NCBI GenBank assembly: GCA_947625055.1
Contig: CANQMT010000006.1
Span: forward strand, 1-64,000
Length of the DNA: 64,000 nt
Reading direction: 5' to 3'
Origin: an uncultured Monoglobus sp.
GTDB taxonomy: Bacteria; Bacillota; Clostridia; Monoglobales; Monoglobaceae
The position numbers and the translations under genes were made by a program. Below the pieces are notes generated by a model. It made no database searches. It saw only the letters and a program-made list of their open reading frames with translations, and was not told the DNA's origin. This document shows, piece after piece, positions 1 through 64,000 of this stretch. The number at the start of each line of letters is the position of its first letter. Position 1 is the stretch's first letter.

Positions 1-71
1 CACAGTAGTTAAGCTTCTCAGCGCCGAAAATACTTGGCGGGCAACTGCCCGGGAACATAGGACGCTGCCGG
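1..71 (+). rRNA. rrf: 5S ribosomal RNA, 3' part (cut by window start)
   Basis: The first about 71 bases match the 3' two-thirds of a bacterial 5S rRNA, including the AGTTAAGC block, the AGCGCCGAAA-type segment and the closing GGACGCTGCCGG. The 5' part lies outside the window, so an rRNA operon precedes it. The exact 3' end is estimated from the family. Confidence 0.85.
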
Positions 72-77
72 AACAAA

Positions 78-101
78 GAGCTTACATAGTAATGTAAGCT
101 C
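78..101 (+). other. Perfect 10-bp stem-loop between 5S rRNA and tRNA-Asn
   Basis: GAGCTTACAT, loop AGTA, ATGTAAGCTC form a perfect hairpin. No T-run follows, so it is more likely a processing signal in the rRNA-tRNA transcript than a terminator. Confidence 0.6.
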
Positions 102-107
102 AAATAT

Positions 108-183
108 TCCTCTATAGCTCAGTTGGTAGAGCATGCGGCTGTTAACCGCAGGGTCGTTGGTTCGAGTCCAACTGGAGGAGCCA
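108..183 (+). tRNA. tRNA-Asn (anticodon GTT)
   Basis: A complete cloverleaf: acceptor TCCTCTA pairs with TGGAGGA, the anticodon arm is TGCGG/CTGTTAA/CCGCA giving anticodon GTT, the T arm is GTTGG-TTCGAGT-CCAAC, and CCA is encoded. It follows the 5S gene with no promoter between, so it is probably the last gene of the rRNA operon. Confidence 0.97.
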
Positions 184-220
184 AAAAGGCCTCGGAAAAA
201 TCCGGGGCTTTTTAGTTTTG
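184..220 (+). terminator. Rho-independent terminator of the rRNA-tRNA-Asn unit
   Basis: The stem GCCTCGG/CCGGGGC has a short A-rich loop, is flanked by AAAAA and TTTTT, and starts right after the tRNA CCA end. Confidence 0.85.
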
Positions 221-330
221 TATAAAATTGATGAAAACACGATTTTACGGGCGGCCGGGGTCGTCCGCCCCTACGGGTTTGATACAATTCGTACGGATTG
301 TGGCGATCAGATATATCTCCGGCACCGTAG

Positions 331-349
331 GGGCGGATATTATCCGCCC
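331..349 (+). repeat. Dispersed palindrome GGGCGGATATTATCCGCCC, copy 1
   Basis: Two 9-bp arms around a single central T, preceded by GTAG. Other copies in the window: 561-579 (one mismatch), 40821-40839 (reverse), 55572-55590, 61749-61767 and 62015-62033. All are intergenic. Confidence 0.9.
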
Positions 350-612
350 GCTCTATTTACTAATCGCTAATCACTACGTTGGGGCGTTGGTTCGAGTTGG
401 GCTGGAGGAGCCAAAAAAGCCTCGGAAAAATCCGGGGCTTTTTAGTTTTGTATAAAATTGATGAAAACACGATTTTACAGGCGGCCGGGGTCGTCCGCCC
501 CTACGGGTTTGATACAATTCGTACGGATCGTTGCGATCCGATATATCTCCGGCGCTGTAGGTGCGGATATTATCCGCCCGCTCTATTCGCTCTTCACTGA
601 TCCCTGAGTTCG

Positions 613-843
613 CTATATTTCAGGCGGGCCGAAGTCGTAGACTTCTTTCAGATTTTCCTGCTCATCATGGGTCATTATCGCCTGCTGCTGTACCCCTGTG
701 CAGTCGGTCGCGGATGAGGCGCTGCCCATATCAAATTTGCCTTCTATATCCTCGATTTTTTTGGACTTCTGATTTTTATTTTTGATGTTCGACTTTGTGT
801 TGTCAAGCCACGTATTGTTAACGTTCTTTGTCTTCAATCTCAT
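613..843 (-). CDS. Small conserved-looking protein, function unknown
   Basis: A 76-residue, very polar protein with a Lys/Asn-rich N-terminal half and a C-terminal half carrying GSASSATDCTG and an acidic tail. It looks like a family of short clostridial proteins ending in a similar SSATDCTG motif, from memory only. AAGGAG lies 2 nt before ATG at 843 but 8 nt before a TTG at 837, so the true start may be TTG 837. No membrane segment or signal peptide is visible. It stands alone between the tandem repeat and the divergent phosphofructokinase gene. Confidence 0.6.
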   Translation of the reverse strand: MRLKTKNVNNTWLDNTKSNIKNKNQKSKKIEDIEGKFDMGSASSATDCTGVQQQAIMTHDEQENLKEVYDFGPPEI

Positions 844-968
844 CACTCCTTCAAAAGAATGTTCGGTTTTTCAACATATATTTTTCTCTGTCTGAATAGA
901 ATTAAACCCGGAAAAATTTTATTGTGTTTTTTACCAATTTTTAACGTGAAAATTTTATAAAATAAACA

Positions 969-997
969 TTGAATTATTATCGGGGATTTGATATAAT
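969..997 (+). promoter_or_regulatory. Sigma-A type promoter for phosphofructokinase
   Basis: TTGAAT (969-974), 17-bp spacer, TATAAT (992-997), giving a leader of about 120 nt. The gap from 844 to 1124 is AT-rich and otherwise shows only this element. Confidence 0.7.
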
Positions 998-1124
998 GAT
1001 TTGTGGAAATGGTATATTTATTGAATTTGTAAATTAAAAATTTTATTAAAAAAGCCTAATTTTATAAAAATCCAGGCTTATTCCCGTTTTGCACGCGGGA
1101 TATAATTTGAAAGGAGCGATTATT

Positions 1125-2351
1125 TTGGTAAAAGGAAATGTAGTTGTCGGTCAGTCCGGAGGCCCCACATCGGTTATAAACTCCAGCCTTGTCGGTGTTT
1201 TTAAGGCCGCTAAGGACGCGGGTGTTGAAAAGATATACGGCATGCGCAACGGTATTGAGGGTTTCCTCAACAAAAAGGTGATAGACATGTCCGACTATGT
1301 TAAGAACGAGCTGGACATTGAGCTTTTAAAGAGAACTCCCTCGTCGTTTTTGGGTACCTGCCGTTTCAAGCTGCCCAGCGTTGAGGAGAGCGAGTCCACC
1401 TACAGCCTGCTGTTCAACAACATGAACGAGCTCGGAATTAAATATTTCTTCTATATCGGCGGCAACGACTCGATGGATACGATAAAGAAGCTTTCGAATT
1501 ACGCCGAGACGATCGGCAGCGACATCAAGTTCATGGGCGTTCCCAAGACGATCGACAACGACCTTGCGGTAACTGACCACACGCCGGGCTACGGCAGCGC
1601 GGCGAAATACATAGCCTCGGCTATGAAGGAGATCATACGCGACGTCAACACCTACCCGACCGAGTCCGTGACGATCGTTGAGATCATGGGCAGAAACGCG
1701 GGCTGGCTCACGGCGGCCGCCGCGCTTTCGAGGGCTGAGGACTGCTGCGGCCCCGATCTTATCTATCTGCCCGAGGTCGAGTTTGACTATGACAAGTTCA
1801 TCGAGAAGGTAAAAGAGATAAAGGCCAAAAAGACCGCTGTTATTATCGCGGTTTCCGAGGGTATCAAGCTGGCAAACGGCAAGTATGTCTGCGAGGACAA
1901 CAAGCAGGCGACGTTTGAGGACTCCTTCGGCCACAAGTCGCTGGGCGGCACTGCGCTTTACCTTGCAGACCTTGTAGGCGCGAAGCTTGGCATCAAGTCA
2001 AGAGGTATCGTGTTCAGCACCCTGCAGCGCTGCGCTTCGCACATCGTTTCAAGACGCGACATAACCGAGGCGTTCATGGCGGGCAGCGAGGCGGCTCAGG
2101 CGGCGTTTAACGGCGAGACCGGCAAGATGATAATCTTCACAAGGACCTCGAACGAGCCCTACAACATCACGACCTCGACATACGACGTTAACAAGATCGC
2201 CAATATCGAGAAGGTTGTTCCCGACGAGTGGATAATCAACGACGGCACATATGTTTCCGATGAGTTCATTACATACTGCCGACCGCTGATAATCGGCGAG
2301 CTTATCCCGTTCATGGTTGACGGCCTGCCCAGACATCTGTATCTTGATTAA
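1125..2351 (+). CDS. pfp: Pyrophosphate-type 6-phosphofructokinase
   Basis: Phosphorylates fructose 6-phosphate to fructose 1,6-bisphosphate, most likely with PPi as donor. The 408-residue protein has the PFK fold motifs GQSGGPTS near the N-terminus, GGNDSMDT near residue 112, PKTIDNDL near 139 and EIMGRNAGW. Asp at the second position of the GG(N/D)D motif and Lys in PKTIDND are the PPi-enzyme signatures; ATP enzymes have GGDG and PGTIDND. The TTG at 1125 is preferred because AAGGAG lies 8 nt before it; an upstream in-frame TTG at 1089 has no such site. The PPi reaction is reversible in known relatives. Confidence 0.9.
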   Translation: MVKGNVVVGQSGGPTSVINSSLVGVFKAAKDAGVEKIYGMRNGIEGFLNKKVIDMSDYVKNELDIELLKRTPSSFLGTCRFKLPSVEESESTYSLLFNNMNELGIKYFFYIGGNDSMDTIKKLSNYAETIGSDIKFMGVPKTIDNDLAVTDHTPGYGSAAKYIASAMKEIIRDVNTYPTESVTIVEIMGRNAGWLTAAAALSRAEDCCGPDLIYLPEVEFDYDKFIEKVKEIKAKKTAVIIAVSEGIKLANGKYVCEDNKQATFEDSFGHKSLGGTALYLADLVGAKLGIKSRGIVFSTLQRCASHIVSRRDITEAFMAGSEAAQAAFNGETGKMIIFTRTSNEPYNITTSTYDVNKIANIEKVVPDEWIINDGTYVSDEFITYCRPLIIGELIPFMVDGLPRHLYLD

Positions 2352-2361
2352 TTCGGCAGAG

Positions 2362-2392
2362 AAAAGCCCGGGGAAAACTCCCCGGGCTTTTT
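2362..2392 (+). terminator. Rho-independent terminator after pfp
   Basis: AAAAGCCCGGGG, loop AAAACT, then CCCCGGGCTTTTT: a perfect GC-rich stem with a T-run 10 nt after the stop codon. Confidence 0.92.
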
Positions 2393-2488
2393 GACTGTTT
2401 TTTCTGTTAGGGGAAAAGTTAAAAAATTAATTATCAAGCGTTTCGGAATTTTAGGCGGTCGGAAAATAATATTTATTATATAATTTAC

Positions 2489-2517
2489 TTGCATAAATAT
2501 AATACTTGTGATAAAAT
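2489..2517 (+). promoter_or_regulatory. Promoter of the AbrB/PIN toxin-antitoxin operon
   Basis: TTGCAT (2489-2494), 17-bp spacer, TAAAAT (2512-2517). The -10 box directly abuts a 24-bp palindrome. Confidence 0.7.
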
Positions 2518-2541
2518 ATAAGTAGGGTAATCCCTACTTAT
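2518..2541 (+). promoter_or_regulatory. 24-bp palindromic operator candidate of the toxin-antitoxin operon
   Basis: ATAAGTAGGG, loop TAAT, CCCTACTTAT: perfect 10-bp arms placed at the expected transcription start, right after the -10 box. AbrB-fold antitoxins commonly repress their own operons by binding such sites, so this is the likely binding site. Confidence 0.6.
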
Positions 2542-2562
2542 TTGTTGAAAGGCGGTTATAAT

Positions 2563-2835
2563 ATGAATTCTGTTATAGTTGACAGCGCCAAAGTTATGGC
2601 AAAAGGACAGATCACGCTGCCCAAAGATATACGCGACGCGCTGAAAATAACTTCCGGCGACAGAGTCACTCTTGTATATAAAAATGGTCAGGTTATCCTC
2701 ATGAATTCCGCTGTATATGCGATGAAGATTTTAAACGCCGGAATGAAAGGCGAGGCAAAAAAATCCGGTCTTGAAACCGATGATGACATTAACGCTCTTG
2801 TAAGCGCGATGAGAGCGGATGACGAGGGCGTATGA
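2563..2835 (+). CDS. AbrB/MazE-fold antitoxin
   Basis: A DNA-binding antitoxin partner of the PIN gene. The 90-residue protein opens with a SpoVT/AbrB-type swapped-hairpin domain (AKGQITLPKDIRDAL and GDRVTLVYKNGQV, about residues 10-48), followed by a helical, acidic C-terminal tail that would wrap the toxin. ATG 2563 is chosen because GAAAGGCGG precedes it; an in-frame TTG at 2542 lies inside the operator. Its stop overlaps the toxin start by 4 bp (ATGA). Confidence 0.85.
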   Translation: MNSVIVDSAKVMAKGQITLPKDIRDALKITSGDRVTLVYKNGQVILMNSAVYAMKILNAGMKGEAKKSGLETDDDINALVSAMRADDEGV

Positions 2836-3233
2836 AAGTTCTGATTGACACAAACATTCTTATCTCAGCCGTTTTGTCGGACAAGGGCACACCGTATCGG
2901 GCGTATATGAAAGCGGTTTCGCATCCGTACCGCGGCGTTATATGCGAGCAAAATATAGACGAATTGCGCAGAGTATGGAACAGGAAGTTTCCGTCAAAAA
3001 TCAATCTTCTTAACGATTTTTTGGCCGTTGCGCTGACTGCGCTTGAGTTAATCGGGATCCCGGACGAAAAATATAAATGTGAGCATAATTTGCGCGATAT
3101 TAAAGACAGGCCGATTCTCCGCGCTGCGGCGCGGGCCGGCGTGGATATTATACTGACCGGAGATAAAGATTTTCTTGAATTGGAAATTGAAAAGCCGAAA
3201 CCGATGACCGCGTCTGAATTTTTAAATCTGTAA
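2832..3233 (+). CDS. PIN-domain toxin (putative ribonuclease)
   Basis: A 133-residue single PIN domain of the type paired with AbrB-like antitoxins. The acidic residues expected for the metal site are visible: Asp in LIDTNIL (residue 6), Glu/Asp in NIDELRR, Asp in DIKDRPIL and Asp in TGDKDFLEL. Members of this family cleave RNA and are held inactive by the antitoxin. It is translationally coupled to the upstream gene by ATGA and ends just before a shared bidirectional terminator. The target RNA is unknown. Confidence 0.85.
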   Translation: MKVLIDTNILISAVLSDKGTPYRAYMKAVSHPYRGVICEQNIDELRRVWNRKFPSKINLLNDFLAVALTALELIGIPDEKYKCEHNLRDIKDRPILRAAARAGVDIILTGDKDFLELEIEKPKPMTASEFLNL

Positions 3234-3235
3234 AT

Positions 3236-3275
3236 AAAAACTCGAATTAAACCTTTTGGCTTAATTCGAGTTTTT
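3236..3275. terminator. Bidirectional terminator between PIN toxin and tRNA-Pro
   Basis: AAAAACTCGAATTAA, 10-nt loop, TTAATTCGAGTTTTT: a perfect 15-bp stem that gives a T-run on both strands. Its last base is also the A of the encoded CCA end of tRNA-Pro on the minus strand. Confidence 0.9.
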
Positions 3276-3351
3276 GGTCGGGGTTACAGGATTTGAACCT
3301 GCGGCCCCTTGGTCCCAAACCAAGTGCGCTACCAAACTGCGCCAAACCCCG
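3275..3351 (-). tRNA. tRNA-Pro (anticodon TGG)
   Basis: On the minus strand the acceptor CGGGGTT pairs with AACCCCG, the anticodon arm is CTTGG/TTTGGGA/CCAAG giving TGG, the T loop is TTCAAAT, and CCA is encoded. Confidence 0.97.
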
Positions 3352-3364
3352 ATACAACTTATTA

Positions 3365-3393
3365 ATTATACAGTCTTTTTCCGTTTTTGTCAA
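3365..3393 (-). promoter_or_regulatory. Consensus promoter of tRNA-Pro
   Basis: On the minus strand TTGACA (3393-3388), exactly 17 bp, TATAAT (3370-3365): a perfect sigma-A match close upstream of the tRNA. Confidence 0.88.
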
Positions 3394-3452
3394 GGTAATT
3401 CTGTTGATTTGCTCTTGTTCAAAATCCCCAATTTAGCGGGATAAAATTCTAC

Positions 3453-3470
3453 TTGTCAATTGATTGACAA
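3453..3470. promoter_or_regulatory. Rex-like operator overlapping the hydrogenase promoter
   Basis: TTGTCAATTGATTGACAA is a perfect 7+4+7 palindrome that fits the Rex consensus TTGTTAA-N4-TTAACAA at all but one symmetric position per arm. It covers the -35 box (3464-3469), so binding would block RNA polymerase. Rex is a known NADH/NAD+ sensor controlling clostridial fermentation and hydrogenase genes. Binding here is inferred. Confidence 0.6.
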
Positions 3471-3492
3471 TAGGGAGGCTATCCTATATAAT
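3464..3492 (+). promoter_or_regulatory. Consensus promoter of the hydrogenase gene
   Basis: TTGACA (3464-3469), 17-bp spacer, TATAAT (3487-3492), with a leader of about 60 nt. Confidence 0.88.
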
Positions 3493-3559
3493 TATAATGT
3501 ATATTTATAGGGCGCGGATCGCTGTGCGCCGAATCAATTGATATGCGGAGGAGAGTATT

Positions 3560-5020
3560 ATGGATAACAAAGCGGCTCAGAGAAAGTTCGACACCAAGGT
3601 CCAGTATTTAAAATATAAAGTCCTGCGCGAGGTCGCGCGCCACGCCTATGACGACACGCTGACCGGCAGCTTCAACGAGATCGCCAAGCAGATCGTCAAA
3701 AACAAGGCCACTATGCGCTGCTGCATCTATAAGGAGAGAGCGATCGTCAACGAGCGCATCGGTCTCGCGAGCGGCGGCCACAAGGAGATCGACAACATAA
3801 TCGAGGTCCTTGACATTGCCTGTGATGAGTGCCCGATGGACGGATATGAGGTAACGCATATGTGCCGCGGCTGCCTCGCCCACCGCTGTGAGGACGTGTG
3901 CAAGCGCGGCGCGATCACCTTTGACGAGAACCAGAAGGCGCATATCGACAAGGAAAAATGCGTCAACTGCGGCATGTGCGCCAAGGTCTGCCCCTACAGC
4001 GCGATCATGAACGTTGAGCGCCCGTGCGTCAAGGCCTGCAAGGTCAAGGCGATAAGCATGAACGCCGAGCACGCCGCGCAGATCGACATAAGCAAATGCA
4101 TCAATTGCGGCGCCTGCGTTTATCAGTGCCCATGGGGAGCGATAACCGACAAGTCGTACATAATCGAGGTCGTGAACATGCTCAAAGAGCGCGGGACAGA
4201 AAAGCGGGACAAAGGCCGTCTCTACGCGGTTATCGCGCCGTCTATCTCGGGACAGTTCTCGTATAGCAACGTAAAGTTGGGTCAGGTCGTTACCGGGATT
4301 AAAAAGCTCGGCTTTGACGATGTTGTGGAGGCGGCTCTGGGTGCAGACATTGTTGCGTATTATGAGGCCAAAGAGCTCGCCGAGACGGGTTTTCTGACCA
4401 GTTCGTGTTGCCCGGCGTTTGTGGACTTTGTGAAGAAAAATTTCCCGCAGCTTAAAAACAACATTTCACACAACCCGTCGCCGATGGTCGCGATCTCAAT
4501 GCTGATAAAAGAGCGCGACCCGGAGGCTAAGGTCGTGTTTATCGGCCCCTGCACAGCAAAGAAGGCCGAGATACGCCTTGACGAGAACAAGGATTATGTT
4601 GACAGCGCGCTCACGTTTGAGGAGCTTCAGGCGCTGTTTGACGCGAGGAATATTGACATTTCGGAGCTTGAGGAGACCGACGTCGATTCCGACATGTTCG
4701 GCGGCGCGTCGCCGTTCGGCAGGATATTCGCCCGCTGCGGCGGCCTGGCCGAGGCGGTCAGCGAGGCGCTCAAGGAGCAGGGCGAGGGCGATTTTGTGCT
4801 CAACGCTGTCTCGTGCGACGGGATCGAGGAGTGCCGTACCGCGCTGCTTAAAGCGTCAAAGGGCATCGGCGGAGTCAACTTCATCGAGGGAATGGCCTGC
4901 GTGGGCGGCTGCGTCGGAGGCGCGGGCTGTCTGACTCACGGGCCGAGAAATAAGATCGAGGTTGATAAATTCAGCCGCCAGTCGGATATTTCGATCGAGG
5001 ACGCGATAAATAATTTGTAA
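3560..5020 (+). CDS. Monomeric [FeFe] hydrogenase, group B type
   Basis: A 486-residue iron-sulfur protein. The N-terminal third carries Cys clusters CRGCLAHRCEDVC, CVNCGMCAKVCPY, CVKAC and CINCGACVYQCPW, enough for several [4Fe-4S] clusters. The C-terminal part is an H-cluster domain with all three Cys motifs: SSCCPAF near residue 282, GPCTAKK near 330, and MACVGGCVGG near 447. GPC in place of MPC, and SSCCPAF, are features I associate with group B, whose physiological role is not settled; the domain should oxidise or evolve H2 with ferredoxin. AGGAG precedes the ATG. It has its own promoter with a Rex-like site and is followed by a ferredoxin gene. Confidence 0.88.
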   Translation: MDNKAAQRKFDTKVQYLKYKVLREVARHAYDDTLTGSFNEIAKQIVKNKATMRCCIYKERAIVNERIGLASGGHKEIDNIIEVLDIACDECPMDGYEVTHMCRGCLAHRCEDVCKRGAITFDENQKAHIDKEKCVNCGMCAKVCPYSAIMNVERPCVKACKVKAISMNAEHAAQIDISKCINCGACVYQCPWGAITDKSYIIEVVNMLKERGTEKRDKGRLYAVIAPSISGQFSYSNVKLGQVVTGIKKLGFDDVVEAALGADIVAYYEAKELAETGFLTSSCCPAFVDFVKKNFPQLKNNISHNPSPMVAISMLIKERDPEAKVVFIGPCTAKKAEIRLDENKDYVDSALTFEELQALFDARNIDISELEETDVDSDMFGGASPFGRIFARCGGLAEAVSEALKEQGEGDFVLNAVSCDGIEECRTALLKASKGIGGVNFIEGMACVGGCVGGAGCLTHGPRNKIEVDKFSRQSDISIEDAINNL

Positions 5021-5057
5021 AAATAACGTTAAATTCGCGAAAACAGTGAATTTGAAC

Positions 5058-5086
5058 TTGACAAAACCGCTTATATGCTATATAAT
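5058..5086 (+). promoter_or_regulatory. Consensus promoter of the ferredoxin gene
   Basis: TTGACA (5058-5063), 17-bp spacer, TATAAT (5081-5086): a perfect match, pointing to high expression separate from the hydrogenase. Confidence 0.88.
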
Positions 5087-5131
5087 GCAAGAGTAGTTTT
5101 GAATGAAATTTTAAATAGCGAGGTGAACATA

Positions 5132-5299
5132 ATGGCTTATCAAATCAGTGATGACTGCATCAAGTGCGGTGTTTGCGCGAGCGAGTGCCCTGTTTCCTGC
5201 ATAGCGGAGGGTGATGCGAAGTATGAGATAAACGCTGACGAGTGCATTGAGTGCGGTAACTGCGCAAATGTATGTCCCGTTGACGCTCCGTCTGCATAG
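5132..5299 (+). CDS. 2[4Fe-4S] ferredoxin
   Basis: A 55-residue electron carrier of the clostridial type with two Cys motifs, CIKCGVCASECP and CIECGNCANVCP, one per cluster, and the usual near two-fold internal symmetry. It transfers electrons between pyruvate oxidation and hydrogenases. GAGGTG precedes ATG 5132; upstream in-frame starts overlap the promoter and are rejected. It lies 111 bp after the hydrogenase, is transcribed from its own strong promoter, and ends at a strong terminator. Confidence 0.95.
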   Translation: MAYQISDDCIKCGVCASECPVSCIAEGDAKYEINADECIECGNCANVCPVDAPSA

Positions 5300-5319
5300 T
5301 TTTATTTGTACTTAAAAAG

Positions 5320-5348
5320 AAAAACCGCGGCGCAGCCGTGGTTTTTTT
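5320..5348 (+). terminator. Rho-independent terminator after ferredoxin
   Basis: CCGCGGC, loop GCA, GCCGTGG followed by seven T. Confidence 0.9.
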
Positions 5349-5413
5349 GCGCCCAAAAACACAGTCCCGCGGCGCAAACCCCTGCGCTCATCGCTTCGGG
5401 TTTGCTTCTTTTT

Positions 5414-5437
5414 CCCAAAAACGCAAGCGTTTTTGGG
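5414..5437. repeat. Perfect 11-bp inverted repeat between convergent genes
   Basis: CCCAAAAACGC, AA, GCGTTTTTGGG. It sits between the ferredoxin and PEP carboxykinase terminators and could assist termination on either strand; no separate role is visible. Confidence 0.5.
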
Positions 5438-5443
5438 AGCCCT

Positions 5444-5484
5444 AAAAAACACAGCTCCGCGTGTTTTAAAAAAACGCGGGGCTG
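5444..5484 (-). terminator. Terminator of PEP carboxykinase
   Basis: On the minus strand CAGCCCCGCG pairs with CGCGGAGCTG (one wobble), followed within 2 nt by six T. Confidence 0.7.
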
Positions 5485-5520
5485 ATGAATTATTAATATT
5501 TTAAGGCATTGATAACTTGT

Positions 5521-7305
5521 TTAACCGTTTAAATTGCCGTCGAGCACTTCGAGCTGGTGCTTGATCTCGGCGGGCAGTCTGTCGCCGAACTGAGCGAAGT
5601 ATTCCTTAATGTTCTCAACGTCCTCTTTCCACGCTTCCTTGTCAACGCTGAGCAGCGCGTCAAGATCCTGGGCTGACATGTCAAGGCCGGTGGTGTCGAT
5701 GTCCGACGCGGTGGGCAGCAGACCTATCTCGCTGTCGTGCGCGTCGGCCTTGCCCGAAACTCTGTCGAGGATCCAAAGCAGGACTCTCATGTTGTCGCCG
5801 AAGCCGGGCCACATGAAGTTGCCTTCGTCGTCTTTCTTGAACCAGTTGACATGGAATATCTCGGGAGCCTTGTCGCCGAGCTTCTCGCCCATTTCAAGCC
5901 AGTGCGCGAAGTAGTCCGCCATGTTGTAGCCTACGAACGGCTTCATGGCCATGGGGTCGCGTCTTACAACGCCGACCGCGCCTGCCGCTGCGGCTGTTGT
6001 CTCGGAGGCCATTGTCGCGCCGACAAAAACGCCGTGCTTCCAGTCGCGGGCCTGATATACCAGCGGAGCCGTCTTTGCGCGGCGGCCGCCAAAGATAATG
6101 GCCGAGATCGGAACGCCCTGCGGATTTTCAAATTCGGGCGAAATGCAGGGGCAGTTCTTTGCCGGAGCGGTAAATCTCGAGTTGGGGTGGGCCAGATTGC
6201 CCTCATAGGTCGTGCCGTCAACTTTCTCGCCAAGCCAGTTGGTGCAGTTCTTGGGCGGGTTCTTGTCAAGACCTTCCCACCATACGGTCATGTCGTCGTT
6301 GTTTATTGCGACGTTTGTGAATATTGTGTTCTTCTTGGTCGACTCAAGCGCGTTGAAGTTGGTCTTTTCGCTTGTTCCGGGAGCCACGCCGAAAAATCCC
6401 GACTCGGGATTGATCGCGTAGAGTCTGCCGTCCTCGGGGTTGATCCTCAGCCACGCGATATCGTCGCCGACGGTCCAGACCTTATATCCCTTTTTCTTCA
6501 GATACTCGGGCGGGATCAGCATCGCGAGGTTTGTCTTTCCGCAGGCGCTGGGGAACGCGGCCGCGACATACTTGACTTCGCCCTCGGGGTTTTCGAGGCC
6601 GAGTATAAGCATATGCTCCGCCATCCAGCCCTCTTTTTTGCCTAAATACGAGGCAATTCTCAGCGCGAAGCACTTCTTGCCGAGCAGAACGTTGCCGCCG
6701 TATGCCGAGTTGACCGACATGATCGTGTCGTCCTGCGGGAAGTGCACGATGTATCTCTCGTCGGGGTTAACGTCTCTCTTGGCGTGCAGGCACTTTACAA
6801 AATCGCCGTCCTCGCCGAGAGCCTCCATAACCTTGTTTCCGACTCTTGTCATGATGTCCATGTTTAAAACAACATAAATGCTGTCCGTGAGCTCAATTCC
6901 TATCTTCGAGAAAGGCGAGCCGACCGGGCCCATGGAATAGGGAATGATGTACATGGTCCGGCCTTCCATTGAGCCGTCATAGAGCTTGTTGAGCTTCGCG
7001 TACATCTGATCGGGAGCCATCCAGTTGTTGATCGGACCCGCTTCCTCCTCGGTGGGCGTGCAGATATAGGTCCTGTCCTCAACGCGGGCAACGTCGTTCT
7101 CAGCCGTTCTATGGTAGTAGCAGCCGGGAAGCTTTTCCTGGTTGAGCTTTATCATCTCGCCGGTGGCGACAGCCTCGGTGCGGAGAGCCTCAAGCTGAGC
7201 CTCGCTGCCGTCGATCCAGACAACTTTGTCGGGACGGCAGAGGTCGATCTGAGCCTGAAGCCATGTATTTACTTTTTCGTTATTGCATTTTGTGAATTCT
7301 GCCAT
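5521..7305 (-). CDS. pckG: Phosphoenolpyruvate carboxykinase, GTP type
   Basis: Interconverts oxaloacetate + GTP and PEP + CO2 + GDP. At 594 residues it has the usual GTP-enzyme length. Diagnostic motifs are the P-loop FPSACGKTNLAML (about residue 250), the kinase-2 motif VGDDIAWLR, GFFGVAPGTS, and FGGRRAKTAPLV with HGVFVGATMASE downstream; ATP-type enzymes have a different P-loop (GLSGTGKT). AAGGAGG precedes the ATG. It is a single-gene unit with its own promoter and terminator. In fermenters it often runs towards oxaloacetate to conserve energy; direction here is not shown by sequence. Confidence 0.96.
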   Translation of the reverse strand: MAEFTKCNNEKVNTWLQAQIDLCRPDKVVWIDGSEAQLEALRTEAVATGEMIKLNQEKLPGCYYHRTAENDVARVEDRTYICTPTEEEAGPINNWMAPDQMYAKLNKLYDGSMEGRTMYIIPYSMGPVGSPFSKIGIELTDSIYVVLNMDIMTRVGNKVMEALGEDGDFVKCLHAKRDVNPDERYIVHFPQDDTIMSVNSAYGGNVLLGKKCFALRIASYLGKKEGWMAEHMLILGLENPEGEVKYVAAAFPSACGKTNLAMLIPPEYLKKKGYKVWTVGDDIAWLRINPEDGRLYAINPESGFFGVAPGTSEKTNFNALESTKKNTIFTNVAINNDDMTVWWEGLDKNPPKNCTNWLGEKVDGTTYEGNLAHPNSRFTAPAKNCPCISPEFENPQGVPISAIIFGGRRAKTAPLVYQARDWKHGVFVGATMASETTAAAAGAVGVVRRDPMAMKPFVGYNMADYFAHWLEMGEKLGDKAPEIFHVNWFKKDDEGNFMWPGFGDNMRVLLWILDRVSGKADAHDSEIGLLPTASDIDTTGLDMSAQDLDALLSVDKEAWKEDVENIKEYFAQFGDRLPAEIKHQLEVLDGNLNG

Positions 7306-7350
7306 GCAGTAATAACCTCCTTAAAGAATTGCATACATTTATTATAGGAT

Positions 7351-7379
7351 ATTTTACCGCAAATAGGCGCGGGTGTCAA
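7351..7379 (-). promoter_or_regulatory. Promoter of pckG
   Basis: On the minus strand TTGACA (7379-7374), 17-bp spacer, TAAAAT (7356-7351). Confidence 0.85.
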
Positions 7380-7432
7380 ACAAATCGGGGAAACTTTGTT
7401 TTGATTTTCACAATATCTACACACGGAATAGA

Positions 7433-7466
7433 ATTGCACAAAAATCTTTTTTGATTTTTGTGCAAT
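7433..7466 (-). terminator. Stem-loop after the HTH regulator gene
   Basis: ATTGCACAAAAATC, loop of six T, GATTTTTGTGCAAT: a perfect 14-bp stem placed just after the stop of the minus-strand HTH gene. The outer T-run is poor, so termination is likely but not certain. Confidence 0.55.
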
Positions 7467-7478
7467 TTTACAAGCCCG

Positions 7479-7931
7479 TTATTTCAGTTTTTCCATCTCT
7501 TTTGAGTTCAAACACTCAAAGCCGCACTTCTCAATCAAATCGTTGGTTTCGTCAATGCTCTTTTGGCGGTTGATGCAGTTTATTATGACCGCATCGCGGC
7601 GGTCCCGGGCATAAAGGCTGCCGTTGTCGGTAAGCCGCAGCAGTTTCTGGGTTTCGTTAAGATCAAGCCCAAGCGCTATGGCATAGCTTATTATCCTGTC
7701 ACGGCTCGCCTTTTTGCTGCCGTCAAAATTGGCATAACCGCTGCGTGGAAGGTTGCATCGCTCTAACACTTCGGCTTTGGTTATGCCTTTCTCTTTCATG
7801 AGAATTTCAAAATAATTTCTTAAAAAATCTTTGCTTTTGTCAATGGTCTCGGCACGGTTCCGATTAAAATATCTGTCGATTTCGTCGGCTTCGACAAGCT
7901 CGTTTTCAAGCTCGTCCGTGGATTTATTCAT
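7479..7931 (-). CDS. HTH regulator of the kinase-associated type
   Basis: A 150-residue soluble protein. An XRE-like helix-turn-helix occupies about residues 40-95 (KEKGITKAEVLERCNLPRSG and a following recognition segment). The C-terminal part contains LLRLTDNGSLYARDRRDAVI, a signature I recall from HTH proteins lying next to Ser/Thr kinase genes in clostridial genomes. AGGAG lies 8 nt before ATG 7931; an in-frame GTG at 7940 is less well placed. It is divergent from the kinase gene, 92 bp away, so it may control that promoter or be a kinase substrate; both are inference. Confidence 0.75.
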   Translation of the reverse strand: MNKSTDELENELVEADEIDRYFNRNRAETIDKSKDFLRNYFEILMKEKGITKAEVLERCNLPRSGYANFDGSKKASRDRIISYAIALGLDLNETQKLLRLTDNGSLYARDRRDAVIINCINRQKSIDETNDLIEKCGFECLNSKEMEKLK

Positions 7932-7945
7932 GTTTATCACTCCTC

Positions 7946-7974
7946 TTGATAAATCTGTAAATTTATGTTAACAT
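7946..7974 (+). promoter_or_regulatory. Possible promoter of the kinase gene
   Basis: TTGATA (7946-7951), 17-bp spacer, TAACAT (7969-7974). The -10 box is only a 4/6 match and is part of a short palindrome (ATGTTAACAT). Confidence 0.4.
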
Positions 7975-8023
7975 AGTTTTATGAATATTTCAAGCGCTAT
8001 TGTTTGAAAGAGGGGGTGATGTT

Positions 8024-9226
8024 TTGAACCAATACAGAACGATCGATTATCTCGCCTCGACGCCCAATTCGGAACTGGAGCTCGCTTATGACGAGACAAA
8101 CAGACGCTTATGCGTAATAAAAAAAATAATAAACGGTGAAGTCGAGCCGTATCTTTCGTTTCTTGATATAAACCATCCGAATTTGGCGCGAATTTACGAG
8201 GTCGACACGCAAGACAACACGGTCGTTATGGAGTATGTTGAGGGCGCCGCGCTGCCGCCCGATCGGCTTATGAGCGAGAACGAGGTTCGCCGGATAGGCA
8301 TTTCGCTCTGCCTCGCCTTGGGCGAGCTGCATAAACGGAACATAATCCACAGGGATATAAAACCCTCAAACATAATCATGACCAACAACGGCAATATAAA
8401 AATAATCGACTACGGAACCGCGCGCGTCTATAAAGAGGGTAAGGGCGGAGACACAAGCATATTCGGTACCAAGGGTTACGCGCCGCCCGAGCAGTACGGA
8501 TTTGGCCAGACGGACTTTGCCTCGGATATTTATAATGTCGGCGTGACGATGCTCAGACTTCTTACCGGAGGCATAGACGAACAGTCTCTCAACGGATATA
8601 ACGGTGCGCTGAAGCCGATAATCAAAAAATGCATGAGCGTGGATCCGTCGATGCGCTTTTCCTCGGCGGATGAGCTGAGACAGGCGCTTTTGGGAGAAAT
8701 TCCGGCAACAGCGCATAAAAAGAGCAAATTTTATATAATATTCGTGGCCGCGATTGCAGTTTTGTGCGTGTTTGGAGTCTTGAGCAGTCTGCCCGGATTG
8801 GTGAAAAGTATATTAGAGCCGAATGCGGCCGAAACCAATATAGAAAGTTTGGCGGAGGCTATCGAGATCGACAGCTCCGGATTTAACGACGCCGTTTTTC
8901 CGTTGGGCGTATCTTCCGTCAGGGTTCAGCCTTATAAGTGGTCGAACGGGTACTCGTTGGAGGGATACTCTTTGAGATTATTTGCCAAGGTGACGCAGAA
9001 CAACCCGGAAATTGCGTCCGGAAGGGCTGTGCTCACGTTTGAGTTTCTTGACGGAAACGGAACGGTTTTGGGAAACGATCAGATATCAACCTATCTTGAT
9101 GCCGGAGAGTCTGACGTTATTGATGATATAATCAGCATTTCTTACGATGACGGAGCGTTTTGCTGCAACGGAGGGAAGGTAAGCAAAATCAAATTGACAA
9201 AGGCCGAGTTAACACCGTTTAATTAA
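8024..9226 (+). CDS. Membrane Ser/Thr protein kinase with an unusual outer domain
   Basis: A 400-residue Hanks-type kinase. Visible motifs: VIKK lysine (about 33), HRDIKPSN catalytic loop (109-116), DYG metal motif (129-131, instead of DFG), and APPEQYG. The Gly-rich ATP loop is not recognisable, as the N-terminus reads LASTPNSELE. A single membrane helix lies near 235-255, followed by about 140 outer residues that are not PASTA repeats and resemble the outer domain of the protein at 9696-10802. TTG 8024 is chosen because a GGGGGT site precedes it by 6 nt. Divergent from the HTH gene and followed by a terminator-like hairpin. Confidence 0.88.
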   Translation: MNQYRTIDYLASTPNSELELAYDETNRRLCVIKKIINGEVEPYLSFLDINHPNLARIYEVDTQDNTVVMEYVEGAALPPDRLMSENEVRRIGISLCLALGELHKRNIIHRDIKPSNIIMTNNGNIKIIDYGTARVYKEGKGGDTSIFGTKGYAPPEQYGFGQTDFASDIYNVGVTMLRLLTGGIDEQSLNGYNGALKPIIKKCMSVDPSMRFSSADELRQALLGEIPATAHKKSKFYIIFVAAIAVLCVFGVLSSLPGLVKSILEPNAAETNIESLAEAIEIDSSGFNDAVFPLGVSSVRVQPYKWSNGYSLEGYSLRLFAKVTQNNPEIASGRAVLTFEFLDGNGTVLGNDQISTYLDAGESDVIDDIISISYDDGAFCCNGGKVSKIKLTKAELTPFN

Positions 9227-9264
9227 AAAATTTTAAAAATTCACCCAACAGATGAACAATACAG

Positions 9265-9306
9265 AAAAAAGCCGTGCTATAATCACATTATGGCATGGCT
9301 TTTGTT
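9265..9306 (+). terminator. Terminator-like hairpin after the kinase gene
   Basis: AAAAGCCGTGC and GCATGGCTTTT form an imperfect stem over a 15-nt loop, ending in TTTTGTTG. Confidence 0.6.
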
Positions 9307-9393
9307 GTGGAATAATTCAAGGAATTACCGATTTGATAACATTGTCGGATTGTGTTAAATTTCATGTAGAAAAAAGCGGGGAGGGTTTAGGTT

Positions 9394-9663
9394 GTGAGCG
9401 GCAAACCTATCGAAAAAGAAGGTCTTAACGATGTGTATAAAGAGTTATGTGACTGTGTCGGTTTTGAGAATATGCTGAAAATATACAAACGCTTGAAAGG
9501 CAGCCAGATTACCTTTCCGCAGCGACTTTTTTCCGGCGGATATGTGAAGAAACAAGTCACAAAAAGATACGACGGCCACAACATAAAACAACTGGCGCGT
9601 GAGTATGAGTACTCTGAAAAATGGATCCGCCAAATGCTGAAGGACAGAAAAAATAAAAATTAA
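9394..9663 (+). CDS. Mor-family HTH protein
   Basis: An 89-residue protein built as a Mor/C-type transcription activator: an N-terminal helical dimer part (YKELCDCVGFENMLKIYKRL), the hinge motif GSQITFPQRLFSGGYV, and a C-terminal helix-turn-helix (IKQLAREYEYSEKWIRQML). Small free-standing Mor proteins are common in Firmicutes and need not be phage derived. GTG 9394 is preceded by GGAGGG with 8-nt spacing. It lies between the kinase and a membrane protein and is probably cotranscribed with the latter (33-bp gap). Confidence 0.8.
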   Translation: MSGKPIEKEGLNDVYKELCDCVGFENMLKIYKRLKGSQITFPQRLFSGGYVKKQVTKRYDGHNIKQLAREYEYSEKWIRQMLKDRKNKN

Positions 9664-9695
9664 AATTAAAATATTAAAACGGAGGTACATTTTAT

Positions 9696-10802
9696 ATGAA
9701 GAATCTGCATGAAGTGTTTGCAAAAAACAAAAAAGCGGTGATTATTACGGTTGTGGCGCTGATCATCGCTGCGGCGCTGGGCGGAATGTTCGCCTACCCA
9801 AAAATCAAACTGAATATGGCCGAAAAAAAGTATCAAGAAAACTTGACAAGGATCGCGGACAAAATTTCTCTGGACAACGGCGGTTACATATCGACGTCAA
9901 CCCCTTTAGGACTATCAGACTTTAAGCTGTACGGCGGCAATCTGGACGTCACAATATACAAAAACTCAAACTCGCCATGGGTCAGCAAGGTTTACATAAA
10001 GCTTCAGTTCCTCGATGAGAACAATAATCTGCTAGATGAAAAAGAATACTCGTCGGGCTACAACACATTGCTTGAGGGATCCAGATATAATTTGGAAACA
10101 CCGATTTATGACATGACCGGAGACGATTTCATTTTGAACGGAAAACCCGTCAGAAACATCAAGGTGGTTTCTCTGCGCGAGGAAGACGCGCTGAACGAGT
10201 TCAAAGACAGCAAATTTACAAGTCATCGCACCGAACTTGAAAGAATGCTCGAAAGCGGCGATGAGGCCGGTTTTTACACCAAGCTGGAATATTGTTTCTC
10301 GGAATACCCGCAGGACATTTTTCCGGACAAATATCAGATACTGGTATCTTTAGAGGCCAAGGCAAATGAAAAATTCGGCAAAAGCACATCTTATGCTGCG
10401 GCTGCTCCGACGTCGGCGCCCACCGCCGCCCCGACTCCAAATCCCGCTCCCGAGCAGACACAGGCTCAGCAAAATTCAAACTCATCGGGCGGAAACAGCT
10501 CAAGCGGCCTGATGGATAAAAATAATTCGGGCGAGGTTGCTTTAAACGGATTCACCGTAATCAGTCATGAGTCAAACGGAAACACTGTCACGGGAATTAT
10601 ACGAAACGATACGGGCGAGGAGGCCGAGGATGTATATATCGAGTTCTCGTTCTATGACGCAAACGGTGTTAAGCTCGATTATGAAGGCGACGCTTTTGTG
10701 GAAAATCTGCATCCGAACACCCAAGCTCATTTTGAACTAGACGAATATGAGATACCCGACGGTGCGGCGTATTATGAAATCATAGATATAGATACGTTCT
10801 GA
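9696..10802 (+). CDS. Membrane-anchored outer protein related to the kinase sensor region
   Basis: A 368-residue protein with one membrane helix (about 14-34) and the rest outside. Residues about 60-170 resemble the kinase outer region: both have an LG(L/V)S start, (Q/E)FLD(E/G)N(N/G) in the middle and NGKPVRNIK versus NGGKVSKIK near the end. A linker rich in Ala, Pro, Thr and Ser (about 230-275) leads to a C-terminal FxLYD-like beta domain (FTVISHESNGNTVTGIIRND, then VYIEFSFYDANG). GGAGG precedes the ATG. It probably acts at the cell surface with the kinase; its ligand is unknown. Confidence 0.65.
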   Translation: MKNLHEVFAKNKKAVIITVVALIIAAALGGMFAYPKIKLNMAEKKYQENLTRIADKISLDNGGYISTSTPLGLSDFKLYGGNLDVTIYKNSNSPWVSKVYIKLQFLDENNNLLDEKEYSSGYNTLLEGSRYNLETPIYDMTGDDFILNGKPVRNIKVVSLREEDALNEFKDSKFTSHRTELERMLESGDEAGFYTKLEYCFSEYPQDIFPDKYQILVSLEAKANEKFGKSTSYAAAAPTSAPTAAPTPNPAPEQTQAQQNSNSSGGNSSSGLMDKNNSGEVALNGFTVISHESNGNTVTGIIRNDTGEEAEDVYIEFSFYDANGVKLDYEGDAFVENLHPNTQAHFELDEYEIPDGAAYYEIIDIDTF

Positions 10803-10877
10803 TAAGACTTTAAAACCGCCTTGTCCGTATCAAAGGCGGAAAGCGCGCTTTTTGATCAGCAGTTTAATAAATTTCAC

Positions 10878-10914
10878 GCCGCGGAGGCGCTTAATGCCTC
10901 CGCGGCTTCTTCTT
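10878..10914 (+). terminator. Terminator at the end of the kinase module
   Basis: GCCGCGGAGGC, 7-nt loop, GCCTCCGCGGC, then TTCTTCTT: perfect 11-bp stem. Confidence 0.85.
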
Positions 10915-10948
10915 AAATCAAAAAAATTAAATTTTTTACAAATAACGG

Positions 10949-10977
10949 TTGCTTTTGCGAAGCGTTTATTTTATAAT
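10949..10977 (+). promoter_or_regulatory. Promoter of the TerB-like gene
   Basis: TTGCTT (10949-10954), 17-bp spacer, TATAAT (10972-10977). Confidence 0.65.
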
Positions 10978-11043
10978 TAACAGTAACGGGTAAAAATGAG
11001 TGTTCAGACGCTGCTTCGGCGTTTGGGAAAGGAGAAAAAGATT

Positions 11044-11445
11044 ATGTATTTAAACAGATTATCCGACGATCAGCGTCAGCCGTTTCTTGATTTGTGCATA
11101 CATGCGGCGATGACCAACGAGGACTTTGACCGCACCGAAAAGGAGCTTATCAAGCAGTATTGCGGGGAAATGGGTTTGACCGAGGTGAGGTACGAGCCCG
11201 AAAAGCCGTTTGACGAGGTTTGCGGCAAGCTTGCCGAATGTTCGGCGGCGGAGATCAAAATTATTATGCTGAACATCGCGGGTCTCATGCTTTCGGACAA
11301 TATTTATGATGAGAGCGAAAGGCTTTTTATGCGGACTCTTGCTAAAAAGCTGCGGCTGAGCCGTGACGATTATGAAGAAACGATAGATTTCGTTAAGCAG
11401 CTTACCGGCATACACGCGAATATCGAGCGTTTTTTGAAAAGATAA
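11044..11445 (+). CDS. TerB-like helical protein
   Basis: A 133-residue all-helical protein with the TerB-like pattern: two helical halves with acidic loops TNEDFDRTEKELI (about 24-36) and SDNIYDESERLFM (about 82-94), which in TerB folds bind a divalent metal. No membrane segment. AAAGGAG lies upstream of ATG 11044; an earlier in-frame ATG at 10996 has no ribosome site. It is a single-gene unit and its role is unknown; the match to TerB is by pattern, not by search. Confidence 0.6.
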   Translation: MYLNRLSDDQRQPFLDLCIHAAMTNEDFDRTEKELIKQYCGEMGLTEVRYEPEKPFDEVCGKLAECSAAEIKIIMLNIAGLMLSDNIYDESERLFMRTLAKKLRLSRDDYEETIDFVKQLTGIHANIERFLKR

Positions 11446-11697
11446 AAACTTCGTTTTTCGAATAATCCCGCCCTGTTGCGGCGGCCCGAACCCCCGCCGC
11501 TGCCGCTCCGCCAAAAGGCGGATCGAGTTAGGGGCAAGCCCCTAAAACCCATTTAAAAAAGCGGCCGCTTTAAAAATACAGCTTTTCCGCCTGCGGCAAA
11601 ACAAGCCAAAAGACGAGACGCGACGACAGCGCTCGGGTCCGGCGAGCGCAATTGGGCCGGGCTTCAAAAACTCGAAAAATACTTTTTAGACAAACTG
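11446..11697. other. Gene-free stretch with small palindromes
   Basis: Contains the short hairpin AAAAACTTCGTTTTT at the TerB-like stop codon (its core recurs near 32848), TTAGGGGC-AA-GCCCCTAA at 11528-11545, and AAAGCGGCCGCTTT. A short minus-strand reading frame here is arginine-rich and looks like translated GC-rich repeat. I see no gene. Confidence 0.6.
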
Positions 11698-11726
11698 AAA
11701 TCCCCTCTTGTGCGGAGGGGATTTTT
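11698..11726 (+). terminator. Terminator immediately upstream of the rpiB -10 box
   Basis: AAATCCCCTC, 7-nt loop, GAGGGGATTTTT. Confidence 0.8.
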
Positions 11727-11736
11727 GTGTTATAAT
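11708..11736 (+). promoter_or_regulatory. Probable rpiB promoter embedded in the terminator
   Basis: TATAAT at 11731-11736 is clear. The only base run at 17-bp distance is TTGTGC (11708-11713), which forms the terminator loop. Confidence 0.5.
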
Positions 11737-11777
11737 ATTTTTAATGAAAATATATTATATTTCGAGGAGGTTTTACT

Positions 11778-12221
11778 ATGATCGCGATAGGCAGCGACCA
11801 CGGCGGCGTTGTTCTCAAGGAGGCAATAAAAGAATTTTTGAAGCAGAACGGATATGAGTTCAAGGATTTCGGCACCCGTCCCGGAGAGCCGATGGACTAT
11901 CCCGACATTGCCGAAACGGTGGCAAACAGCATTGTATCGGGCGAATGTGAGAAGGGGATTCTGGTCTGCGGAACCGGCATAGGCGTTTCGATTGCGGCCA
12001 ACAAGGTAAAAGGCATCCGCGCCGCACATGTTGCCGACGTGTTTTCGGCCAAAATGGCGAAAGAGCACAACGACGCCCATATCATATGCCTGGGCGAGCG
12101 GATCACCGGCCCCGGACTTGCTCTTGAGATCGTGCGCGCGTATCTTGAGGCGGAACATCTCGGCGGACGCCACGCCAGACGGGTAGATAAAATCATGGCG
12201 ATAGAGGACAGACAAAAATAA
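11778..12221 (+). CDS. rpiB: Ribose-5-phosphate isomerase B
   Basis: Interconverts ribose 5-phosphate and ribulose 5-phosphate in the pentose phosphate pathway; relatives can act on allose or galactose phosphates. The 147-residue length is typical. Motifs: SDHGG at 8-12, CGTGIGVSIAANK with the catalytic Cys near 65, and EHNDAHIICLGER with the His that assists ring opening. GAGGAGG precedes the ATG. No sugar-specific neighbour genes are present, so a housekeeping role is most likely. Confidence 0.93.
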   Translation: MIAIGSDHGGVVLKEAIKEFLKQNGYEFKDFGTRPGEPMDYPDIAETVANSIVSGECEKGILVCGTGIGVSIAANKVKGIRAAHVADVFSAKMAKEHNDAHIICLGERITGPGLALEIVRAYLEAEHLGGRHARRVDKIMAIEDRQK

Positions 12222-12234
12222 AAAGGCATACGCG

Positions 12235-12275
12235 CTCCCGACGGTGAATATATCACTATCGGGAGTGATTTTTTT
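12235..12275 (+). terminator. Terminator of rpiB that contains the ribosome site and start of the next gene
   Basis: CTCCCGACGGTGA and TCACTATCGGGAG form a 13-bp stem with two mismatch or wobble positions, followed by GTGA and a T-run (12269-12275). The 3' arm ends in GGGAGTG, which is the Shine-Dalgarno of the next gene, and the T-run runs into its TTG start. Confidence 0.75.
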
Positions 12276-12942
12276 GAACCGGAAAAATGTTGCGGATTTT
12301 TTAAGGACCGCGCTTATCCCCGCCCACAGAACCATGTATGTGTGGGGCGGAGGCTGGCCCGGAAGCGGGGATCTCGGCAGAATTGGCCTTAACCCGAAAT
12401 GGGAGGAGTTTTTTGAAAAAAGCGGGCCCGATTATGATTTTAATTTGCACAGACACAAAAAAGAAAGCGGTCTTGACTGCAGCGGCTATGTGGGCTGGGT
12501 AATGACCAATTATTTCGGCGGCGGAAATTATGTCACGTTGGCCGAGAGGCAAGCCGAACTGTTTGCCGAGATCGGGCTCGGCGCGCTAATAAAAAATCCC
12601 CGCTGCTTTATGCCGGGGGATATTGTGTCCGGAAACGGACATGTTTACATCGCGGTCAAGCAGTGCGCCGACAACAGTCTGATCCTGCTGCACTCGAGCC
12701 CGCCGGGGGTCCAGCTCTGCGCGGCTTCGGCCCAAAGTGATTGCGGCGCCGCGCGTTTGGTGAAACGCTGTACCGAAAAATATTATCCCGAGTGGAATGA
12801 AAAATTCGGTTTCTGCGTCCGCGGCGCCGAATATATGCGGAACGTGAAGGCGTTCCGGTGGGATGAAAACATCATGCCCGATCCGGATCGCCTGTGCGCG
12901 CTTTCCTCCGAATGCGCGCTTAGAATATTATTTGAAAAATAA
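12274..12942 (+). CDS. NlpC/P60-like cysteine peptidase domain protein
   Basis: A 222-residue protein with the NlpC/P60 layout: MYVWGGGW near the N-terminus, the nucleophile motif GLDCSGYVGWVM near residue 70, and the His motif GHVYIAV near 120. Family members cut peptidoglycan peptides. No signal peptide is visible from the TTG 12274 start, so export is unclear and an intracellular role, such as recycling of wall fragments, is possible. The start is fixed by GGGAGTG with good spacing. Translation begins inside the upstream terminator. Confidence 0.75.
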   Translation: MNRKNVADFLRTALIPAHRTMYVWGGGWPGSGDLGRIGLNPKWEEFFEKSGPDYDFNLHRHKKESGLDCSGYVGWVMTNYFGGGNYVTLAERQAELFAEIGLGALIKNPRCFMPGDIVSGNGHVYIAVKQCADNSLILLHSSPPGVQLCAASAQSDCGAARLVKRCTEKYYPEWNEKFGFCVRGAEYMRNVKAFRWDENIMPDPDRLCALSSECALRILFEK

Positions 12943-12968
12943 TTATTCTGCTGTGCCGCCCGAGGGGT

Positions 12969-14261
12969 TTAGTGCAGTTTTCTGTTGTCTATGACGCGGA
13001 CGGCCTTGCCTTCGCTGCGGACTATCGACTTGGGTCTCAGCAGGTGCACCTTCGCCTTGATGCCGAGCGACGAATGGAGCTGGCTCTCCAGTTTGCGCTT
13101 CTCGGCGTCCACATCGCCCTTGAATTTGGGGCTCAGCTCAACATTGATGTCGAACGTGTCGGTGTTGTTCACGCGGTCAACCAAGATCTGATAGTTGGGC
13201 GAGACCTCAATGCTGTTCTTGAGCAGCACTTCCTCGATCTGCGACGGGAACACGTTCACGCCGCGGATGATAAGCATGTCGTCGGTGCGGCCCGCGGGCT
13301 TCTTCATTCTGACGTGAGTTCTGCCGCAGGGGCAGGGCGAGTAATCCAGCACGCACAGATCCCTTGTGCGGTAGCGCATCAGCGGCTGGCCTTCCTTGGT
13401 GACGGTCGACAGCACCAGCTCGCCGAACGAACCCTCGGGAAGGACTTCGCCGGTGTCGGGATCGATGATCTCGGGGATTATCATATCCTCGCAGATGTGC
13501 ATGCCCTGCTGCACCTCGCACTCATAGGACACGCCGGGGCCCATGATCTCGGTCAGGCCGTAAACGTCGTGGGCTTTGATGCCGAGCGACTCCTCGATCT
13601 CGTGGCGCATCTCCTCGGTCCACGGCTCCGCGCCGAAAATTCCGGCCTTGAGCTTGAGCTGGTTCTTAACGCCCATTTCGCGCACGGTCTCGCCTATGTA
13701 CATCGCGTAGGACGGCGTGCAGCACAGATGCGTCGTGCCCAGATCGCACATAAAGCGGATCTGGCGCTCGGTGTTGCCCGACGAGGTGGGGATCACCATT
13801 GCGCCGACCTTCTCGGCGCCCTGATGCGCGCCGAGGCCGCCTGTGAACAGTCCGTAGCCGTAGGACACCTGAACGATAGATCTGTTGTCGCCGCCTGCGG
13901 CTACCAACTGACGCGCGAAGCCGTTTGCCCACTGGTCAAGATCGGCGCGGGTGTAGCCCGAAACGATCTGCCGTCCCGTGGTGCCGGACGAGGCCTGAAT
14001 ACGCACGATGTCGCGCTTGGGCACCGCAAGCAGATCAAACGGATAATAGTCGCGCAGGTCCTGTTTGGTTGTGAAGGGCAGCTTTGAGAGGTCGTCGAGA
14101 GACTGTATGTCCTCCGGCTTTACGCCCGCGTCGTCCATGCGCTCGCGGTACATCTTGACATTCTCGTACATGCGCTTTACCTGCCATTTGAGTTTTTCAA
14201 GCTGGATCTCGCGAATTTGTTCGCGGTCCATGGTTTCAATTTCGGGTTGAAACATTGCCAT
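12969..14261 (-). CDS. paaK: Phenylacetate-CoA ligase family protein
   Basis: An AMP-forming acyl-CoA ligase that activates phenylacetate or related aryl acids. The 430-residue length fits PaaK. Motifs: ASSGTTGRQIVSGYT (ATP loop, about 90-105), SYGYGLFTGG, VYGLTEIMGPG (adenylate site), YRTRDL and GRTDDMLIIRGVNVFP near the hinge to the C-terminal domain. A Cys-rich CPCGR element is normal for the family. AGGAGG precedes the ATG. In anaerobes such ligases usually serve aromatic amino acid fermentation with indolepyruvate oxidoreductase; that partner is not in this window. Confidence 0.92.
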   Translation of the reverse strand: MAMFQPEIETMDREQIREIQLEKLKWQVKRMYENVKMYRERMDDAGVKPEDIQSLDDLSKLPFTTKQDLRDYYPFDLLAVPKRDIVRIQASSGTTGRQIVSGYTRADLDQWANGFARQLVAAGGDNRSIVQVSYGYGLFTGGLGAHQGAEKVGAMVIPTSSGNTERQIRFMCDLGTTHLCCTPSYAMYIGETVREMGVKNQLKLKAGIFGAEPWTEEMRHEIEESLGIKAHDVYGLTEIMGPGVSYECEVQQGMHICEDMIIPEIIDPDTGEVLPEGSFGELVLSTVTKEGQPLMRYRTRDLCVLDYSPCPCGRTHVRMKKPAGRTDDMLIIRGVNVFPSQIEEVLLKNSIEVSPNYQILVDRVNNTDTFDINVELSPKFKGDVDAEKRKLESQLHSSLGIKAKVHLLRPKSIVRSEGKAVRVIDNRKLH

Positions 14262-14299
14262 AACTTTTCCTCCTAAACGTATTATAATAAGGTAATATT

Positions 14300-14328
14300 A
14301 TTATATATTAAATATGATGTTTCGTCAA
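14300..14328 (-). promoter_or_regulatory. Promoter of paaK
   Basis: On the minus strand TTGACG (14328-14323), 17-bp spacer, TATAAT (14305-14300). Confidence 0.8.
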
Positions 14329-14340
14329 TTAATATTTTCT

Positions 14341-15483
14341 CTATTTCAAAAATTTAAGCATGAACCGGTTAAGGGACGGGCGTTTTATCTTGACCGCGCC
14401 CTTGGGGCAGAGCTCCTGACAGCAGAAGCATTTTATGCAGACCTTTTTGTCGATCACGGGTCTGCCGCTTTCCATTTTGATCGCCTTGGGCGGGCAGCAG
14501 CGGAAACATTCGCCGCAGCCGACGCACTCGGAAAGATTTATTTTCGGCCTCGAGGCCAGGACCTTCACCACAAAAGCGTTGAGCTTAGGCGGCAGCGACA
14601 CGACCTTGAGCAGATTGAAGTCGCTCTCCGGCTTCACAAAGTCGCCGAGGCCGAAAGAGGCGGGGTCGTCTCCCGTGACGTCGATCTCGTCCGGATCGAA
14701 CAGACCTCGGTTTTTCGCCTCTAAAACCGTGTCAACGTCCCGCGGCTCATAGCCGATCATTTTGCAGGCCGCGCAGTCGAGGGCGTGAAGGTTGGCGGCC
14801 GCCATAACAACGCCCGCGTCGCGCCTGTCGCCGTTGGTCGGGCCGTCTCCCTCCATGCCCCAAACGCCGTCCATTACCGCGAGCGTCGGCTTCACGCACT
14901 CGCACAGATCGACCAGCATCGCGCAGAAGGCCTTGCGCTCGTCCAGACGGAAGTGGAGCTCCGCCTTGTAGGTGCCGGGGACCGTGCCGAACAGATTTTT
15001 GACCGCGCCGCTGTAGCTTGTCATGGAGTGCGTTTTGAGCTTGGGCAGCGAGATTATCACGTCCGCGTCGAGGATTGGTTTTATGATCGGGAATTTTTTC
15101 AGCACAGCGCCTTCGGGATAGGGAACCTCCTCAAACGCTGTGTCATAGTTTATCACGGCGTTTGTGCCTTCCGCGGCTTCCAAGGCTCCGCAGGCGGTAT
15201 AGACCGATTTCAGCAGCGAGGCGTTATACGGCCCTCCGGGGCTCTCGGCCACGACGACCTTTCCGCCCGCCGTCTCGCAGAGCTTTATCATCGCCCGAAG
15301 GATCGCCGGGTGGGTAGTGACAGCCGCCTCGGGCCTGCGCCGCGAGACGTAGTTCGGCTTCAGAACCACCTTGTCGCCCGGCTTCACGAATTTTTCGATC
15401 CCGCCGATCAGGTCGAGCGATTTTTTGACCGCCTCATAAGCGCCCGAGTAATCCGCGCATTTTACAACCGATACCTTATCCAT
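14341..15483 (-). CDS. DUF362 protein with a C-terminal double ferredoxin domain
   Basis: A 380-residue cytoplasmic protein. Residues about 1-300 form a DUF362 domain (GDKVVLKPNYVS, SLPKLKTHSMTSYSGAVKNL, VMDGVWGMEGDGP). The C-terminus has two [4Fe-4S] motifs, CVGCGECFRCCP and CIKCFCCQELCP, about residues 320-365. The reaction of the family is not known; it is probably a redox protein. AAAGGAG precedes the ATG. It lies upstream of paaK on the same strand but each gene has its own promoter. Confidence 0.85.
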   Translation of the reverse strand: MDKVSVVKCADYSGAYEAVKKSLDLIGGIEKFVKPGDKVVLKPNYVSRRRPEAAVTTHPAILRAMIKLCETAGGKVVVAESPGGPYNASLLKSVYTACGALEAAEGTNAVINYDTAFEEVPYPEGAVLKKFPIIKPILDADVIISLPKLKTHSMTSYSGAVKNLFGTVPGTYKAELHFRLDERKAFCAMLVDLCECVKPTLAVMDGVWGMEGDGPTNGDRRDAGVVMAAANLHALDCAACKMIGYEPRDVDTVLEAKNRGLFDPDEIDVTGDDPASFGLGDFVKPESDFNLLKVVSLPPKLNAFVVKVLASRPKINLSECVGCGECFRCCPPKAIKMESGRPVIDKKVCIKCFCCQELCPKGAVKIKRPSLNRFMLKFLK

Positions 15484-15514
15484 TTGAGCACGCTCCTTTT
15501 GTTAATATGCTTTA

Positions 15515-15543
15515 ATTATAAACCATTTGGACGGGTTTTACAA
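15515..15543 (-). promoter_or_regulatory. Promoter of the DUF362 gene
   Basis: On the minus strand TTGTAA (15543-15538), 17-bp spacer, TATAAT (15520-15515). Confidence 0.75.
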
Positions 15544-15582
15544 GCGCGAAGGCGGACCGAGGCAAAATTTTAATAAAAAACC

Positions 15583-15611
15583 TTGACACAGGGCGCGGAT
15601 TATGTTATAAT
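15583..15611 (+). promoter_or_regulatory. Consensus promoter of tRNA-Glu
   Basis: TTGACA (15583-15588), 17-bp spacer, TATAAT (15606-15611). Confidence 0.88.
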
Positions 15612-15638
15612 ACAACCCGTCTCAAACAAAAAAGACGC

Positions 15639-15713
15639 GGTCCGTTGGTCAAGAGGTTAAGACACCGCCCTTTCACGGCGGTAACAGGGGTTCAATTCCC
15701 CTACGGATCACCA
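15639..15713 (+). tRNA. tRNA-Glu (anticodon TTC)
   Basis: Acceptor GGTCCGT pairs with ACGGATC, the anticodon arm is CCGCC/CTTTCAC/GGCGG giving TTC, the T loop is TTCAATT, and CCA is encoded. Confidence 0.97.
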
Positions 15714-15722
15714 CAAAAATCT

Positions 15723-15769
15723 AATCCGAACTTTTCGCCTGTCGGCGGAGGGTTCGGATTTTTGTTTTT
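15723..15769 (+). terminator. Terminator of tRNA-Glu
   Basis: AATCCGAAC and GTTCGGATT pair over a 20-nt loop that contains a smaller GCC/GGC hairpin, then TTTGTTTTTG. Confidence 0.75.
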
Positions 15770-15869
15770 GTCGGCCGCTTATCACTATGTCGGCATTGAT
15801 CGGCACGATTTGTGTTATAAAATAATAATCGGATACCGCAAACCATTAAATATTTTGGAGGAATTAAAA

Positions 15870-18599
15870 ATGTCATTATGGTTTGATTCAAGACGGCATG
15901 AATACGCAATGGACGGTAAGAACGGCTGGTTTATAAAATATTGCGATAAAATCGCCGATAAGCTGAGCGGGCTCTGCGAAGAACATTTCAAAGGCAAGGC
16001 AAACCGTCATACCGCCGATGATGTGGATTACGACGAGGACATGACCGTTAAGGAAAGAATGGAGAAAGAGGTTGCTGACCGCAAGGCCGCGGATGAAAAT
16101 ATCATGGTGGGTCTTGAGGGCGAGCGGGCGGCGCGCGCGGGAGCCGACGCGGCTCTCGGCAAAAGGATCGACGCGGAAACTTCGTCCCGCGAATCGGGCG
16201 ACGCGGCTCTCAGCAAAAGGATCGACGCGGAAGCCGAGGCAAGACGGTCGGCTGACGAGACCTTGCAGGATAACATTGATTCCGAATCGGAAGATCTGAA
16301 CAATCAGATCGCCGAAGAAAAAAGTGAGAGAAAAAACGCCGACACGGCATTGGGCGGCAGGATCGACGCGGAAGCTTCATCCCGCGAGTCGGGCGACACG
16401 GCACTCGGCGGCAGGATAGATAAGGAGATCGCGGACCGCAAGAGCGGCAGCGCCGCGCTTCAAAACAGCTTAAACAGCGAGATCTCGGACAGAAAAGCGG
16501 CGGATGATATTCTGCAAAGCAGTATCGACGATTTGCGTCTCAGCGTGAGGGGAACAATGTCAAACCCTATTATCGTGAGCGAGGAAGAACTTGACCGCAC
16601 ATGGGAAAACGGATTTTATAAAAGCACGATCGGAGAAACAAAAATAGATCACGGCGATGTGAATTACGAATGGACTGTCGCGGTGACAAATTATGCGGGA
16701 ACGGGCGAGGCGGAAATCTGCCATGTTGTGCAGACGATGATAAATGAAAAAGGCATTGCGGAAATGTACAGGAGCGCGTCCGCTACGGTTACAGATCCGT
16801 CTCGGGTGCTCGTACATTCGGAGTTTTCAGAATGGACGCCGATACAATATCTTGACGGCACACTCAAACATCCGAGAATATTAACCGGGGAAGAAATTAA
16901 TTTTAACACGATAATCGACCCGGGAGTATATTATATCGACTGCGACAAAATCGTAAACGGCCCGCCGCACAGCGCGAGGTGTGAGTGTCTTATCGTGATC
17001 CCCGCCGTGCGCGGAGTGGCAGGTAGCGATCAGATAAAAGATAGGGAAGCGGGTAAATATGTTGAGCAGATCTGTCAGGCGAATTATGAGAGCGAAATAT
17101 ATGAATACAGACGGATCCTTTCGATCGGCGAGGATCAGTACGATGACGTAACTTACGGAGAGTTAAAATGGAATCTGGTTATAACGGAAAACCATCTTTC
17201 AGACGCCGTAAATGCCTGCGATAGCTATAAAAAGCTGTCAGACCGCATCAATAAAGTTGATGAGGGCACGCTTAAAAATCCTATTACAGTGTCCAATGTA
17301 CAACTTGTAAAAACATGGAAACCGGGTTGGTATAATTGTGCCACAATAGTGTTGCCCGGCGAATCAGGCAAGGCGCAGTCGCCAAATCATTTAATACGGG
17401 TAACTAATCAGTGGGACAATGAGGGCGGAAATTGGATCGTCCAGACAGCATATGATTGGAACGGAAACGCAAGCTTTTATAGACGGTCGGTTGAGGGAGA
17501 TCATAATTACGACAAAACTTTAGAAAATCATCCGTTTAGTGCCACTGATGATGACTGGATACCGATCGTTGACAACAAGGACGATCCGTTTGTGATGCAC
17601 GGTACATATGACTTGACTGAACATCCGGGCGGCATAAGATGCATGGGGGAGGCAGCATCCGATAACGAATCATGGATGCTTGATTATGAAATTCCGCCCG
17701 TAATCATAACCAATTCGGTTTTAGGGGTTGTTGAACTAAAGGCTCAGGATGAAGTCTACAATGGCTTAACGTGGGACGACAAAGGAAAAACATTCAGCGT
17801 GTTCGCGGAATACAGAAGGGATGACAATTACGCAGAAGCTAAAATTCTTCTTAACGAACACCCGATATGTCAAAAAAGTTATGCCGTTTTAAGATCCGCT
17901 AAAGAACTGTCGTTTATACGTTTGTATTTGGGAACCGCGACTGTCAAAGATATAAGCATAGGCGGGGCCGCGGGCCCAGACGGTGCCATGACGCCGTCAT
18001 CGGCGGATATTGATTTCACGTTTTCGGATCAGGGTCCGGAAGGACATAACCCCGCAATTTATATTTTAAATTACGGGTGCATGTTCGATGATAAAGGCGG
18101 ATTTAACGCGGGCGAACAGTCGGAGGCCTCGGACGGAGGCGGCGCGATAGGCCGATTGGCTAAAACAACTTCGGGCGGCGCCGTAGGTTCTGAAGCCGAA
18201 AGCAAAAACGGATTTGCCGGCGGCTATCATGTTAAAGTCGGAGGCATGGGCGCGGCGATAGGCGCGAACGCGCACGCATATCACGGCGGCGCGGCAGGCA
18301 GCGGAGCGCAGGCAGGCAGCGGATTTGCGGGCGGAATGAACGCGAAATGCGGCACGGCGCCGAACGGCGCGGACGTAGACTGCATACAGCTCGGAAGCGG
18401 CACAAACGGCAATGAAAAGACGCTTAAAGTGTATGATTATCAGTTGACCACGCTCGATGCGCAGGGAAATCAACATCTTTCGGACGTCGGCGATATTTCC
18501 AAACTTAAAACAGACGACAGAACCGATATAGTTTCGGCGATTAATAACATAGTATTGGAAATCGAAGAAATAAAACAATCGACGGCGAGCATAAATTAA
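15870..18599 (+). CDS. Phage tail-fibre-like protein, orphan
   Basis: A 909-residue protein with no signal peptide or membrane helix. Residues about 55-230 are a long coiled coil of degenerate repeats (RIDAETSSRESGDAALSKRI and variants). About 232-590 hold two or three beta-rich, Trp-containing segments like pyocin-knob or tail-fibre domains (TWENGFYKS, TWKPGWYNC). About 750-835 are Gly/Ala-rich repeats such as GAAIGANAHAYHGGAAGSGA. The C-terminus carries LKTDDRTDIVSAINNI, close to the LKT-D-x-x-LVxAIN motif of phage fibres. GGAGG precedes ATG 15870. No tail, portal or integrase genes are nearby, so it is a stand-alone fibre or adhesin-like protein of unknown use. Confidence 0.75.
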   Translation: MSLWFDSRRHEYAMDGKNGWFIKYCDKIADKLSGLCEEHFKGKANRHTADDVDYDEDMTVKERMEKEVADRKAADENIMVGLEGERAARAGADAALGKRIDAETSSRESGDAALSKRIDAEAEARRSADETLQDNIDSESEDLNNQIAEEKSERKNADTALGGRIDAEASSRESGDTALGGRIDKEIADRKSGSAALQNSLNSEISDRKAADDILQSSIDDLRLSVRGTMSNPIIVSEEELDRTWENGFYKSTIGETKIDHGDVNYEWTVAVTNYAGTGEAEICHVVQTMINEKGIAEMYRSASATVTDPSRVLVHSEFSEWTPIQYLDGTLKHPRILTGEEINFNTIIDPGVYYIDCDKIVNGPPHSARCECLIVIPAVRGVAGSDQIKDREAGKYVEQICQANYESEIYEYRRILSIGEDQYDDVTYGELKWNLVITENHLSDAVNACDSYKKLSDRINKVDEGTLKNPITVSNVQLVKTWKPGWYNCATIVLPGESGKAQSPNHLIRVTNQWDNEGGNWIVQTAYDWNGNASFYRRSVEGDHNYDKTLENHPFSATDDDWIPIVDNKDDPFVMHGTYDLTEHPGGIRCMGEAASDNESWMLDYEIPPVIITNSVLGVVELKAQDEVYNGLTWDDKGKTFSVFAEYRRDDNYAEAKILLNEHPICQKSYAVLRSAKELSFIRLYLGTATVKDISIGGAAGPDGAMTPSSADIDFTFSDQGPEGHNPAIYILNYGCMFDDKGGFNAGEQSEASDGGGAIGRLAKTTSGGAVGSEAESKNGFAGGYHVKVGGMGAAIGANAHAYHGGAAGSGAQAGSGFAGGMNAKCGTAPNGADVDCIQLGSGTNGNEKTLKVYDYQLTTLDAQGNQHLSDVGDISKLKTDDRTDIVSAINNIVLEIEEIKQSTASIN

Positions 18600-18681
18600 A
18601 TCGGCGATTGAATTAAAATCACCGGCGGCGAACTTTCGCCTGATTGCGCGTCTGCCGTCAGGACAAGCGGCGCGGGACAAT

Positions 18682-18706
18682 AAAAAACGCGGCGTTTGAG
18701 CCGCGG
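18682..18706 (-). terminator. Terminator of the peptidase-nucleotidyltransferase-PqqD operon
   Basis: On the minus strand CGCGGC, short loop, GCCGCG, followed by six T. Confidence 0.75.
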
Positions 18707-18718
18707 AACAAAGCGCGA

Positions 18719-19177
18719 TCAGTGCAGGATAAAATGCTTTACTTTTGAGAGGCACCGCCTTATCGGGCGGAACGCGGACAGCGCGCAGCAGTATATCCGG
18801 TACCGCGCGCCGCGAAGGTGATAGATCCTGCCGCCGCTTTTGATAACGCCGCAGGCGACCGCCAGAACGTTATCGTTGGTGATGCCGGGCTCAAGTGCGG
18901 TCTGGTTGTCGCCGCACAGCGTATAGCCGTTTTCGGTCACGCGCACTACCCTATGCAGGACAAAACCGCCGTCATTTCTGCGGCAGAGCGGTATATCGTA
19001 TTTTTTAAGCCCGCCCTCGGCGGGCTTTTTTAATATGACCGTGTCACAGCCGTTGCCGATAAGCGGCAGCATGCTTGTGCCGTTTGTGATCATTCTGAAT
19101 GTTCTGCCGTTTTCAAACTCGCCGAGCATGATCGGCAGCAGCTTTTCCATCGGCAGCTTTTTGGTCTGTTTCTCCAT
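18719..19177 (-). CDS. S24/S26-like (signal-peptidase-fold) peptidase, soluble
   Basis: A 152-residue protein with the S26 layout: nucleophile motif NGTSMLP (Ser35), DTVIL, then LHRVV (His75) and TLCGDN (Asp90). Ser with His, rather than Lys, is the arrangement of the SipW/ER-type signal peptidases. It has no N-terminal membrane anchor, unlike ordinary signal peptidases, and a basic, Cys-containing C-terminal tail. AGGAG lies 5 nt before the ATG. It is the last gene of a minus-strand operon after the nucleotidyltransferase (8-bp gap). In that context it may cut a leader from a modified peptide; this is inference. Confidence 0.7.
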   Translation of the reverse strand: MEKQTKKLPMEKLLPIMLGEFENGRTFRMITNGTSMLPLIGNGCDTVILKKPAEGGLKKYDIPLCRRNDGGFVLHRVVRVTENGYTLCGDNQTALEPGITNDNVLAVACGVIKSGGRIYHLRGARYRIYCCALSAFRPIRRCLSKVKHFILH

Positions 19178-19185
19178 ACGAACTC

Positions 19186-20403
19186 CTAATCATAAAACTT
19201 TTTGTCAAAGAAGCTTTTTTCAAATCCGAGCTGCTTGTTGTTGTCTATAACTTCGTCCATAAGACTTCCGTAGCCGCCGGCGCCCGAGTTGAAAACCACG
19301 TCGGCCATTGATTTGACGTCCCCTTTTCGCTTGGTCAGGATCTGGAACCAGCGGACGACGGTGTAATAAGGATAAAGATACGGCCTCCCCTTGAGTCCGG
19401 GATATTTTATTTCCATAATGGCGCGCTTGTTGAACATTACGCTCAGCAGCACTTTTGCTTTTCGCACGATCGGGTTCTTGTCGTGTTCCGCCAGACGGTA
19501 AAATCTCAGCATTGTATAGTTTTCGATCGAGCCGTAGGCCCCGTTGAGCATCAGAAGCGTCTCGGTCTGCCGTGTAAGCGGCGTGTGTTCCGCGCCCTCG
19601 AACCATATCTCGCCAAGGCGGGTTATAACGCTGTCAAACTTTGAAAACCCGAGCTTTTCGATTTTTTCGGCGATATAGTCATAGCGCGGGTTCGGATCTT
19701 TCTTGAGCTCCCTTCTTATCAGCCAAAGGTCAACGACCGGCTTTACGCCTCCGCCCGACGTTTCGTAATGCATCGCGAAATGGGTCAGAGCGTGGATATA
19801 AAGATCCTCGGCGGTCATGCGGTGCTTGAATTTTCCGCCCGCCGGCACGGCCCTCTCCCATGCGTCGTCGAACAGTTTGTATTTGTCGCCGTGATAGACG
19901 GACGTTAATCTGGTGTGAAGCTCAAGGTTGATAAACGGGTCGAGGTTAAAAACGACCTCGTGCGTGCTGGTGTGGTCGTATACATATCCGTTCTCCTCAA
20001 GCACCTGCCGCACTTCATCGAGCTGGTTCGGGTCGATAAGCACATCAACGTCGTTCATTTCACGCATATACGGCTTGGGATAGAGATCCTTTATCACAAA
20101 ACCTTTGATAGGCATTGAAAAAAGCCCCCGATCTTCAAGCTTGTCAAACAGATCGTTTAAATATATGTTTCTGAACTTTTCTTTCGCTTTAAGCATCCTC
20201 GCGTCCGCCGTGAGCCTCTCAAGAGTATCGGGATCGGCTCCGGTTAAACGGTCGGCCATGTCCGCGGCAATGCAGACGAAGCCCTGATTATACGCGGTCG
20301 AAATAAAGCGGCCGGGATCAAGATCCGCGGGCGGATCGGGCGCGGGACGGCCCAGGACCGCCTCGGTTATTGACTTGATAAAATATTCCGATGTGCTGTC
20401 CAT
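19186..20403 (-). CDS. Nucleotidyltransferase family protein (NTP_transf_5-like)
   Basis: A 405-residue protein with the family signature around residues 95-120: MPIKGFVIKDLYPKP followed by MREMNDVDVLI, where the Asp-x-Asp binds metal. A His-rich helix (IHALTHFAMHYE) and a C-terminal helical part follow. Related proteins occur in peptide-maturation clusters, including some lasso peptide clusters, where the exact reaction is mostly unproven. AAAGGAG precedes ATG 20403. It lies between PqqD (10-bp gap) and the S26-like peptidase, so all three are one operon. Confidence 0.8.
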   Translation of the reverse strand: MDSTSEYFIKSITEAVLGRPAPDPPADLDPGRFISTAYNQGFVCIAADMADRLTGADPDTLERLTADARMLKAKEKFRNIYLNDLFDKLEDRGLFSMPIKGFVIKDLYPKPYMREMNDVDVLIDPNQLDEVRQVLEENGYVYDHTSTHEVVFNLDPFINLELHTRLTSVYHGDKYKLFDDAWERAVPAGGKFKHRMTAEDLYIHALTHFAMHYETSGGGVKPVVDLWLIRRELKKDPNPRYDYIAEKIEKLGFSKFDSVITRLGEIWFEGAEHTPLTRQTETLLMLNGAYGSIENYTMLRFYRLAEHDKNPIVRKAKVLLSVMFNKRAIMEIKYPGLKGRPYLYPYYTVVRWFQILTKRKGDVKSMADVVFNSGAGGYGSLMDEVIDNNKQLGFEKSFFDKKFYD

Positions 20404-20413
20404 ACTGTCTCCT

Positions 20414-20677
20414 TTAATCGTCAAGCGCTCCGGCGCTCCTTATTGTCTCAACGAATTTTTCGGCGTCGCGCTTTGCGGTTGCGGCGTCTATGTCGTATTC
20501 CGCAGTGAGGGCCTGCGCCAGTCCGTCGAGATCCGCGCCTTTCTCAAGCGCCTTCCACAGTACGATCCCGCTTTCGTTGAGCTCGATTATGGAGCTGCGT
20601 CCGTTCGCGGTCCCGCTTTCGATAACAACGGCCTCGCCGCCGAACTCTTTTAATATGTATCCGTTTTTTATTTTCAT
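20414..20677 (-). CDS. PqqD-family peptide-binding protein (RiPP recognition element)
   Basis: An 87-residue stand-alone PqqD-like winged helix: NGYILKEFGGEAVVIESG, SIIELNESGIVLWKAL, then a helical half ending in FVETIRSAGAL. Such domains bind the leader of ribosomal peptides and pass it to tailoring enzymes. AAGGAG precedes the ATG. It heads the operon with the nucleotidyltransferase and S26-like peptidase and is divergent from an ABC exporter, the layout expected for a peptide-maturation locus. No precursor peptide gene was recognised. Confidence 0.85.
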   Translation of the reverse strand: MKIKNGYILKEFGGEAVVIESGTANGRSSIIELNESGIVLWKALEKGADLDGLAQALTAEYDIDAATAKRDAEKFVETIRSAGALDD

Positions 20678-20714
20678 GATAATTCTCCTTGCTTTGCCGT
20701 TTTAAATATATATG

Positions 20715-20743
20715 TTGAAAAATTTTGCGCGCTGTGTTATAAT
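20715..20743 (+). promoter_or_regulatory. Promoter of the ABC exporter gene
   Basis: TTGAAA (20715-20720), 17-bp spacer, TATAAT (20738-20743). I could not identify a convincing promoter for the divergent PqqD operon. Confidence 0.8.
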
Positions 20744-20779
20744 GTTTTTGAACGGGATTCCAAAGGGAGGTGCCTGCCG

Positions 20780-22459
20780 ATGAGCAAAAGCGGAACCCTC
20801 AGATGGATTTACGGCCGTATTCGCGGCCAGCGGTACATAATGTTTTTATTGACGGCGCTCAACGGCGTTTCTTCCGCGCTGGGCGTCTATTTCGCGTTCC
20901 TTTCAAAAAGCGTTATTGACGCGGCCACATCGCGCGATATGCACCGCCTGCTTATTCAGTCTGTGATCGCCGTGGCGGTTATCCTTGCCGAGATCCTGCT
21001 TTCCTACCTTTCCGCGTATATCGAGGAGCGTTCGACCGCGACTCTTGACAAAAAGCTGAAACAGCGGATATTTTCGATGATAATCCGAAAGGATTACGCC
21101 TCGGTGACTGCCTACCACAGCGGCGACCTTATGACCCGTCTTACAGACGATGTGTCGGTGATATCGGCCAATGTGCTGACTCTTGTGCCGGCGGTGTTCG
21201 GTTTCGCCGTGACTTTGGTCCTGGCGCTTATCGGGCTGCTTGAGCTGGATCTCAGATTCGGCCTGATATTTCTGGTGGGCGGCGCTTTGTTCCTGATAGC
21301 CGTCAGAGTTTTCAGCCGCTATCTGAAAAGTCTCCACAAGCGGGTCCAAAACGCCGTTTCTAAGGGCAACTCATTCTTTCAGGAAGCGATAGCAAATCTG
21401 CTGATGATAAAGGTCTTCGGCATCGAGAACCGTGTCGGCGATATCGGCGGTGAGCGCCAAAGCGCCGTGCGCCGCGCGAGGATCCGCCGCAGCAACGTTC
21501 ATATCGTGTCATACATGGGCGCGAGCCTGCTGTTCAGCATAGGCAGCCTTTACGCCCTGATCTGGAGCGCCTATAAGCTGTCGCTCGGTCTGATAACATT
21601 CGGAACCCTGACGGCTATTTTGCAGCTTGTGAACCGCGTTCAGTCGCCTGTGGCCGCTATGACGGGCGTTATCCCGCGCGTGTTCTCGATCCTGGCATCC
21701 GCTGAGCGTCTTATCGAGATCGAAAATCTGCCTGACGAGGAAGCTTCGGCTCCGAAGGACCGCGAGGAATATTACCGCGGCTTTTCCGAGCTGCGCTTTT
21801 CGGGCGTCAGCTTCTCGTACGATAAACTTCCGGTCATCAGGAATGCCGACTTCGCAGTAAAACGCGGCAGCTTCACCGTTATAGGCGGTCATTCGGGGAT
21901 AGGAAAAAGCACCTTGCTCAAGCTGCTTCTCGGCGTGTATAAGCCCGACGGCGGAAGCGTCTCGGTCGTGATAAACAACGAGCGGATCGAGGCCGGGCCC
22001 GACACCCGCGCGCTTTTTGCCTATGTGCCTCAGGGAAATATGATATTGTCCGGCACTATCCGCGGCACCCTGACGATGGTGCGTCCGAATGCCTCCGATG
22101 AGGAGATCCGGCGGGCCGCGGAAATAAGCTGCGCGAAGGAATTTTTAGACCAGCTTCCGGAAGGGCTCGACACCGAGATAGGCGAGAACGGACTCGGTCT
22201 GTCGGAGGGCCAGGTACAGCGCCTTGCCATAACCCGCGCCGTGCTTTCGGGGGCGGGAGTCCTGCTGCTTGACGAGGCAACCTCCGCTCTGGACGAAAAG
22301 ACCGAGGCGGAGCTTTTGTCAAACCTCAAGGCGCTTAAAGACAAGACCTGCATAATCATATCGCACAAACCGTCCGCGTTTAAGATCTGCGACACTGTCA
22401 TGACCCTGAGCGGCGGAAACGTTAATGTCAAAAATATCAAAAGTACAGACGGCGGATAA
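20780..22459 (+). CDS. ABC exporter, fused membrane and ATPase domains
   Basis: A 559-residue half-transporter, expected to act as a dimer in export. Residues about 1-310 are the six-helix membrane domain. The ATPase domain has Walker A GGHSGIGKSTLL (about 370), LSEGQ signature, Walker B VLLLDEATSALDE and the H-loop ISHKPSA. There is no N-terminal C39 peptidase, so a leader would have to be removed by another enzyme. AAAGGGAGG precedes the ATG. Divergent from PqqD and convergent with the HPr-kinase-like gene, which ties it to the peptide-maturation-like cluster. Confidence 0.9.
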   Translation: MSKSGTLRWIYGRIRGQRYIMFLLTALNGVSSALGVYFAFLSKSVIDAATSRDMHRLLIQSVIAVAVILAEILLSYLSAYIEERSTATLDKKLKQRIFSMIIRKDYASVTAYHSGDLMTRLTDDVSVISANVLTLVPAVFGFAVTLVLALIGLLELDLRFGLIFLVGGALFLIAVRVFSRYLKSLHKRVQNAVSKGNSFFQEAIANLLMIKVFGIENRVGDIGGERQSAVRRARIRRSNVHIVSYMGASLLFSIGSLYALIWSAYKLSLGLITFGTLTAILQLVNRVQSPVAAMTGVIPRVFSILASAERLIEIENLPDEEASAPKDREEYYRGFSELRFSGVSFSYDKLPVIRNADFAVKRGSFTVIGGHSGIGKSTLLKLLLGVYKPDGGSVSVVINNERIEAGPDTRALFAYVPQGNMILSGTIRGTLTMVRPNASDEEIRRAAEISCAKEFLDQLPEGLDTEIGENGLGLSEGQVQRLAITRAVLSGAGVLLLDEATSALDEKTEAELLSNLKALKDKTCIIISHKPSAFKICDTVMTLSGGNVNVKNIKSTDGG

Positions 22460-22471
22460 GCCGTCTTTCTT
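22448..22471 (+). terminator. Terminator of the ABC exporter gene
   Basis: GACGGC, GGATAA (holding the stop codon), GCCGTC, then TTTCTT. Confidence 0.65.
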
Positions 22472-23165
22472 ATTTGTCCTTGACCGCAAGATAGGCGGTT
22501 TTTGCCGCGTCGACGCTCATGTTGCAAAAAAGATCCCATATCCTGACTTTTTTTAAGAACAGGATGATATATTCGGCTGTCTTTTCAAACAGAGCGGGAT
22601 CCGCCGGGCGGTAGACCGAGGCAAGCATCCGCGTCAGTGATGTTTTGGGATCAAGCGGAACGACACGGTTATCCGCCGAGCGGTTCACGCAGAACAGATC
22701 GCGGAGCGGTACGCTCGTGTTGGTTTGAAGGTTCTCCTTGCCGCACCAGGGCGTGCCGTAGGCGCGGAATTCGCCGCCGATACAGCGTATCAGCGGCTTG
22801 TCCCCGTTAACGATAACGCATTCGTCGCCTAAGAGCTTTTTCCAATACATGGCGTGAGTGGTTTTGCCGGTGCCGCTGGGCGCCGTAAAGGCGTAACCCG
22901 CGCCGCCGACTTTAAGCACGACCCCATGCATAAGAAAACCGTCGAAATCCAAGATCCTGTCCGCTATCTTGCGGTACACGGCGAGGCTTTCAAGGTAATC
23001 CGCCTCCGAAATGTCATCGCTTTTTTCGGCGGCGATCTCGGCTTCGGTAACGCTTATGTCAAAGTCCGTTTCTCCGTCCGTGAAATAATCCGCGCAGAGC
23101 GCCTCGACTCCGGGATACTTGTTGTCAATGCCGACCTTGAGGCCGGCAATTTCTATTTTGAACAT
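22470..23165 (-). CDS. HPr-kinase-like ATPase of peptide-modification type
   Basis: A 231-residue protein with the catalytic half of HPr kinase only: MHGVVLKVGGAGYAFTAP, P-loop APSGTGKTTH (about 92-101), NGDKPLIR and YGTPWCGKE. The N-terminal domain of true HPr kinase is missing. Short HprK relatives occur in RiPP clusters; in the paeninodin lasso cluster one phosphorylates the precursor. It starts 11 nt after the upstream stalk-domain gene with no clear ribosome site, so translation is probably coupled. Substrate unknown. Confidence 0.8.
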   Translation of the reverse strand: MFKIEIAGLKVGIDNKYPGVEALCADYFTDGETDFDISVTEAEIAAEKSDDISEADYLESLAVYRKIADRILDFDGFLMHGVVLKVGGAGYAFTAPSGTGKTTHAMYWKKLLGDECVIVNGDKPLIRCIGGEFRAYGTPWCGKENLQTNTSVPLRDLFCVNRSADNRVVPLDPKTSLTRMLASVYRPADPALFEKTAEYIILFLKKVRIWDLFCNMSVDAAKTAYLAVKDK

Positions 23166-23176
23166 TTGTTAAATTT

Positions 23177-23710
23177 TTAAAGCGTGATCGTGACCGTTGA
23201 AGTCGCTTCGTCCCACAAAACGACCGCGTCAAGCGCTTCGGATACGGCTCTTAACGGAACCAGCGTCCTGTCGCCGCTGCCGTCGGGAAGAGGCAGAAGG
23301 AACGGAGGAACTTCAAGCTCTTTTTGCGTGTTGAGGTCGACCGAAACATCCGCGATCGAGATACCGGGCTTGCCGATCTTCAGCGAAACCAGCTTGTAGC
23401 TCTTGGTGGCGAGAATGATCTGGCTCTCGTCTATCCACTCTACCTGAGCGCCCAGTTCCTCAAAAATGGCGCGCATGGGCACAAGAGTGCGTCCGTCCAA
23501 GATAATGGGATCCATGTCAAATTCCATAGTTTTGCCGTTGATAATGACCGTTGCGGTCTCGGCCGAGCCTGAGTCCAGCGCTTCCTGCGCCCGGGCCGCC
23601 CAGGCCGCGCCGTTGCTCTCGTAATCCGGCGCGCCGCTTTCATCGGCAAAAACGCCCGTGAACGAGAAGAGCATAACGCAGCATATCAATGCGGAAATGA
23701 ATCTTTTCAT
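23177..23710 (-). CDS. Secreted protein with copper-amine-oxidase-N-like stalk domain
   Basis: A 177-residue protein with a signal peptide (about 1-22, ending in VFADE). After a short acidic stretch, residues about 50-177 form the stalk-type domain common in clostridial surface proteins: VIINGKTMEFDMDPIILDGR, TLVPMRAIFEELGAQVEW and a second TLVPLRAVSEALDAVVLW, ending in TSTVTITL. It lacks any catalytic amine oxidase part. GGAGG lies upstream of the ATG. It is the first gene of a two-gene unit with the HPr-kinase-like gene, an unusual pairing of a secreted and a cytoplasmic protein. Confidence 0.8.
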   Translation of the reverse strand: MKRFISALICCVMLFSFTGVFADESGAPDYESNGAAWAARAQEALDSGSAETATVIINGKTMEFDMDPIILDGRTLVPMRAIFEELGAQVEWIDESQIILATKSYKLVSLKIGKPGISIADVSVDLNTQKELEVPPFLLPLPDGSGDRTLVPLRAVSEALDAVVLWDEATSTVTITL

Positions 23711-24044
23711 ATATCATACCTCCAAAAAAATAATACGTTCTTATTATATATCATATTTAAAATAAATGCAATAAAAAAATAAAATTTTTGACGGACAAAA
23801 GCGTTTTACGGAAGCGTTGCGGTTATTTTACAAAATATTTAAAATTATTTTAATAAAAACCTTGATTTTTTAAAAAAAGTAGTATAGAATTAAATTATAT
23901 ATGACAGTGATAAGACCTTTTTAGCGGTAAAAGGTTTTATTCAGGCGCTGTAACGAATTTTGGTTAATCGTGCGCCGTGGACGGCATGGCCGCGCGGCGG
24001 ATATGTTGAATACGAATTTATTAATTTGGGGGTGCTACACCGAT
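23711..24044. other. Divergent intergenic region with a response-regulator promoter and leader hairpin
   Basis: AT-rich left half with the promoter at 23862-23890. A leader of about 150 nt follows with a weak hairpin ACCTTTT/AAAAGGT (23915-23935) ahead of TTTATT. The right half is more GC-rich. No gene is seen. Confidence 0.5.
23862..23890 (+). promoter_or_regulatory. Promoter of the response regulator gene
   Basis: TTGATT (23862-23867), 17-bp spacer, TAGAAT (23885-23890). Confidence 0.6.
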
Positions 24045-24737
24045 ATGGGAAAAAAAGTTATGATCGTTGATGATGAAAAAAGCATTGTTGAGATACTGAC
24101 CCTTAATCTTCGGAACGAGGGCTACACGGTTTGCGAGGCGTATGACGGCGAGGAGGCCGTGAAAAAGGCCGAGATCGAAAAACCCGATCTGATCCTGCTT
24201 GACGTTATGCTTCCGAACATGGACGGGTTCTCGGTCTGCCGCAAGATCCGCGAACATTCGGATGTTCCGATACTTATGATCACCGCCCGCGAGGAAGAGG
24301 TCGACAAGGTTCTCGGGCTCGAGCTGGGCGCCGATGATTATATCACAAAGCCGTTCAGCGTCCGCGAGCTGCTCGCGAGAGTTAAAGCCAATATGAGGCG
24401 CAGCGATATCGTTCCTCAGCAAAACGAGTCTCAGAACGATATTGTTGAGATCGGCAGCTTCACTCTTGACTGCAACCGCTACGAGCTTTACAAGGACGGC
24501 AAGCTTATCGACCTGACGGTGCGCGAGTTTGAACTGATCAAGTTCCTGTCGGCTCAGCCAAACAAGATCTATTCCAGAAAAAGCCTGCTTGAATATGTCT
24601 GGGACTATGAGTATTACGGCGATGTGAGGACCGTTGACGTGACGGTTCGGAGAGTCAGAGAGAAAATAGAGGACGATCCTTCTCAGCCCAAACATATCAT
24701 GACAAAACGAGGCGTGGGATATTATTTCGCGATATAG
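24045..24737 (+). CDS. OmpR/PhoB-family response regulator (WalR-like), no adjacent kinase
   Basis: A 230-residue two-domain regulator. The receiver has acidic residues D9/D10, phosphoacceptor D53 (LILLDVMLPNMDG), and conserved T and K (ITAREE, ITKPFS). The C-terminal winged helix (about 130-230) has the PhoB/OmpR pattern LTVREFELIKFL and DVTVRRVREKI. Similarity is strongest by eye to WalR/PhoP. GGGGGTG precedes ATG 24045. It is closed by its own terminator and the next gene is a membrane protein, so its sensor kinase is encoded elsewhere. Confidence 0.88.
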   Translation: MGKKVMIVDDEKSIVEILTLNLRNEGYTVCEAYDGEEAVKKAEIEKPDLILLDVMLPNMDGFSVCRKIREHSDVPILMITAREEEVDKVLGLELGADDYITKPFSVRELLARVKANMRRSDIVPQQNESQNDIVEIGSFTLDCNRYELYKDGKLIDLTVREFELIKFLSAQPNKIYSRKSLLEYVWDYEYYGDVRTVDVTVRRVREKIEDDPSQPKHIMTKRGVGYYFAI

Positions 24738-24743
24738 AACCGG

Positions 24744-24767
24744 GCCGGATATTTCCGGCTCTTTTTC
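24744..24767 (+). terminator. Terminator after the response regulator
   Basis: GCCGGA, TATT, TCCGGC followed by TCTTTTTCT. Confidence 0.75.
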
Positions 24768-24871
24768 TGGGCGATAATTAGACCTTGACTTTGGTACAGT
24801 TTTATGTTAACTTATACATAGACAGAAACAGACAAAAGATTTCGGGCGGCCGCGCCGAAGGAGGGATTGCA

Positions 24872-25351
24872 TTGGCGGATTACAGGGAACTGGCGGACAA
24901 AAAAGTCAAAAACGGATCATATTTTGATTTCCGCAGATTTTTCAGCATGTTCACGGTATGGCTCCTGTGCCTTATATTTTCGTTTTTCCCGCTGGCGCTG
25001 CGGCCGATGTTCACCAAGGCGGCAACGGCTGTTGACGCGGGTTACTGGGTAATGGTCTTCAGTGACAATGACGTTTTGTATATAACCGCCGCCGCGTCGA
25101 TCATCGCGGTGGGCATGTCTGTGCTTATGGGAAGGCGCAGCACCATGTTTGTGTATCTGCTGGCGTTTTTCGAGGTCATCGCGATCTTTCTGGCGATAAT
25201 GGGATATCTGATGCTTGAGGGCGACCCGATGCTGTTCGGCATGACGGTATATCGGATCAACATCGGATTTCTGGCGGTGTCTGTCGTGCTTGCCCTCGTC
25301 ATGTTTGTAACCGTTAACTTCAAGAGCAAAGAAGGAGCTGGAAGACAATGA
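24872..25351 (+). CDS. Four-helix membrane protein of unknown function
   Basis: A 159-residue protein with four membrane helices (about 27-45, 62-83, 90-110 and 122-145) and short polar ends. I recognise no family. GAAGGAGG lies 6 nt before TTG 24872, which sets the start. It overlaps the next gene by 4 bp (ATGA), and a third gene follows after 4 bp, so these three form one operon. A shared membrane-associated role is likely but its nature is unknown. Confidence 0.7.
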   Translation: MADYRELADKKVKNGSYFDFRRFFSMFTVWLLCLIFSFFPLALRPMFTKAATAVDAGYWVMVFSDNDVLYITAAASIIAVGMSVLMGRRSTMFVYLLAFFEVIAIFLAIMGYLMLEGDPMLFGMTVYRINIGFLAVSVVLALVMFVTVNFKSKEGAGRQ

Positions 25352-25650
25352 CCGGTTCGTTTGTTATAATATGGATAGCGGGGATAATTATCGGGATCTG
25401 CATCCTGCTTTGCATTCTCTATTCGGCCTATAAGATCACCGAGGCAAGGGGTCTGTTCACGCTGATGGAGGCGGAGTTCCCGATCTCGACCAATAAAATA
25501 ACCAAAAAGAACGTGTATGAATACGAGGACTTTTACTCATGGCCGTCCTCTGACGCGAGAGTGGCTAACGGCATGTTTTACAGCGACGCCAATATTGAGT
25601 CGCTGAGGAAAAAGACTGCGCCGCAAAAAATTTTAAAGGGCAGGAGTTGA
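25348..25650 (+). CDS. Small single-helix membrane protein, unknown function
   Basis: A 100-residue protein with one long N-terminal membrane helix (about 6-28, rich in Ile) and a charged cytoplasmic part. No lipobox and no known domain. Its start overlaps the previous stop (ATGA). It may be an accessory of the four-helix protein. Confidence 0.7.
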   Translation: MTGSFVIIWIAGIIIGICILLCILYSAYKITEARGLFTLMEAEFPISTNKITKKNVYEYEDFYSWPSSDARVANGMFYSDANIESLRKKTAPQKILKGRS

Positions 25651-25654
25651 GATT

Positions 25655-26368
25655 ATGAGCAGCAATAATGAAAACGATCAGACAAAAGTTATTCCGTCTG
25701 ACGAGGTTAAGCAGAATGTTAGAAAAAAGAGGCAGTCGCCCGACAGCGCCGCCGGGACAGAAGCGGCGGGCCGCGCTCTGTTTGACAGCATAAATTCTTA
25801 CCGCAGGGGCGAAATGACCGCCGACGAGTATTGGGAGCGCATTTTTTACGTTCATCTTAAAACCAAAGAGCTTTATATCCTCGCCGAGGAATACGGCTCG
25901 GAGCTCAAGACGTTTTTCCTGCCGATAAACAGCTTGAAAAACGCCTATGAAAACATCATACACGTCTGCGCCAATGAATATATGGCAAGAACCGGAAACG
26001 GCGCGCTTAACGAGAAATATATGATGGACAATTTAAGATCGGCTCTCGGAAACGAGATCAAAGCGTTTTTTGACACCGCCGACTTTTTGTCGATCCTGCT
26101 CAGAAAAAAGATCTCCGAGTGCCTGAACGGATTTACTTATCCGCAGATCGCCTCGGTATGGGACGAGTATAACGACGTCCGTCTGCAGCTTATCAAAATA
26201 AATCAGGAAATCGCGGACATACGCAATCACAAGTCGCAGAGCAGCGAGTACTATATCGACGAGGACGTTGAGAAGTATTACAACGAGACCAAAAAACTGC
26301 TCGGCTGGTATATCCATGTTGAGGAAAAGGTTTATCCCAAGCTCGAGCAGCGGTTCAATGATATTTAA
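25655..26368 (+). CDS. Helical cytoplasmic protein, unknown function
   Basis: A 237-residue soluble protein. The first 35 residues are polar and probably disordered. The rest is predicted helical, with charged and aromatic patterns (EYWERIFYVHLKTKELYILA, KKLLGWYIHVEEKVYPKLE). No catalytic motif is recognised. It starts 4 nt after the previous stop and is the last gene of the three-gene unit. Confidence 0.7.
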   Translation: MSSNNENDQTKVIPSDEVKQNVRKKRQSPDSAAGTEAAGRALFDSINSYRRGEMTADEYWERIFYVHLKTKELYILAEEYGSELKTFFLPINSLKNAYENIIHVCANEYMARTGNGALNEKYMMDNLRSALGNEIKAFFDTADFLSILLRKKISECLNGFTYPQIASVWDEYNDVRLQLIKINQEIADIRNHKSQSSEYYIDEDVEKYYNETKKLLGWYIHVEEKVYPKLEQRFNDI

Positions 26369-26409
26369 TATTGATCCGCAAATTTAATGCGTAATTCACA
26401 ATTGATTGA

Positions 26410-26436
26410 ACGGGGCGCTTTGGGCGCTCCGTTTGC
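26410..26436 (+). terminator. Weak terminator-like hairpin before the MATE gene
   Basis: ACGGGGCGC and GCGCTCCGT with a 5-nt loop and only TTTG after it. Confidence 0.45.
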
Positions 26437-26456
26437 GTAAGGGGAGACTGTTTATT

Positions 26457-27818
26457 ATGGAAGCGGTAAAACAGCGGGTAAACGACTTTTCCCGCGGGAG
26501 CATACTCAAGCATATTCTGAAACTGGCTGTGCCGATGACGGTGGCGCAGCTTATAACCATGCTCTATAACGTGGTCGACCGCGTTTTTATCGGCAGGATA
26601 AGCGGCCCCGACGCGGCGGGTGCGCTGACCGGCGTGGGCATATGCCTGCCCGTGGTCACTGTCGTCATGGCCTTCGCCAACCTGATAGGCGGCGGTACCG
26701 CGCCGCTTATCTCGATCCAGCGCGGCAGGCATAACGACGAGGAGGCCGAAAAGCTGCTCGGCACCGCGATGGTCATGCTGCTTGCCGCGTCTGCGCTGAT
26801 CACCGCGTTCGGACTGATTTTTAAGATCCCTATACTGCGTTTCCTCGGCGCGGGCGACAATACCATGCCTTACGCCTCGGCTTACACGGGAATATACTTA
26901 TCGGGCGCGGTGTTTCCGATAATCGCGCTCGGCCTCAACAGCATAATAAACGCCCAGGGCTTCGGCAAGATCGGTATGATAACCATTGCGCTTGGCGCCG
27001 GGATCAATATTATACTTGATCCGATCTTCATTTTCGGCCTCGGCATGGGCGTCAGCGGAGCGGCGATCGCCACCGTTATATCCCAGGCGGTGTCGGCGGT
27101 GTGGACCCTGAGCTTTTTGCTGAGCCGCCGCGCAGTGTACCGCGTAAAGCTCAGCCGCATGAGGCACATTACCCCCAAAAGGGTCGGGAAGATCGTATCG
27201 CTCGGCATGGCGACGTTCACTATGTCGGCCACCAACGCCGCGGTGCAGTCCGCCTGCAACATGACGCTCGGTAAATACGGCGGCGACACCTACATAGGGA
27301 TCATGACCATAATAATCTCGGTGCGCGAGATCCTGACGCTGCCCGTGCAGGGCTTCACGCACGGCTCGCAGCCGGTCCTGGGCTACAATTACGGCGCGAA
27401 GCTCGGCGGCAGAGTCAAAAAGGGCATAAAATACATGTCGGTAATAACGATAATATACACTCTTCTGGCGTGGCTTGCCGCCGCGCTGTTCCCGCGGTTC
27501 TTCGTGGGGATATTCACCAACAATCCCGAGCTTCTCGACCTGGGCGCGCAGGCGATGCATATCTATTTCTTCGGCTTCTGCTTCATGGCGCTCCAGTTCT
27601 GCGGACAGTCGGTGTTCACCGCGCTTGACAAGGCGGGGCGCGCCGTGTTCTTTTCGCTGTTCCGCAAGATAATAATCGTGGTCCCGCTGACCGTGCTGCT
27701 TCCCCTTGTCTGGCAGCCGCCAGTTGACGGCGTGTTCTGGGCGGAGCCCATATCAAATCTGGTCGGAGGCGCCGCCGCTTTTACGACCATGTATTTTACC
27801 GTTTATAAAAAACTGTGA
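26457..27818 (+). CDS. MATE-family multidrug/metabolite exporter
   Basis: A 453-residue membrane protein with twelve helices in two related halves. The N-terminus shows the MATE pattern LKLAVPMTVAQLITMLYNVV followed by DRVFIGRISG, and the second half repeats it around QGFTHGSQPVLGYNYGA. These are Na+ or H+ driven exporters. GGGGAGA precedes ATG 26457; an upstream in-frame ATG at 26406 overlaps the hairpin. It stands alone and its substrate cannot be told from sequence. Confidence 0.93.
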   Translation: MEAVKQRVNDFSRGSILKHILKLAVPMTVAQLITMLYNVVDRVFIGRISGPDAAGALTGVGICLPVVTVVMAFANLIGGGTAPLISIQRGRHNDEEAEKLLGTAMVMLLAASALITAFGLIFKIPILRFLGAGDNTMPYASAYTGIYLSGAVFPIIALGLNSIINAQGFGKIGMITIALGAGINIILDPIFIFGLGMGVSGAAIATVISQAVSAVWTLSFLLSRRAVYRVKLSRMRHITPKRVGKIVSLGMATFTMSATNAAVQSACNMTLGKYGGDTYIGIMTIIISVREILTLPVQGFTHGSQPVLGYNYGAKLGGRVKKGIKYMSVITIIYTLLAWLAAALFPRFFVGIFTNNPELLDLGAQAMHIYFFGFCFMALQFCGQSVFTALDKAGRAVFFSLFRKIIIVVPLTVLLPLVWQPPVDGVFWAEPISNLVGGAAAFTTMYFTVYKKL

Positions 27819-27877
27819 ATTAAAATTTTATATTTGCGGAAACTAAGTCCAAAACTGATTTAAGGTGGTATTGAACT

Positions 27878-28915
27878 ATGAGTGTTTTGGACATGATCCC
27901 CACGAGATCCTATAAAATCAACGGCCCCGTGACGGAGCTTGATATTTGCGAGCCGGAAACCGACGCGTCCGCGGTCAACCTCCGCAAGGCGGCTGTGATC
28001 GGCTGCGGATTTGTGGGCTCGGCGTCCGCGTTCGCGCTGATGCAGAGCGGTCTGTTTTCGGAGCTGGTACTTATCGACTCCGACAGGGACCGCGCCGAGG
28101 GCGAGGCCCTTGACATCAGCCACGGAGTGCCTCTCAGCCGCCCGGTAAAAATCTACGCGGGGGACTATTCGGATGTCGGCGACGCGGCGGTGATAATACT
28201 TGCCGCGGGCGCGAACCAGAAGCCGGGCGAGACCCGTCTTGACCTGACCCGCAAAAACGTAAAGATATTTAGGTCAATCATTCCCCGGATAAACGACAGC
28301 GGTTTCGGCGGCATATTGCTGGTCGTAGCCAACCCGGTCGACGTGCTGACCTACGCGGCCGCAAAGCTCAGCGTCCTCCCGGAGAGCCGGGTGATAGGCT
28401 CCGGGACCGTGCTCGACACCGCCCGTCTGCGCTGCCGCCTGGGCGAGTACCTGGGAGTCGACAGCCGAAGCGTCCACGCGTTTATAATCGGCGAGCACGG
28501 CGACAGCGAGATCGCCGCATGGCACAGCGCCAACGTTGCGGGTATTCCCCTGAATTCCTTCTGCGAGATGCGGGGCGCTTTCGGACACGAGGAGGATATG
28601 TTAAAGATCGCCGATGACGTGAAAAATATGGCCTATGAGATAATTAAAAAAAAGAAGGCCACCTATTACGGCATCGCAATGGCGGTCAAGCGGATATGCG
28701 AGGCCGTTTTGCGGGATGAAAAGTCGATACTTCCGGTGTCTTCGGTGATGCACGGCGAATACGGGATCGAGGGCGCCGCGCTGAGCATTCCCGCGATCGT
28801 CGGCAAAAACGGAACAGAAGCGAAAATAGCGATAAACGTCAGCGAGAGCGAGTGCTCAAAGCTGCTCGGATCTGCAAACACAATTAAAACGGCTATAAAA
28901 GAAGCCGGGATTTAG
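27878..28915 (+). CDS. ldh: L-lactate dehydrogenase
   Basis: Reduces pyruvate to L-lactate with NADH, regenerating NAD+. Motifs: nucleotide loop IGCGFVGSA (about 42-50), NPVDVLTY, GSGTVLDTARLR, and the catalytic His in GEHGDSE (about 204-210). Arg of the substrate site is in the ETRLDL region, which separates it from malate dehydrogenases. At 345 residues it is about 30 longer than usual because of an N-terminal extension ahead of the Rossmann fold; AAGGTGG before ATG 27878 supports that start. A single-gene unit. Confidence 0.9.
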   Translation: MSVLDMIPTRSYKINGPVTELDICEPETDASAVNLRKAAVIGCGFVGSASAFALMQSGLFSELVLIDSDRDRAEGEALDISHGVPLSRPVKIYAGDYSDVGDAAVIILAAGANQKPGETRLDLTRKNVKIFRSIIPRINDSGFGGILLVVANPVDVLTYAAAKLSVLPESRVIGSGTVLDTARLRCRLGEYLGVDSRSVHAFIIGEHGDSEIAAWHSANVAGIPLNSFCEMRGAFGHEEDMLKIADDVKNMAYEIIKKKKATYYGIAMAVKRICEAVLRDEKSILPVSSVMHGEYGIEGAALSIPAIVGKNGTEAKIAINVSESECSKLLGSANTIKTAIKEAGI

Positions 28916-28933
28916 AAATTCACCGCGGAGATA

Positions 28934-28962
28934 TGGACACAGCGACAGGAATGTGCTATAAT
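28934..28962 (+). promoter_or_regulatory. Promoter of the apiosidase-like gene
   Basis: TGGACA (28934-28939), 17-bp spacer, TATAAT (28957-28962). It implies transcription starts only about 8-10 nt before ATG 28978, so the mRNA has a very short leader. Confidence 0.75.
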
Positions 28963-28977
28963 ATCCGCGGTGATTTA

Positions 28978-30261
28978 ATGTTAAAAACAATGAAAGACTC
29001 GGTTTACCTTTATGAGGAGCGCGGGGGCTCGGCGAGGCCGTTTTTCTGGCTGGGCGACACCGCGTGGTTGCTGCTTCAGAAGCTTGATCTTAATGAGGCG
29101 GAGGCGTATCTTGACAACCGCGCGGCGCGGCGGTTTAACGTTATACAGGCGGTGCTTGCCCATGACGAGAATTTCGGAAGGGCTGGCGCGGAGATCGACT
29201 TTAACGATCCCGCCGCGGCGGAGGATTATTGGAAAAAAGCCGAGGCGGTCACGAAGCTCGCGGAAAAGCGCGGGATATACGCGGCGTGGCTCCCGGTCTG
29301 GGGATCAATGGTGAAAAAGGGGCTGCTTAACGAAAGCAACGCCGCCGCCTATGCGGAATTCCTCGCGCGGCGGCTCGGCGGGCGCGAAAACGTGGTCTGG
29401 GTCCTCGGCGGCGACATACGCGGCGGAAACGGCTTTGAGGTCTGGAAGATCATGGCCGGGATCTTGAAAGCGAAAAATCCCGAAAGGCTGATAACCTTTC
29501 ATCCGTTCGGCAGAACATGCTCGGCGGATCGGTTCGGCGGAACGGGCCTGCTCGACTTTGACATGTTCCAGTCCGGGCACCGCCGCTACGACCAGTCAAA
29601 CCTCGGCGCGTGGGACGACAACGCCGAAAAAGAGGATTTTTTCGGCGAGGATAACTGGAGATACGTGCGGAAATGCCTTTCGGCCGAACGTCCGAGACCC
29701 GTGCTTGACGGCGAGCCGTCATACGAGGGCATCCACCAGGGTCTCCACGATTTTTCGCAGCCCTTCTGGCAGGCGCGCGACGTGCGCCGGTACGCGTACT
29801 GGTCGGTGTTCGAGGGCGCCTGCGGACATACCTACGGCGCGAACTCGGTAATGCAGTTTTATAAGCCGTCGGACGAAAAACCGTCTTATGACGCGCGCGA
29901 ATACTGGAACGAAGGGATAGATCTGCCCGGCGGCATGCAGATGAAATATCTGTATGAGCTTATGACCTCGGTCGATTTTGCTTCCGGAAAACATAACGAC
30001 GGTCTTGTTTCAAACAAGGGCTTCGGCAAATACGACAGAATAACGGCGTTCTCCGGCAAAGACTTCGCTTTTGTTTATAACTTTAGCGGCAGGCCGTTTG
30101 AGCTCGGCGCGGAACAGCTCGGGTTCAAGCCGCGGAGGGCCGAGTGGTTCGACCCTTCAAACGGAGCGCGGGCCGCGGCGGATATCGGCGCGCACCGCGG
30201 GATCGTTCCGCCGAAAAACGCGGAGGGCGGCTCGGATATGGTTCTGGCGCTGTATTTATAA
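28978..30261 (+). CDS. DUF4038 apiosidase-like glycoside hydrolase
   Basis: A 427-residue protein with the DUF4038 TIM-barrel pattern: PFFWLGDTAWLLLQKL at the start, RRFNVIQAVL, VVWVLGGDIRGG, PVLDGEPSYEG (probable catalytic Glu) and YWSVFEGACGHTYG. A C-terminal beta domain (FAFVYNFSG, AEWFDPSNG) is typical. GH140-type relatives release apiose from pectin. There is no signal peptide, so it acts inside the cell on imported glycans, or has another sugar substrate. The start follows the promoter by only a few nt; ATG 28990 is an alternative. Confidence 0.8.
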   Translation: MLKTMKDSVYLYEERGGSARPFFWLGDTAWLLLQKLDLNEAEAYLDNRAARRFNVIQAVLAHDENFGRAGAEIDFNDPAAAEDYWKKAEAVTKLAEKRGIYAAWLPVWGSMVKKGLLNESNAAAYAEFLARRLGGRENVVWVLGGDIRGGNGFEVWKIMAGILKAKNPERLITFHPFGRTCSADRFGGTGLLDFDMFQSGHRRYDQSNLGAWDDNAEKEDFFGEDNWRYVRKCLSAERPRPVLDGEPSYEGIHQGLHDFSQPFWQARDVRRYAYWSVFEGACGHTYGANSVMQFYKPSDEKPSYDAREYWNEGIDLPGGMQMKYLYELMTSVDFASGKHNDGLVSNKGFGKYDRITAFSGKDFAFVYNFSGRPFELGAEQLGFKPRRAEWFDPSNGARAAADIGAHRGIVPPKNAEGGSDMVLALYL

Positions 30262-30343
30262 CGCCGCTTTTTCGGGCCTGACAGTCCGTTTGCGGGATCA
30301 TGAAAAAAGATTTTAAATTTTTGTTAAATTCTTCATATAACGG

Positions 30344-30372
30344 TTGTATTTTTCGCGGCGTTGTGGTATAAT
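30344..30372 (+). promoter_or_regulatory. Promoter of ftsH-rlmH
   Basis: TTGTAT (30344-30349), 17-bp spacer, TATAAT (30367-30372). Confidence 0.75.
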
Positions 30373-30418
30373 CTATCATTGTATACTAAGCGCAGTATAA
30401 TTTTCAGGAGGAAACAGA

Positions 30419-32335
30419 GTGAAAAAATATTTAAAAAATATCGGATTTTATCTGATTTTGTTTATCGTCATCATTCTGGTGTTCACGATGACAAGGGTCA
30501 CGCCCCAGCGCGAAAACGGGATATATTCCGACCTTGTCAGAAGCATACAGAACGGAGAGGTCAGCGAGATCAGCATAGTCAGCGATATAGCGACCGTAAA
30601 GTATAAAAACAGCGATTCCGAACAGCAGGTAGAGATCCCGGGCTACGCGGTTCTGCGCGCAGACGTGGGAGACGAGTTTGACGAGCAGATACGCGACGGA
30701 TCGCTCAAGGTCGAGACCCCGATCCCGTCCGAGCCGCCTTGGTGGCTGACGCTTCTGCCCACGCTTGGCATCCTTGTGCTGTTCGGCGTGTTCTGGTTCA
30801 TGTTCATGCAGCAGTCGGGAGGCGGCGGACGCGGAATGATGAACTTCGGCAAAAGCAAGGCCAGAATGTCAAACGACAGCCAGTCCAAAAAGACGTTTGA
30901 GGACGTTGCCGGCGAGGAAGAGGAAAAGGCCGAGCTTGAGGAGATCGTTCAGTTCCTCAAAACCCCCGACAGGTTCCGCCGTCTGGGCGCCAGGATCCCC
31001 AAGGGCGTGCTGCTTGTGGGCCCTCCGGGAACCGGTAAGACGCTGCTCGCGAAGGCGGTCGCGGGCGAGGCGGGAGTTCCGTTTTTCTCGATCTCGGGCT
31101 CCGACTTTGTTGAAATGTTTGTCGGCGTGGGCGCGTCCCGCGTGCGCGATCTGTTCGACAACGCCAAAAAGAACGCCCCCTGTATCATATTCATAGACGA
31201 GATCGACGCGGTCGGCCGTCACAGAGGCGCGGGCCTCGGCGGCGGACACGACGAGAGAGAGCAGACCCTTAACCAGCTTCTGGTTGAGATGGACGGCTTT
31301 GGCGAAAATGCGGGAGTAATAATCATCGCCGCCACCAACCGTCCCGATATTCTCGACCCGGCGCTGCTGCGCCCGGGAAGATTTGACCGTCAGGTGCTTG
31401 TTGACGCGCCCGACGTTATCGGCCGCGAGGCCATTCTGAAAGTCCATACCCGCAACAAGCCGCTCGCGCCCGACGTTAAGCTTGACGTTCTGGCGAAGAC
31501 CACGATAGGCTTCACGGGAGCGGATCTTGAGAACCTTGTCAACGAGGCGGCTCTCGCCGCGGCGCGGGCAAACAAAAAGGTGATAAACATGATCGATCTT
31601 GAAGAGTCGATCATGAAGGTCGTGGCCGGCCCCGAAAAGAAGTCCAAAAAGGTCACTGAAAAAGAAAAGAAACTCACGGCCTACCACGAGGCGGGCCACG
31701 CGGTGGTATCAAAAATGCTGCCGACTCAGGACAGAGTGCATCAGGTTTCGATAATTCCCCGCGGCAGAGCCGGCGGATACACGCTTTCGCTGCCCAAGGA
31801 GGACACGAGCTACAACAGCCGCACCGAAATGGTCGAGGAGATCATCGTGCTGCTGGGCGGCAGAGTCGCGGAGAGTCTGGCGCTTGACGACATAAGCACC
31901 GGCGCGTCCAACGATCTGGAGCGGGCCACCAAGATCGCCAAGTCTATGGTCACAAAATACGGCATGAGCGAAAAGCTCGGCGCGCGCACCTTCGGCGAGC
32001 AGAGCGGAGAGGTCTTCCTCGGCCTTGAGGCCGGACATTCCGCCGACTACAGCCAGGAGACCGCGGCGCTTATCGACAGAGAGATCCACCGCATAATCGA
32101 CGAGTGCTATCAGCGCTGCAAGGAGATCCTTACCGAGCACATGGACAGCCTCACAAAGGTCGCGGAGCTGCTTCTTGAGAAAGAGAAGATCGAGGGCGAC
32201 GAGTTTGACGCGATCTTTATGAGCGGCGACAGCGAGGCTGTGGACGCCGCGCCGGAGGTCATGGCTGACGAGGCCGCGGCGGAGGAGAAGTCCGAAAAGG
32301 AAAACTCCGAAAAGGAGAACGGCGGAAATGCTTAA
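30419..32335 (+). CDS. ftsH: ATP-dependent membrane zinc protease FtsH
   Basis: Degrades membrane and regulatory proteins. The 638 residues show two N-terminal membrane helices (about 7-25 and 103-123), AAA+ Walker A GPPGTGKT (about 200), Walker [12 protein letters not shown], the second region of homology, and the zinc motif HEAGH (about 423-427) with a downstream acidic ligand. The C-terminal tail is Glu/Lys-rich with a repeated SEKEN unit. GTG start with AGGAGG upstream. Its last 8 bp overlap rlmH. Confidence 0.97.
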
Positions 32336-32810
32336 CGTGACGCTGATATGCGCGGGCAAAATAAAGGAAAAATTTTTAAGAGAAGCGGCAGGGGAGTATG
32401 AGAAGCGCCTGAGCCGCTTCTGCTCTTTGAAGATCATCGAGGTCAAAGACGAGCCCGCGCCCGACTCGGCCTCCGAAAAAGAGAAAAGCGCGGTTCTTCA
32501 AAAAGAGGGCGCGCGGATATTAGGCAAGATACCGAAGGGCGCGTATGTGATCTCGCTGTGCGTCGAGGGCGCTCAGATGAGCTCTGAGGAGCTGGCCGAA
32601 AAACTGGACCGCCTCGCGGTGGGCGGCGCGGGAAGCATAGCGTTTATAATCGGCGGCTCACTGGGGCTTTCGGACGAGATAAAGCGGCGCTCCGATCTGC
32701 GTCTCGGCTTTTCAAAAATGACGTTCCCCCACCAGTTGATGCGGGTGATCCTGCTTGAGCAGATCTACCGCGCCTTCACGATCTCAAAAGGCATTACATA
32801 TCATAAATAA
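32328..32810 (+). CDS. rlmH: 23S rRNA (pseudouridine1915-N3)-methyltransferase RlmH
   Basis: A SPOUT-fold methyltransferase that modifies 23S rRNA at pseudouridine 1915. The 160 residues include the SAM-binding knot around [14 protein letters not shown] and the C-terminal motif [21 protein letters not shown]-type segment followed by KGITYHK, which is diagnostic. The start codon lies inside the end of ftsH, so translation is coupled. Confidence 0.96.
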
Positions 32811-32838
32811 AAATAACGCGCGCGGCATTGCCGCGCGC
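32806..32838 (-). terminator. GC-rich terminator of the small minus-strand gene
   Basis: GCGCGCGGC, 3-nt loop, GCCGCGCGC. On the minus strand it is followed by TTATTTTTATTT, so it ends the small gene at 32862; it may also stop rlmH transcripts despite lacking a T-run on that side. Confidence 0.75.
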
Positions 32839-32861
32839 AGCGTATAGAAAAACTTCGTTTT

Positions 32862-32978
32862 TTACATGTGCATATTGCGCATCATTTTTTTCGCTTTTTT
32901 AACGTCCTTCTTATCCATCATGGCGAGGCCGACGCCCAGCAGCGCGCCGAGAATGAGGCCTGTGCTGAAATTTCCCAA
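32862..32978 (-). CDS. Tiny YtxH-like single-helix membrane protein
   Basis: A 38-residue protein starting at TTG with AAAGGAG 8 nt upstream. It has a Gly/Ala/Leu-rich membrane helix (TGLILGALLGVGLAMM, residues 6-21) and a basic tail (DKKDVKKAKKMMRNMHM), the look of short YtxH-type proteins. It is followed by a strong terminator. It lies opposite and between rlmH and the DUF1015 gene. Confidence 0.7.
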   Translation of the reverse strand: MGNFSTGLILGALLGVGLAMMDKKDVKKAKKMMRNMHM

Positions 32979-33138
32979 TTTTGTTTCTCCTTTCGCTTCG
33001 CTCAAACTTTGTTTGTTTATCAAACAGGCGTTGAGTTTTATTTATTTCTTTGTTTTTCTCTATTATTATTTGTAGATTAAACATAAAAAATCCAAAAAAA
33101 TCGGGGAAAATATTTACATGATTTTACGCAAAATCGGC

Positions 33139-33167
33139 TTGACGCGCCCGACAATATATTGTATCAT
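33139..33167 (+). promoter_or_regulatory. Promoter of the DUF1015-hom-thrB-lysC operon
   Basis: TTGACG (33139-33144), 17-bp spacer, TATCAT (33162-33167). I see no riboswitch-like structure in the roughly 85-nt leader. Confidence 0.75.
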
Positions 33168-33257
33168 GTAAAGTGATATTTTATCTGATAAAATTAGGCA
33201 AAGAATGAATTATTATGGCGCCTGAGGCGTATTTATAATTCCGAAAGGATGATAAAC

Positions 33258-34580
33258 ATGGCAAAAGTAATCCCTTTTAAAGGGCTCAGATATAATCCGG
33301 AGAAATTCCGTGACCTTGACGCGGTCACGGCTCCGCCGTATGATATTATAACACCCGAACAGCAGCAGGAGCTTTACAACAAGGATGAGCACAACATTAT
33401 CCGTCTCGACTACGGCATGGATTTTGAAAGCGATGACGAGACGAACAACAAATACACCCGCAGCGCGGCTTTTCTCCAAAAATGGATCGAGGAGCAGATT
33501 TTGGTTTACGAGGACGCGCCCGCGTTTTATATTTACGAGCAGATGTTCAGCCTTGTCGACGAGGAGACTCCGTCGCACTCGCTGAAAGGCATAATCTCCC
33601 TTGTGCAGCTTGAGGAGTTTTCAAAAAAGATAATCATGCCGCACTCCGAGACGCTCAATCAGCCGAAGCGCGACAGAATGGGCCTGATGAAGGCCACTGC
33701 CTCGAACATGAGCCCGATTTATTCGCTGTACATGGACCCCGATCAGGCGATAGCGGACATAATTTCGGAGTGCTCCGACAGCGACCCCGATTTCAGCTTC
33801 ACAACTCAGGATAAGGTCATTCAGAACATATGGGTGATAAAGGACCCGGCGACGCTGAACGTCATATCCAAAAAGTTTGAAAACAAGCAGCTCTTTATAG
33901 CCGACGGCCACCACAGATACGAGACGGCGCTGAACTACCGCAGCGAGAGGCACCTTGCCGACGGCACCGAGACGGGAACGCAGCCGTATGACTACACGAT
34001 GATGATGCTTGCCTCTATGGACGACAGCGGCCTGTTCCTTTTCCCGACCCACCGCCTTATAAGGGACGTCAAGAATTTTTCGGAGCAAATGATAATCAGC
34101 ATGCTGACCGAGCATTTCAACGCCTCGAAAATTTATATCACCGAGGGCGAATACGCGGATATAATCATGACCAAGCTCCAGAACACGATCGACGAGAAGC
34201 GTCTGGCGTTCTACACGGGCGAGGATTATTATTACACGCTTGACATAAAGGACGTTCACGTTATGGACGATCTGATCGAGGGCAAGAGCGACGCTTACAA
34301 GCACCTCGACGTGACGATACTCCACAAGCTGATACTTGAAAAATATTTCGATATTGACGAGAACCGCGAGTCCGACCGAGGCCGTCTGGTGTTCACCAAG
34401 GACGCGGACGAGGCGGTAAACGGCGTCAGGGACGGCGAGTTCCAGTGCTCGTTTTTGATGAACGCCACGAAGATCTCGGAGATAAAGGACATATCGCTGG
34501 CAAACGAGAAGATGCCGCAGAAGTCAACATATTTCTGGCCCAAGCTCGTCACCGGCATAGTGATATACAAATTTGACTAA
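33258..34580 (+). CDS. DUF1015 family protein
   Basis: A 440-residue cytoplasmic protein. It carries the family hallmarks VIPFKGLRYNPEK and VTAPPYDIITPEQ near the N-terminus, HSETLNQPKRDRMGLM (about 130-145), and the nucleotide-binding-like FIADGHHRYETALNYR (about 215-230). Its activity is unproven; members often sit next to serine or threonine metabolism genes. AAAGGATG precedes ATG 33258. It leads the operon with hom, thrB and lysC (27-bp gap to hom). Confidence 0.9.
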   Translation: MAKVIPFKGLRYNPEKFRDLDAVTAPPYDIITPEQQQELYNKDEHNIIRLDYGMDFESDDETNNKYTRSAAFLQKWIEEQILVYEDAPAFYIYEQMFSLVDEETPSHSLKGIISLVQLEEFSKKIIMPHSETLNQPKRDRMGLMKATASNMSPIYSLYMDPDQAIADIISECSDSDPDFSFTTQDKVIQNIWVIKDPATLNVISKKFENKQLFIADGHHRYETALNYRSERHLADGTETGTQPYDYTMMMLASMDDSGLFLFPTHRLIRDVKNFSEQMIISMLTEHFNASKIYITEGEYADIIMTKLQNTIDEKRLAFYTGEDYYYTLDIKDVHVMDDLIEGKSDAYKHLDVTILHKLILEKYFDIDENRESDRGRLVFTKDADEAVNGVRDGEFQCSFLMNATKISEIKDISLANEKMPQKSTYFWPKLVTGIVIYKFD

Positions 34581-34607
34581 AGCTATTATGAATCGGAGGT
34601 AAACCAA

Positions 34608-35828
34608 ATGAAAATAGGAATTATGGGATTCGGCGTTGTGGGCGGCGGCGTCGGCGAACTGGTCGCGACCAACGCGGAGTCGATAAAGCGCAGATGCGGC
34701 GAGGAGATCGAGATCGCGAGAATACTCGACCTCAGAGACTTCCCCGACAGTCCGTACAAATGCTTCACCAAGGATTTTAACGATATATTAAACGACCCCG
34801 AGATCGGCGTTGTGGCCGAGGTCATGGGCGGAACCAAACCCGCGTATGAGTTTACCAAAAAGCTTCTGCTCGCGGGAAAGAGCGTTGTCACCTCCAACAA
34901 AGAGCTTGTGGCAAAGCACGGAACCGAGCTTTTAAAGGTCGCCAAGGAAAACGGCGTGAGCTATCTGTTCGAGGCCAGCGTGGGCGGCGGCATCCCGATA
35001 ATCCGCCCGCTCTATACCAGCCTTTCGGCCAATGAGCTCACGGATATTTACGGAATTTTAAACGGAACGACAAATTACATCTTAACGCAGATGATAAAAG
35101 AGGGAGCCACGTTTGAGGACGCGCTGAAGGGCGCGCAGGAAAAGGGATATGCCGAGAAGGACCCGACGGCGGACATCGAGGGCCATGACACCTGCCGCAA
35201 GATCGCGATACTGGCGTCTCTCGCGTTCGGAACCTATGTTGACAGCGAGGAGATCCCCTGCGAGGGAATAACGAAGATAACTCTTGAGGACGTGAAATAC
35301 GCGGCCAAGTTCGGCTCGGTCGTAAAGCTCCTGGGAATAACGTCAAGAGCGGAGGGCGGCGTTTACGCTATGGTCTGCCCCGCGATCCTGCCTCTGGGAC
35401 ACCCGCTTGCGAGCATTGACGATGTGTTTAACGGAATTATGGTGCGCGGCGACGGTCTGGGCGACGTTATGTTCTACGGCCGCGGCGCGGGCGCGCTGCC
35501 CACGGCGAGCGCGGTGCTTTCGGATATCGTTGACGCGGTGAAACACAAAAACAGCAGGGTAAACCTCGGCTGGGAGCAGGGCCGCGACGGATATCTGCTT
35601 GACGCGAAGAACCTGACCGCCCGCTTCTATTTAAGGCTGACCGGCGGCAAGGCGGAGGATTTCTCGGGCAAGGGCTACGAGGTCTATACCCTGGGCGAGG
35701 GCTACGAGGACGAGTTCGCGGTCGTTACGCCCGAGGTTTCGGAAAACGGTCTTGAAAAGATGCTTGAGGACGAAAACGGCCTCGGTGCGTATAATGTATT
35801 GAGCAGGATAAGATTGGTGGCTGAATAA
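34608..35828 (+). CDS. hom: Homoserine dehydrogenase
   Basis: Reduces aspartate semialdehyde to homoserine. The 406 residues open with the Rossmann motif GIMGFGVVGGGVGE, then TSNKELVAKHG (Lys of the active site region), GGGIPIIRPL, and the signature GILNGTTNYILTQM with AQEKGYAEKDPTADIEGHD. The C-terminal about 70 residues (VFAV/ENGLEKML part) are where the ACT regulatory domain is expected, but it looks short, so threonine feedback may be altered. GGAGG precedes the ATG. thrB starts 1 nt after its stop. Confidence 0.95.
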   Translation: MKIGIMGFGVVGGGVGELVATNAESIKRRCGEEIEIARILDLRDFPDSPYKCFTKDFNDILNDPEIGVVAEVMGGTKPAYEFTKKLLLAGKSVVTSNKELVAKHGTELLKVAKENGVSYLFEASVGGGIPIIRPLYTSLSANELTDIYGILNGTTNYILTQMIKEGATFEDALKGAQEKGYAEKDPTADIEGHDTCRKIAILASLAFGTYVDSEEIPCEGITKITLEDVKYAAKFGSVVKLLGITSRAEGGVYAMVCPAILPLGHPLASIDDVFNGIMVRGDGLGDVMFYGRGAGALPTASAVLSDIVDAVKHKNSRVNLGWEQGRDGYLLDAKNLTARFYLRLTGGKAEDFSGKGYEVYTLGEGYEDEFAVVTPEVSENGLEKMLEDENGLGAYNVLSRIRLVAE

Positions 35829-35829
35829 A

Positions 35830-36738
35830 ATGGTTAAGGTCAGGATCCCCGCAACTTCGGCTAACATGGGCGCGGGCTTTGACAGCATGGGCATTGCCCT
35901 CGGCCTTTACAACTATGTTACCGCCGAGGAAAACGACAGCGGACGGCTTAATATAAAAATTATTGACGAGTCCGCGGATTTTCTGCCCAAGGACGAGGAA
36001 AATCTGATTTACAGATCAATGAAACGGGTATTTGACCTGACCGGACACAAGTGCCCCGGTCTTGATCTCACGCTTGAGAACAACATAATGATAACCCGCG
36101 GTCTCGGCAGCAGCAGCGCCGGAATTGTGGGCGGAGTCGTCGCGGCGAACAAGCTGTGCGGCGACAAGCTCAGCCTCGAGGAAATGCTGCGCCTCGCGGC
36201 GGAGATCGAGGGGCATCCCGACAACGTGACGCCCGCTCTGGTCGGCGGCTTCACGGTCAACGTTATGACGAAGCACTCGGTCAGATATGTCAAGACCGAG
36301 CTCGACGCCGACAAGCTTGCTTTCGCGGCGCTTGTCCCGGATTTTTATCTCCAGACAAAAAAGTCGCGCGAGGTGCTTCCGAAGTCGGTCCCGCACAATG
36401 ACGCGGCATACAACGTGGGCCACAGCGCTTTGCTGGCGGCGAGCCTGATCACGGAAAAGTATGAGAACATACGAACCGCGGTGGGAGACAAGCTCCACCA
36501 GAACTACAGAAAGCGGCTTATCCCGAACATGGACAGCCTGTTTCGGCTGTGCTATTTAAAGGGCGCACTCGGCGTTTATTTAAGCGGCGCGGGCCCGACG
36601 ATCATCGCGATCGTTGACAAGTCGAACAAAAAGTTCGCCTGCGAGATAAGCGGTATACTTTTGAGCAAAATGAAGGAATGGAAGTTATATATGCTTGAGC
36701 CCGACAATGTGGGCGCGTGCATACTTGAGAATAATTAA
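35830..36738 (+). CDS. thrB: Homoserine kinase
   Basis: Phosphorylates homoserine to O-phosphohomoserine for threonine synthesis. A 302-residue GHMP kinase: PATSANMGAGFDSMGIAL at the N-terminus, ATP loop TRGLGSSSAGIVGG (about 87-100), EGHPDNVTPALVGG, and YLSGAGPTIIAIV near the C-terminus. Threonine synthase is not in this window. Confidence 0.95.
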   Translation: MVKVRIPATSANMGAGFDSMGIALGLYNYVTAEENDSGRLNIKIIDESADFLPKDEENLIYRSMKRVFDLTGHKCPGLDLTLENNIMITRGLGSSSAGIVGGVVAANKLCGDKLSLEEMLRLAAEIEGHPDNVTPALVGGFTVNVMTKHSVRYVKTELDADKLAFAALVPDFYLQTKKSREVLPKSVPHNDAAYNVGHSALLAASLITEKYENIRTAVGDKLHQNYRKRLIPNMDSLFRLCYLKGALGVYLSGAGPTIIAIVDKSNKKFACEISGILLSKMKEWKLYMLEPDNVGACILENN

Positions 36739-36768
36739 AAAGCTAAGTACAAACCGGGAGGGATATTT

Positions 36769-37974
36769 TTGGCACTTATAGTACAGAAATTCGGAGGCAG
36801 CTCCGTGGCCGACGCGGCCAAAGTCATGAACGTTGCGGAGCGCGTGACCGAAACATATAAGGCGGGAAATCAGGTGGTCGTGGTCGTGTCCGCGCAGGGC
36901 GACACGACCGACGATCTGATCGAGAAAGCGAACGAGATCAATCCGAACGCCTCAAAGCGCGAGCTTGATATGCTGCTTTCAAGCGGAGAGCAGATCTCGA
37001 TAGCGCTCCTCGCGATGGCGATCGAGAGGATAGGCTGTCCGGTTATCTCGCTCACCGGCTGGCAGGCGGGTTTTAACACCAACAGCGTGTCGGGCGGCGC
37101 CCGAATAAAAAACATTGACACCGAGCGCATGCGCAGGGCGATCGACAAAAAGCGCATAGTGGTCGTGGCGGGCTTTCAGGGCCTTAACAAATATGACGAC
37201 ATAACCACTCTGGGCCGGGGCGGCAGCGACACCTCGGCGGTCGCGATAGCGGCGGCGCTCCATGCCGACAAGTGCGAGATATACACCGACGTTGACGGCG
37301 TTTACACCGCCGATCCGCGGATATGCGAAAACGCGAAGAAGCTTGACGAGATAACCTACGACGAGATGCTGGAGCTCGCCAGCCTCGGCGCCAACGTGCT
37401 TCACAACCGAAGCGTCGAGATGGCGAAAAAGTATAACGTGAAGCTTGAGGTAAGATCAAGCTTTGAGAAAGTTCCGGGCACTATTGTTAAGGAGGTAGTT
37501 AATATGGAAAAAATGTTGATAAGAGGCGTGACGCGCGACAACGACGTGGCGAGAATAGGCGTGATAGGACTTCAGCACACCCCCGGTGTGGCGTTCAGAA
37601 TATTCTCCGAGCTCGCCAAGGAGCATATAAACGTTGATATGATACTCCAGTCGGTCGGACGCGGCGGCACGAAGGACATAGCCTTTACCGTCACGCGCGA
37701 GAACGAGCCGAAAACGCTTGAAGTCCTCGAGGGCCTAAAGGACGTTTTGAAATATGAGAAGCTTGACCACAGAGACGACCTTTCAAAGGTTTCGATCGTG
37801 GGCGCGGGCATGGTCAACAATCCGGGCGTGGCGGCGAAAATGTTCGAGGCGCTCTATGACAACAACATTAACATCCATATGATCGCCACATCCGAGATCA
37901 AGGTGTCGGTTCTGATCAAGCTTGAAAACGCCGAAAAAGCGGTGAGAGTAATACACGACAGATTTATAGGCTGA
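36769..37974 (+). CDS. lysC: Aspartate kinase, alpha subunit
   Basis: Phosphorylates aspartate, first step to Lys, Thr and Met. The 401 residues have VQKFGGSSVAD at the start, the catalytic FQGLNKYDDITTLGRGGSDT (about 139-158), and two C-terminal ACT domains (about 263-401) for feedback control. TTG 36769 is preceded by GGGAGG. A second, in-frame ribosome site lies inside the gene (see 37504). Overlapping alpha/beta products are known for Bacillus LysC. Confidence 0.95.
   Translation: MALIVQKFGGSSVADAAKVMNVAERVTETYKAGNQVVVVVSAQGDTTDDLIEKANEINPNASKRELDMLLSSGEQISIALLAMAIERIGCPVISLTGWQAGFNTNSVSGGARIKNIDTERMRRAIDKKRIVVVAGFQGLNKYDDITTLGRGGSDTSAVAIAAALHADKCEIYTDVDGVYTADPRICENAKKLDEITYDEMLELASLGANVLHNRSVEMAKKYNVKLEVRSSFEKVPGTIVKEVVNMEKMLIRGVTRDNDVARIGVIGLQHTPGVAFRIFSELAKEHINVDMILQSVGRGGTKDIAFTVTRENEPKTLEVLEGLKDVLKYEKLDHRDDLSKVSIVGAGMVNNPGVAAKMFEALYDNNINIHMIATSEIKVSVLIKLENAEKAVRVIHDRFIG
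37504..37974 (+). CDS. lysC: Probable in-frame beta subunit of aspartate kinase (internal start)
   Basis: Inside lysC, AAGGAGG (37489-37495) lies 8 nt before ATG 37504, a better ribosome site than that of the full-length gene. The product would be 156 residues comprising just the two ACT domains. The start falls at codon 246 of the long frame, the same place as the beta start I recall for Bacillus subtilis aspartokinase II. The beta chain forms the alpha2-beta2 enzyme there. Confidence 0.7.
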   Translation: MEKMLIRGVTRDNDVARIGVIGLQHTPGVAFRIFSELAKEHINVDMILQSVGRGGTKDIAFTVTRENEPKTLEVLEGLKDVLKYEKLDHRDDLSKVSIVGAGMVNNPGVAAKMFEALYDNNINIHMIATSEIKVSVLIKLENAEKAVRVIHDRFIG

Positions 37975-37985
37975 GATAATTTGCT

Positions 37986-38009
37986 GCGGCGTTTCCTGTG
38001 AAACGCCGC
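37986..38009 (+). terminator. Hairpin after lysC
   Basis: GCGGCGTTTC, CTGT, GAAACGCCGC: perfect 10-bp stem, then GGCTGTTTAAAA. The T-run is weak, so read-through into the SDR gene is possible. Confidence 0.6.
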
Positions 38010-38032
38010 GGCTGTTTAAAAGAGGGGAAAGC

Positions 38033-38743
38033 ATGAAAACCGCATTGATAACCGGAGGCTCGCGCGGAATTGGCGCGGCGACAGCGCGCCGCTTCGCGAA
38101 GGAAGGCTTTCGGGTGATAATTAATTATAATAATTCGGAAGCGCGGGCAAAGGCTCTCGCCGCCGAGACGGGCGGGATCGCGATCCGCGCCGACGTGGGG
38201 AGCCCTGAGCAGGTCGCCGCAATGGCGGAGAAGATAACCGCGGAGCACGGCGCGCTTGACGTTATCGTAAACAACGCGGGGATAGCTCATTTCGGCCTGC
38301 TCACCGATATGAGCGAGGCCGAGTGGCAGAACCTCGTGAACATAAACTTAGGCGGCGCGTTCCGCGTCACCAAAGGCCTGATCAGGCCGATGATCGCGGC
38401 GGGGCGCGGCTGCGTGATAAACATATCCTCAATGTGGGGGCAGGTCGGCGCGTCCTGTGAGGCGGCGTATTCCGCGTCAAAGGCGGGGCTTATCGGTCTT
38501 ACCAAGGCGCTCGCCAAGGAGCTTGGGCCGTCGGGCATACGCGTCAACTGCATAGCGCCCGGCGTGATCGACACCGAAATGAACGCCCGCCTCGACAGTG
38601 AGACTTTGGCGGAGCTTAAAGATGAGACTCCGCTCGGCGTGATCGGCAGCCCCGAAGACGTGGCGGACGCGGCGTATTTTCTTTATGAGAACGGGTTTGT
38701 CACCGGTCAGGTGATAGGCGTGAACGGAGGATTTGTGATTTAG
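38033..38743 (+). CDS. Short-chain dehydrogenase/reductase (FabG-like)
   Basis: A 236-residue classical SDR. Cofactor loop TGGSRGIGAA (7-16), NNAG (81-84), catalytic Ser in NISSMWG, Tyr/Lys in YSASKAG, and VNCIAPGVIDTEM near the product site. NADPH use is suggested by the basic TGGSRG loop. Substrate cannot be fixed: it could be a 3-oxoacyl-ACP reductase paralogue or a sugar/alcohol dehydrogenase. AGAGGGGA precedes the ATG; the next gene begins 8 bp after its stop. Confidence 0.88.
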   Translation: MKTALITGGSRGIGAATARRFAKEGFRVIINYNNSEARAKALAAETGGIAIRADVGSPEQVAAMAEKITAEHGALDVIVNNAGIAHFGLLTDMSEAEWQNLVNINLGGAFRVTKGLIRPMIAAGRGCVINISSMWGQVGASCEAAYSASKAGLIGLTKALAKELGPSGIRVNCIAPGVIDTEMNARLDSETLAELKDETPLGVIGSPEDVADAAYFLYENGFVTGQVIGVNGGFVI

Positions 38744-38751
38744 GAGGAGCT

Positions 38752-39918
38752 ATGGAATATATAGGAGCGGTTTTCGGCGGCGGCATAACGCGGGCTGTGA
38801 TAAGCAATCCCGCGAAAAAATCTGCGGAAATAAAAAAGGCTGTGATAACGCTCAAAAGCATTGGCGGAGCCGAAAAATACCAGATCGAGACGTTCACCGA
38901 AAGGCAGGCCTTCCACAAAAACGTTGAAAAGACGGATATAGCGGCCGAGGCGGAGCGGATAATGACCGAGGGCGGCTTTCGCCAGCTTGACGCGTGGAGC
39001 GAAAGCGCGTATTATCTGCTGAAGGTCTCAAAAAAGGGCAAAACGTCGCTTACCAAAAAACGACTCGCCGATAAAAAGGGGCCGGCCGGCGCCGAGGGCA
39101 ATAACCGCCAAAAGAAATATCTCTTGGGCGGCGGCGGGGAGATCCCGCCGCTGGTTGATCTGGGAGTTATGACAAAGGACGGCCACGTCGTCAGCGCAAT
39201 GTATGACAAGTACCGCCAGATCAACCGCTTTGTCGAGATAATAGACGACGCTCTGGGCGGCGATCCGCCAAAGGAGCTTAACGTGATCGACTTCGGCTGC
39301 GGCAAGTCTTACCTGACGTTTGTGGTGTATTATTACCTGACCGAGGTCAAGGGGATCAGGGCGAATATTACGGGGCTTGACCTCAAGGCCGACGTGATCA
39401 GAAAATGCGGCGCGCTCGCCGAAAAATACGGTTATAAAAATCTTTCGTTCGAGGTCGGCGACATAAACGGATACAGGCCTAAGGCAAAGCCCGATATGGT
39501 GATCGCTCTCCATGCCTGCGACACGGCGACGGACTACGCGCTGTATAACGCGGTCTTATGGGGCGCGGAGCGCATAATCTCGGTGCCCTGCTGCCAGCAC
39601 GAGCTGAACGGTCAGATAAAAACGGATAATTTATCGGCGCTCACCGACTACGGCCTGATCAAGGAGCGGTTCTCGGCCCTCGCCACCGACGCGGTCCGCG
39701 GCAAGCTGCTTGAGTATATGGGGTATAAGGTGCAGATGCTGGAGTTTGTGGATTTTTCCCACTCGCCCAAAAACCTACTGATCCGCGCGGTGAAGCGGAA
39801 CGTCCCGAAGCAGAAGCGCGAAGAGTCGCTCAAACGCGCCGAAGCGCTGATAAAAGAATTTAATTTCGACCCGACCCTGTATCGCCTGCTGGCGAAACAG
39901 GCGGTTGATATTTTATAA
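38752..39918 (+). CDS. SAM-dependent methyltransferase of the Methyltransf_32 type
   Basis: A 388-residue protein. The N-terminal about 130 residues are a separate basic domain, perhaps for RNA binding. The C-terminal methyltransferase domain has NVIDFGCGKSYLTF (SAM motif I, about 180-195), then ALHACDTATD and SVPCCQHEL. The HACDTATD and PCC motifs are those of a family that includes eukaryotic METTL25-like proteins; bacterial targets are unknown. AGGAG lies before the ATG, directly after the SDR gene. Confidence 0.82.
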   Translation: MEYIGAVFGGGITRAVISNPAKKSAEIKKAVITLKSIGGAEKYQIETFTERQAFHKNVEKTDIAAEAERIMTEGGFRQLDAWSESAYYLLKVSKKGKTSLTKKRLADKKGPAGAEGNNRQKKYLLGGGGEIPPLVDLGVMTKDGHVVSAMYDKYRQINRFVEIIDDALGGDPPKELNVIDFGCGKSYLTFVVYYYLTEVKGIRANITGLDLKADVIRKCGALAEKYGYKNLSFEVGDINGYRPKAKPDMVIALHACDTATDYALYNAVLWGAERIISVPCCQHELNGQIKTDNLSALTDYGLIKERFSALATDAVRGKLLEYMGYKVQMLEFVDFSHSPKNLLIRAVKRNVPKQKREESLKRAEALIKEFNFDPTLYRLLAKQAVDIL

Positions 39919-39950
39919 AAAATCTGATACAATATACCCGAGGTGATAAT

Positions 39951-40250
39951 ATGTCAAAAGTTTATTCGGTCGCCGATATAAAAACGGCGCTCAATCCCGT
40001 TCTCAAAGATTACGGCGTTAAAAGCGCTGTGCTTTTCGGCTCTTATGTCAGCGGAGCCGCGAACGAAAACAGCGACGTGGATCTGCTGCTCGACAGCGGA
40101 CTCAGAGGGCTTAAATTTGTTGACCTTATCGAGGCGATCAGAATCACGCTCGATAAAGAGGTAGACGTTTTTGACGTGACGCATATTATACCCGATTCAA
40201 GAATATCATCCGAAATCAGCGCAAAAGGGGTCAAGATATATGAAGAATAA
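39951..40250 (+). CDS. mntA: MntA-type nucleotidyltransferase antitoxin
   Basis: A 99-residue minimal nucleotidyltransferase with the exact GSx10DxD motif (LFGSYVSGAANENSDVDLLL, residues about 28-47) and a third Asp in DVFDVTH. In HepT/MntA (type VII) systems it inactivates HepT by adding AMP to a Tyr. GAGGTGATA precedes the ATG. It overlaps hepT by 11 bp, the usual arrangement. Confidence 0.88.
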   Translation: MSKVYSVADIKTALNPVLKDYGVKSAVLFGSYVSGAANENSDVDLLLDSGLRGLKFVDLIEAIRITLDKEVDVFDVTHIIPDSRISSEISAKGVKIYEE

Positions 40251-40572
40251 GATAATTGTCGGAAAAATGATCAAGTATATAGAAAAAATTATTGCATACA
40301 CCGAGGGTGTTTCCTACGATGATTTTTCAAAAAATTCGATCCTTGTTGAGGATTGCATATTTAATCTCGGACAGTTGGGCGAACTGTCAAACAAAACGGA
40401 CAAGGATTTTGAGGCGGAAAACAGCGGGATCCCGTGGCGCACAATGTACGGCTTGAGAAATAAAATTGTGCATGATTATGAGGGCGTGAATTTGGTTCTG
40501 ATTTGGGATATAATAAAAAATGATCTTCCCGAGCTTAAAAATGCGTTAAGCGATCTGTATAAACGAATTTGA
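40240..40572 (+). CDS. hepT: HepT-type toxin (HEPN ribonuclease)
   Basis: A 110-residue all-helical HEPN protein with the Rx4HxY motif RNKIVHDY (about 82-89), which holds both the RNase residues and the Tyr modified by MntA. The N-terminal helices and a SKNSILVEDCIFNLGQLGEL segment match the family. Overlaps the MntA gene. Confidence 0.88.
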   Translation: MKNKIIVGKMIKYIEKIIAYTEGVSYDDFSKNSILVEDCIFNLGQLGELSNKTDKDFEAENSGIPWRTMYGLRNKIVHDYEGVNLVLIWDIIKNDLPELKNALSDLYKRI

Positions 40573-40854
40573 AAACGTTGCCATAATTTAATTGATGATT
40601 AAAATATCGCCCGGATTTGGCGCCGAAGGCGACTGAGAGGGAGGTAACATAGATACTAGGAAATAGGCTATAGGTACTAGACGTATGACGCGGGAATATA
40701 GCAATAAATTTCGCCTAATCATATCCGCGTAGTCACTATTCACTACATTCGTAGGGCGGCTTGCCCACAAGCCGCCCGCCGGATGTGGGCATCCGGCCAT
40801 ACAACATGTGCAGGGCAAGCGGGCGGATAATATCCGCCCCTACGGTGTTCTGAG
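40573..40854. repeat. Mosaic repeat island between hepT and PPK2
   Basis: No gene. Holds, in order, a GACTGAGAGGGAGGTAACATA string, a TAG-rich string (ATACTAGGAAATAGGC and onward), a GTAGTCACTATTCACTAC string, the palindromes GGGCGGCTTG/CAAGCCGCCC and GCCGGATG/CATCCGGC, and a reverse copy of GGGCGGATATTATCCGCCC at 40821-40839 ending in CCTACGG. Confidence 0.85.
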
Positions 40855-41727
40855 CTATTTCTCATTCAAAAGGACGGTTTTATAGTCGCCCAATTTTGAT
40901 TTTTCCTCTTTGGAGAGCTCCGGATATTTGGGGTCGATGTCCTCGAGGGTCTCAAGCAGGATTTTTGTCACTATGTAGCGCGTAAGCCATTTTCTGTCGG
41001 CGGGCAGAACGTACCACGGCGCGGTTTTTGTTGCGGTGGCGTTTATCGCGTCCTCAAACGCCTCGCGGTACTCGTCCCACTTGGCGCGCTCCTTAAGGTC
41101 GCTGCTTGAAAACTTCCAATTTTTGGCGGGGTTATCTATGCGCTCTAAAAAGCGCTCCTTCTGTTTGTCGGCCGAGACATTGAGGAATATTTTCACGATT
41201 CTGTATCCGTTGTCGCTTAGATACTCCTCGTAATTGTTGATCTGACGGTAGCGTTTTTTGAAAAATTCCTTCTCGTCCATATCAATGCAGCGCTTCGGCA
41301 TGTTGTAGCCCTTATAATATTTGTTGACCTTAACGGTCAGAACGTCCTCATAGTGCGAGCGGTTCATGATCCCGATATAGCCGCGTTCCGGGACCGCTTT
41401 CTCGATCCTCCACAAAAATCCGTGCGCGAGCTCCGTCGAGGTCGGCTGCTTGAACGAGTGAACGATGACGCCCTGGGGATTTATTCCGCTCATAACGTGC
41501 TTTATCGTGCTGTCCTTGCCCGCGGCGTCGATCGCCTGGAGGATTATGAGCAGCCCTTCTTTGCTCTCGGCGTAAAGCCTGCTCTGGAGCTCCTCCAGCT
41601 TTGGCAGCATTTCACGAGTCTTTTGGATCGTTTCCTGCTTGTCAAGCTTGTACTCCTTGCCGTTGGTCGATATTTTTTTAAGATCAAGCTTTTTTTCGCC
41701 GTCGTACCTAAAATCTTTGATTTTCAT
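40855..41727 (-). CDS. ppk2: Polyphosphate kinase 2 family protein
   Basis: A 290-residue single-domain PPK2 that transfers phosphate between polyphosphate and nucleotides. Walker A LQAIDAAGKDSTIKHV (about 63-78), the Walker B region MNRSHYEDVL, and a lid rich in Arg/Lys follow. Length fits class I or III; class III enzymes phosphorylate both AMP and ADP. AAAAGGAG precedes the ATG. A single-gene unit with its own promoter. Confidence 0.9.
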   Translation of the reverse strand: MKIKDFRYDGEKKLDLKKISTNGKEYKLDKQETIQKTREMLPKLEELQSRLYAESKEGLLIILQAIDAAGKDSTIKHVMSGINPQGVIVHSFKQPTSTELAHGFLWRIEKAVPERGYIGIMNRSHYEDVLTVKVNKYYKGYNMPKRCIDMDEKEFFKKRYRQINNYEEYLSDNGYRIVKIFLNVSADKQKERFLERIDNPAKNWKFSSSDLKERAKWDEYREAFEDAINATATKTAPWYVLPADRKWLTRYIVTKILLETLEDIDPKYPELSKEEKSKLGDYKTVLLNEK

Positions 41728-41759
41728 TGTGACACACTCCTTTTATATAATATATTAAT

Positions 41760-41788
41760 ATTTTATATCTTATTTTAATAAATGTCAA
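41760..41788 (-). promoter_or_regulatory. Promoter of ppk2
   Basis: On the minus strand TTGACA (41788-41783), 17-bp spacer, TAAAAT (41765-41760). Confidence 0.82.
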
Positions 41789-41796
41789 TATAATTA

Positions 41797-41830
41797 AAGC
41801 GTTCGTTTAAAAATCAATAAACGAACGCTT
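41797..41830 (-). terminator. 13-bp perfect inverted repeat between the M23 gene and ppk2
   Basis: AAGCGTTCGTTTA, 8-nt loop, TAAACGAACGCTT. It lies downstream of the M23 gene and just upstream of the ppk2 -35 box, so it is either a terminator (the T-tract is interrupted) or an operator of ppk2. Confidence 0.5.
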
Positions 41831-41898
41831 AATAATAACGGGTTTTAGTCTATGATCATTGTTTCAAAGTTTTTTCGTTTTGTAAAAAATGGAAAATT

Positions 41899-42882
41899 CT
41901 AATCTATGATCATTGTCTCAATATCCTCTCCGTCGGTGTAGGGATCGGGAGTATATGCCGTGGATGAGGCAGCGGTTTCATCTGCGGCGGATGCGCCGCC
42001 GGGATTTTCCGTTCCTGCCGGCTGCGAATTTGCTGCGGCGGGTTCATCGCTTTCCTCGGGCTTCACATAATCGACTTCCTCAAAGGCTACGAATTCCTTC
42101 GGGTCAAGAGGCTCGTTGTCTTTTCTTATCTCAAAGTGCAGATGCGGCTCATCATTTTGTTCGGAAACCGCCGTGCTGCCCACTTTGCCCAGGGTGTCGC
42201 CCATTTTTATTTCGGATCCGATCGGCAGGTCGGACACGTCTTTAAGGTTTGAATAAACGCTGTCTATCCCGCCGTCGCTGTGGTGCAGTACGACCGTTGT
42301 CCCGAGCAGGCTGTCCTCGTAGACTTTTTTAAGCGTTCCGTCCTTTATGGCGGTGACGATCGTGTCGGGGTTTGCGCCGATATCGACGCCGCAGTGGGCG
42401 CGCCAGTCCTTCATGGTTTCGGAATAGACCAGATCATCAGCAGAATAATCCTTGATTATTCTGCCCGAAACCGGGGGCTGACAGAGATCCGCCGCGGGCT
42501 GAGAGCCGGCAGCGGTCTCGGCGCTGCCCGGGGAAGCCGACGCGGGCGCGGCGGTCGGCCTCGCCGTGGGCATCAGCGCGTCGTCTTTGTCGCTTTGCGG
42601 AACGGCGTCCGCGTTGGCGGGAACTGCCGCGGCGTAGGGCGCGGGAGTTGAATAGACCGAGCCGGTCTCGATACGCTTGTTTTTGTCCGGGTCGGGCATG
42701 ATCGAGCTTAGTATTGCATAAATCCCAATGGCGGTGACCGCAAGCAAAAGGATTATGTAAAATCCTTTTCTCTTGGCGGAAACCGCGGCGTTTTGCTCGT
42801 CGGCCTTCGGAGGCTCCGTGATAGGTCTGCGGTCGTAATTGTCGCCGCGTTTGCTTTTGTCGTCGTGGTTTTTGTTGTTCAT
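41899..42882 (-). CDS. Membrane-anchored M23 (LytM-type) peptidase
   Basis: A 327-residue protein: polar cytoplasmic N-terminus, one membrane helix (about 40-62), a Pro/Ala/Thr-rich linker, then an M23 domain with the metal motifs HCGVDIGA and HLHFEIR, and a long acidic, low-complexity C-terminus ending in ETMIID. Such proteins cut peptidoglycan cross-links or act as regulators; the first His/Asp pair and the HxH are intact, so it should be active. GAGGTGATA precedes ATG 42882. A near copy of its last codons lies 54 bp downstream. Confidence 0.85.
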   Translation of the reverse strand: MNNKNHDDKSKRGDNYDRRPITEPPKADEQNAAVSAKRKGFYIILLLAVTAIGIYAILSSIMPDPDKNKRIETGSVYSTPAPYAAAVPANADAVPQSDKDDALMPTARPTAAPASASPGSAETAAGSQPAADLCQPPVSGRIIKDYSADDLVYSETMKDWRAHCGVDIGANPDTIVTAIKDGTLKKVYEDSLLGTTVVLHHSDGGIDSVYSNLKDVSDLPIGSEIKMGDTLGKVGSTAVSEQNDEPHLHFEIRKDNEPLDPKEFVAFEEVDYVKPEESDEPAAANSQPAGTENPGGASAADETAASSTAYTPDPYTDGEDIETMIID

Positions 42883-42975
42883 TTTATCACCTCGCTTAAA
42901 GTTTTGCCCAAGCTTACCCGAATAATACATAAATTCCAAAATATTTTAAAATATTTGATTTGGTTAAAATCGGTA

Positions 42976-43004
42976 TTGTAAAAATTAAATAATTGTGTTA
43001 TAAT
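42976..43004 (+). promoter_or_regulatory. Promoter of glmU-pth-mfd
   Basis: TTGTAA (42976-42981), 17-bp spacer, TATAAT (42999-43004). Confidence 0.8.
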
Positions 43005-43046
43005 ACATAAATTAATTACGAAATATTATATTTGGGAGGATCAAAA

Positions 43047-44441
43047 ATGAACTTATACAGCATTATCCTCGCCGCGGGCGAGGGCAAGAGAATGAAGTCG
43101 AACATAGCGAAGCCGCTTCAGCAGGCGGCGGGCAAGGCCTTGGTCGAGTGGGTGGTCGACACCGCCGAGGAGGCGGGCAGCGACGAGAATATTGTCGTCA
43201 TAGGCCACAAGGCCGAGGACATGAAGGCGTATCTGGGCGGCAGAGTCAAATACGCGCTCCAGCGCGAGCAGCTCGGCACCGGCCATGCCGTGATGCAGGG
43301 TATAGAGCTTCTTAAAAATATCGAGGGCACGGTCATGGTGCTCTACGGAGACGCGCCGCTGATCCAGGCCGACACTTTAAAGCGCGTCCGCGAGGATCAT
43401 ATCAAGAAAAAGCGCGCCGCCACGGTTATCACCGCGTATATCGACGATCCCTACGGCTACGGCAGGATCGTCCGCGAGCAGGGCGAGATAGTGAAGATCG
43501 TCGAGCAGAAGGACGCCGACGAGGACGAGCAGGAGATAAAGGAGATCAATTCCGGAATGTACTTTTTTGATATCCAGAAGCTCCGCGCGGCCTTGAAGCG
43601 CATCACCAACAAAAACGCTCAGGGCGAGTATTATATAACCGACGTTATTGAGATCATGCTCGGCGACGGCGACAAAGTCGGCGCGTATGTGACCGAGCTT
43701 GAGCAGATCCTGGGCGTTAACGACAAGCTGCAGCTCGCGCAGGTGGGCAAGATACTGAACCGCCGCAAGGCCGTTGAGCTGATGCTCGGCGGAGTCACGA
43801 TAATAGATCCCGACAAGGTTCAGATCACAGCCAATGTCAAGGTGGGCAGAGACACGATCCTGTATCCGGGCACCGTGCTCGAGGGCAATACTGTGATCGG
43901 CGAGAACTGCGTTATCGGTTCGGACACATCGCTTAAAAACTGCGTTGTGGGCGACAACACGACGGTCCTGAAAAGCGTGGGAATAGACAGCACGATAGGC
44001 TCCGAGACCAACGTGGGCCCGTTCGCCTATTTAAGACCCGGCACAAAGATCGGTTCCGACGTGAAGATCGGCGATTTTGTCGAGGTCAAGAATTCCACTA
44101 TCGATGACGGAACAAAGGTCGCGCACCTGACGTATATCGGCGACGCCGACGTGGGCAAGCGCGTAAACTTCGGCTGCGGCACCGTGGTCGTTAACTATGA
44201 CGGCGAGAACAAGCACCGCACGATCATTGAGGACGACTGCTTTATCGGCTGCAACACCAATCTGGTGTCCCCCGTGACAGTGCGCCACGGAGCCTACACC
44301 GCCGCGGGCTCGACCATAACCGACGAGGTCCCGCCCGAGTCGCTTGCGATCGCCCGCTCAAAGCAGGTGGTCAAGGAGCAGTGGACGGTCAACAGGAAAA
44401 AGGAAAAGAAATCCAAAAAGAGCAAAAAGCAGGACAAATAA
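43047..44441 (+). CDS. glmU: Bifunctional UDP-GlcNAc pyrophosphorylase / glucosamine-1-P acetyltransferase
   Basis: Makes UDP-GlcNAc for wall synthesis in two steps. The 464 residues comprise the uridyltransferase domain (LAAGEGKRMKS at 8-18, YGDAPLI with metal-binding Asp, EQKDADEDE, EINSGMYFFD) and a left-handed beta-helix with hexapeptide repeats from about 250 (GNTVIGENCVIG, VKIGDFVEVKNS), ending in AYTAAGSTITDEVP. The C-terminal tail is a Lys-rich string. GGGAGG precedes ATG 43047. pth follows by 25 bp. Confidence 0.96.
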   Translation: MNLYSIILAAGEGKRMKSNIAKPLQQAAGKALVEWVVDTAEEAGSDENIVVIGHKAEDMKAYLGGRVKYALQREQLGTGHAVMQGIELLKNIEGTVMVLYGDAPLIQADTLKRVREDHIKKKRAATVITAYIDDPYGYGRIVREQGEIVKIVEQKDADEDEQEIKEINSGMYFFDIQKLRAALKRITNKNAQGEYYITDVIEIMLGDGDKVGAYVTELEQILGVNDKLQLAQVGKILNRRKAVELMLGGVTIIDPDKVQITANVKVGRDTILYPGTVLEGNTVIGENCVIGSDTSLKNCVVGDNTTVLKSVGIDSTIGSETNVGPFAYLRPGTKIGSDVKIGDFVEVKNSTIDDGTKVAHLTYIGDADVGKRVNFGCGTVVVNYDGENKHRTIIEDDCFIGCNTNLVSPVTVRHGAYTAAGSTITDEVPPESLAIARSKQVVKEQWTVNRKKEKKSKKSKKQDK

Positions 44442-44466
44442 AATATATTAAAGAGGTAAGCGTAAT

Positions 44467-45033
44467 ATGTATATGGTGGTCGGCTTGGGCAACCCCGGCA
44501 GGAAATATGTGAACACGAGGCACAATATCGGCTATGACGTTATTGACGCGTTCTGCGCCAAAAACGATATAAAATTCAAGTCAAGCCGTTTTAACGCCAA
44601 TGTGGGGACCGGCTTTGCGGGCGGCGAGAAGATCGTCGCGGTGAAGCCCACGACCTACATGAACTCAAGCGGCGAGGCCGTCGCGCCCATTGCCGATTAC
44701 TATGATATACCGATCGGGAATATAATAGTAATATCGGACGACAAATCAATGGAACTCGGCAAGCTCCGCACGCGAGCCTCGGGCAGCGCCGGGGGCCACA
44801 ACGGGCTGAAAAGCATAATACTCTGCCTCGGTTCCGACGAGTTCCCGCGCGTGAAGATAGGAATAGGCGAGCCGAGAGGCGAGACGCATGACGAGATCGT
44901 GAACTTTGTGCTGGGCCGCTTTTCAAAAGAGGAGACCGAGATCCTGACCAAGACCGCCGTCAGAGCGGTCCTGGCGGTCGAGGAGATCATAAAGTCCGGC
45001 GTCAGGGACGCCATACAGAAATATAACGGGTGA
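44467..45033 (+). CDS. pth: Peptidyl-tRNA hydrolase
   Basis: Releases tRNA from stalled peptidyl-tRNA. The 188 residues show VVGLGNPGRKYVNTRHNIGY with catalytic His near 19, PTTYMNSSGEAV, ISDDKSMELGKLR with the catalytic Asp, and SGSAGGHNGLKSI. The stop overlaps the possible GTG start of mfd. Confidence 0.96.
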   Translation: MYMVVGLGNPGRKYVNTRHNIGYDVIDAFCAKNDIKFKSSRFNANVGTGFAGGEKIVAVKPTTYMNSSGEAVAPIADYYDIPIGNIIVISDDKSMELGKLRTRASGSAGGHNGLKSIILCLGSDEFPRVKIGIGEPRGETHDEIVNFVLGRFSKEETEILTKTAVRAVLAVEEIIKSGVRDAIQKYNG

Positions 45034-48000
45034 GGCTGTTGAAAGACGGATTTTATCGGATGATGGATGAGCTGGCGGATTTTGAAGAGATAATATCCGC
45101 GCTCAAATCAAAACAAAATATAAATCCAATTAACATAAGCGGTGTGTCGGATTCGCTCAGGGCACACCTCGCTTTTTGCGTGTCCGAAAAACTTTCGGCT
45201 CCGGTCGTTATGGTCGCCGAGAGCGACGCGGCCGCCGCGGAGATCGCCTCCGACCTGAAATTTTTTGTCGGCGGAGATGTTCTGAGGTTCACTTCCTCCG
45301 ACCTTCTGTTTTATGATGTGGACGTCCGCAGCCGCGAGGTGCAGAAAAAACGGCTCGAGGTGCTTGACGCGCTCTGCGCGGGGCGCGGCAAGATAACATA
45401 TCTTGTGACGAGCTATTCGGCGCTGATCTCGCCCACTTTGCCGTATGAGAAATATAAAAACAATGTTATCGAGCTCAGACCCGGGGACGACATAGGTACC
45501 GATGAACTTTGCGAAAGGCTGTCCGCCCTCGGTTATAAGCGCGAGGACATGGTCGAGGGGGCGGGCCAGTTCAGCCTCCGCGGCGGGATCCTTGACTTTT
45601 TCCCGCCCCGCTGCGAGCACCCGGTGAGGATCGAGTTTTTTGACACCGAGGTCGACTCGATCAGGACATTTGACAAGGACTCTCAGCGAACGGTAGCCAT
45701 GATCGACTCGGCGCGGATAACTCCGGCCGCAGAGCTTGTGCTTGACAAAAGCGAGAGGGAAGCCTTGGTCAGACGGCTGACAAGGCTCAAAAAGGACGCG
45801 TCCGAAAACGCAGCGGCCGTATTAAGGCGCGACATTGAGCGCCTCGGGCAGGGGATCGCCTTTCCGTCGATTGAAAAATACATTCCTTATATATACAAAG
45901 AGATCCCCACGCTGATGGATTATATTTCGGAAAATGCCGTTATTTTTTGGTGCGGCCCCGCGAGGATAAGCGAGTCCGCCGAAAAAGAGGAGCTGCGCTT
46001 CGCCCAAGACTTGACCGATCTTGCGGAAAGAGGTATTATCCCGCGGGCGGACGCCGATTATACCGTGCCTTTGAAAAAGGCTGTGCGGCGGCTGACAAAG
46101 CAAAAATTCGCCGGCATTTCGGCGATACCCGGCAGCTCGGCGGAATATAGGCCCAAACGCGTTTTTTCGATAAACTCAAAATCCTTGGCGGGGTTCAGCG
46201 GCAAGATAGAGCTTTTGATAGAAAATCTTAAATACTATAAATCCGCGGCGTACAGGATCGTGCTGCTGGGCGGTTCGGAGGCGAGGGCAAAGAGCCTCGT
46301 GAAACAGCTCGGAAACGAGGGCATATCCTGCGGCTTTAGCGCGGGGCTTGCGGAGCTTCCGCCGGGCGGCGCGGTGACGGTCTGCCCGGGCAGCATAAGC
46401 CGCGGCTTTGAGCTGCCGCTTATCCGCGCGGTCGTGATCTCGGACAAAGAGATATTCGGCGGCGAGCGCAAGCGTAAAAAGCGTTACGGCAAGATCAGCG
46501 GCGAACGTATCGACAATTTCACCGATCTCAACGAGGGCGATTATGTTGTACACCGGAACTACGGGATCGGCCGCTATGCGGGGATCGAGCAGCTTGCGGT
46601 CGAGGGCGTCCGCAAGGACTATCTGAAGATAATATATAAGGGCGGCGACTGTCTGTATGTCCCCGCGGATCAGACGGATATGGTGTATAAGCACACCGCC
46701 CGCGACGGCGCGCATGTCAAGATCAACAAGCTGGGCGGCGCCGACTGGGCCCGCACCAAGCAGAAGGTCAAGGCCGCGGCGGCGGACATGGCAAAGGAGC
46801 TCATCGAGCTTTACGCCCAAAGAGAAAAGATCCCGGGCATAGCCTTCCCCCCGGACGACGAGTGGCAGTCGGATTTTGAGGCCCGTTTCCCGTATGAGGA
46901 GACCGAGGGCCAGCTCCGCAGCATTGAGGAGATGAAGCGCGACATGCAGCGCCCGCACCCGATGGACCGGCTGCTCTGCGGCGACGTCGGTTACGGCAAG
47001 ACCGAAGTCGCTCTGCGCGGCGCGTTTAAGGCGGTCAACGGCGGTTATCAAGTGGCGTATCTGGTGCCCACAACGATACTCGCGAACCAGCATTACAACA
47101 CCTTCAAACAGAGAATGAAGGACTATCCGATCAACGTCGCCATGCTGTCGCGGTTCTGCACCGCCGCCGAGGAAAAACGCGTTGTCCGCGGCCTTTCGAC
47201 CGGTGAGGTGGACGTGGTTATCGGCACTCACAAGCTGCTGGGAAAACAGATCCGTTTCAACAAGCTGGGCATGCTGATAATCGACGAGGAACAGCGCTTC
47301 GGCGTTGCGCACAAGGAGAAAATAAAAGAGATGCGCAAAGAGGTCGACGTGCTGACGCTTTCGGCAACGCCGATCCCGCGCACGCTCCATATGTCGCTGA
47401 CCGGGATCCGCGACATGAGCGTGATAAACGAGCCTCCCGCCGAGCGTTTCCCTGTTTCGACCTATGTCATGGAATATGACGAGGACGTGGTCATCGAGGC
47501 GATAAACAAAGAGCTTGGCCGCGGCGGGCAGGTATATTATCTGTTCAACAAGGTCGACGGGATATTCAAGACGGCGAACCGCCTCGCGGAGCGGCTCCCC
47601 GGCGCAAGGGTCGCCGCCGCTCACGGCAGAATGCCCGAGAGCGAGCTTGAGCAGATCATGACGGACGTGCTCAACGGCGACGTTGACGTGCTGGTATGCA
47701 CCACGATAATCGAGACGGGGCTGGATATTCCGAATGTAAACACCCTGATCGCGGAAAACGCCGACCGCCTGGGGCTTGCACAGCTCTATCAGCTCCGCGG
47801 AAGGGTCGGCCGATCGAACCGTGCCGCCTACGCGTATCTGACCTACAGGAAAAACAAGATCTTAACGCCCGAGGCGGAGAAGCGGCTGCTGGCGATAAAA
47901 GAGTTTACCGAATTCGGCAGCGGGTTTAAGATCGCCATGCGCGACCTTGAGATAAGAGGCGCGGGGAACCTGATCGGAGCGCGCCAGCACGGCCACATGG

Positions 48001-48545
48001 AGGCCGTCGGCTATGAAATGTACTGCCGTTTGCTTGAGGAGGCCAAGACCGAGCTGAGCGGCGGCGAGGTAAAGCATAAGACCGACACTCAGATCGATCT
48101 TCCCGTCACCGCCTATATCTCGGAGGATTATATAAGCAGCCACGGTCAACGGCTTGCGGCTTACAAGCGCATAGCGGCGATACGAACCGAGGCGGAAATG
48201 CTTGACGCGTATGACGAGATCGAGGACAGATACGGCACGGTCCCGCCCGAGACAAACAACCTGATGCGGATATCGCTGATAAAATCCATAGCCGAAAATC
48301 TCGGAGTTGCCGAGATGATAGGAACCGGCGAGAGGGTCACGATAAAGTTCGATCCCGAAGATCCGCCCGACATGCGGCCGGTCATAAAACTGATAGACGG
48401 CATGCCGGGGAAAATTTCGCTGATAAGCCCGTCAAATCCGAGGCTTATCATAAAAGCGTCTCCCAAAAAGACCGACATCCGCGCCGACGAGTATCTGACT
48501 GAACTGGAAAGCATTTTAAAGGCCATGCTTTCGGACGAACATTGA
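45030..48545 (+). CDS. mfd: Transcription-repair coupling factor
   Basis: Removes RNA polymerase stalled at DNA damage and recruits UvrA. The 1171 residues have the UvrB-like N-terminal part (GQFSLRGGILDFFPP), the CarD-like polymerase-binding domain (EGDYVVHRNYGIGRYAGIEQ, about 495-515), the RecG-like motor with Walker A CGDVGYGKTE (about 650), DEEQRFG (about 751) and LSATPIPRTL, and a C-terminal TRCF domain. The start is uncertain: GTG 45030 overlaps the pth stop, and TTG 45039 is also possible. Confidence 0.96.
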   Translation: MRLLKDGFYRMMDELADFEEIISALKSKQNINPINISGVSDSLRAHLAFCVSEKLSAPVVMVAESDAAAAEIASDLKFFVGGDVLRFTSSDLLFYDVDVRSREVQKKRLEVLDALCAGRGKITYLVTSYSALISPTLPYEKYKNNVIELRPGDDIGTDELCERLSALGYKREDMVEGAGQFSLRGGILDFFPPRCEHPVRIEFFDTEVDSIRTFDKDSQRTVAMIDSARITPAAELVLDKSEREALVRRLTRLKKDASENAAAVLRRDIERLGQGIAFPSIEKYIPYIYKEIPTLMDYISENAVIFWCGPARISESAEKEELRFAQDLTDLAERGIIPRADADYTVPLKKAVRRLTKQKFAGISAIPGSSAEYRPKRVFSINSKSLAGFSGKIELLIENLKYYKSAAYRIVLLGGSEARAKSLVKQLGNEGISCGFSAGLAELPPGGAVTVCPGSISRGFELPLIRAVVISDKEIFGGERKRKKRYGKISGERIDNFTDLNEGDYVVHRNYGIGRYAGIEQLAVEGVRKDYLKIIYKGGDCLYVPADQTDMVYKHTARDGAHVKINKLGGADWARTKQKVKAAAADMAKELIELYAQREKIPGIAFPPDDEWQSDFEARFPYEETEGQLRSIEEMKRDMQRPHPMDRLLCGDVGYGKTEVALRGAFKAVNGGYQVAYLVPTTILANQHYNTFKQRMKDYPINVAMLSRFCTAAEEKRVVRGLSTGEVDVVIGTHKLLGKQIRFNKLGMLIIDEEQRFGVAHKEKIKEMRKEVDVLTLSATPIPRTLHMSLTGIRDMSVINEPPAERFPVSTYVMEYDEDVVIEAINKELGRGGQVYYLFNKVDGIFKTANRLAERLPGARVAAAHGRMPESELEQIMTDVLNGDVDVLVCTTIIETGLDIPNVNTLIAENADRLGLAQLYQLRGRVGRSNRAAYAYLTYRKNKILTPEAEKRLLAIKEFTEFGSGFKIAMRDLEIRGAGNLIGARQHGHMEAVGYEMYCRLLEEAKTELSGGEVKHKTDTQIDLPVTAYISEDYISSHGQRLAAYKRIAAIRTEAEMLDAYDEIEDRYGTVPPETNNLMRISLIKSIAENLGVAEMIGTGERVTIKFDPEDPPDMRPVIKLIDGMPGKISLISPSNPRLIIKASPKKTDIRADEYLTELESILKAMLSDEH

Positions 48546-48763
48546 CGGCGTTATATTGATCGCCGCGGCGCGGCCCGTTTCGGCGGTCTGCGCGTGAAGA
48601 AAAATATGCGGCGATTTTGGGCTTTGTAAACAAATTTTAAATTTTTGTTAACATTTCAATAAGTTTTTACTACATGTATAGAAAAATATACTGATATATA
48701 GTATAATAAACTGACGGAAAATATTTGTAAAATAATTAAAGTTTAATATAAGGAGAGAAAAGC

Positions 48764-50242
48764 ATGGACAATGAGAAGAACGAAAAGCTGAACGACGAAA
48801 AAGTTCAGCAGGTAAAAGACGACGTGAGCGCCAAGATCGCTGACGCGGCTTCCGAGATCAAAGAGGAGATCGCCGAAGCGGACGAGGCCGCGAAAGAGGT
48901 AGCCGAAGAAGTAAAAGACGCGGTTTCCGACAAGGCCGAGGAAGTAAAGGACGCGGTCTCCGACAAGGTTGAAGAAGTAGAGGACGCGGTCTCCGGCGAT
49001 GACGCCGAGACGGAATCTGATCCCGAGTCTGAAGACGGCGCGGAGGAAGCCTTATCCGAAACCGAGGCGGCTCCCAAAAAAGAGCCCAAGAGCATCAATC
49101 TTTCGGTGGGCGCGCTTGTAGGAATTATCGTCGGATGTCTCGCTGTTGCGGCTTTGGTTGTATTCCTGATCATGAACTATGTGAACGGCCAGCCCAAATA
49201 CGGCAAAGCCGAGGGAAAGACGATCGCCACCGTTAACGGCGAAAAGCTTACGGACGAAGATATGGGCTATTATATATATGCCGCCGCCACAGACGAGTAT
49301 TACAACATCGAGGGCGACAACGCAACAGGCGATCTTGAAGGATATGACTGGGATCAGGATGTTGACGGCAGAAAGCTTTCCGACATAATCAAAGAGAAAG
49401 CTTATGATACCGCGATAAGTGAAATTGTGACCGGTCAAATGGCGGACGAGGTCCTCACGGGTGAATATGTCTGGGACGAGCAGGACGAGCAGCAGATCCA
49501 GATGACCGTTGACAGCTACGTTCAGCAGTTCGGCGAGGACGGATTTAATTTAAGAGCAAAGAGCATGGGCATCAGCTCTGCCAATGAATATGCCAGAATG
49601 TACACGAGAGTTATGAAGGCTCAGAACGTTCAGGCGGAGCTCGAGGAAAACTTAGATCAGCATATTCCCGAGGGCGTTGACCTTTCGCAGTATGTACAGA
49701 GCGACAAGTGCTCGGCCAAGCATATCCTGCTTATGGTTGCCGACACGAGCGATCCTTCCGCGACCCCCGACCCCGACGCTTATGACGACGCTACTGCCGC
49801 GGCGCTGGCTCAGGAGATTTCGGACAGAGCCAAGAACGGTGAGGATTTTGATTCGCTGATGGAGCAGTACAATCAGGATACCGGCGAGACCACAGCCGGA
49901 TATACCTTCGGCACGGGCGAGATGGTTCCCGAGTTTGAGGAAGCGGCGTTCGCGCTCGGCCTCGGCGAGGTATCCGGCCCCGTAAAGAGCGATTACGGCT
50001 ATCACGTGATAAAGAGGATCCCCGGCATGTACGAGCTCCAGGGCTACTGGAAGTCTCAGGCCAAGATAAGCGAGAACAAGAGCAATTATGACAAGATCTC
50101 GGTTCAGGGCATAATGGACGGCGTATATCAGTCCGGCAAGCAGCTCCAGGAAGAGCAGGCCGCCGCATCGTCGTCATCATCGTCCTCCTCCGGTTCTTCG
50201 TCATCCGACTCTTCGGCGACATCAGCCCCCGCAGGCGAATAA
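48764..50242 (+). CDS. Membrane-anchored PpiC-type peptidyl-prolyl isomerase
   Basis: A 492-residue extracytoplasmic folding factor of the PrsA/SurA kind. The first 110 residues are cytoplasmic and highly charged with repeats of KDAVSDKAEEV type (coiled coil). One membrane helix lies at about 115-138. Then a SurA-like N-terminal helical domain and a parvulin domain (CSAKHILLMVADT, FDSLMEQYNQDTG, GEMVPEFEEAAFALGLGEVS, SDYGYHVIKRI), and a Ser-rich tail. AAGGAGAG precedes the ATG. Placement after mfd is common in clostridia. The long cytoplasmic coiled coil is unusual for PrsA, which is a lipoprotein. Confidence 0.87.
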   Translation: MDNEKNEKLNDEKVQQVKDDVSAKIADAASEIKEEIAEADEAAKEVAEEVKDAVSDKAEEVKDAVSDKVEEVEDAVSGDDAETESDPESEDGAEEALSETEAAPKKEPKSINLSVGALVGIIVGCLAVAALVVFLIMNYVNGQPKYGKAEGKTIATVNGEKLTDEDMGYYIYAAATDEYYNIEGDNATGDLEGYDWDQDVDGRKLSDIIKEKAYDTAISEIVTGQMADEVLTGEYVWDEQDEQQIQMTVDSYVQQFGEDGFNLRAKSMGISSANEYARMYTRVMKAQNVQAELEENLDQHIPEGVDLSQYVQSDKCSAKHILLMVADTSDPSATPDPDAYDDATAAALAQEISDRAKNGEDFDSLMEQYNQDTGETTAGYTFGTGEMVPEFEEAAFALGLGEVSGPVKSDYGYHVIKRIPGMYELQGYWKSQAKISENKSNYDKISVQGIMDGVYQSGKQLQEEQAAASSSSSSSSGSSSSDSSATSAPAGE

Positions 50243-50256
50243 TTAAAAGCAAAACA

Positions 50257-50285
50257 AACCCCGCGGCTCCCCGCGGGGTTTACAA
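50257..50285 (+). terminator. Terminator after the PpiC gene
   Basis: AACCCCGCGG, 4-nt loop, CCGCGGGGTT: perfect 10-bp stem, short T content after it. Confidence 0.8.
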
Positions 50286-50308
50286 TTATGTTACAAGCGA
50301 AAAAATGC

Positions 50309-50338
50309 TTGACTAATCGCGGCGTTGTTATGTATAAT
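50309..50338 (+). promoter_or_regulatory. Promoter of the membrane pyrophosphatase gene
   Basis: TTGACT (50309-50314), 18-bp spacer, TATAAT (50333-50338), with a leader of about 100 nt that contains an extra AAGGGAGG sequence but no convincing reading frame or riboswitch. Confidence 0.75.
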
Positions 50339-50446
50339 ATATATTGAGGAAAAAGGGAGGATTTTGCGCCTTTGGGTGAAATTCCCGCGACGATTTTGTA
50401 AAAAATAAAACCATAATATATATTTCAAACAAGGGGAGGTCTTACA

Positions 50447-52537
50447 ATGAATACATTTGTAAGCATTGCACCCGTGATTGCGCTGATCGCGGCTATCTGC
50501 GGTCTCGCATTCGCGATGTATAAGTTCTTTTGGGTTAAAAAGCAGCCCGAGGGAACAAAAGAGATGGCGAATATCGCCTCCAAAGTCAGAAAGGGCGCAA
50601 TGGCGTACCTTAAAAGACAGTATAAAACTGTCGGAATTTTCTTTATCGTAATGCTGATCATCATCTGCGTTATGGCGGCGTTCGGCATGCTCACATGGTT
50701 CGTGCCGTTCGCGTTCCTGTCCGGCGGATTTTTCTCCGGCCTTTCTGGATTTATCGGCATGAAGATCGCTACATATGCCAATTCAAGAACCGCCAACGGC
50801 GCGCAGCAGGGTCTTAACAAGGGCCTTAAGATCGCGTTCTCGAGCGGAACGGTTATGGGTCTGACGGTTGTCGGCCTCGGCCTTCTTGATATCAGCGTCT
50901 GGTTCCTGATATTAAGAGCGCTGCTCGGCAATCCCGACGAGATCATGGCGGCGATGCTCACGTTCGGCATGGGCGCAAGCTCGATGGCGCTGTTCGCGCG
51001 TGTGGGCGGCGGTATCTTCACCAAGGCCGCGGACGTCGGAGCCGATCTGGTTGGTAAGGTTGAAGCGGGCATTCCCGAGGACGACCCTCGCAACCCCGCC
51101 GTTATCGCCGATAACGTTGGCGACAACGTTGGCGACGTTGCCGGAATGGGCGCCGACCTCTACGAGTCATATGTCGGCTCGATCATCTCGACCGGCGCGC
51201 TGGCTACCGCCGCGGGTCTGGGCTATGAGGGAATCATAGTTCCTATGCTCATCGCAGCTATCGGCATTATCGCCTCGATCGTGGGCACATTTTTCGTATC
51301 GACCAAAGAGGGCGCGACGCAGAAAAACCTGCTCGGCTCATTAAGACGCGGAACATATATCGCGGCGGTCATCTCCGCTATCGCGGCGGCTGTTCTGATC
51401 TTCACGCAGCTTCCCGACAACACGGGCGTTTTCTGGGCCGTTATCTCGGGCCTGATCGCCGGCGTTCTTATCGGATTTTTCACCGAGTACTACACTTCGG
51501 ATTCGTATAAGCCGACTCAGAAGCTTTCCGGCTCGTCCGAGACCGGAAGCGCCACGATAATCATCGACGGTATCGCTCTGGGTATGAACTCAACGGCTAT
51601 TCCGGTCATAATCGTGGGTATCTCGATTTTGGTAAGCTTTTTCGCCGCGGGCGGCTCAAGCAGCTTTGCCATGGGCCTCTACGGCGTGGGTATCTCGGCT
51701 GTCGGCATGCTGGCGACGCTGGGCATCACTCTCGCGACCGACGCTTACGGCCCCGTTGCGGATAACGCGGGCGGCATCGCCGAAATGGCGGGCCTGGGCG
51801 AAGAGGTAAGAAACCGCACCGACGCTCTCGACTCGCTGGGCAACACGACCGCGGCGACCGGCAAGGGCTTCGCGATAGGCAGCGCGGCTCTGACGGCTCT
51901 CGCGCTTATTGTTTCATACACCGACAAGATCGAGTCGCTCGGCGGCGACCTTCAGCTCTCGCTGACAAACCCGCCGGTTCTGATCGGTCTGTTCGTGGGC
52001 GCTATGCTGCCGTTCCTGTTCAGCGCGTTCACCATGCAGGCGGTAGGCCGCGCGGCGCAGAAGATAGTTGTTGAGGTAAGACGCCAGTTCAGAGAGATCA
52101 AGGGCCTTATGGAAGGCAAAGCGGACGCGGACTACGAGACATGCGTTGACATCTGCACGCGCTCGTCTCTGAAAGAGATGATCGTTCCCGCGGCTCTGGG
52201 TATCCTGGCTCCTATCGTTGTAGGCCTGGTTCTCGGCGTGAACGGCGTGGTAGGCATGCTGGCGGGCGCTCTGGTATCGGGCTTCGCGATCGCTATCATG
52301 ATGGCCAACTCGGGCGGCGCCTGGGATAACGCCAAGAAGTATATCGAGGCCGGAAACTTCGGCGGCAAGGGCAGCGAGAACCACAAGGCGGCCGTTGTCG
52401 GCGACACGGTCGGCGATCCCTTCAAGGACACGTCGGGCCCCTCGGTCAACATTCTTATCAAGCTGCTGTCAATGGTTTCGATCGTGTTCGCGGGTCTTAT
52501 CGTTAAGTTCAATCTTATCGACCTGATCGCGAAATAA
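50447..52537 (+). CDS. hppA: K+-dependent membrane pyrophosphatase (ion pump)
   Basis: Couples PPi hydrolysis to H+ or Na+ export. The 696 residues form about 16 membrane helices. Substrate motifs are present: [19 protein letters not shown] and [20 protein letters not shown]. The segment [14 protein letters not shown] has Ala where K+-independent enzymes carry Lys, so it belongs to the K+-dependent class; whether it moves Na+ or H+ cannot be decided from these motifs alone. GGGGAGG precedes the ATG. A single-gene unit. It fits with the PPi-type phosphofructokinase in the window. Confidence 0.95.
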
Positions 52538-52548
52538 TGTGAATTTAT

Positions 52549-52577
52549 GCCCGGGCGGTTTTCCGTCCGGGCTTTTT
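52549..52577 (+). terminator. Terminator after hppA
   Basis: GCCCGGGCGG, TTTT, CCGTCCGGGC followed by TTTTT. Confidence 0.92.
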
Positions 52578-52669
52578 GTTGACGCTTTCGGATATAAAAA
52601 CAAGCGCCTGCCTGCGCAATAATCGGCAAAACATTATAAGTTTAAAAATTTGTGATCGGGGATGATTTT

Positions 52670-54088
52670 ATGAGAACAAAAACGGCATTGCTGCTTTTAC
52701 TTATGATATTGCTTGTCTCTTCCGCCGCTTGCGCGGAAGAGAGCGCGGGCGCGCTGAACTTTGTGCCGAGGAACGGCGGAAGGTTCATTTATTCGAGCAA
52801 CCCCGAGAATATTTTGGACGAGAACCTTGCCGAGAGCGGAAGCATGCTGGATAACTATAACAGCCTTGACCCGGGTACTTACACATACATGGCGTGGTAC
52901 CACAACGGAACAGACGGGAAAATCCGCGCCGACGTTCTGTTTAACACATTGGACCGCGCTGAGATCAGGGTAAACCGTTTGGGGCTTCAGGTATTTCCGC
53001 TTAAAAACTCGCCCGCGTGGACGGGCCTTCAGGCGTATGCGGACTTTCTGGGCAGCCCGATCGAAAACCCGTTTGACGCCGATGAGAACAATCCCTCGAG
53101 ATATGATCCGAAAGAGCTTGATCTGCCTCAAACGATCACTCTCGCCGAGCCGAAACGCTCGGTTTGGCTGAGCGATATTTACGAGTCGGCGTTCGGCGCG
53201 GATTATCCGCTTATGACCGACTTTAACACGCCGATATACATAATCATGGAGTTTGAGGTGCTCAGCGGCTCGCCGAGCCTCAGCACGATAGCCTACCGCA
53301 CCGGCTCGGACAAGACCTCGTTTTTGATCGATTCCGCGCCGTATGTTCAGGATGTTGAGGTCTCAAAAACGAGCTCCGCCTCGCCGACGTGGAAGGGAAT
53401 GGCGGAAACGGCGGCAGCCGCCGACGCGGACATAGATTACACGATCGACGAAAACGAGCCGTCGGACGCGTTTTCGCTCTCGTTTGATGTGAACGGCCCG
53501 TTCGGCACGACCGAGACGAGCAAATGGATAACCCACTTAAATCCGCAGAACGATATTTTTGCTTTCCGGTCTGTTCCGGAGTCGTCCATGCCCGCGTTTG
53601 AGTATAACGACGGATCGCTGTGGCGCTTCGACACGAGCAGGACTTCCCTGCGCGTTCCGCCCGACGGGCTGCCGGATCAGGGCTTTGAGCCGAACGGCCT
53701 GCTGCCCGATCTGTCCCTGCCGCCGGGCGACATTATACAGGACGGATATTTTAAGGGCATGAAAAAGCAGCAGATCTCGCTCAGTCAGGGAAATTACAGC
53801 CTCGCGAACACATATAACTTATCGATCACGAATAATACCGACGATGTATGGAAAATTAATTACAGGACCGACTCGGGCTCGGGCGTCGTTGTCGGAGTGA
53901 GCGCAAACGGAGAGCCGCCGGTCTACACCTGCGCGGGCTCGCTGGGGTTTAAGGCGTTTCCGAGGTTCGTGGGGCCCACGGTCGAGATACCGCCGCGCGA
54001 GACCATGAGGGTGATCGTCACCGTCACGCTGACCACGGGCGATAACGGCGGTATAACCAACGAGCTTTTCCTTAGCCGAAAGTATTAG
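52670..54088 (+). CDS. Secreted protein of unknown function
   Basis: A 472-residue protein with a signal peptide (about 1-24, hydrophobic LLLLLMILLVSSAACA). A Cys near the cleavage site (SAAC) might mark a lipoprotein but the -3 residue is not typical. The mature part is rich in aromatic and acidic residues with beta-sheet character; no domain is recognised (FVPRNGGRFIYSSNPENILD near the start). A GGGGATGA site lies upstream of ATG 52670. The next gene begins 12 nt after its stop, so the two are one operon. Confidence 0.72.
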   Translation: MRTKTALLLLLMILLVSSAACAEESAGALNFVPRNGGRFIYSSNPENILDENLAESGSMLDNYNSLDPGTYTYMAWYHNGTDGKIRADVLFNTLDRAEIRVNRLGLQVFPLKNSPAWTGLQAYADFLGSPIENPFDADENNPSRYDPKELDLPQTITLAEPKRSVWLSDIYESAFGADYPLMTDFNTPIYIIMEFEVLSGSPSLSTIAYRTGSDKTSFLIDSAPYVQDVEVSKTSSASPTWKGMAETAAAADADIDYTIDENEPSDAFSLSFDVNGPFGTTETSKWITHLNPQNDIFAFRSVPESSMPAFEYNDGSLWRFDTSRTSLRVPPDGLPDQGFEPNGLLPDLSLPPGDIIQDGYFKGMKKQQISLSQGNYSLANTYNLSITNNTDDVWKINYRTDSGSGVVVGVSANGEPPVYTCAGSLGFKAFPRFVGPTVEIPPRETMRVIVTVTLTTGDNGGITNELFLSRKY

Positions 54089-54100
54089 GAGGCGGTGAAT

Positions 54101-55426
54101 ATGAAAAAGTTTATATCGGTTCTGATCGTTTTTATGATGTGCCTGCCGCTTTCTGCCGAATGTTTTGCGGCTCCGGGCGCGGAGATGATCCACGGACTGG
54201 AGGAGGGTGAGATATATCTGGGCGGCGCCGTCAGAGATGATATAATCGACGTCCGCTTTACGGGCGACGGATATATTCTCAAGCTTCAGGACGGCGAGGA
54301 TTATTTCACCTCCGATTTTGTGAATATGAGAAAGGTCGATGTCTTTGACGACAGCGCGAGCTTTGACAGATACAGCCGAATGGGCGGCATGGATGAGATC
54401 ATGCGTGCAGGAGACGTGTACATAGCCCGCTCCAACGTGTATGACAGCTACGGTAAAAGCGGCAGGGTCCTTGAGGATAAGGGGTATTTGTACGTTTTAA
54501 GCGATGACTTCGAGCTGATCAAGAAAACAGAGTTTGACGATTATGTAAGGGAAATGTCATATGTCGGCGGAACGTACTATGTGATGACCTCCGACAGGAA
54601 CGACTCGACGTCTCAAAAAACCGAAGCGGTCTATGAGTCCGCCGACCTAAACGTTTGGACGCGCAGAGACGACCTCGAGCATGTGCCGCTCTGTAACGGC
54701 AGAGCGGCGATAACGCTGATCGGCGAGGATATTTATATGTTTGAAAACGGAAAGCCGCAAAGCCGCGTCTCGTACGAAAGCATGAGACTGCTCGACCGGA
54801 GCGGCCCTTATTCCGACAACGCCTCGCAGCGGATACTGAATATGTTCGACGATTATTTTTGCGTCGCAAATAATGATGAAAAGGATATTTACGGCGATTT
54901 GTGGATGTCGACCGACGGCGTGTATTTCAAGGAGTTTGAGCTGAACACCCTGGAGTTCATACCGGGCACCGACGCGCTGAGTGACAAATATGAGAACGCC
55001 TATGTCTTAAAGAGCGACATAGACAAATATCTGCCCGACGACCCGGTTTATATTAAACTGAACGGCGTGTTTTTGGGGTTTGACGACCCTCCCGTCGTGA
55101 CGGACGGCGAGGTTTGGGCCCCGGCGGAGTTTTTGATAAAAAGCGCGGGCGGCTCGCTGTCGCCTGCGGCGGACGGCGGATTTACCGCCCGTGTGCAGGG
55201 AACTCCGGAGCAGAAAATGCGCTCGTTTGACTCGCGCGATGAGCGCGAGATAAGCCTCAAGCCGAGCGGGAGTATAACTTTTTCCGAAAAAATAAGCGGA
55301 GCGGCCGTGCCGATCAGGATAGTCGGCGGCAAGCCCTATGTATCAGCCCGGGACCTCGCGCAAAGCCTCGGCATGAGATACATCCCGCCCAACGCCGGGC
55401 GCACCGCAGAAATAATAGACAGATAA
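54101..55426 (+). CDS. Secreted protein with a C-terminal stalk-type domain, unknown function
   Basis: A 441-residue protein with a signal peptide (about 1-24, ending in CFAAP). The middle (about 40-310) looks like a beta-propeller of repeated blades (GDVYIARSNVYDSYG, GEDIYMFENGK, DLWMSTDGVYFKE). The last about 120 residues resemble a copper-amine-oxidase-N stalk domain (YIKLNGVFLGFDDPPVVTDG, VWAPAEFLIKSAGG, KPYVSARDLAQSLGM). AGGAGG precedes ATG 54101. Operon partner of the upstream secreted protein. Confidence 0.75.
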   Translation: MKKFISVLIVFMMCLPLSAECFAAPGAEMIHGLEEGEIYLGGAVRDDIIDVRFTGDGYILKLQDGEDYFTSDFVNMRKVDVFDDSASFDRYSRMGGMDEIMRAGDVYIARSNVYDSYGKSGRVLEDKGYLYVLSDDFELIKKTEFDDYVREMSYVGGTYYVMTSDRNDSTSQKTEAVYESADLNVWTRRDDLEHVPLCNGRAAITLIGEDIYMFENGKPQSRVSYESMRLLDRSGPYSDNASQRILNMFDDYFCVANNDEKDIYGDLWMSTDGVYFKEFELNTLEFIPGTDALSDKYENAYVLKSDIDKYLPDDPVYIKLNGVFLGFDDPPVVTDGEVWAPAEFLIKSAGGSLSPAADGGFTARVQGTPEQKMRSFDSRDEREISLKPSGSITFSEKISGAAVPIRIVGGKPYVSARDLAQSLGMRYIPPNAGRTAEIIDR

Positions 55427-55938
55427 CGTAGTGATTAGCAATTAGCGAATAGCGATTAGAACGGGCGACTGGCGCCGTCCGCCCCTACGTCATTTTGCGT
55501 ACTTTGGTTGTAGGGGACGGCGCCCTCGACGTCCCGTGGCCGGAGCCGCTTTGCGGCTCCGGCCGCAGTAGGGGCGGATATTATCCGCCCGTTTGCCTCG
55601 CCCCTTGGGGATAATCAGCGCGCGGAGCGTGCGGGTTCAAAGCGACCTTTCAAAATCGCCTGCGATTTTGACCAAGCGCTTCCTTAGAGGTGGATTTTCG
55701 CCGCAGGCGGAAAGACGGAGAGGGGTTAACATAGGTACTAGTGATTAGGGACTAGCTACTAGGATTAAAACCATTGGATATTTACGATATTCCTAGTTTC
55801 TAGATCCTATTTCCTAGTCGCTACGTTGACCCCTCTCAGTCACCTACGGTGACAGCTCTCCCCAAGGGGCGAGCCTGACGGGGCGGTCGGCCGCAGCCGT
55901 CCGCCCTTCGGATTTAATTGGGAAGAATTAATTATTTT
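55427..55938. repeat. 512-bp mosaic repeat island with nested inverted repeats
   Basis: No gene. Contains a TAG-rich string (ATTAGCAATTAGCGAATAGC), GTAGGGGACGG and CCGGAGCCGC/GCGGCTCCGG hairpins, GGGCGGATATTATCCGCCC at 55572-55590, and a symmetric core: outer arms GCCTCGCCCCTTGGGGA (55595-55611) and TCCCCAAGGGGCGAGCC (55859-55875), inner arms GAGAGGGGTTAAC (55718-55730) and GTTGACCCCTCTC (55825-55837), around TAG-rich strings. Confidence 0.88.
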
Positions 55939-57381
55939 TTACAAACTCATTTCGGCAGGTTCGGCCAGCGGCTTTATGCTGTCCATATTGCTCCAAAGCA
56001 TTACTTTTATGTTTGAATTGCTTAAATCAATATCATTGAATATCACAGTCTCTGCCACGGGTTTTGATGTCATAAAACGAAGCGTCCCGTTTTTCTCATA
56101 TACCGCCAAAATAACCTCTGCCTGTAAGCTGTCACAGTTTTGGGTTTTAACATTTACAAATGTATAGGAACAATCATAAATTTGGATATGCGGGCTGGGC
56201 GAAATGGTTCCGTCCATGCAATGAATCGTCGCATAATAAATCCGATCATTATTATTTTCTATTACTACCTTTTCCCAATCGTTTTTAGTTCCGGCATAAT
56301 ATATATCCGTTAGTGTAGGGTAGTAATCAAAATTGCTTTCTCCAATATTTTTAAGACTTTTCGGTATGTATAATTCACTAATTTTATTAGAATAAAAAGT
56401 CAATCCGGCTATAGCGATCGTTCCTTCTTTGATTTTAAACGAGCCTGTTAAATCGGATTTTATATTAATCAAATAATTACCGACATAAAACGTATCTCCT
56501 TCATATTTACCGTTACCTACCGGATCATGTTCATATAAACCTGTGTCTCTAAAAGCATATGGTCCGATACTTATTACACTATCAGGTATCGCTATGTTTG
56601 TAAGCTGTTCGCAACCCAAAAACGCATCCTCATCTATATATTTTACACCATACGGTATATTATAACTCGATTGTATTTTATCTTTCGCATATGAAATTAA
56701 CTCCGTTTGATCTTTGTTAAACAACACTCCGTTTTGAGATGAATAGGATTCATTTTGGGGTGAAACCTCGTAATTTACCTTTCCGCAATACTCGCATATA
56801 TTTTGGCCTATATATGTAACACTTGCAGGAATTGTTAACGTTGTTAATTCCGGACAATTATGAAATGCGCTAGAGGCAATAGTTTCAACGCCATTTCCCA
56901 TATTTACCGTCTTAAGCTTTGTGCAGTAAGAAAAAGCTCCGCCACCTATGGAAACAACACTGTTTGGAATATTTATGCTTGTTATAGAAGTGTGCCCCGA
57001 AAATGCGTTTCTTCCGATAGTCTTAACACTGTTTGGTATCGTTACGCTTGTCAGATTTGGATATTCATCCTCGCCCCAATTCCATGCGCGTTCTCCGAAA
57101 GCATAATCTCCAATGCTGGTCACACCGTATTCGATTATTACTTTATGTATCTTTTCGCCGGAAAAGTACCATGGTGTATCATCGTTTTCCCTGTAATAAT
57201 CCTGCATATCTCCCGTGCCGCTTATGGTTAGCGTGCCTTCGCTGTCAAGTGTCCATTTCACGTTGTCGCCCTGCGCGCCGCAGGTGCCGCTGTCTATTAC
57301 TGTCGCGGCGGCTGCGGGCGTGAAGACCAGCAGGGCGCAAAGGACTGTTAATACCAAACTTAAACATAAAACTCTTTTCAT
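55939..57381 (-). CDS. Secreted BspA-like leucine-rich-repeat protein
   Basis: A 480-residue protein with a signal peptide (about 1-26) followed by an N-terminal beta segment (CGAQGDNVKWTLDSEGTLTI) and about ten LRR_5 repeats of the type LTSVTIPNSVKTIGRNAFSG (about 65-380). The C-terminal about 90 residues are a separate domain. Such proteins are surface or secreted adhesins. No SLH or sorting signal is visible. AGGAGG lies 9 nt before ATG 57381; a longer frame upstream crosses the leader hairpin and is rejected. It is AT-richer than its neighbours, suggesting different origin. Confidence 0.88.
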   Translation of the reverse strand: MKRVLCLSLVLTVLCALLVFTPAAAATVIDSGTCGAQGDNVKWTLDSEGTLTISGTGDMQDYYRENDDTPWYFSGEKIHKVIIEYGVTSIGDYAFGERAWNWGEDEYPNLTSVTIPNSVKTIGRNAFSGHTSITSINIPNSVVSIGGGAFSYCTKLKTVNMGNGVETIASSAFHNCPELTTLTIPASVTYIGQNICEYCGKVNYEVSPQNESYSSQNGVLFNKDQTELISYAKDKIQSSYNIPYGVKYIDEDAFLGCEQLTNIAIPDSVISIGPYAFRDTGLYEHDPVGNGKYEGDTFYVGNYLINIKSDLTGSFKIKEGTIAIAGLTFYSNKISELYIPKSLKNIGESNFDYYPTLTDIYYAGTKNDWEKVVIENNNDRIYYATIHCMDGTISPSPHIQIYDCSYTFVNVKTQNCDSLQAEVILAVYEKNGTLRFMTSKPVAETVIFNDIDLSNSNIKVMLWSNMDSIKPLAEPAEMSL

Positions 57382-57397
57382 AAAAATGTACCTCCTG

Positions 57398-57435
57398 AAA
57401 ATAAAAAGTGTGTGGCCGCAATCTAAGCCACACAC
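57398..57435 (-). terminator. Intrinsic terminator in the leader of the BspA-like gene
   Basis: On the minus strand GTGTGTGGC (57435-57427), 10-nt loop, GCCACACAC (57416-57408), then TTTTTATTTT, all just before the AGGAGG of the gene. A TTGTGTGGT string upstream (57468-57460) could pair with the CCACACA of the stem as an antiterminator. Confidence 0.65.
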
Positions 57436-57459
57436 GAAAAATGCACGGCTCGGATTGTT

Positions 57460-57589
57460 ACCACACAATTTTAAAATCTACAAATAAATCTCAACACAAA
57501 TGAGCTAATAGATTGAGCGCACATTTTTGCCGAAAAGCAAAAACCGCCCATTTATATTGTAGATTTATTCAATTTTAAAATTATGTGGT
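57460..57589. repeat. 130-bp element with 18-bp inverted ends (MITE-like)
   Basis: ACCACACAATTTTAAAAT (57460-57477) and ATTTTAAAATTATGTGGT (57572-57589) are inverted with one mismatch. Between them a second pair of related strings (CTACAAATAAAT and ATTGTAGATTTATT) is found. No reading frame. It could be a tiny non-autonomous element or part of the BspA leader structure. Confidence 0.55.
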
Positions 57590-57668
57590 GAGTACAGTAT
57601 AACACATATCAAAAACACAGTCAATCAAAATTTTGTAATTTTGAAAAGGAATGTTTATTATAAGAATG

Positions 57669-57697
57669 TTGACATTTTTAAAGTAATATAGTATAAT
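57669..57697 (+). promoter_or_regulatory. Consensus promoter of the GNAT toxin-antitoxin-like pair
   Basis: TTGACA (57669-57674), 17-bp spacer, TATAAT (57692-57697). Confidence 0.88.
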
Positions 57698-57738
57698 GCA
57701 AATAAGGTATAATATAATTTGAAAGGAGGCGGACATAT

Positions 57739-57927
57739 ATGGCAACATCAAGCATTTTGACAAATGTCAAGATTTCCGGTGCTCAGAATGCCGAGATTTT
57801 TGTTAACGCGCTTGAGACAGCGAGCGCGGACCCTGAAAGAAAGCCGGTTTCAACCATTAATCCGCCGCTTAAAGACAAAGAGGAAATAAGAGCATTGTTT
57901 TCGCAAAGGATTAAAGAAAATGGCTGA
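57739..57927 (+). CDS. Small putative antitoxin partner of a GNAT protein
   Basis: A 62-residue protein: a hydrophobic/helical first half (LTNVKISGAQNAEIFVNALE) and a Pro-containing, charged tail (NPPLKDKEEIRALFSQRIKE). It resembles small proteins that precede acetyltransferase genes in gut Firmicutes, from memory. AAAGGAGGCG precedes the ATG. It overlaps the next gene by 8 bp, the layout of toxin-antitoxin pairs. Neutralising activity is inferred. Confidence 0.65.
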   Translation: MATSSILTNVKISGAQNAEIFVNALETASADPERKPVSTINPPLKDKEEIRALFSQRIKENG

Positions 57928-58504
57928 AACGGTTATTGTTAATATTTTGGATTTAATAGACTCGATCGGAGAGGAAGAGGTTCAAACTATCCTCTCCGGT
58001 TTTTCGTGTTTAAAAAATAAAGAAATAGAAAATTTTGTCAGAAAAAATGCCGTTATATTTGCTAAAAAGAAAATGTCGGTTACATATCTTGTGTTTGACA
58101 GAAGCGGAAATCTTTCGTCTATATTCACGTTGGCGCACAAAGCACTTGAAATAAACTGTCGGGAGCTGTCCGGAACCACAAGAAGAAAACTTGAAAGATT
58201 TTCGCAATATGACAAAACCGGAAACAGTTTTACAATATCCGCGTTTTTGATTGCTCAGTTTGGGAAAAATGACAATTATCAGGGTACGGATATGCCGAGC
58301 GGAAACGAGCTAATGGATTATACGTTCGGTATTCTTGCCGAGGTCCAGCACGATATAGGCGGAAGTCTTGTATATTTGGAGTGTGAGGACGAGAAGAAAC
58401 TGCTTGATTTTTATACCGGTGAGCCGAATTTGTTTAGAATATTCGGAGAGAGATACTCCGAAACAGACGGGGTCAAATACATACAGTTATTAAGATTTAT
58501 ATAA
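57920..58504 (+). CDS. GNAT-like acetyltransferase, possible toxin
   Basis: A 194-residue protein with a GNAT-like arrangement: a central beta region TYLVFDRSGNLSSIFTLAHKA, a helix, FTISAFLIAQFGKN (beta 4 position), MDYTFGILAEVQHDIGGSLV and a C-terminal YLECEDEKKLLDFY leading into FGERYS, the usual end of the fold. The classic acetyl-CoA loop (Q/RxxGxG/A) is not clear. As the second gene of an overlapping pair it may be a tRNA-acetylating toxin of the GNAT type; a metabolic acetyltransferase is an alternative. Confidence 0.68.
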   Translation: MAETVIVNILDLIDSIGEEEVQTILSGFSCLKNKEIENFVRKNAVIFAKKKMSVTYLVFDRSGNLSSIFTLAHKALEINCRELSGTTRRKLERFSQYDKTGNSFTISAFLIAQFGKNDNYQGTDMPSGNELMDYTFGILAEVQHDIGGSLVYLECEDEKKLLDFYTGEPNLFRIFGERYSETDGVKYIQLLRFI

Positions 58505-58545
58505 AAATACCGCGGCGCAGCTTTTGCTGCGCCACGGCGGTTTTT
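58505..58545. terminator. Bidirectional terminator between the GNAT gene and GAPDH
   Basis: CCGCGGCGCAGC and GCTGCGCCACGG pair over TTTT, with AAAAA before and TTTTT after, serving the two convergent genes. Confidence 0.85.
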
Positions 58546-58551
58546 CACCTT

Positions 58552-59589
58552 TTAGCCGAGTTCGGCGAAGTATTTGATCGTTCTTACCATCTGGCTGGTG
58601 TAGGAATTCTCGTTGTCGTACCACGAAACGACCTGAACCTCATAGAGGCCGTCGCCCACTTCCGCAACCATTGTCTGGGTCGCGTCGAACAGCGAGCCGT
58701 ACTTCATTCCGATAACGTCGGAAGATACGATCGGGTCGGTGTTGTAGCCGAAGGACTCGCTCGCGGCGGCCTTCATGGCGGCGTTGATGCCGTCAACCGT
58801 AACGTTCTCGCCCTTAACGACCGCTGTCAGAATAGTGGTCGAGCCGGTAACAACCGGAACGCGCTGCGCCGAACCGATCAGCTTGCCGTTGAGCTCGGGG
58901 ATAACCAGACCGATAGCCTTGGCCGCGCCGGTCGAGTTGGGAACGATGTTGGCCGCGCCCGCTCTTGCGCGTCTCATGTCGCCCTTTCTGTGGGGGCCGT
59001 CCAGGATCATCTGGTCGCCTGTGTAGGCGTGGATCGTCGACATGATACCGCTCTGGATCGGAGCGTAGTCGTTGAGAGCCTTGGCCATGGGAGCCAGGCA
59101 GTTCGTTGTGCAGGAAGCGGCGGAGATGATCTTGTCGTCCGCTGTCAGCACGTTCTCGTTAACCGAGAAAACAACCGTGGGCAGATCGTTGCCGGCGGGA
59201 GCCGAAATAACGACCTTCTTCGCGCCCGCGTCGATGTGGGCCTGAGCCTTCGCCTTTGAGGTATAGAAGCCCGTGCACTCCAGAACAACGTCAACGCCGA
59301 TCTCGCCCCAGGGGAGCTTGGAAGCGTCGGCTTCCTCATAGATCTTGAGAGTCTTGCCGTCTACCGTGAGGGTTCTCGCCTCGTCGTCGCACTCAACCGT
59401 GTGCAGGCCCTCGCCGATCGCGCCGCAGAAGCCCTTCTGAGCCGTGTCATACTTTAAAAGATTGGCCAGCATCGAGGGAGCCGTCAAATCGTTAATGGCA
59501 ACAACCTCATAACCGTCAGCCTCAAACATCTGTCTGAAAGCCAGGCGGCCGATACGACCGAAACCGTTAATAGCAACTTTTACTGACAT
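58552..59589 (-). CDS. gap: Glyceraldehyde-3-phosphate dehydrogenase
   Basis: Oxidises glyceraldehyde 3-phosphate to 1,3-bisphosphoglycerate with NAD+. The 345 residues open with [15 protein letters not shown], contain the active-site [17 protein letters not shown] (Cys about 160), [30 protein letters not shown] and end with [17 protein letters not shown]. Slightly longer than the usual 335. AGGAGG precedes the ATG. A single gene here; the usual pgk-tpi-pgm partners are not adjacent. Confidence 0.97.
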
Positions 59590-59649
59590 AATAAAAGTAC
59601 CTCCTAAAAAATGTATAATATAATTGTTTATTATTTTTCAACTAATATT

Positions 59650-59678
59650 ATTGTACCTTATATAGGAAAAATATTCAA
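59650..59678 (-). promoter_or_regulatory. Promoter of gap
   Basis: On the minus strand TTGAAT (59678-59673), 17-bp spacer, TACAAT (59655-59650). Confidence 0.75.
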
Positions 59679-59997
59679 GAGCTTTTTTTGAGATTTTTTT
59701 GTCAAATATTTATCAAATATACAAAGGTTTTTTGTTAAGTATTTCTTTGTCGAAAAATCCGCGTCTTGTTGTGCAATCTGCACAAAACGGCGAAAAGAAA
59801 TGTTACAGGAATGTTACAAAAATATTTGATTTATGTTACAAAACTTGGCCCACAAGATGTGGGCGCAGATAAAAATTATTTTCAATATCTTGTTGTTTTC
59901 AAAGAAAAGCGCAAAAATCGGACAGGAAAATATGGGAAATATTATGTATTTTTTGTAAATTGCCGTTTAACAAATTGTGAAAAAATCCCGTTTTCGC

Positions 59998-60026
59998 TTG
60001 ATTTTTGGCGCAAAAGGTGGTATACT
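59998..60026 (+). promoter_or_regulatory. Promoter of the SLH-amidase gene
   Basis: TTGATT (59998-60003), 17-bp spacer, TATACT (60021-60026). Confidence 0.7.
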
Positions 60027-60041
60027 TGTAAACAGTTTACA
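60027..60041. promoter_or_regulatory. 15-bp palindromic operator candidate
   Basis: TGTAAACAGTTTACA has perfect 6-bp arms and begins at the base after the -10 box, covering the expected transcription start. Confidence 0.5.
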
Positions 60042-60164
60042 GAGATGTTGAGAAAAAGGCCGGATAACGGCGCGACCGGATAACGGCGAGGCCGGACGGC
60101 GGCGCAGACGCGCGGCTGCCACAGGGGATAATGTCCGGTCGAAATTATATGAGGTGATTATTTT

Positions 60165-61649
60165 ATGAAAAAATGCAGGATGATCACTGCCGCGGCGCTT
60201 GTGCTCGCGATGTTGATCTTGACTCTCCCGACATTGGGAGTGACTGCGAGGGAGTTTTCGGACGTGCCTATCACCGCCTCGTACTACACGGCGGTCGATA
60301 AGCTCAGCAACATAGGCGTGATACAGGGCAGAGAAGACGGAAATTTTGCCCCCGACGCTCAGACCACGCGCGCGGAGTTCTGCGCGTTCCTGGCGAGGGC
60401 GACCGGATACAGCGAGAGCTATTATCAGGCATCGACCGCGCCGTTCACGGACGTTTCGGCGGATTATTGGGCCAACAGCTACATATCATATTGTTATGAC
60501 AGAGGCTATGTAAACGGAAATCTTGACAACACGTTCGCACCTGCCGATCCGGTAACATACGAGCAGGTAGTAAAAATGGTCGTATGCTCTTCGGGAGCGG
60601 GCGACGAGAGCTTGAGAAGCGTCGGTCCGTATTGGTACTCGGGCTATCTGGCCGTTGCCGAAAAATACGGGCTGCTCCAAGACACGACCAAGGCCGTGGG
60701 TACGGACGCGAACAGAGCGTTTGTTGCTCAGATGATATACAATTCGTTAAGCTTTATAAACGGCGGCGAGTTTGACGACTCGATAGGCGCCGCGACGGAC
60801 GCGGCCGATCTGTCAAACAATTCGGCTTATCCCACCGCGGAGCCGCAGAATGCCGCGGACACATCGTCGGATGAGGATATTTTCGCGGCGGCGCCCGACC
60901 CCACGCTTGCGCCGAAGCCGACGGCGGCACCTCCCACATTGGCGCCCACACAGGCGCCCACGCCGCTTCCGACCAGGATCCCGACCGCGGCCCCAAAGCC
61001 GACAGCGACAAAAGCTCCCGCGCCGACACAGACGCCCGCGCAGAGCGTTCCGCAGAACGTGCCGGTTTGGGACTCGGCGTATCAGCCCAACAAGACGATA
61101 GTTATCGACCCGGGCCACAACTACAGCGGAGTTGACACGGGCGCGACGGGCAACGGCCTCAGAGAGCAGGACATCACATGGTACATTGCCGAAAAGGTCA
61201 AGCCCCTGCTTGAGGCACGCGGCTTCAACGTTGTTATGACGAGGAACTCGATATATGACAACTGCTCGACCGTGTCCACCTCGGACAGCCTTGCCTACAG
61301 ATACAACCTTGCCAACAATATCGGCGCGAGTTTGTTCGTTTCGATCCACTGCAACGCGGGCGGCTCGAACGGAACCGAGACCTACTGCTATTACAACAGC
61401 GTCGAGGGACGGAAGCTTGCACAGAAGATACAGAACTACATAATCGGCTCGGTCGGCACGGTGAACCGCGGAGTAAAGGAAGCGGGATTTGCGGTTATCA
61501 GACACACGACGATGCCCGCGGTGCTGGTTGAGACAGCGTTTATTGATACGGCGGATGATGCGGCGAAGCTCGCCGACAGCGCGTATCAGCAGAAATACGC
61601 CGAGAGCATTGCCCACGGAATTTGCGATTACATGGGCGTTGCGTATTAG
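60165..61649 (+). CDS. SLH-anchored N-acetylmuramoyl-L-alanine amidase
   Basis: A 494-residue surface enzyme that cuts the amide between MurNAc and the stem peptide. Signal peptide about 1-28; three SLH motifs about 30-205 (FSDVPITASYYTAVDKL, FTDVSADYWANSYISYC and a third degenerate one); a Pro/Ala/Thr linker about 225-295; then an Amidase_3 domain with zinc ligands in VIDPGHN, LREQD and SIHCNA and the catalytic Glu in VETAFI. GAGGTGA precedes the ATG. SLH domains bind secondary wall polymers, placing it on the wall. Confidence 0.93.
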   Translation: MKKCRMITAAALVLAMLILTLPTLGVTAREFSDVPITASYYTAVDKLSNIGVIQGREDGNFAPDAQTTRAEFCAFLARATGYSESYYQASTAPFTDVSADYWANSYISYCYDRGYVNGNLDNTFAPADPVTYEQVVKMVVCSSGAGDESLRSVGPYWYSGYLAVAEKYGLLQDTTKAVGTDANRAFVAQMIYNSLSFINGGEFDDSIGAATDAADLSNNSAYPTAEPQNAADTSSDEDIFAAAPDPTLAPKPTAAPPTLAPTQAPTPLPTRIPTAAPKPTATKAPAPTQTPAQSVPQNVPVWDSAYQPNKTIVIDPGHNYSGVDTGATGNGLREQDITWYIAEKVKPLLEARGFNVVMTRNSIYDNCSTVSTSDSLAYRYNLANNIGASLFVSIHCNAGGSNGTETYCYYNSVEGRKLAQKIQNYIIGSVGTVNRGVKEAGFAVIRHTTMPAVLVETAFIDTADDAAKLADSAYQQKYAESIAHGICDYMGVAY

Positions 61650-61660
61650 TTTAAGAATTA

Positions 61661-61686
61661 AAGGGCACATAAAAATGTGCCCTTTT
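61661..61686 (+). terminator. Terminator of the SLH-amidase gene
   Basis: AAGGGCACAT, AAAA, ATGTGCCCTT then TT: perfect 10-bp stem. Confidence 0.85.
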
Positions 61687-62065
61687 ACAACGTAGAGACT
61701 AGGGAATAGGAACTAGGGACTAGAATGTTAGTTCACCAAACGTCGTAGGGGCGGATATTATCCGCCCGCGGCGGCATGTGGGCATGCCGCCCTACATCGG
61801 TCGGGGGCATCGTCCACTACGAACGTAGAGACTAGGGAATAGGAACTAGGGACTAGAATGATAGTGCGCAAAACGTCGTAGGGGCGGACGACCTCGGCCG
61901 CCCGTCTGCCTCGCCCTCCGGGGAGGGTATGGAACGGGCAGCAGATTGCCGCCCCTACGGTATGGTGTCCATCGTGCGGGCTGCGACGATTTGATACACC
62001 ATCGGCACCCGTAGGGGCGGATATTATCCGCCCGGAGTTTTACATCGAATCGAAAGGAAAATATC
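61687..62065. repeat. Mosaic repeat island with two exact 37-bp direct repeats
   Basis: No gene. A 37-bp string beginning CGTAGAGACTAGGGAATAGG occurs at 61691-61727 and again, identical, at 61824-61860. Each is followed by a GTCGTAGGGGCGGA palindromic unit: GGGCGGATATTATCCGCCC at 61749-61767 and a GGACGACCTCGGCC variant near 61880. A further copy of the palindrome is at 62015-62033. GGCATGTGGGCATGCC adds another hairpin. Confidence 0.9.
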
Positions 62066-63304
62066 ATGGATAAAATCACGAAAAAGCCCGAGCTTCTGGC
62101 TCCGGCGGGGAACCTTTCCAAATTAAAAACCGCGATAACCTACGGCGCGGACGCGGTCTATATAGGCGGCGAGGAATTTTCGCTGCGGGCCGCGGCGGAC
62201 AACTTCACAGCGGCTGAGATAGCCGAGGGCGTGGAATATGCCCACGAGAGAGGCAAAAAGGTATATCTGACCGCAAACATAATCCCGCACAACGGCGACA
62301 TAGCCGAGTATGAGGGCTTTTTAAAGGAGCTTGACGGAATTGACATCGACGCGGTTATCCTGTCCGACCTCGGCATGTTCGCGATGACTCGCGAGCTGAT
62401 GCCGGACGTTGACATACACATCAGCACCCAGGCCAACAACGTCAACTGGAAAAGCGCGGAAATGTGGCGGAACATGGGCGCGAGCCGCGTGATCCTTGCC
62501 CGTGAGATGTCGCTTGAGGAGATCAGAGAGATCCGCGACAGGCTGCCCGATCTTGAGCTTGAGGTGTTTGTCCACGGCGCGATGTGCATTTCGTATTCGG
62601 GCCGCTGCCTGCTCAGCAACTACATGGCGGGCCGCGACGGGAACCGCGGCGGCTGCGCGCATCCGTGCAGATGGAAATATTTCCTTATGGAGGAGCAGCG
62701 CCCGGGCGAGTATATGCCCGTGTTTGAGAACGAGCGGGGAACCTTCATATATAATTCAAAGGATCTCTGCATGCTGCCGTATGTTGACAAGCTCGTCGAG
62801 GCCGGGATCACGTCTTTTAAGATCGAGGGCAGGGTAAAGTCGGAGTTTTACGTCGCCACCGTTGTCAAGGCGTACAGACAGGCGATCGACGATTACTTCG
62901 CCGCCGCGCCCGGGGAGTATAAATTTGACGGGCGGCTTATGGACGAGGTAAAAAAAGTGAGCCACCGCGACTACACCACCGGATTTTATTTCGGGAAGCC
63001 CGGCGGCACAGAGCAGCATTATGAGAGCAGCTCATACATCCGCAGCTACGAAATGGTGGGAACGGTCGAGAGCCTCGATGAAAAAAGCGGCATGGCGAAG
63101 GTGATCCAAAAAAACAGATTTTTCAAAGGCGACGAGGTCGAGTTCCTGCGCCCCTACGGCGATTTTTCAAAGCAGATCATAGAGTATATGACCGACGAGG
63201 CGGGAAACGAGATCGAAGTCGCGAACCACCCGCAGAGCCCGGTTTATATAAAAACCGGCTTCCCCTTGGAGCCCGGCACATATATGAGAAAGAAAAAGGA
63301 ATAA
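62066..63304 (+). CDS. U32 peptidase-family protein (tRNA/rRNA hydroxylation type)
   Basis: A 412-residue protein with the U32 signature EVFVHGAMCISYSGRC (about 172-187) and the following Cys cluster GGCAHPCRW. The N-terminal TIM-barrel start PELLAPAGNLSKLKTAITYG and the C-terminal beta-barrel (VIQKNRFFKGDEVEFLRP) match TrhP/RlhA-like proteins. Members in Bacillus and Escherichia are needed for hydroxylation of tRNA or 23S rRNA rather than proteolysis; peptidase activity is doubtful. GAAAGGA precedes the ATG. A single gene here. Confidence 0.9.
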   Translation: MDKITKKPELLAPAGNLSKLKTAITYGADAVYIGGEEFSLRAAADNFTAAEIAEGVEYAHERGKKVYLTANIIPHNGDIAEYEGFLKELDGIDIDAVILSDLGMFAMTRELMPDVDIHISTQANNVNWKSAEMWRNMGASRVILAREMSLEEIREIRDRLPDLELEVFVHGAMCISYSGRCLLSNYMAGRDGNRGGCAHPCRWKYFLMEEQRPGEYMPVFENERGTFIYNSKDLCMLPYVDKLVEAGITSFKIEGRVKSEFYVATVVKAYRQAIDDYFAAAPGEYKFDGRLMDEVKKVSHRDYTTGFYFGKPGGTEQHYESSSYIRSYEMVGTVESLDEKSGMAKVIQKNRFFKGDEVEFLRPYGDFSKQIIEYMTDEAGNEIEVANHPQSPVYIKTGFPLEPGTYMRKKKE

Positions 63305-63333
63305 TTTATAACGGCGCAATGTTTGATTTTGTA

Positions 63334-63362
63334 TTGACTTTTTTGAAATAATATGTTATTAT
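63334..63362 (+). promoter_or_regulatory. Promoter of the terminal SLH-protein gene
   Basis: TTGACT (63334-63339), 17-bp spacer, TATTAT (63357-63362), leader of about 85 nt. Confidence 0.65.
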
Positions 63363-63455
63363 TAACTGTACGGTCGTGAAGTACGTGTACCGCACGGCGC
63401 GCGGCCGCAATGCAAAAGAAAAATAATTTAAATTTATCTTTATGGAGGGTAAAAT

Positions 63456-64000
63456 ATGAGAAACATTAAAAGACTTACCTGTCTGGTTATAGCGCTTATG
63501 ATGATCATATCCTGCATTCCCGTGTTCGCGGCGTTCAGTGATGTTCAGCCGACGGCGGCGTACTCGCAGGCGGTATCGGCGCTCAGCCAGTTAGGCGTGA
63601 TCAACGGTTATGAGGACGGCACGTTCAAGCCGGATAACGATGTTACCCGCGCCGAGTTCACCGCCATGCTCATGAGAGTTTTGGGAGCCGGCAGCGTCGG
63701 TTCGACATCCTCGGCGGATCTTCCGTTCACGGATATTTCCGACACGGACTCGTCGATCTCGTGGGCTATCCCAAACATTAATACCGCTTACAAAAACGGC
63801 ATAATAAACGGCTATCCCGAGGACAATACATTCAGACCCAACGCAAACGTTTTGTATGAAGAAGCGGTCAAGATGGTTGTGTGCGCTCTGGGCTACGGCT
63901 CGTACGTTAACACAGACGTTGAGCCTTGGTATTCCGACTATATCAACCAGGCCAGAACGATGACCATAATCAAAAACGCTCAGAACATGGGCAATGTCGG
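63456..64000 (+). CDS. SLH-domain surface protein (3' end outside window)
   Basis: The first 181 codons of an open frame that runs off the window. A signal peptide (about 1-25, ending in VFAAF) is followed by SLH motifs: FSDVQPTAAYSQAVSALSQL with GVINGYEDGTFKPDNDVTRA, then PFTDISDTDSSISWAIPNIN with GIINGYPEDNTFRPNANVLY, and the start of a third. TGGAGGG precedes ATG 63456. It is probably an S-layer or wall-anchored protein; the effector domain, if any, is not visible. Confidence 0.9.
   Translation, partial: MRNIKRLTCLVIALMMIISCIPVFAAFSDVQPTAAYSQAVSALSQLGVINGYEDGTFKPDNDVTRAEFTAMLMRVLGAGSVGSTSSADLPFTDISDTDSSISWAIPNINTAYKNGIINGYPEDNTFRPNANVLYEEAVKMVVCALGYGSYVNTDVEPWYSDYINQARTMTIIKNAQNMGNV

Follow-up and report, generated by a model that had tools for sequence, protein, structure and literature searches.

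Which peptides are matured by six adjacent genes that look like a peptide-processing cluster is the question raised by a locus in an uncultured gut Monoglobus (G000). The locus spans positions 18719–23710 of the window, i.e. the whole 64 000-nucleotide stretch of DNA that was analysed, and all six ORFs are confirmed at the positions at which an earlier sequence-only reading had placed them. Named relatives at 83% identity place the genus as Monoglobus, within the class Clostridia. Gene calls are mechanical and the genomes compared are mostly drafts. Judged by sequence, the enzyme set is that of a linear polyphosphorylated peptide (LPP) cluster, published in May 2026 from Bacilli as lppAKBSDN of Paenibacillus alginolyticus (PMC13381572), which comprises a RiPP recognition element (RRE), a SipW-like leader peptidase, an HprK-like kinase, an NTP transferase and an MsbA-like exporter, with no lasso cyclase. 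According to that report, LppK adds several phosphates to core S3, LppS cuts after T-1 and only with LppB, LppN is inactive in a heterologous host, the leader motif is YxxPxVLxHQxIxFETxxS, and one to three precursor ORFs lie within the cluster (PMC13381572). The main text mentions neither Clostridia, nor S-layer or surface proteins, nor precursors in trans, and a literature search found no further paper on the LPP family. The earlier proposal of a peptide-maturation cluster is borne out by this enzyme set and by the conserved short peptides described below; the suggestion that the product class might be new is superseded, because the same enzyme set has been described in Bacilli as that of the LPPs (PMC13381572).

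The PqqD, NTP_transf_5, ABC exporter and stalk-domain proteins score above Pfam cut-offs. The stand-alone PqqD-type RRE (LppB-like; 20414–20677, reverse strand) matches PF05402 at 2e-15, and its family profile matches the lasso B1 proteins TbiB1 and TfuB1 as well as two recent PqqD-family PDB chains. Next to it on the same strand lies the NTP_transf_5 nucleotidyltransferase (LppN/PsmN-like; 19186–20424; PF14907, E=7e-35), with a listed TTG start at 20424 and an alternative in-frame ATG 21 bases inward (20403). An intergenic region at 20678–20779 separates the PqqD gene from the divergently oriented exporter gene and is presumed from this orientation to hold the promoters. The MsbA-like ABC exporter (LppD-like; 20780–22459, forward strand) matches PF00664 and PF00005 only and is devoid of a C39 peptidase domain, in agreement with the earlier observation that it has no peptidase domain of its own. 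The HprK-like kinase (LppK-like; 22470–23165, reverse strand) matches the ScmC model (E=1e-4) and gave no match in Pfam and no sequence match in the PDB; its P-loop SGTGK and residues N120 and D122 are invariant in an alignment of 12 relatives. Finally, a secreted stalk-domain protein (Cu_amine_oxidN1; 23177–23710, reverse strand; PF07833, 1.7e-27), a presumed envelope partner, is present in 5/5 carrier genomes of the genus, where it occupies the spot of a kinase-adjacent SLH protein in other Clostridia. An automatic iterative 'stalk' model was dropped, as it drifted into SLH proteins.

The remaining gene (18719–19177, reverse strand) encodes a SipW/S26-like soluble peptidase (LppS-like) with weak SipW and SEC11 profile matches, for which Pfam gives a weak S24/SipW match only. 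Residues S35, H75, D90 and E96 are invariant in an alignment of 20 relatives, and the AlphaFold model (pLDDT 93) has human SEC11A and UmuD', and also lambda repressor, as nearest folds. The Ser/His catalytic pair and the fold are common to SipW/ER-type signal peptidase I, whereas the window peptidase is soluble, only 152 aa long, linked to an RRE and carries Glu (E96) at the acid position; neither the sequence nor the model contains a transmembrane anchor or hydrophobic segment. An ordinary signal peptidase I was rejected on the basis of this missing anchor, the location in an RRE gene group and the patchy distribution across the genus. The S26-like protein is very probably the leader protease of the cluster, as had been proposed, and LppS has been shown to remove the leader in Bacilli (PMC13381572).

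To survey linkage, 60 relatives were searched for PqqD and 392 Clostridia genomes for S26, and the gene neighbourhoods of the matches were mapped. The peptidase family occurs in 119/392 Clostridia genomes (E<=1e-6), the weakest matches being ordinary signal peptidases, and around 91 loci the cluster families recur (S26 77, PqqD 75, HprK 53, ABC 48, NTP 20), a linkage far beyond chance. The frequent order is HprK-PqqD-S26-ABC-NTP, and the fullest operon reads secreted protein, precursor, SLH protein, HprK, PqqD, S26, ABC, NTP. Shared with LPP systems are the five enzyme families, with the kinase assigned tentatively, the missing cyclase, the SipW-like peptidase, a YxxP leader and, often, the gene order; the Clostridia hubs differ from those of the Bacilli in including a secreted protein of the stalk or SLH type, with an SLH-like protein <=2 genes from the core in 21/91 loci versus 2/712 background genes. 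Within the genus the hub is patchy, with 5/12 genomes carrying the cluster. In the closest carriers of the window's locus, G003 and G010, the whole locus is found at ~84% nucleotide identity minus exactly the NTP gene, so the NTP transferase is dispensable; the SipW-like peptidase and RRE genes, between which the NTP gene lies in the window, are adjacent in these two genomes.

A precursor was not found among the small ORFs in or near the window cluster. Around the relatives' loci, comparison of small ORFs yielded families of 30–80 aa with a common leader, MKxYxKPxIExxxLxxxExIA, and variable cores; the scan for a shared leader that had been suggested earlier was productive around relatives' loci and empty near the window cluster itself, and among the relatives both linkage and conserved short peptides are present, the opposite of what would have refuted the earlier proposal. 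A whole-genome search of the genus with this leader gave weak matches, in carriers only, which when read in place proved to be ORFs of 54–65 aa with a Y..P..E...FEC.D.IT.S leader and, towards the C-terminus, a Y...W motif. A simple DNA pattern describing the leader was abandoned, since it matched carriers and non-carriers alike. With a model built for the genus, G000 has seven precursors, on contigs C2, C4 (61366–61527), C8 (twice), C15, C21 (5525–5692) and C22, with the window on C6, in line with the alternative in the sequence-only reading that the precursor lies elsewhere. The same model finds 15 in G003 (one a 27-aa remnant), 11 in G010, 4 in G006, 2 clear precursors in G007 (74% complete) and 0 in the seven genus genomes without the cluster. 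Precursors together with the partner domain described below are found in 5/5 cluster-carrying versus 0/7 cluster-lacking genomes of the genus (p=0.0013), where this and the later co-occurrence counts and p-values ignore relatedness of the genomes.

The genus leader motif is YxxPx[AV]E[IV]TxFECxDVITxS, with Y7 and P10 invariant in the precursor alignment (A4). Among 28 precursor–partner pairs, the Thr and Ser of T-x-S are present in 28/28, the Trp of the C-terminal motif in 28/28, and the cores are free of Cys. The genus precursors have the YxxPx[hydrophobic] leader and variable C-terminus by which LPP precursors are recognized; relative to the full LPP motif, they share YxxP and the Thr/Ser site, lack VLxHQ and differ in the second half.

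The enzyme families also recall lasso peptides of the paeninodin/pseudomycoidin type, whose clusters share NTP_transf_5, a stand-alone RRE, an ABC exporter, a [YW]xxP leader and, if the assignment holds, an HprK-like kinase with the window's system, and the earlier reading was right to see this kinship and the missing cyclase and B2 protease. A lasso system with its cyclase elsewhere in the genome would account for these shared families, and one wider precursor leader weakly fits the paeninodin model (E=0.19). Against this, no match to the asparagine-synthetase-like macrolactam cyclase was found among the six cluster proteins, the leader has Tyr rather than Trp, and the genus cores, of 30–36 residues and predicted to be linear, have Gly1 in few cases and no conserved ring-acceptor position. 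The reading is rejected because the B2 leader peptidase is absent (PF13471 in 0/12 genus genomes), its place being taken by the S26 peptidase, and we regard a lasso product as extremely improbable.

We consider it highly probable that the cluster is instead a hub that matures and exports the peptides of an LPP-type RiPP system, with precursors encoded in trans. By analogy with LppB, the PqqD protein would bind the YxxP leader of every precursor. The HprK-like kinase, if it acts as LppK does, would phosphorylate a serine near the cleavage site, and the most likely candidate is the invariant Ser two residues past the Thr, i.e. that of T-x-S. The S26-like peptidase, modelled on LppS, would strip the leader, and its cut would most likely fall just behind the invariant Thr. 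Both sites are assigned by analogy only, because the leader deviates from the LPP motif. The nucleotidyltransferase, where present, may decorate the phosphate in the manner of PsmN, which has been linked to hexoses on phosphoserine (PMC9266682), and the ABC protein would export the linear core of ~30 residues.

In the Bacilli LPP precursors lie in the cluster, whereas G000 has none there and its seven lie elsewhere, behind genes for secreted FN3-tailed proteins. The sequence-only reading had overlooked both the several precursor copies and their pairing with secreted surface proteins. Each resolved genus precursor is directly downstream of a gene for a secreted protein of 298–876 aa, with a gap that is usually <=60 nt and never exceeds 255 nt, and these partners always carry the C-terminal domain GVIRFFQ...YGFYF...FYxDL...YYAKAFV. 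The domain occurs in 7 copies in G000, 14 in G003, 11 in G010, 4 in G006 and 3 in G007, and a search of 31 other genomes found none. Pairing of precursor and domain is one to one in G000 (7/7), G010 (11/11) and G006 (4/4); unpaired are the extra 27-aa remnant in G003 and one domain of G007 that has no clear precursor. By a crude rule, signal peptides are found in 27/30 partners versus 43/204 background genes, and 0/30 partners have an LPxTG motif or C-terminal membrane anchor. The domain is modelled as an FN3-like sandwich (pLDDT 85, pTM 0.80), and a single fold comparison against the PDB returned FN3/Ig-like folds (best VIA, Z 9.3), a match that informs on fold and not on function. Conservation differs along the cassette, with identities of 72% for leaders, 33% for cores, 35% for partner C-terminal domains and 16% for the remaining partner. 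Divergence of cores and domains is correlated (Mantel r=0.39; r=0.26 once divergence elsewhere in the partner is accounted for), a correlation of which joint inheritance of linked genes can be the source.

That small ORFs in the genus are always neighboured by secreted proteins, together with the resemblance of S26 to SipW, could also mean that secretion of surface proteins is itself the task of the six genes, with S26 as the signal peptidase of the adhesins and the small ORFs as by-products. We hold this to be improbable: S26 is anchorless, its homologue in Bacilli needs the help of the RRE (PMC13381572), and the most conserved part of the cassette is the leader, which bears the YxxP motif bound by such RREs.

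The arrangement in trans extends beyond the genus. With a broader model (E<=1e-3), trans precursors were found in 22/28 carriers that have no nearby precursor versus 1/23 non-carriers, i.e. genomes without an S26 or PqqD match (p=7e-8); the other six of the 28 carriers gave no precursor match with this model, and on removal of the genomes used in training, 17/23 carriers have trans precursors (p=2e-6). Multiple copies recur, with 17 matches in G064 and 10 in G277 (E<=0.1). These wider precursors usually lie behind a secreted adhesin-like gene: 58/63 precursors outside the genus have a same-strand gene <=300 nt upstream, and 33 of the 44 complete upstream genes encode a signal peptide by the crude rule. 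Most exceptions to this pattern are of a radical-SAM subtype with Cys-containing cores. Outside Clostridia, three loci (L291-L293) show a secreted protein followed by precursor, HprK, PqqD and S26, the secreted proteins being 1061–2293 aa long with fn3, CBM_X2 or InlB-type repeats. A single C-terminal domain common to the phylum was rejected by profile comparison, which gave support internal to one family (98.6%, genus-g9 proteins) and none for the other groups tested.

New relative to the published system are therefore LPP systems in Clostridia, trans and multiplied precursors, and the pairing with surface proteins; one Clostridia hub can serve up to ~15 peptides, and cluster-centred RiPP mining overlooks most precursors of the LPP family in Clostridia. 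The role of LPPs, like that of phosphorylated lasso peptides, is given as unknown in PMC13381572, and the pairing is a first genomic clue to the function of the family. The constant pairing, the partners' want of an LPxTG or C-terminal membrane anchor, and the SLH or stalk protein in the hub point to a surface function of peptide and partner together, and the chances appear about evenly balanced that the exported peptide and its partner work together there, stalk/SLH proteins being components of the envelope. More tentatively, and with somewhat less than an even chance in our estimate, LPPs may be dedicated extracellular partners, one per adhesin-like protein and all served by a single hub, each anchoring, assembling or capping its partner on the envelope. 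On that reading the peptides would be phosphorylated, and glycosylated where the NTP transferase is present.

Alternatively, the peptides could be diffusible bacteriocins or signals, and the secreted neighbour merely co-regulated or an immunity or receptor protein. Conserved leaders with variable cores, multiple copies and patchy presence in the genus fit conflict systems, and the extensive transfer inferred by the LPP authors is typical of conflict (PMC13381572). Nevertheless, throughout Clostridia and in genomes outside the class the precursor follows the secreted protein in a fixed order and at a short distance, and the partners are adhesin-like (CBM_X2, fn3, InlB repeats) rather than membrane receptors or immunity proteins. 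Such a role is unlikely in our view, though it retains appreciable weight. The question of what LPPs do is rendered testable by the one-to-one trans pairing, through binding, co-localisation and anchoring.

Two forms of mimicry between core and partner were considered and dropped as not significant. Resemblance of the core to the last strand of the partner C-terminal domain was equalled by 4/60 column-shuffled profiles, and that of a core 'TTxY' to an N-terminal strand in some partners involves four residues only and was equalled in 5/100 shuffles. As a minor observation on the hub itself, the S26 match in G305 and G291 lies within a long ORF labelled as an ABC exporter, a natural peptidase–exporter fusion.

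The NTP_transf_5 nucleotidyltransferase gene (window 19186-20410) is cleanly absent from the loci of two close relatives (L031 and L032), which keep the remaining cluster and still have 11-15 precursors. NTP_transf_5 paralogues are contained in polysaccharide biosynthesis loci (L076-L078) of G003 and G010, the closest carriers in the genus. The interval between tRNA-Glu (window 15639-15713) and the S26-like peptidase gene is a variable spot, as L031 and L032 hold different, related ORFs there, and it may be mobile or phage-derived. In the window, a large coiled, head-repeat-like ORF (15645-18599) immediately follows the tRNA gene.

Five loci (L161, L162, L294, L296 and L298) form a subtype with a radical-SAM protein adjoining PqqD/HprK/S26; this protein matches PF04055 in L161 and L294, and the precursor cores of the subtype contain Cys (e.g. 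MKKYVVPKMELVNLRVEERMAGSICNGACVEDVVYNDVTYYAFAGQAN). In L043, L047, L060, L134 and L270, TTxY in the peptide core is similar to the TTTxY N-terminal strand of the adjoining secreted protein, a likeness that reached no significance in the test run. A second locus of the genus carrier G006 (L056:1203-7685), ordered NTP-HprK-78 aa ORF-SLH protein-PqqD-664 aa secreted protein, is devoid of both S26 and exporter; a divergent precursor is possibly encoded by its 78 aa ORF (MKVYQKLKAEIVDLTEK...). Finally, one open frame holds both the S26 domain and the ABC exporter in L156 (G305) and L167 (G291), giving apparent peptidase-exporter fusions.
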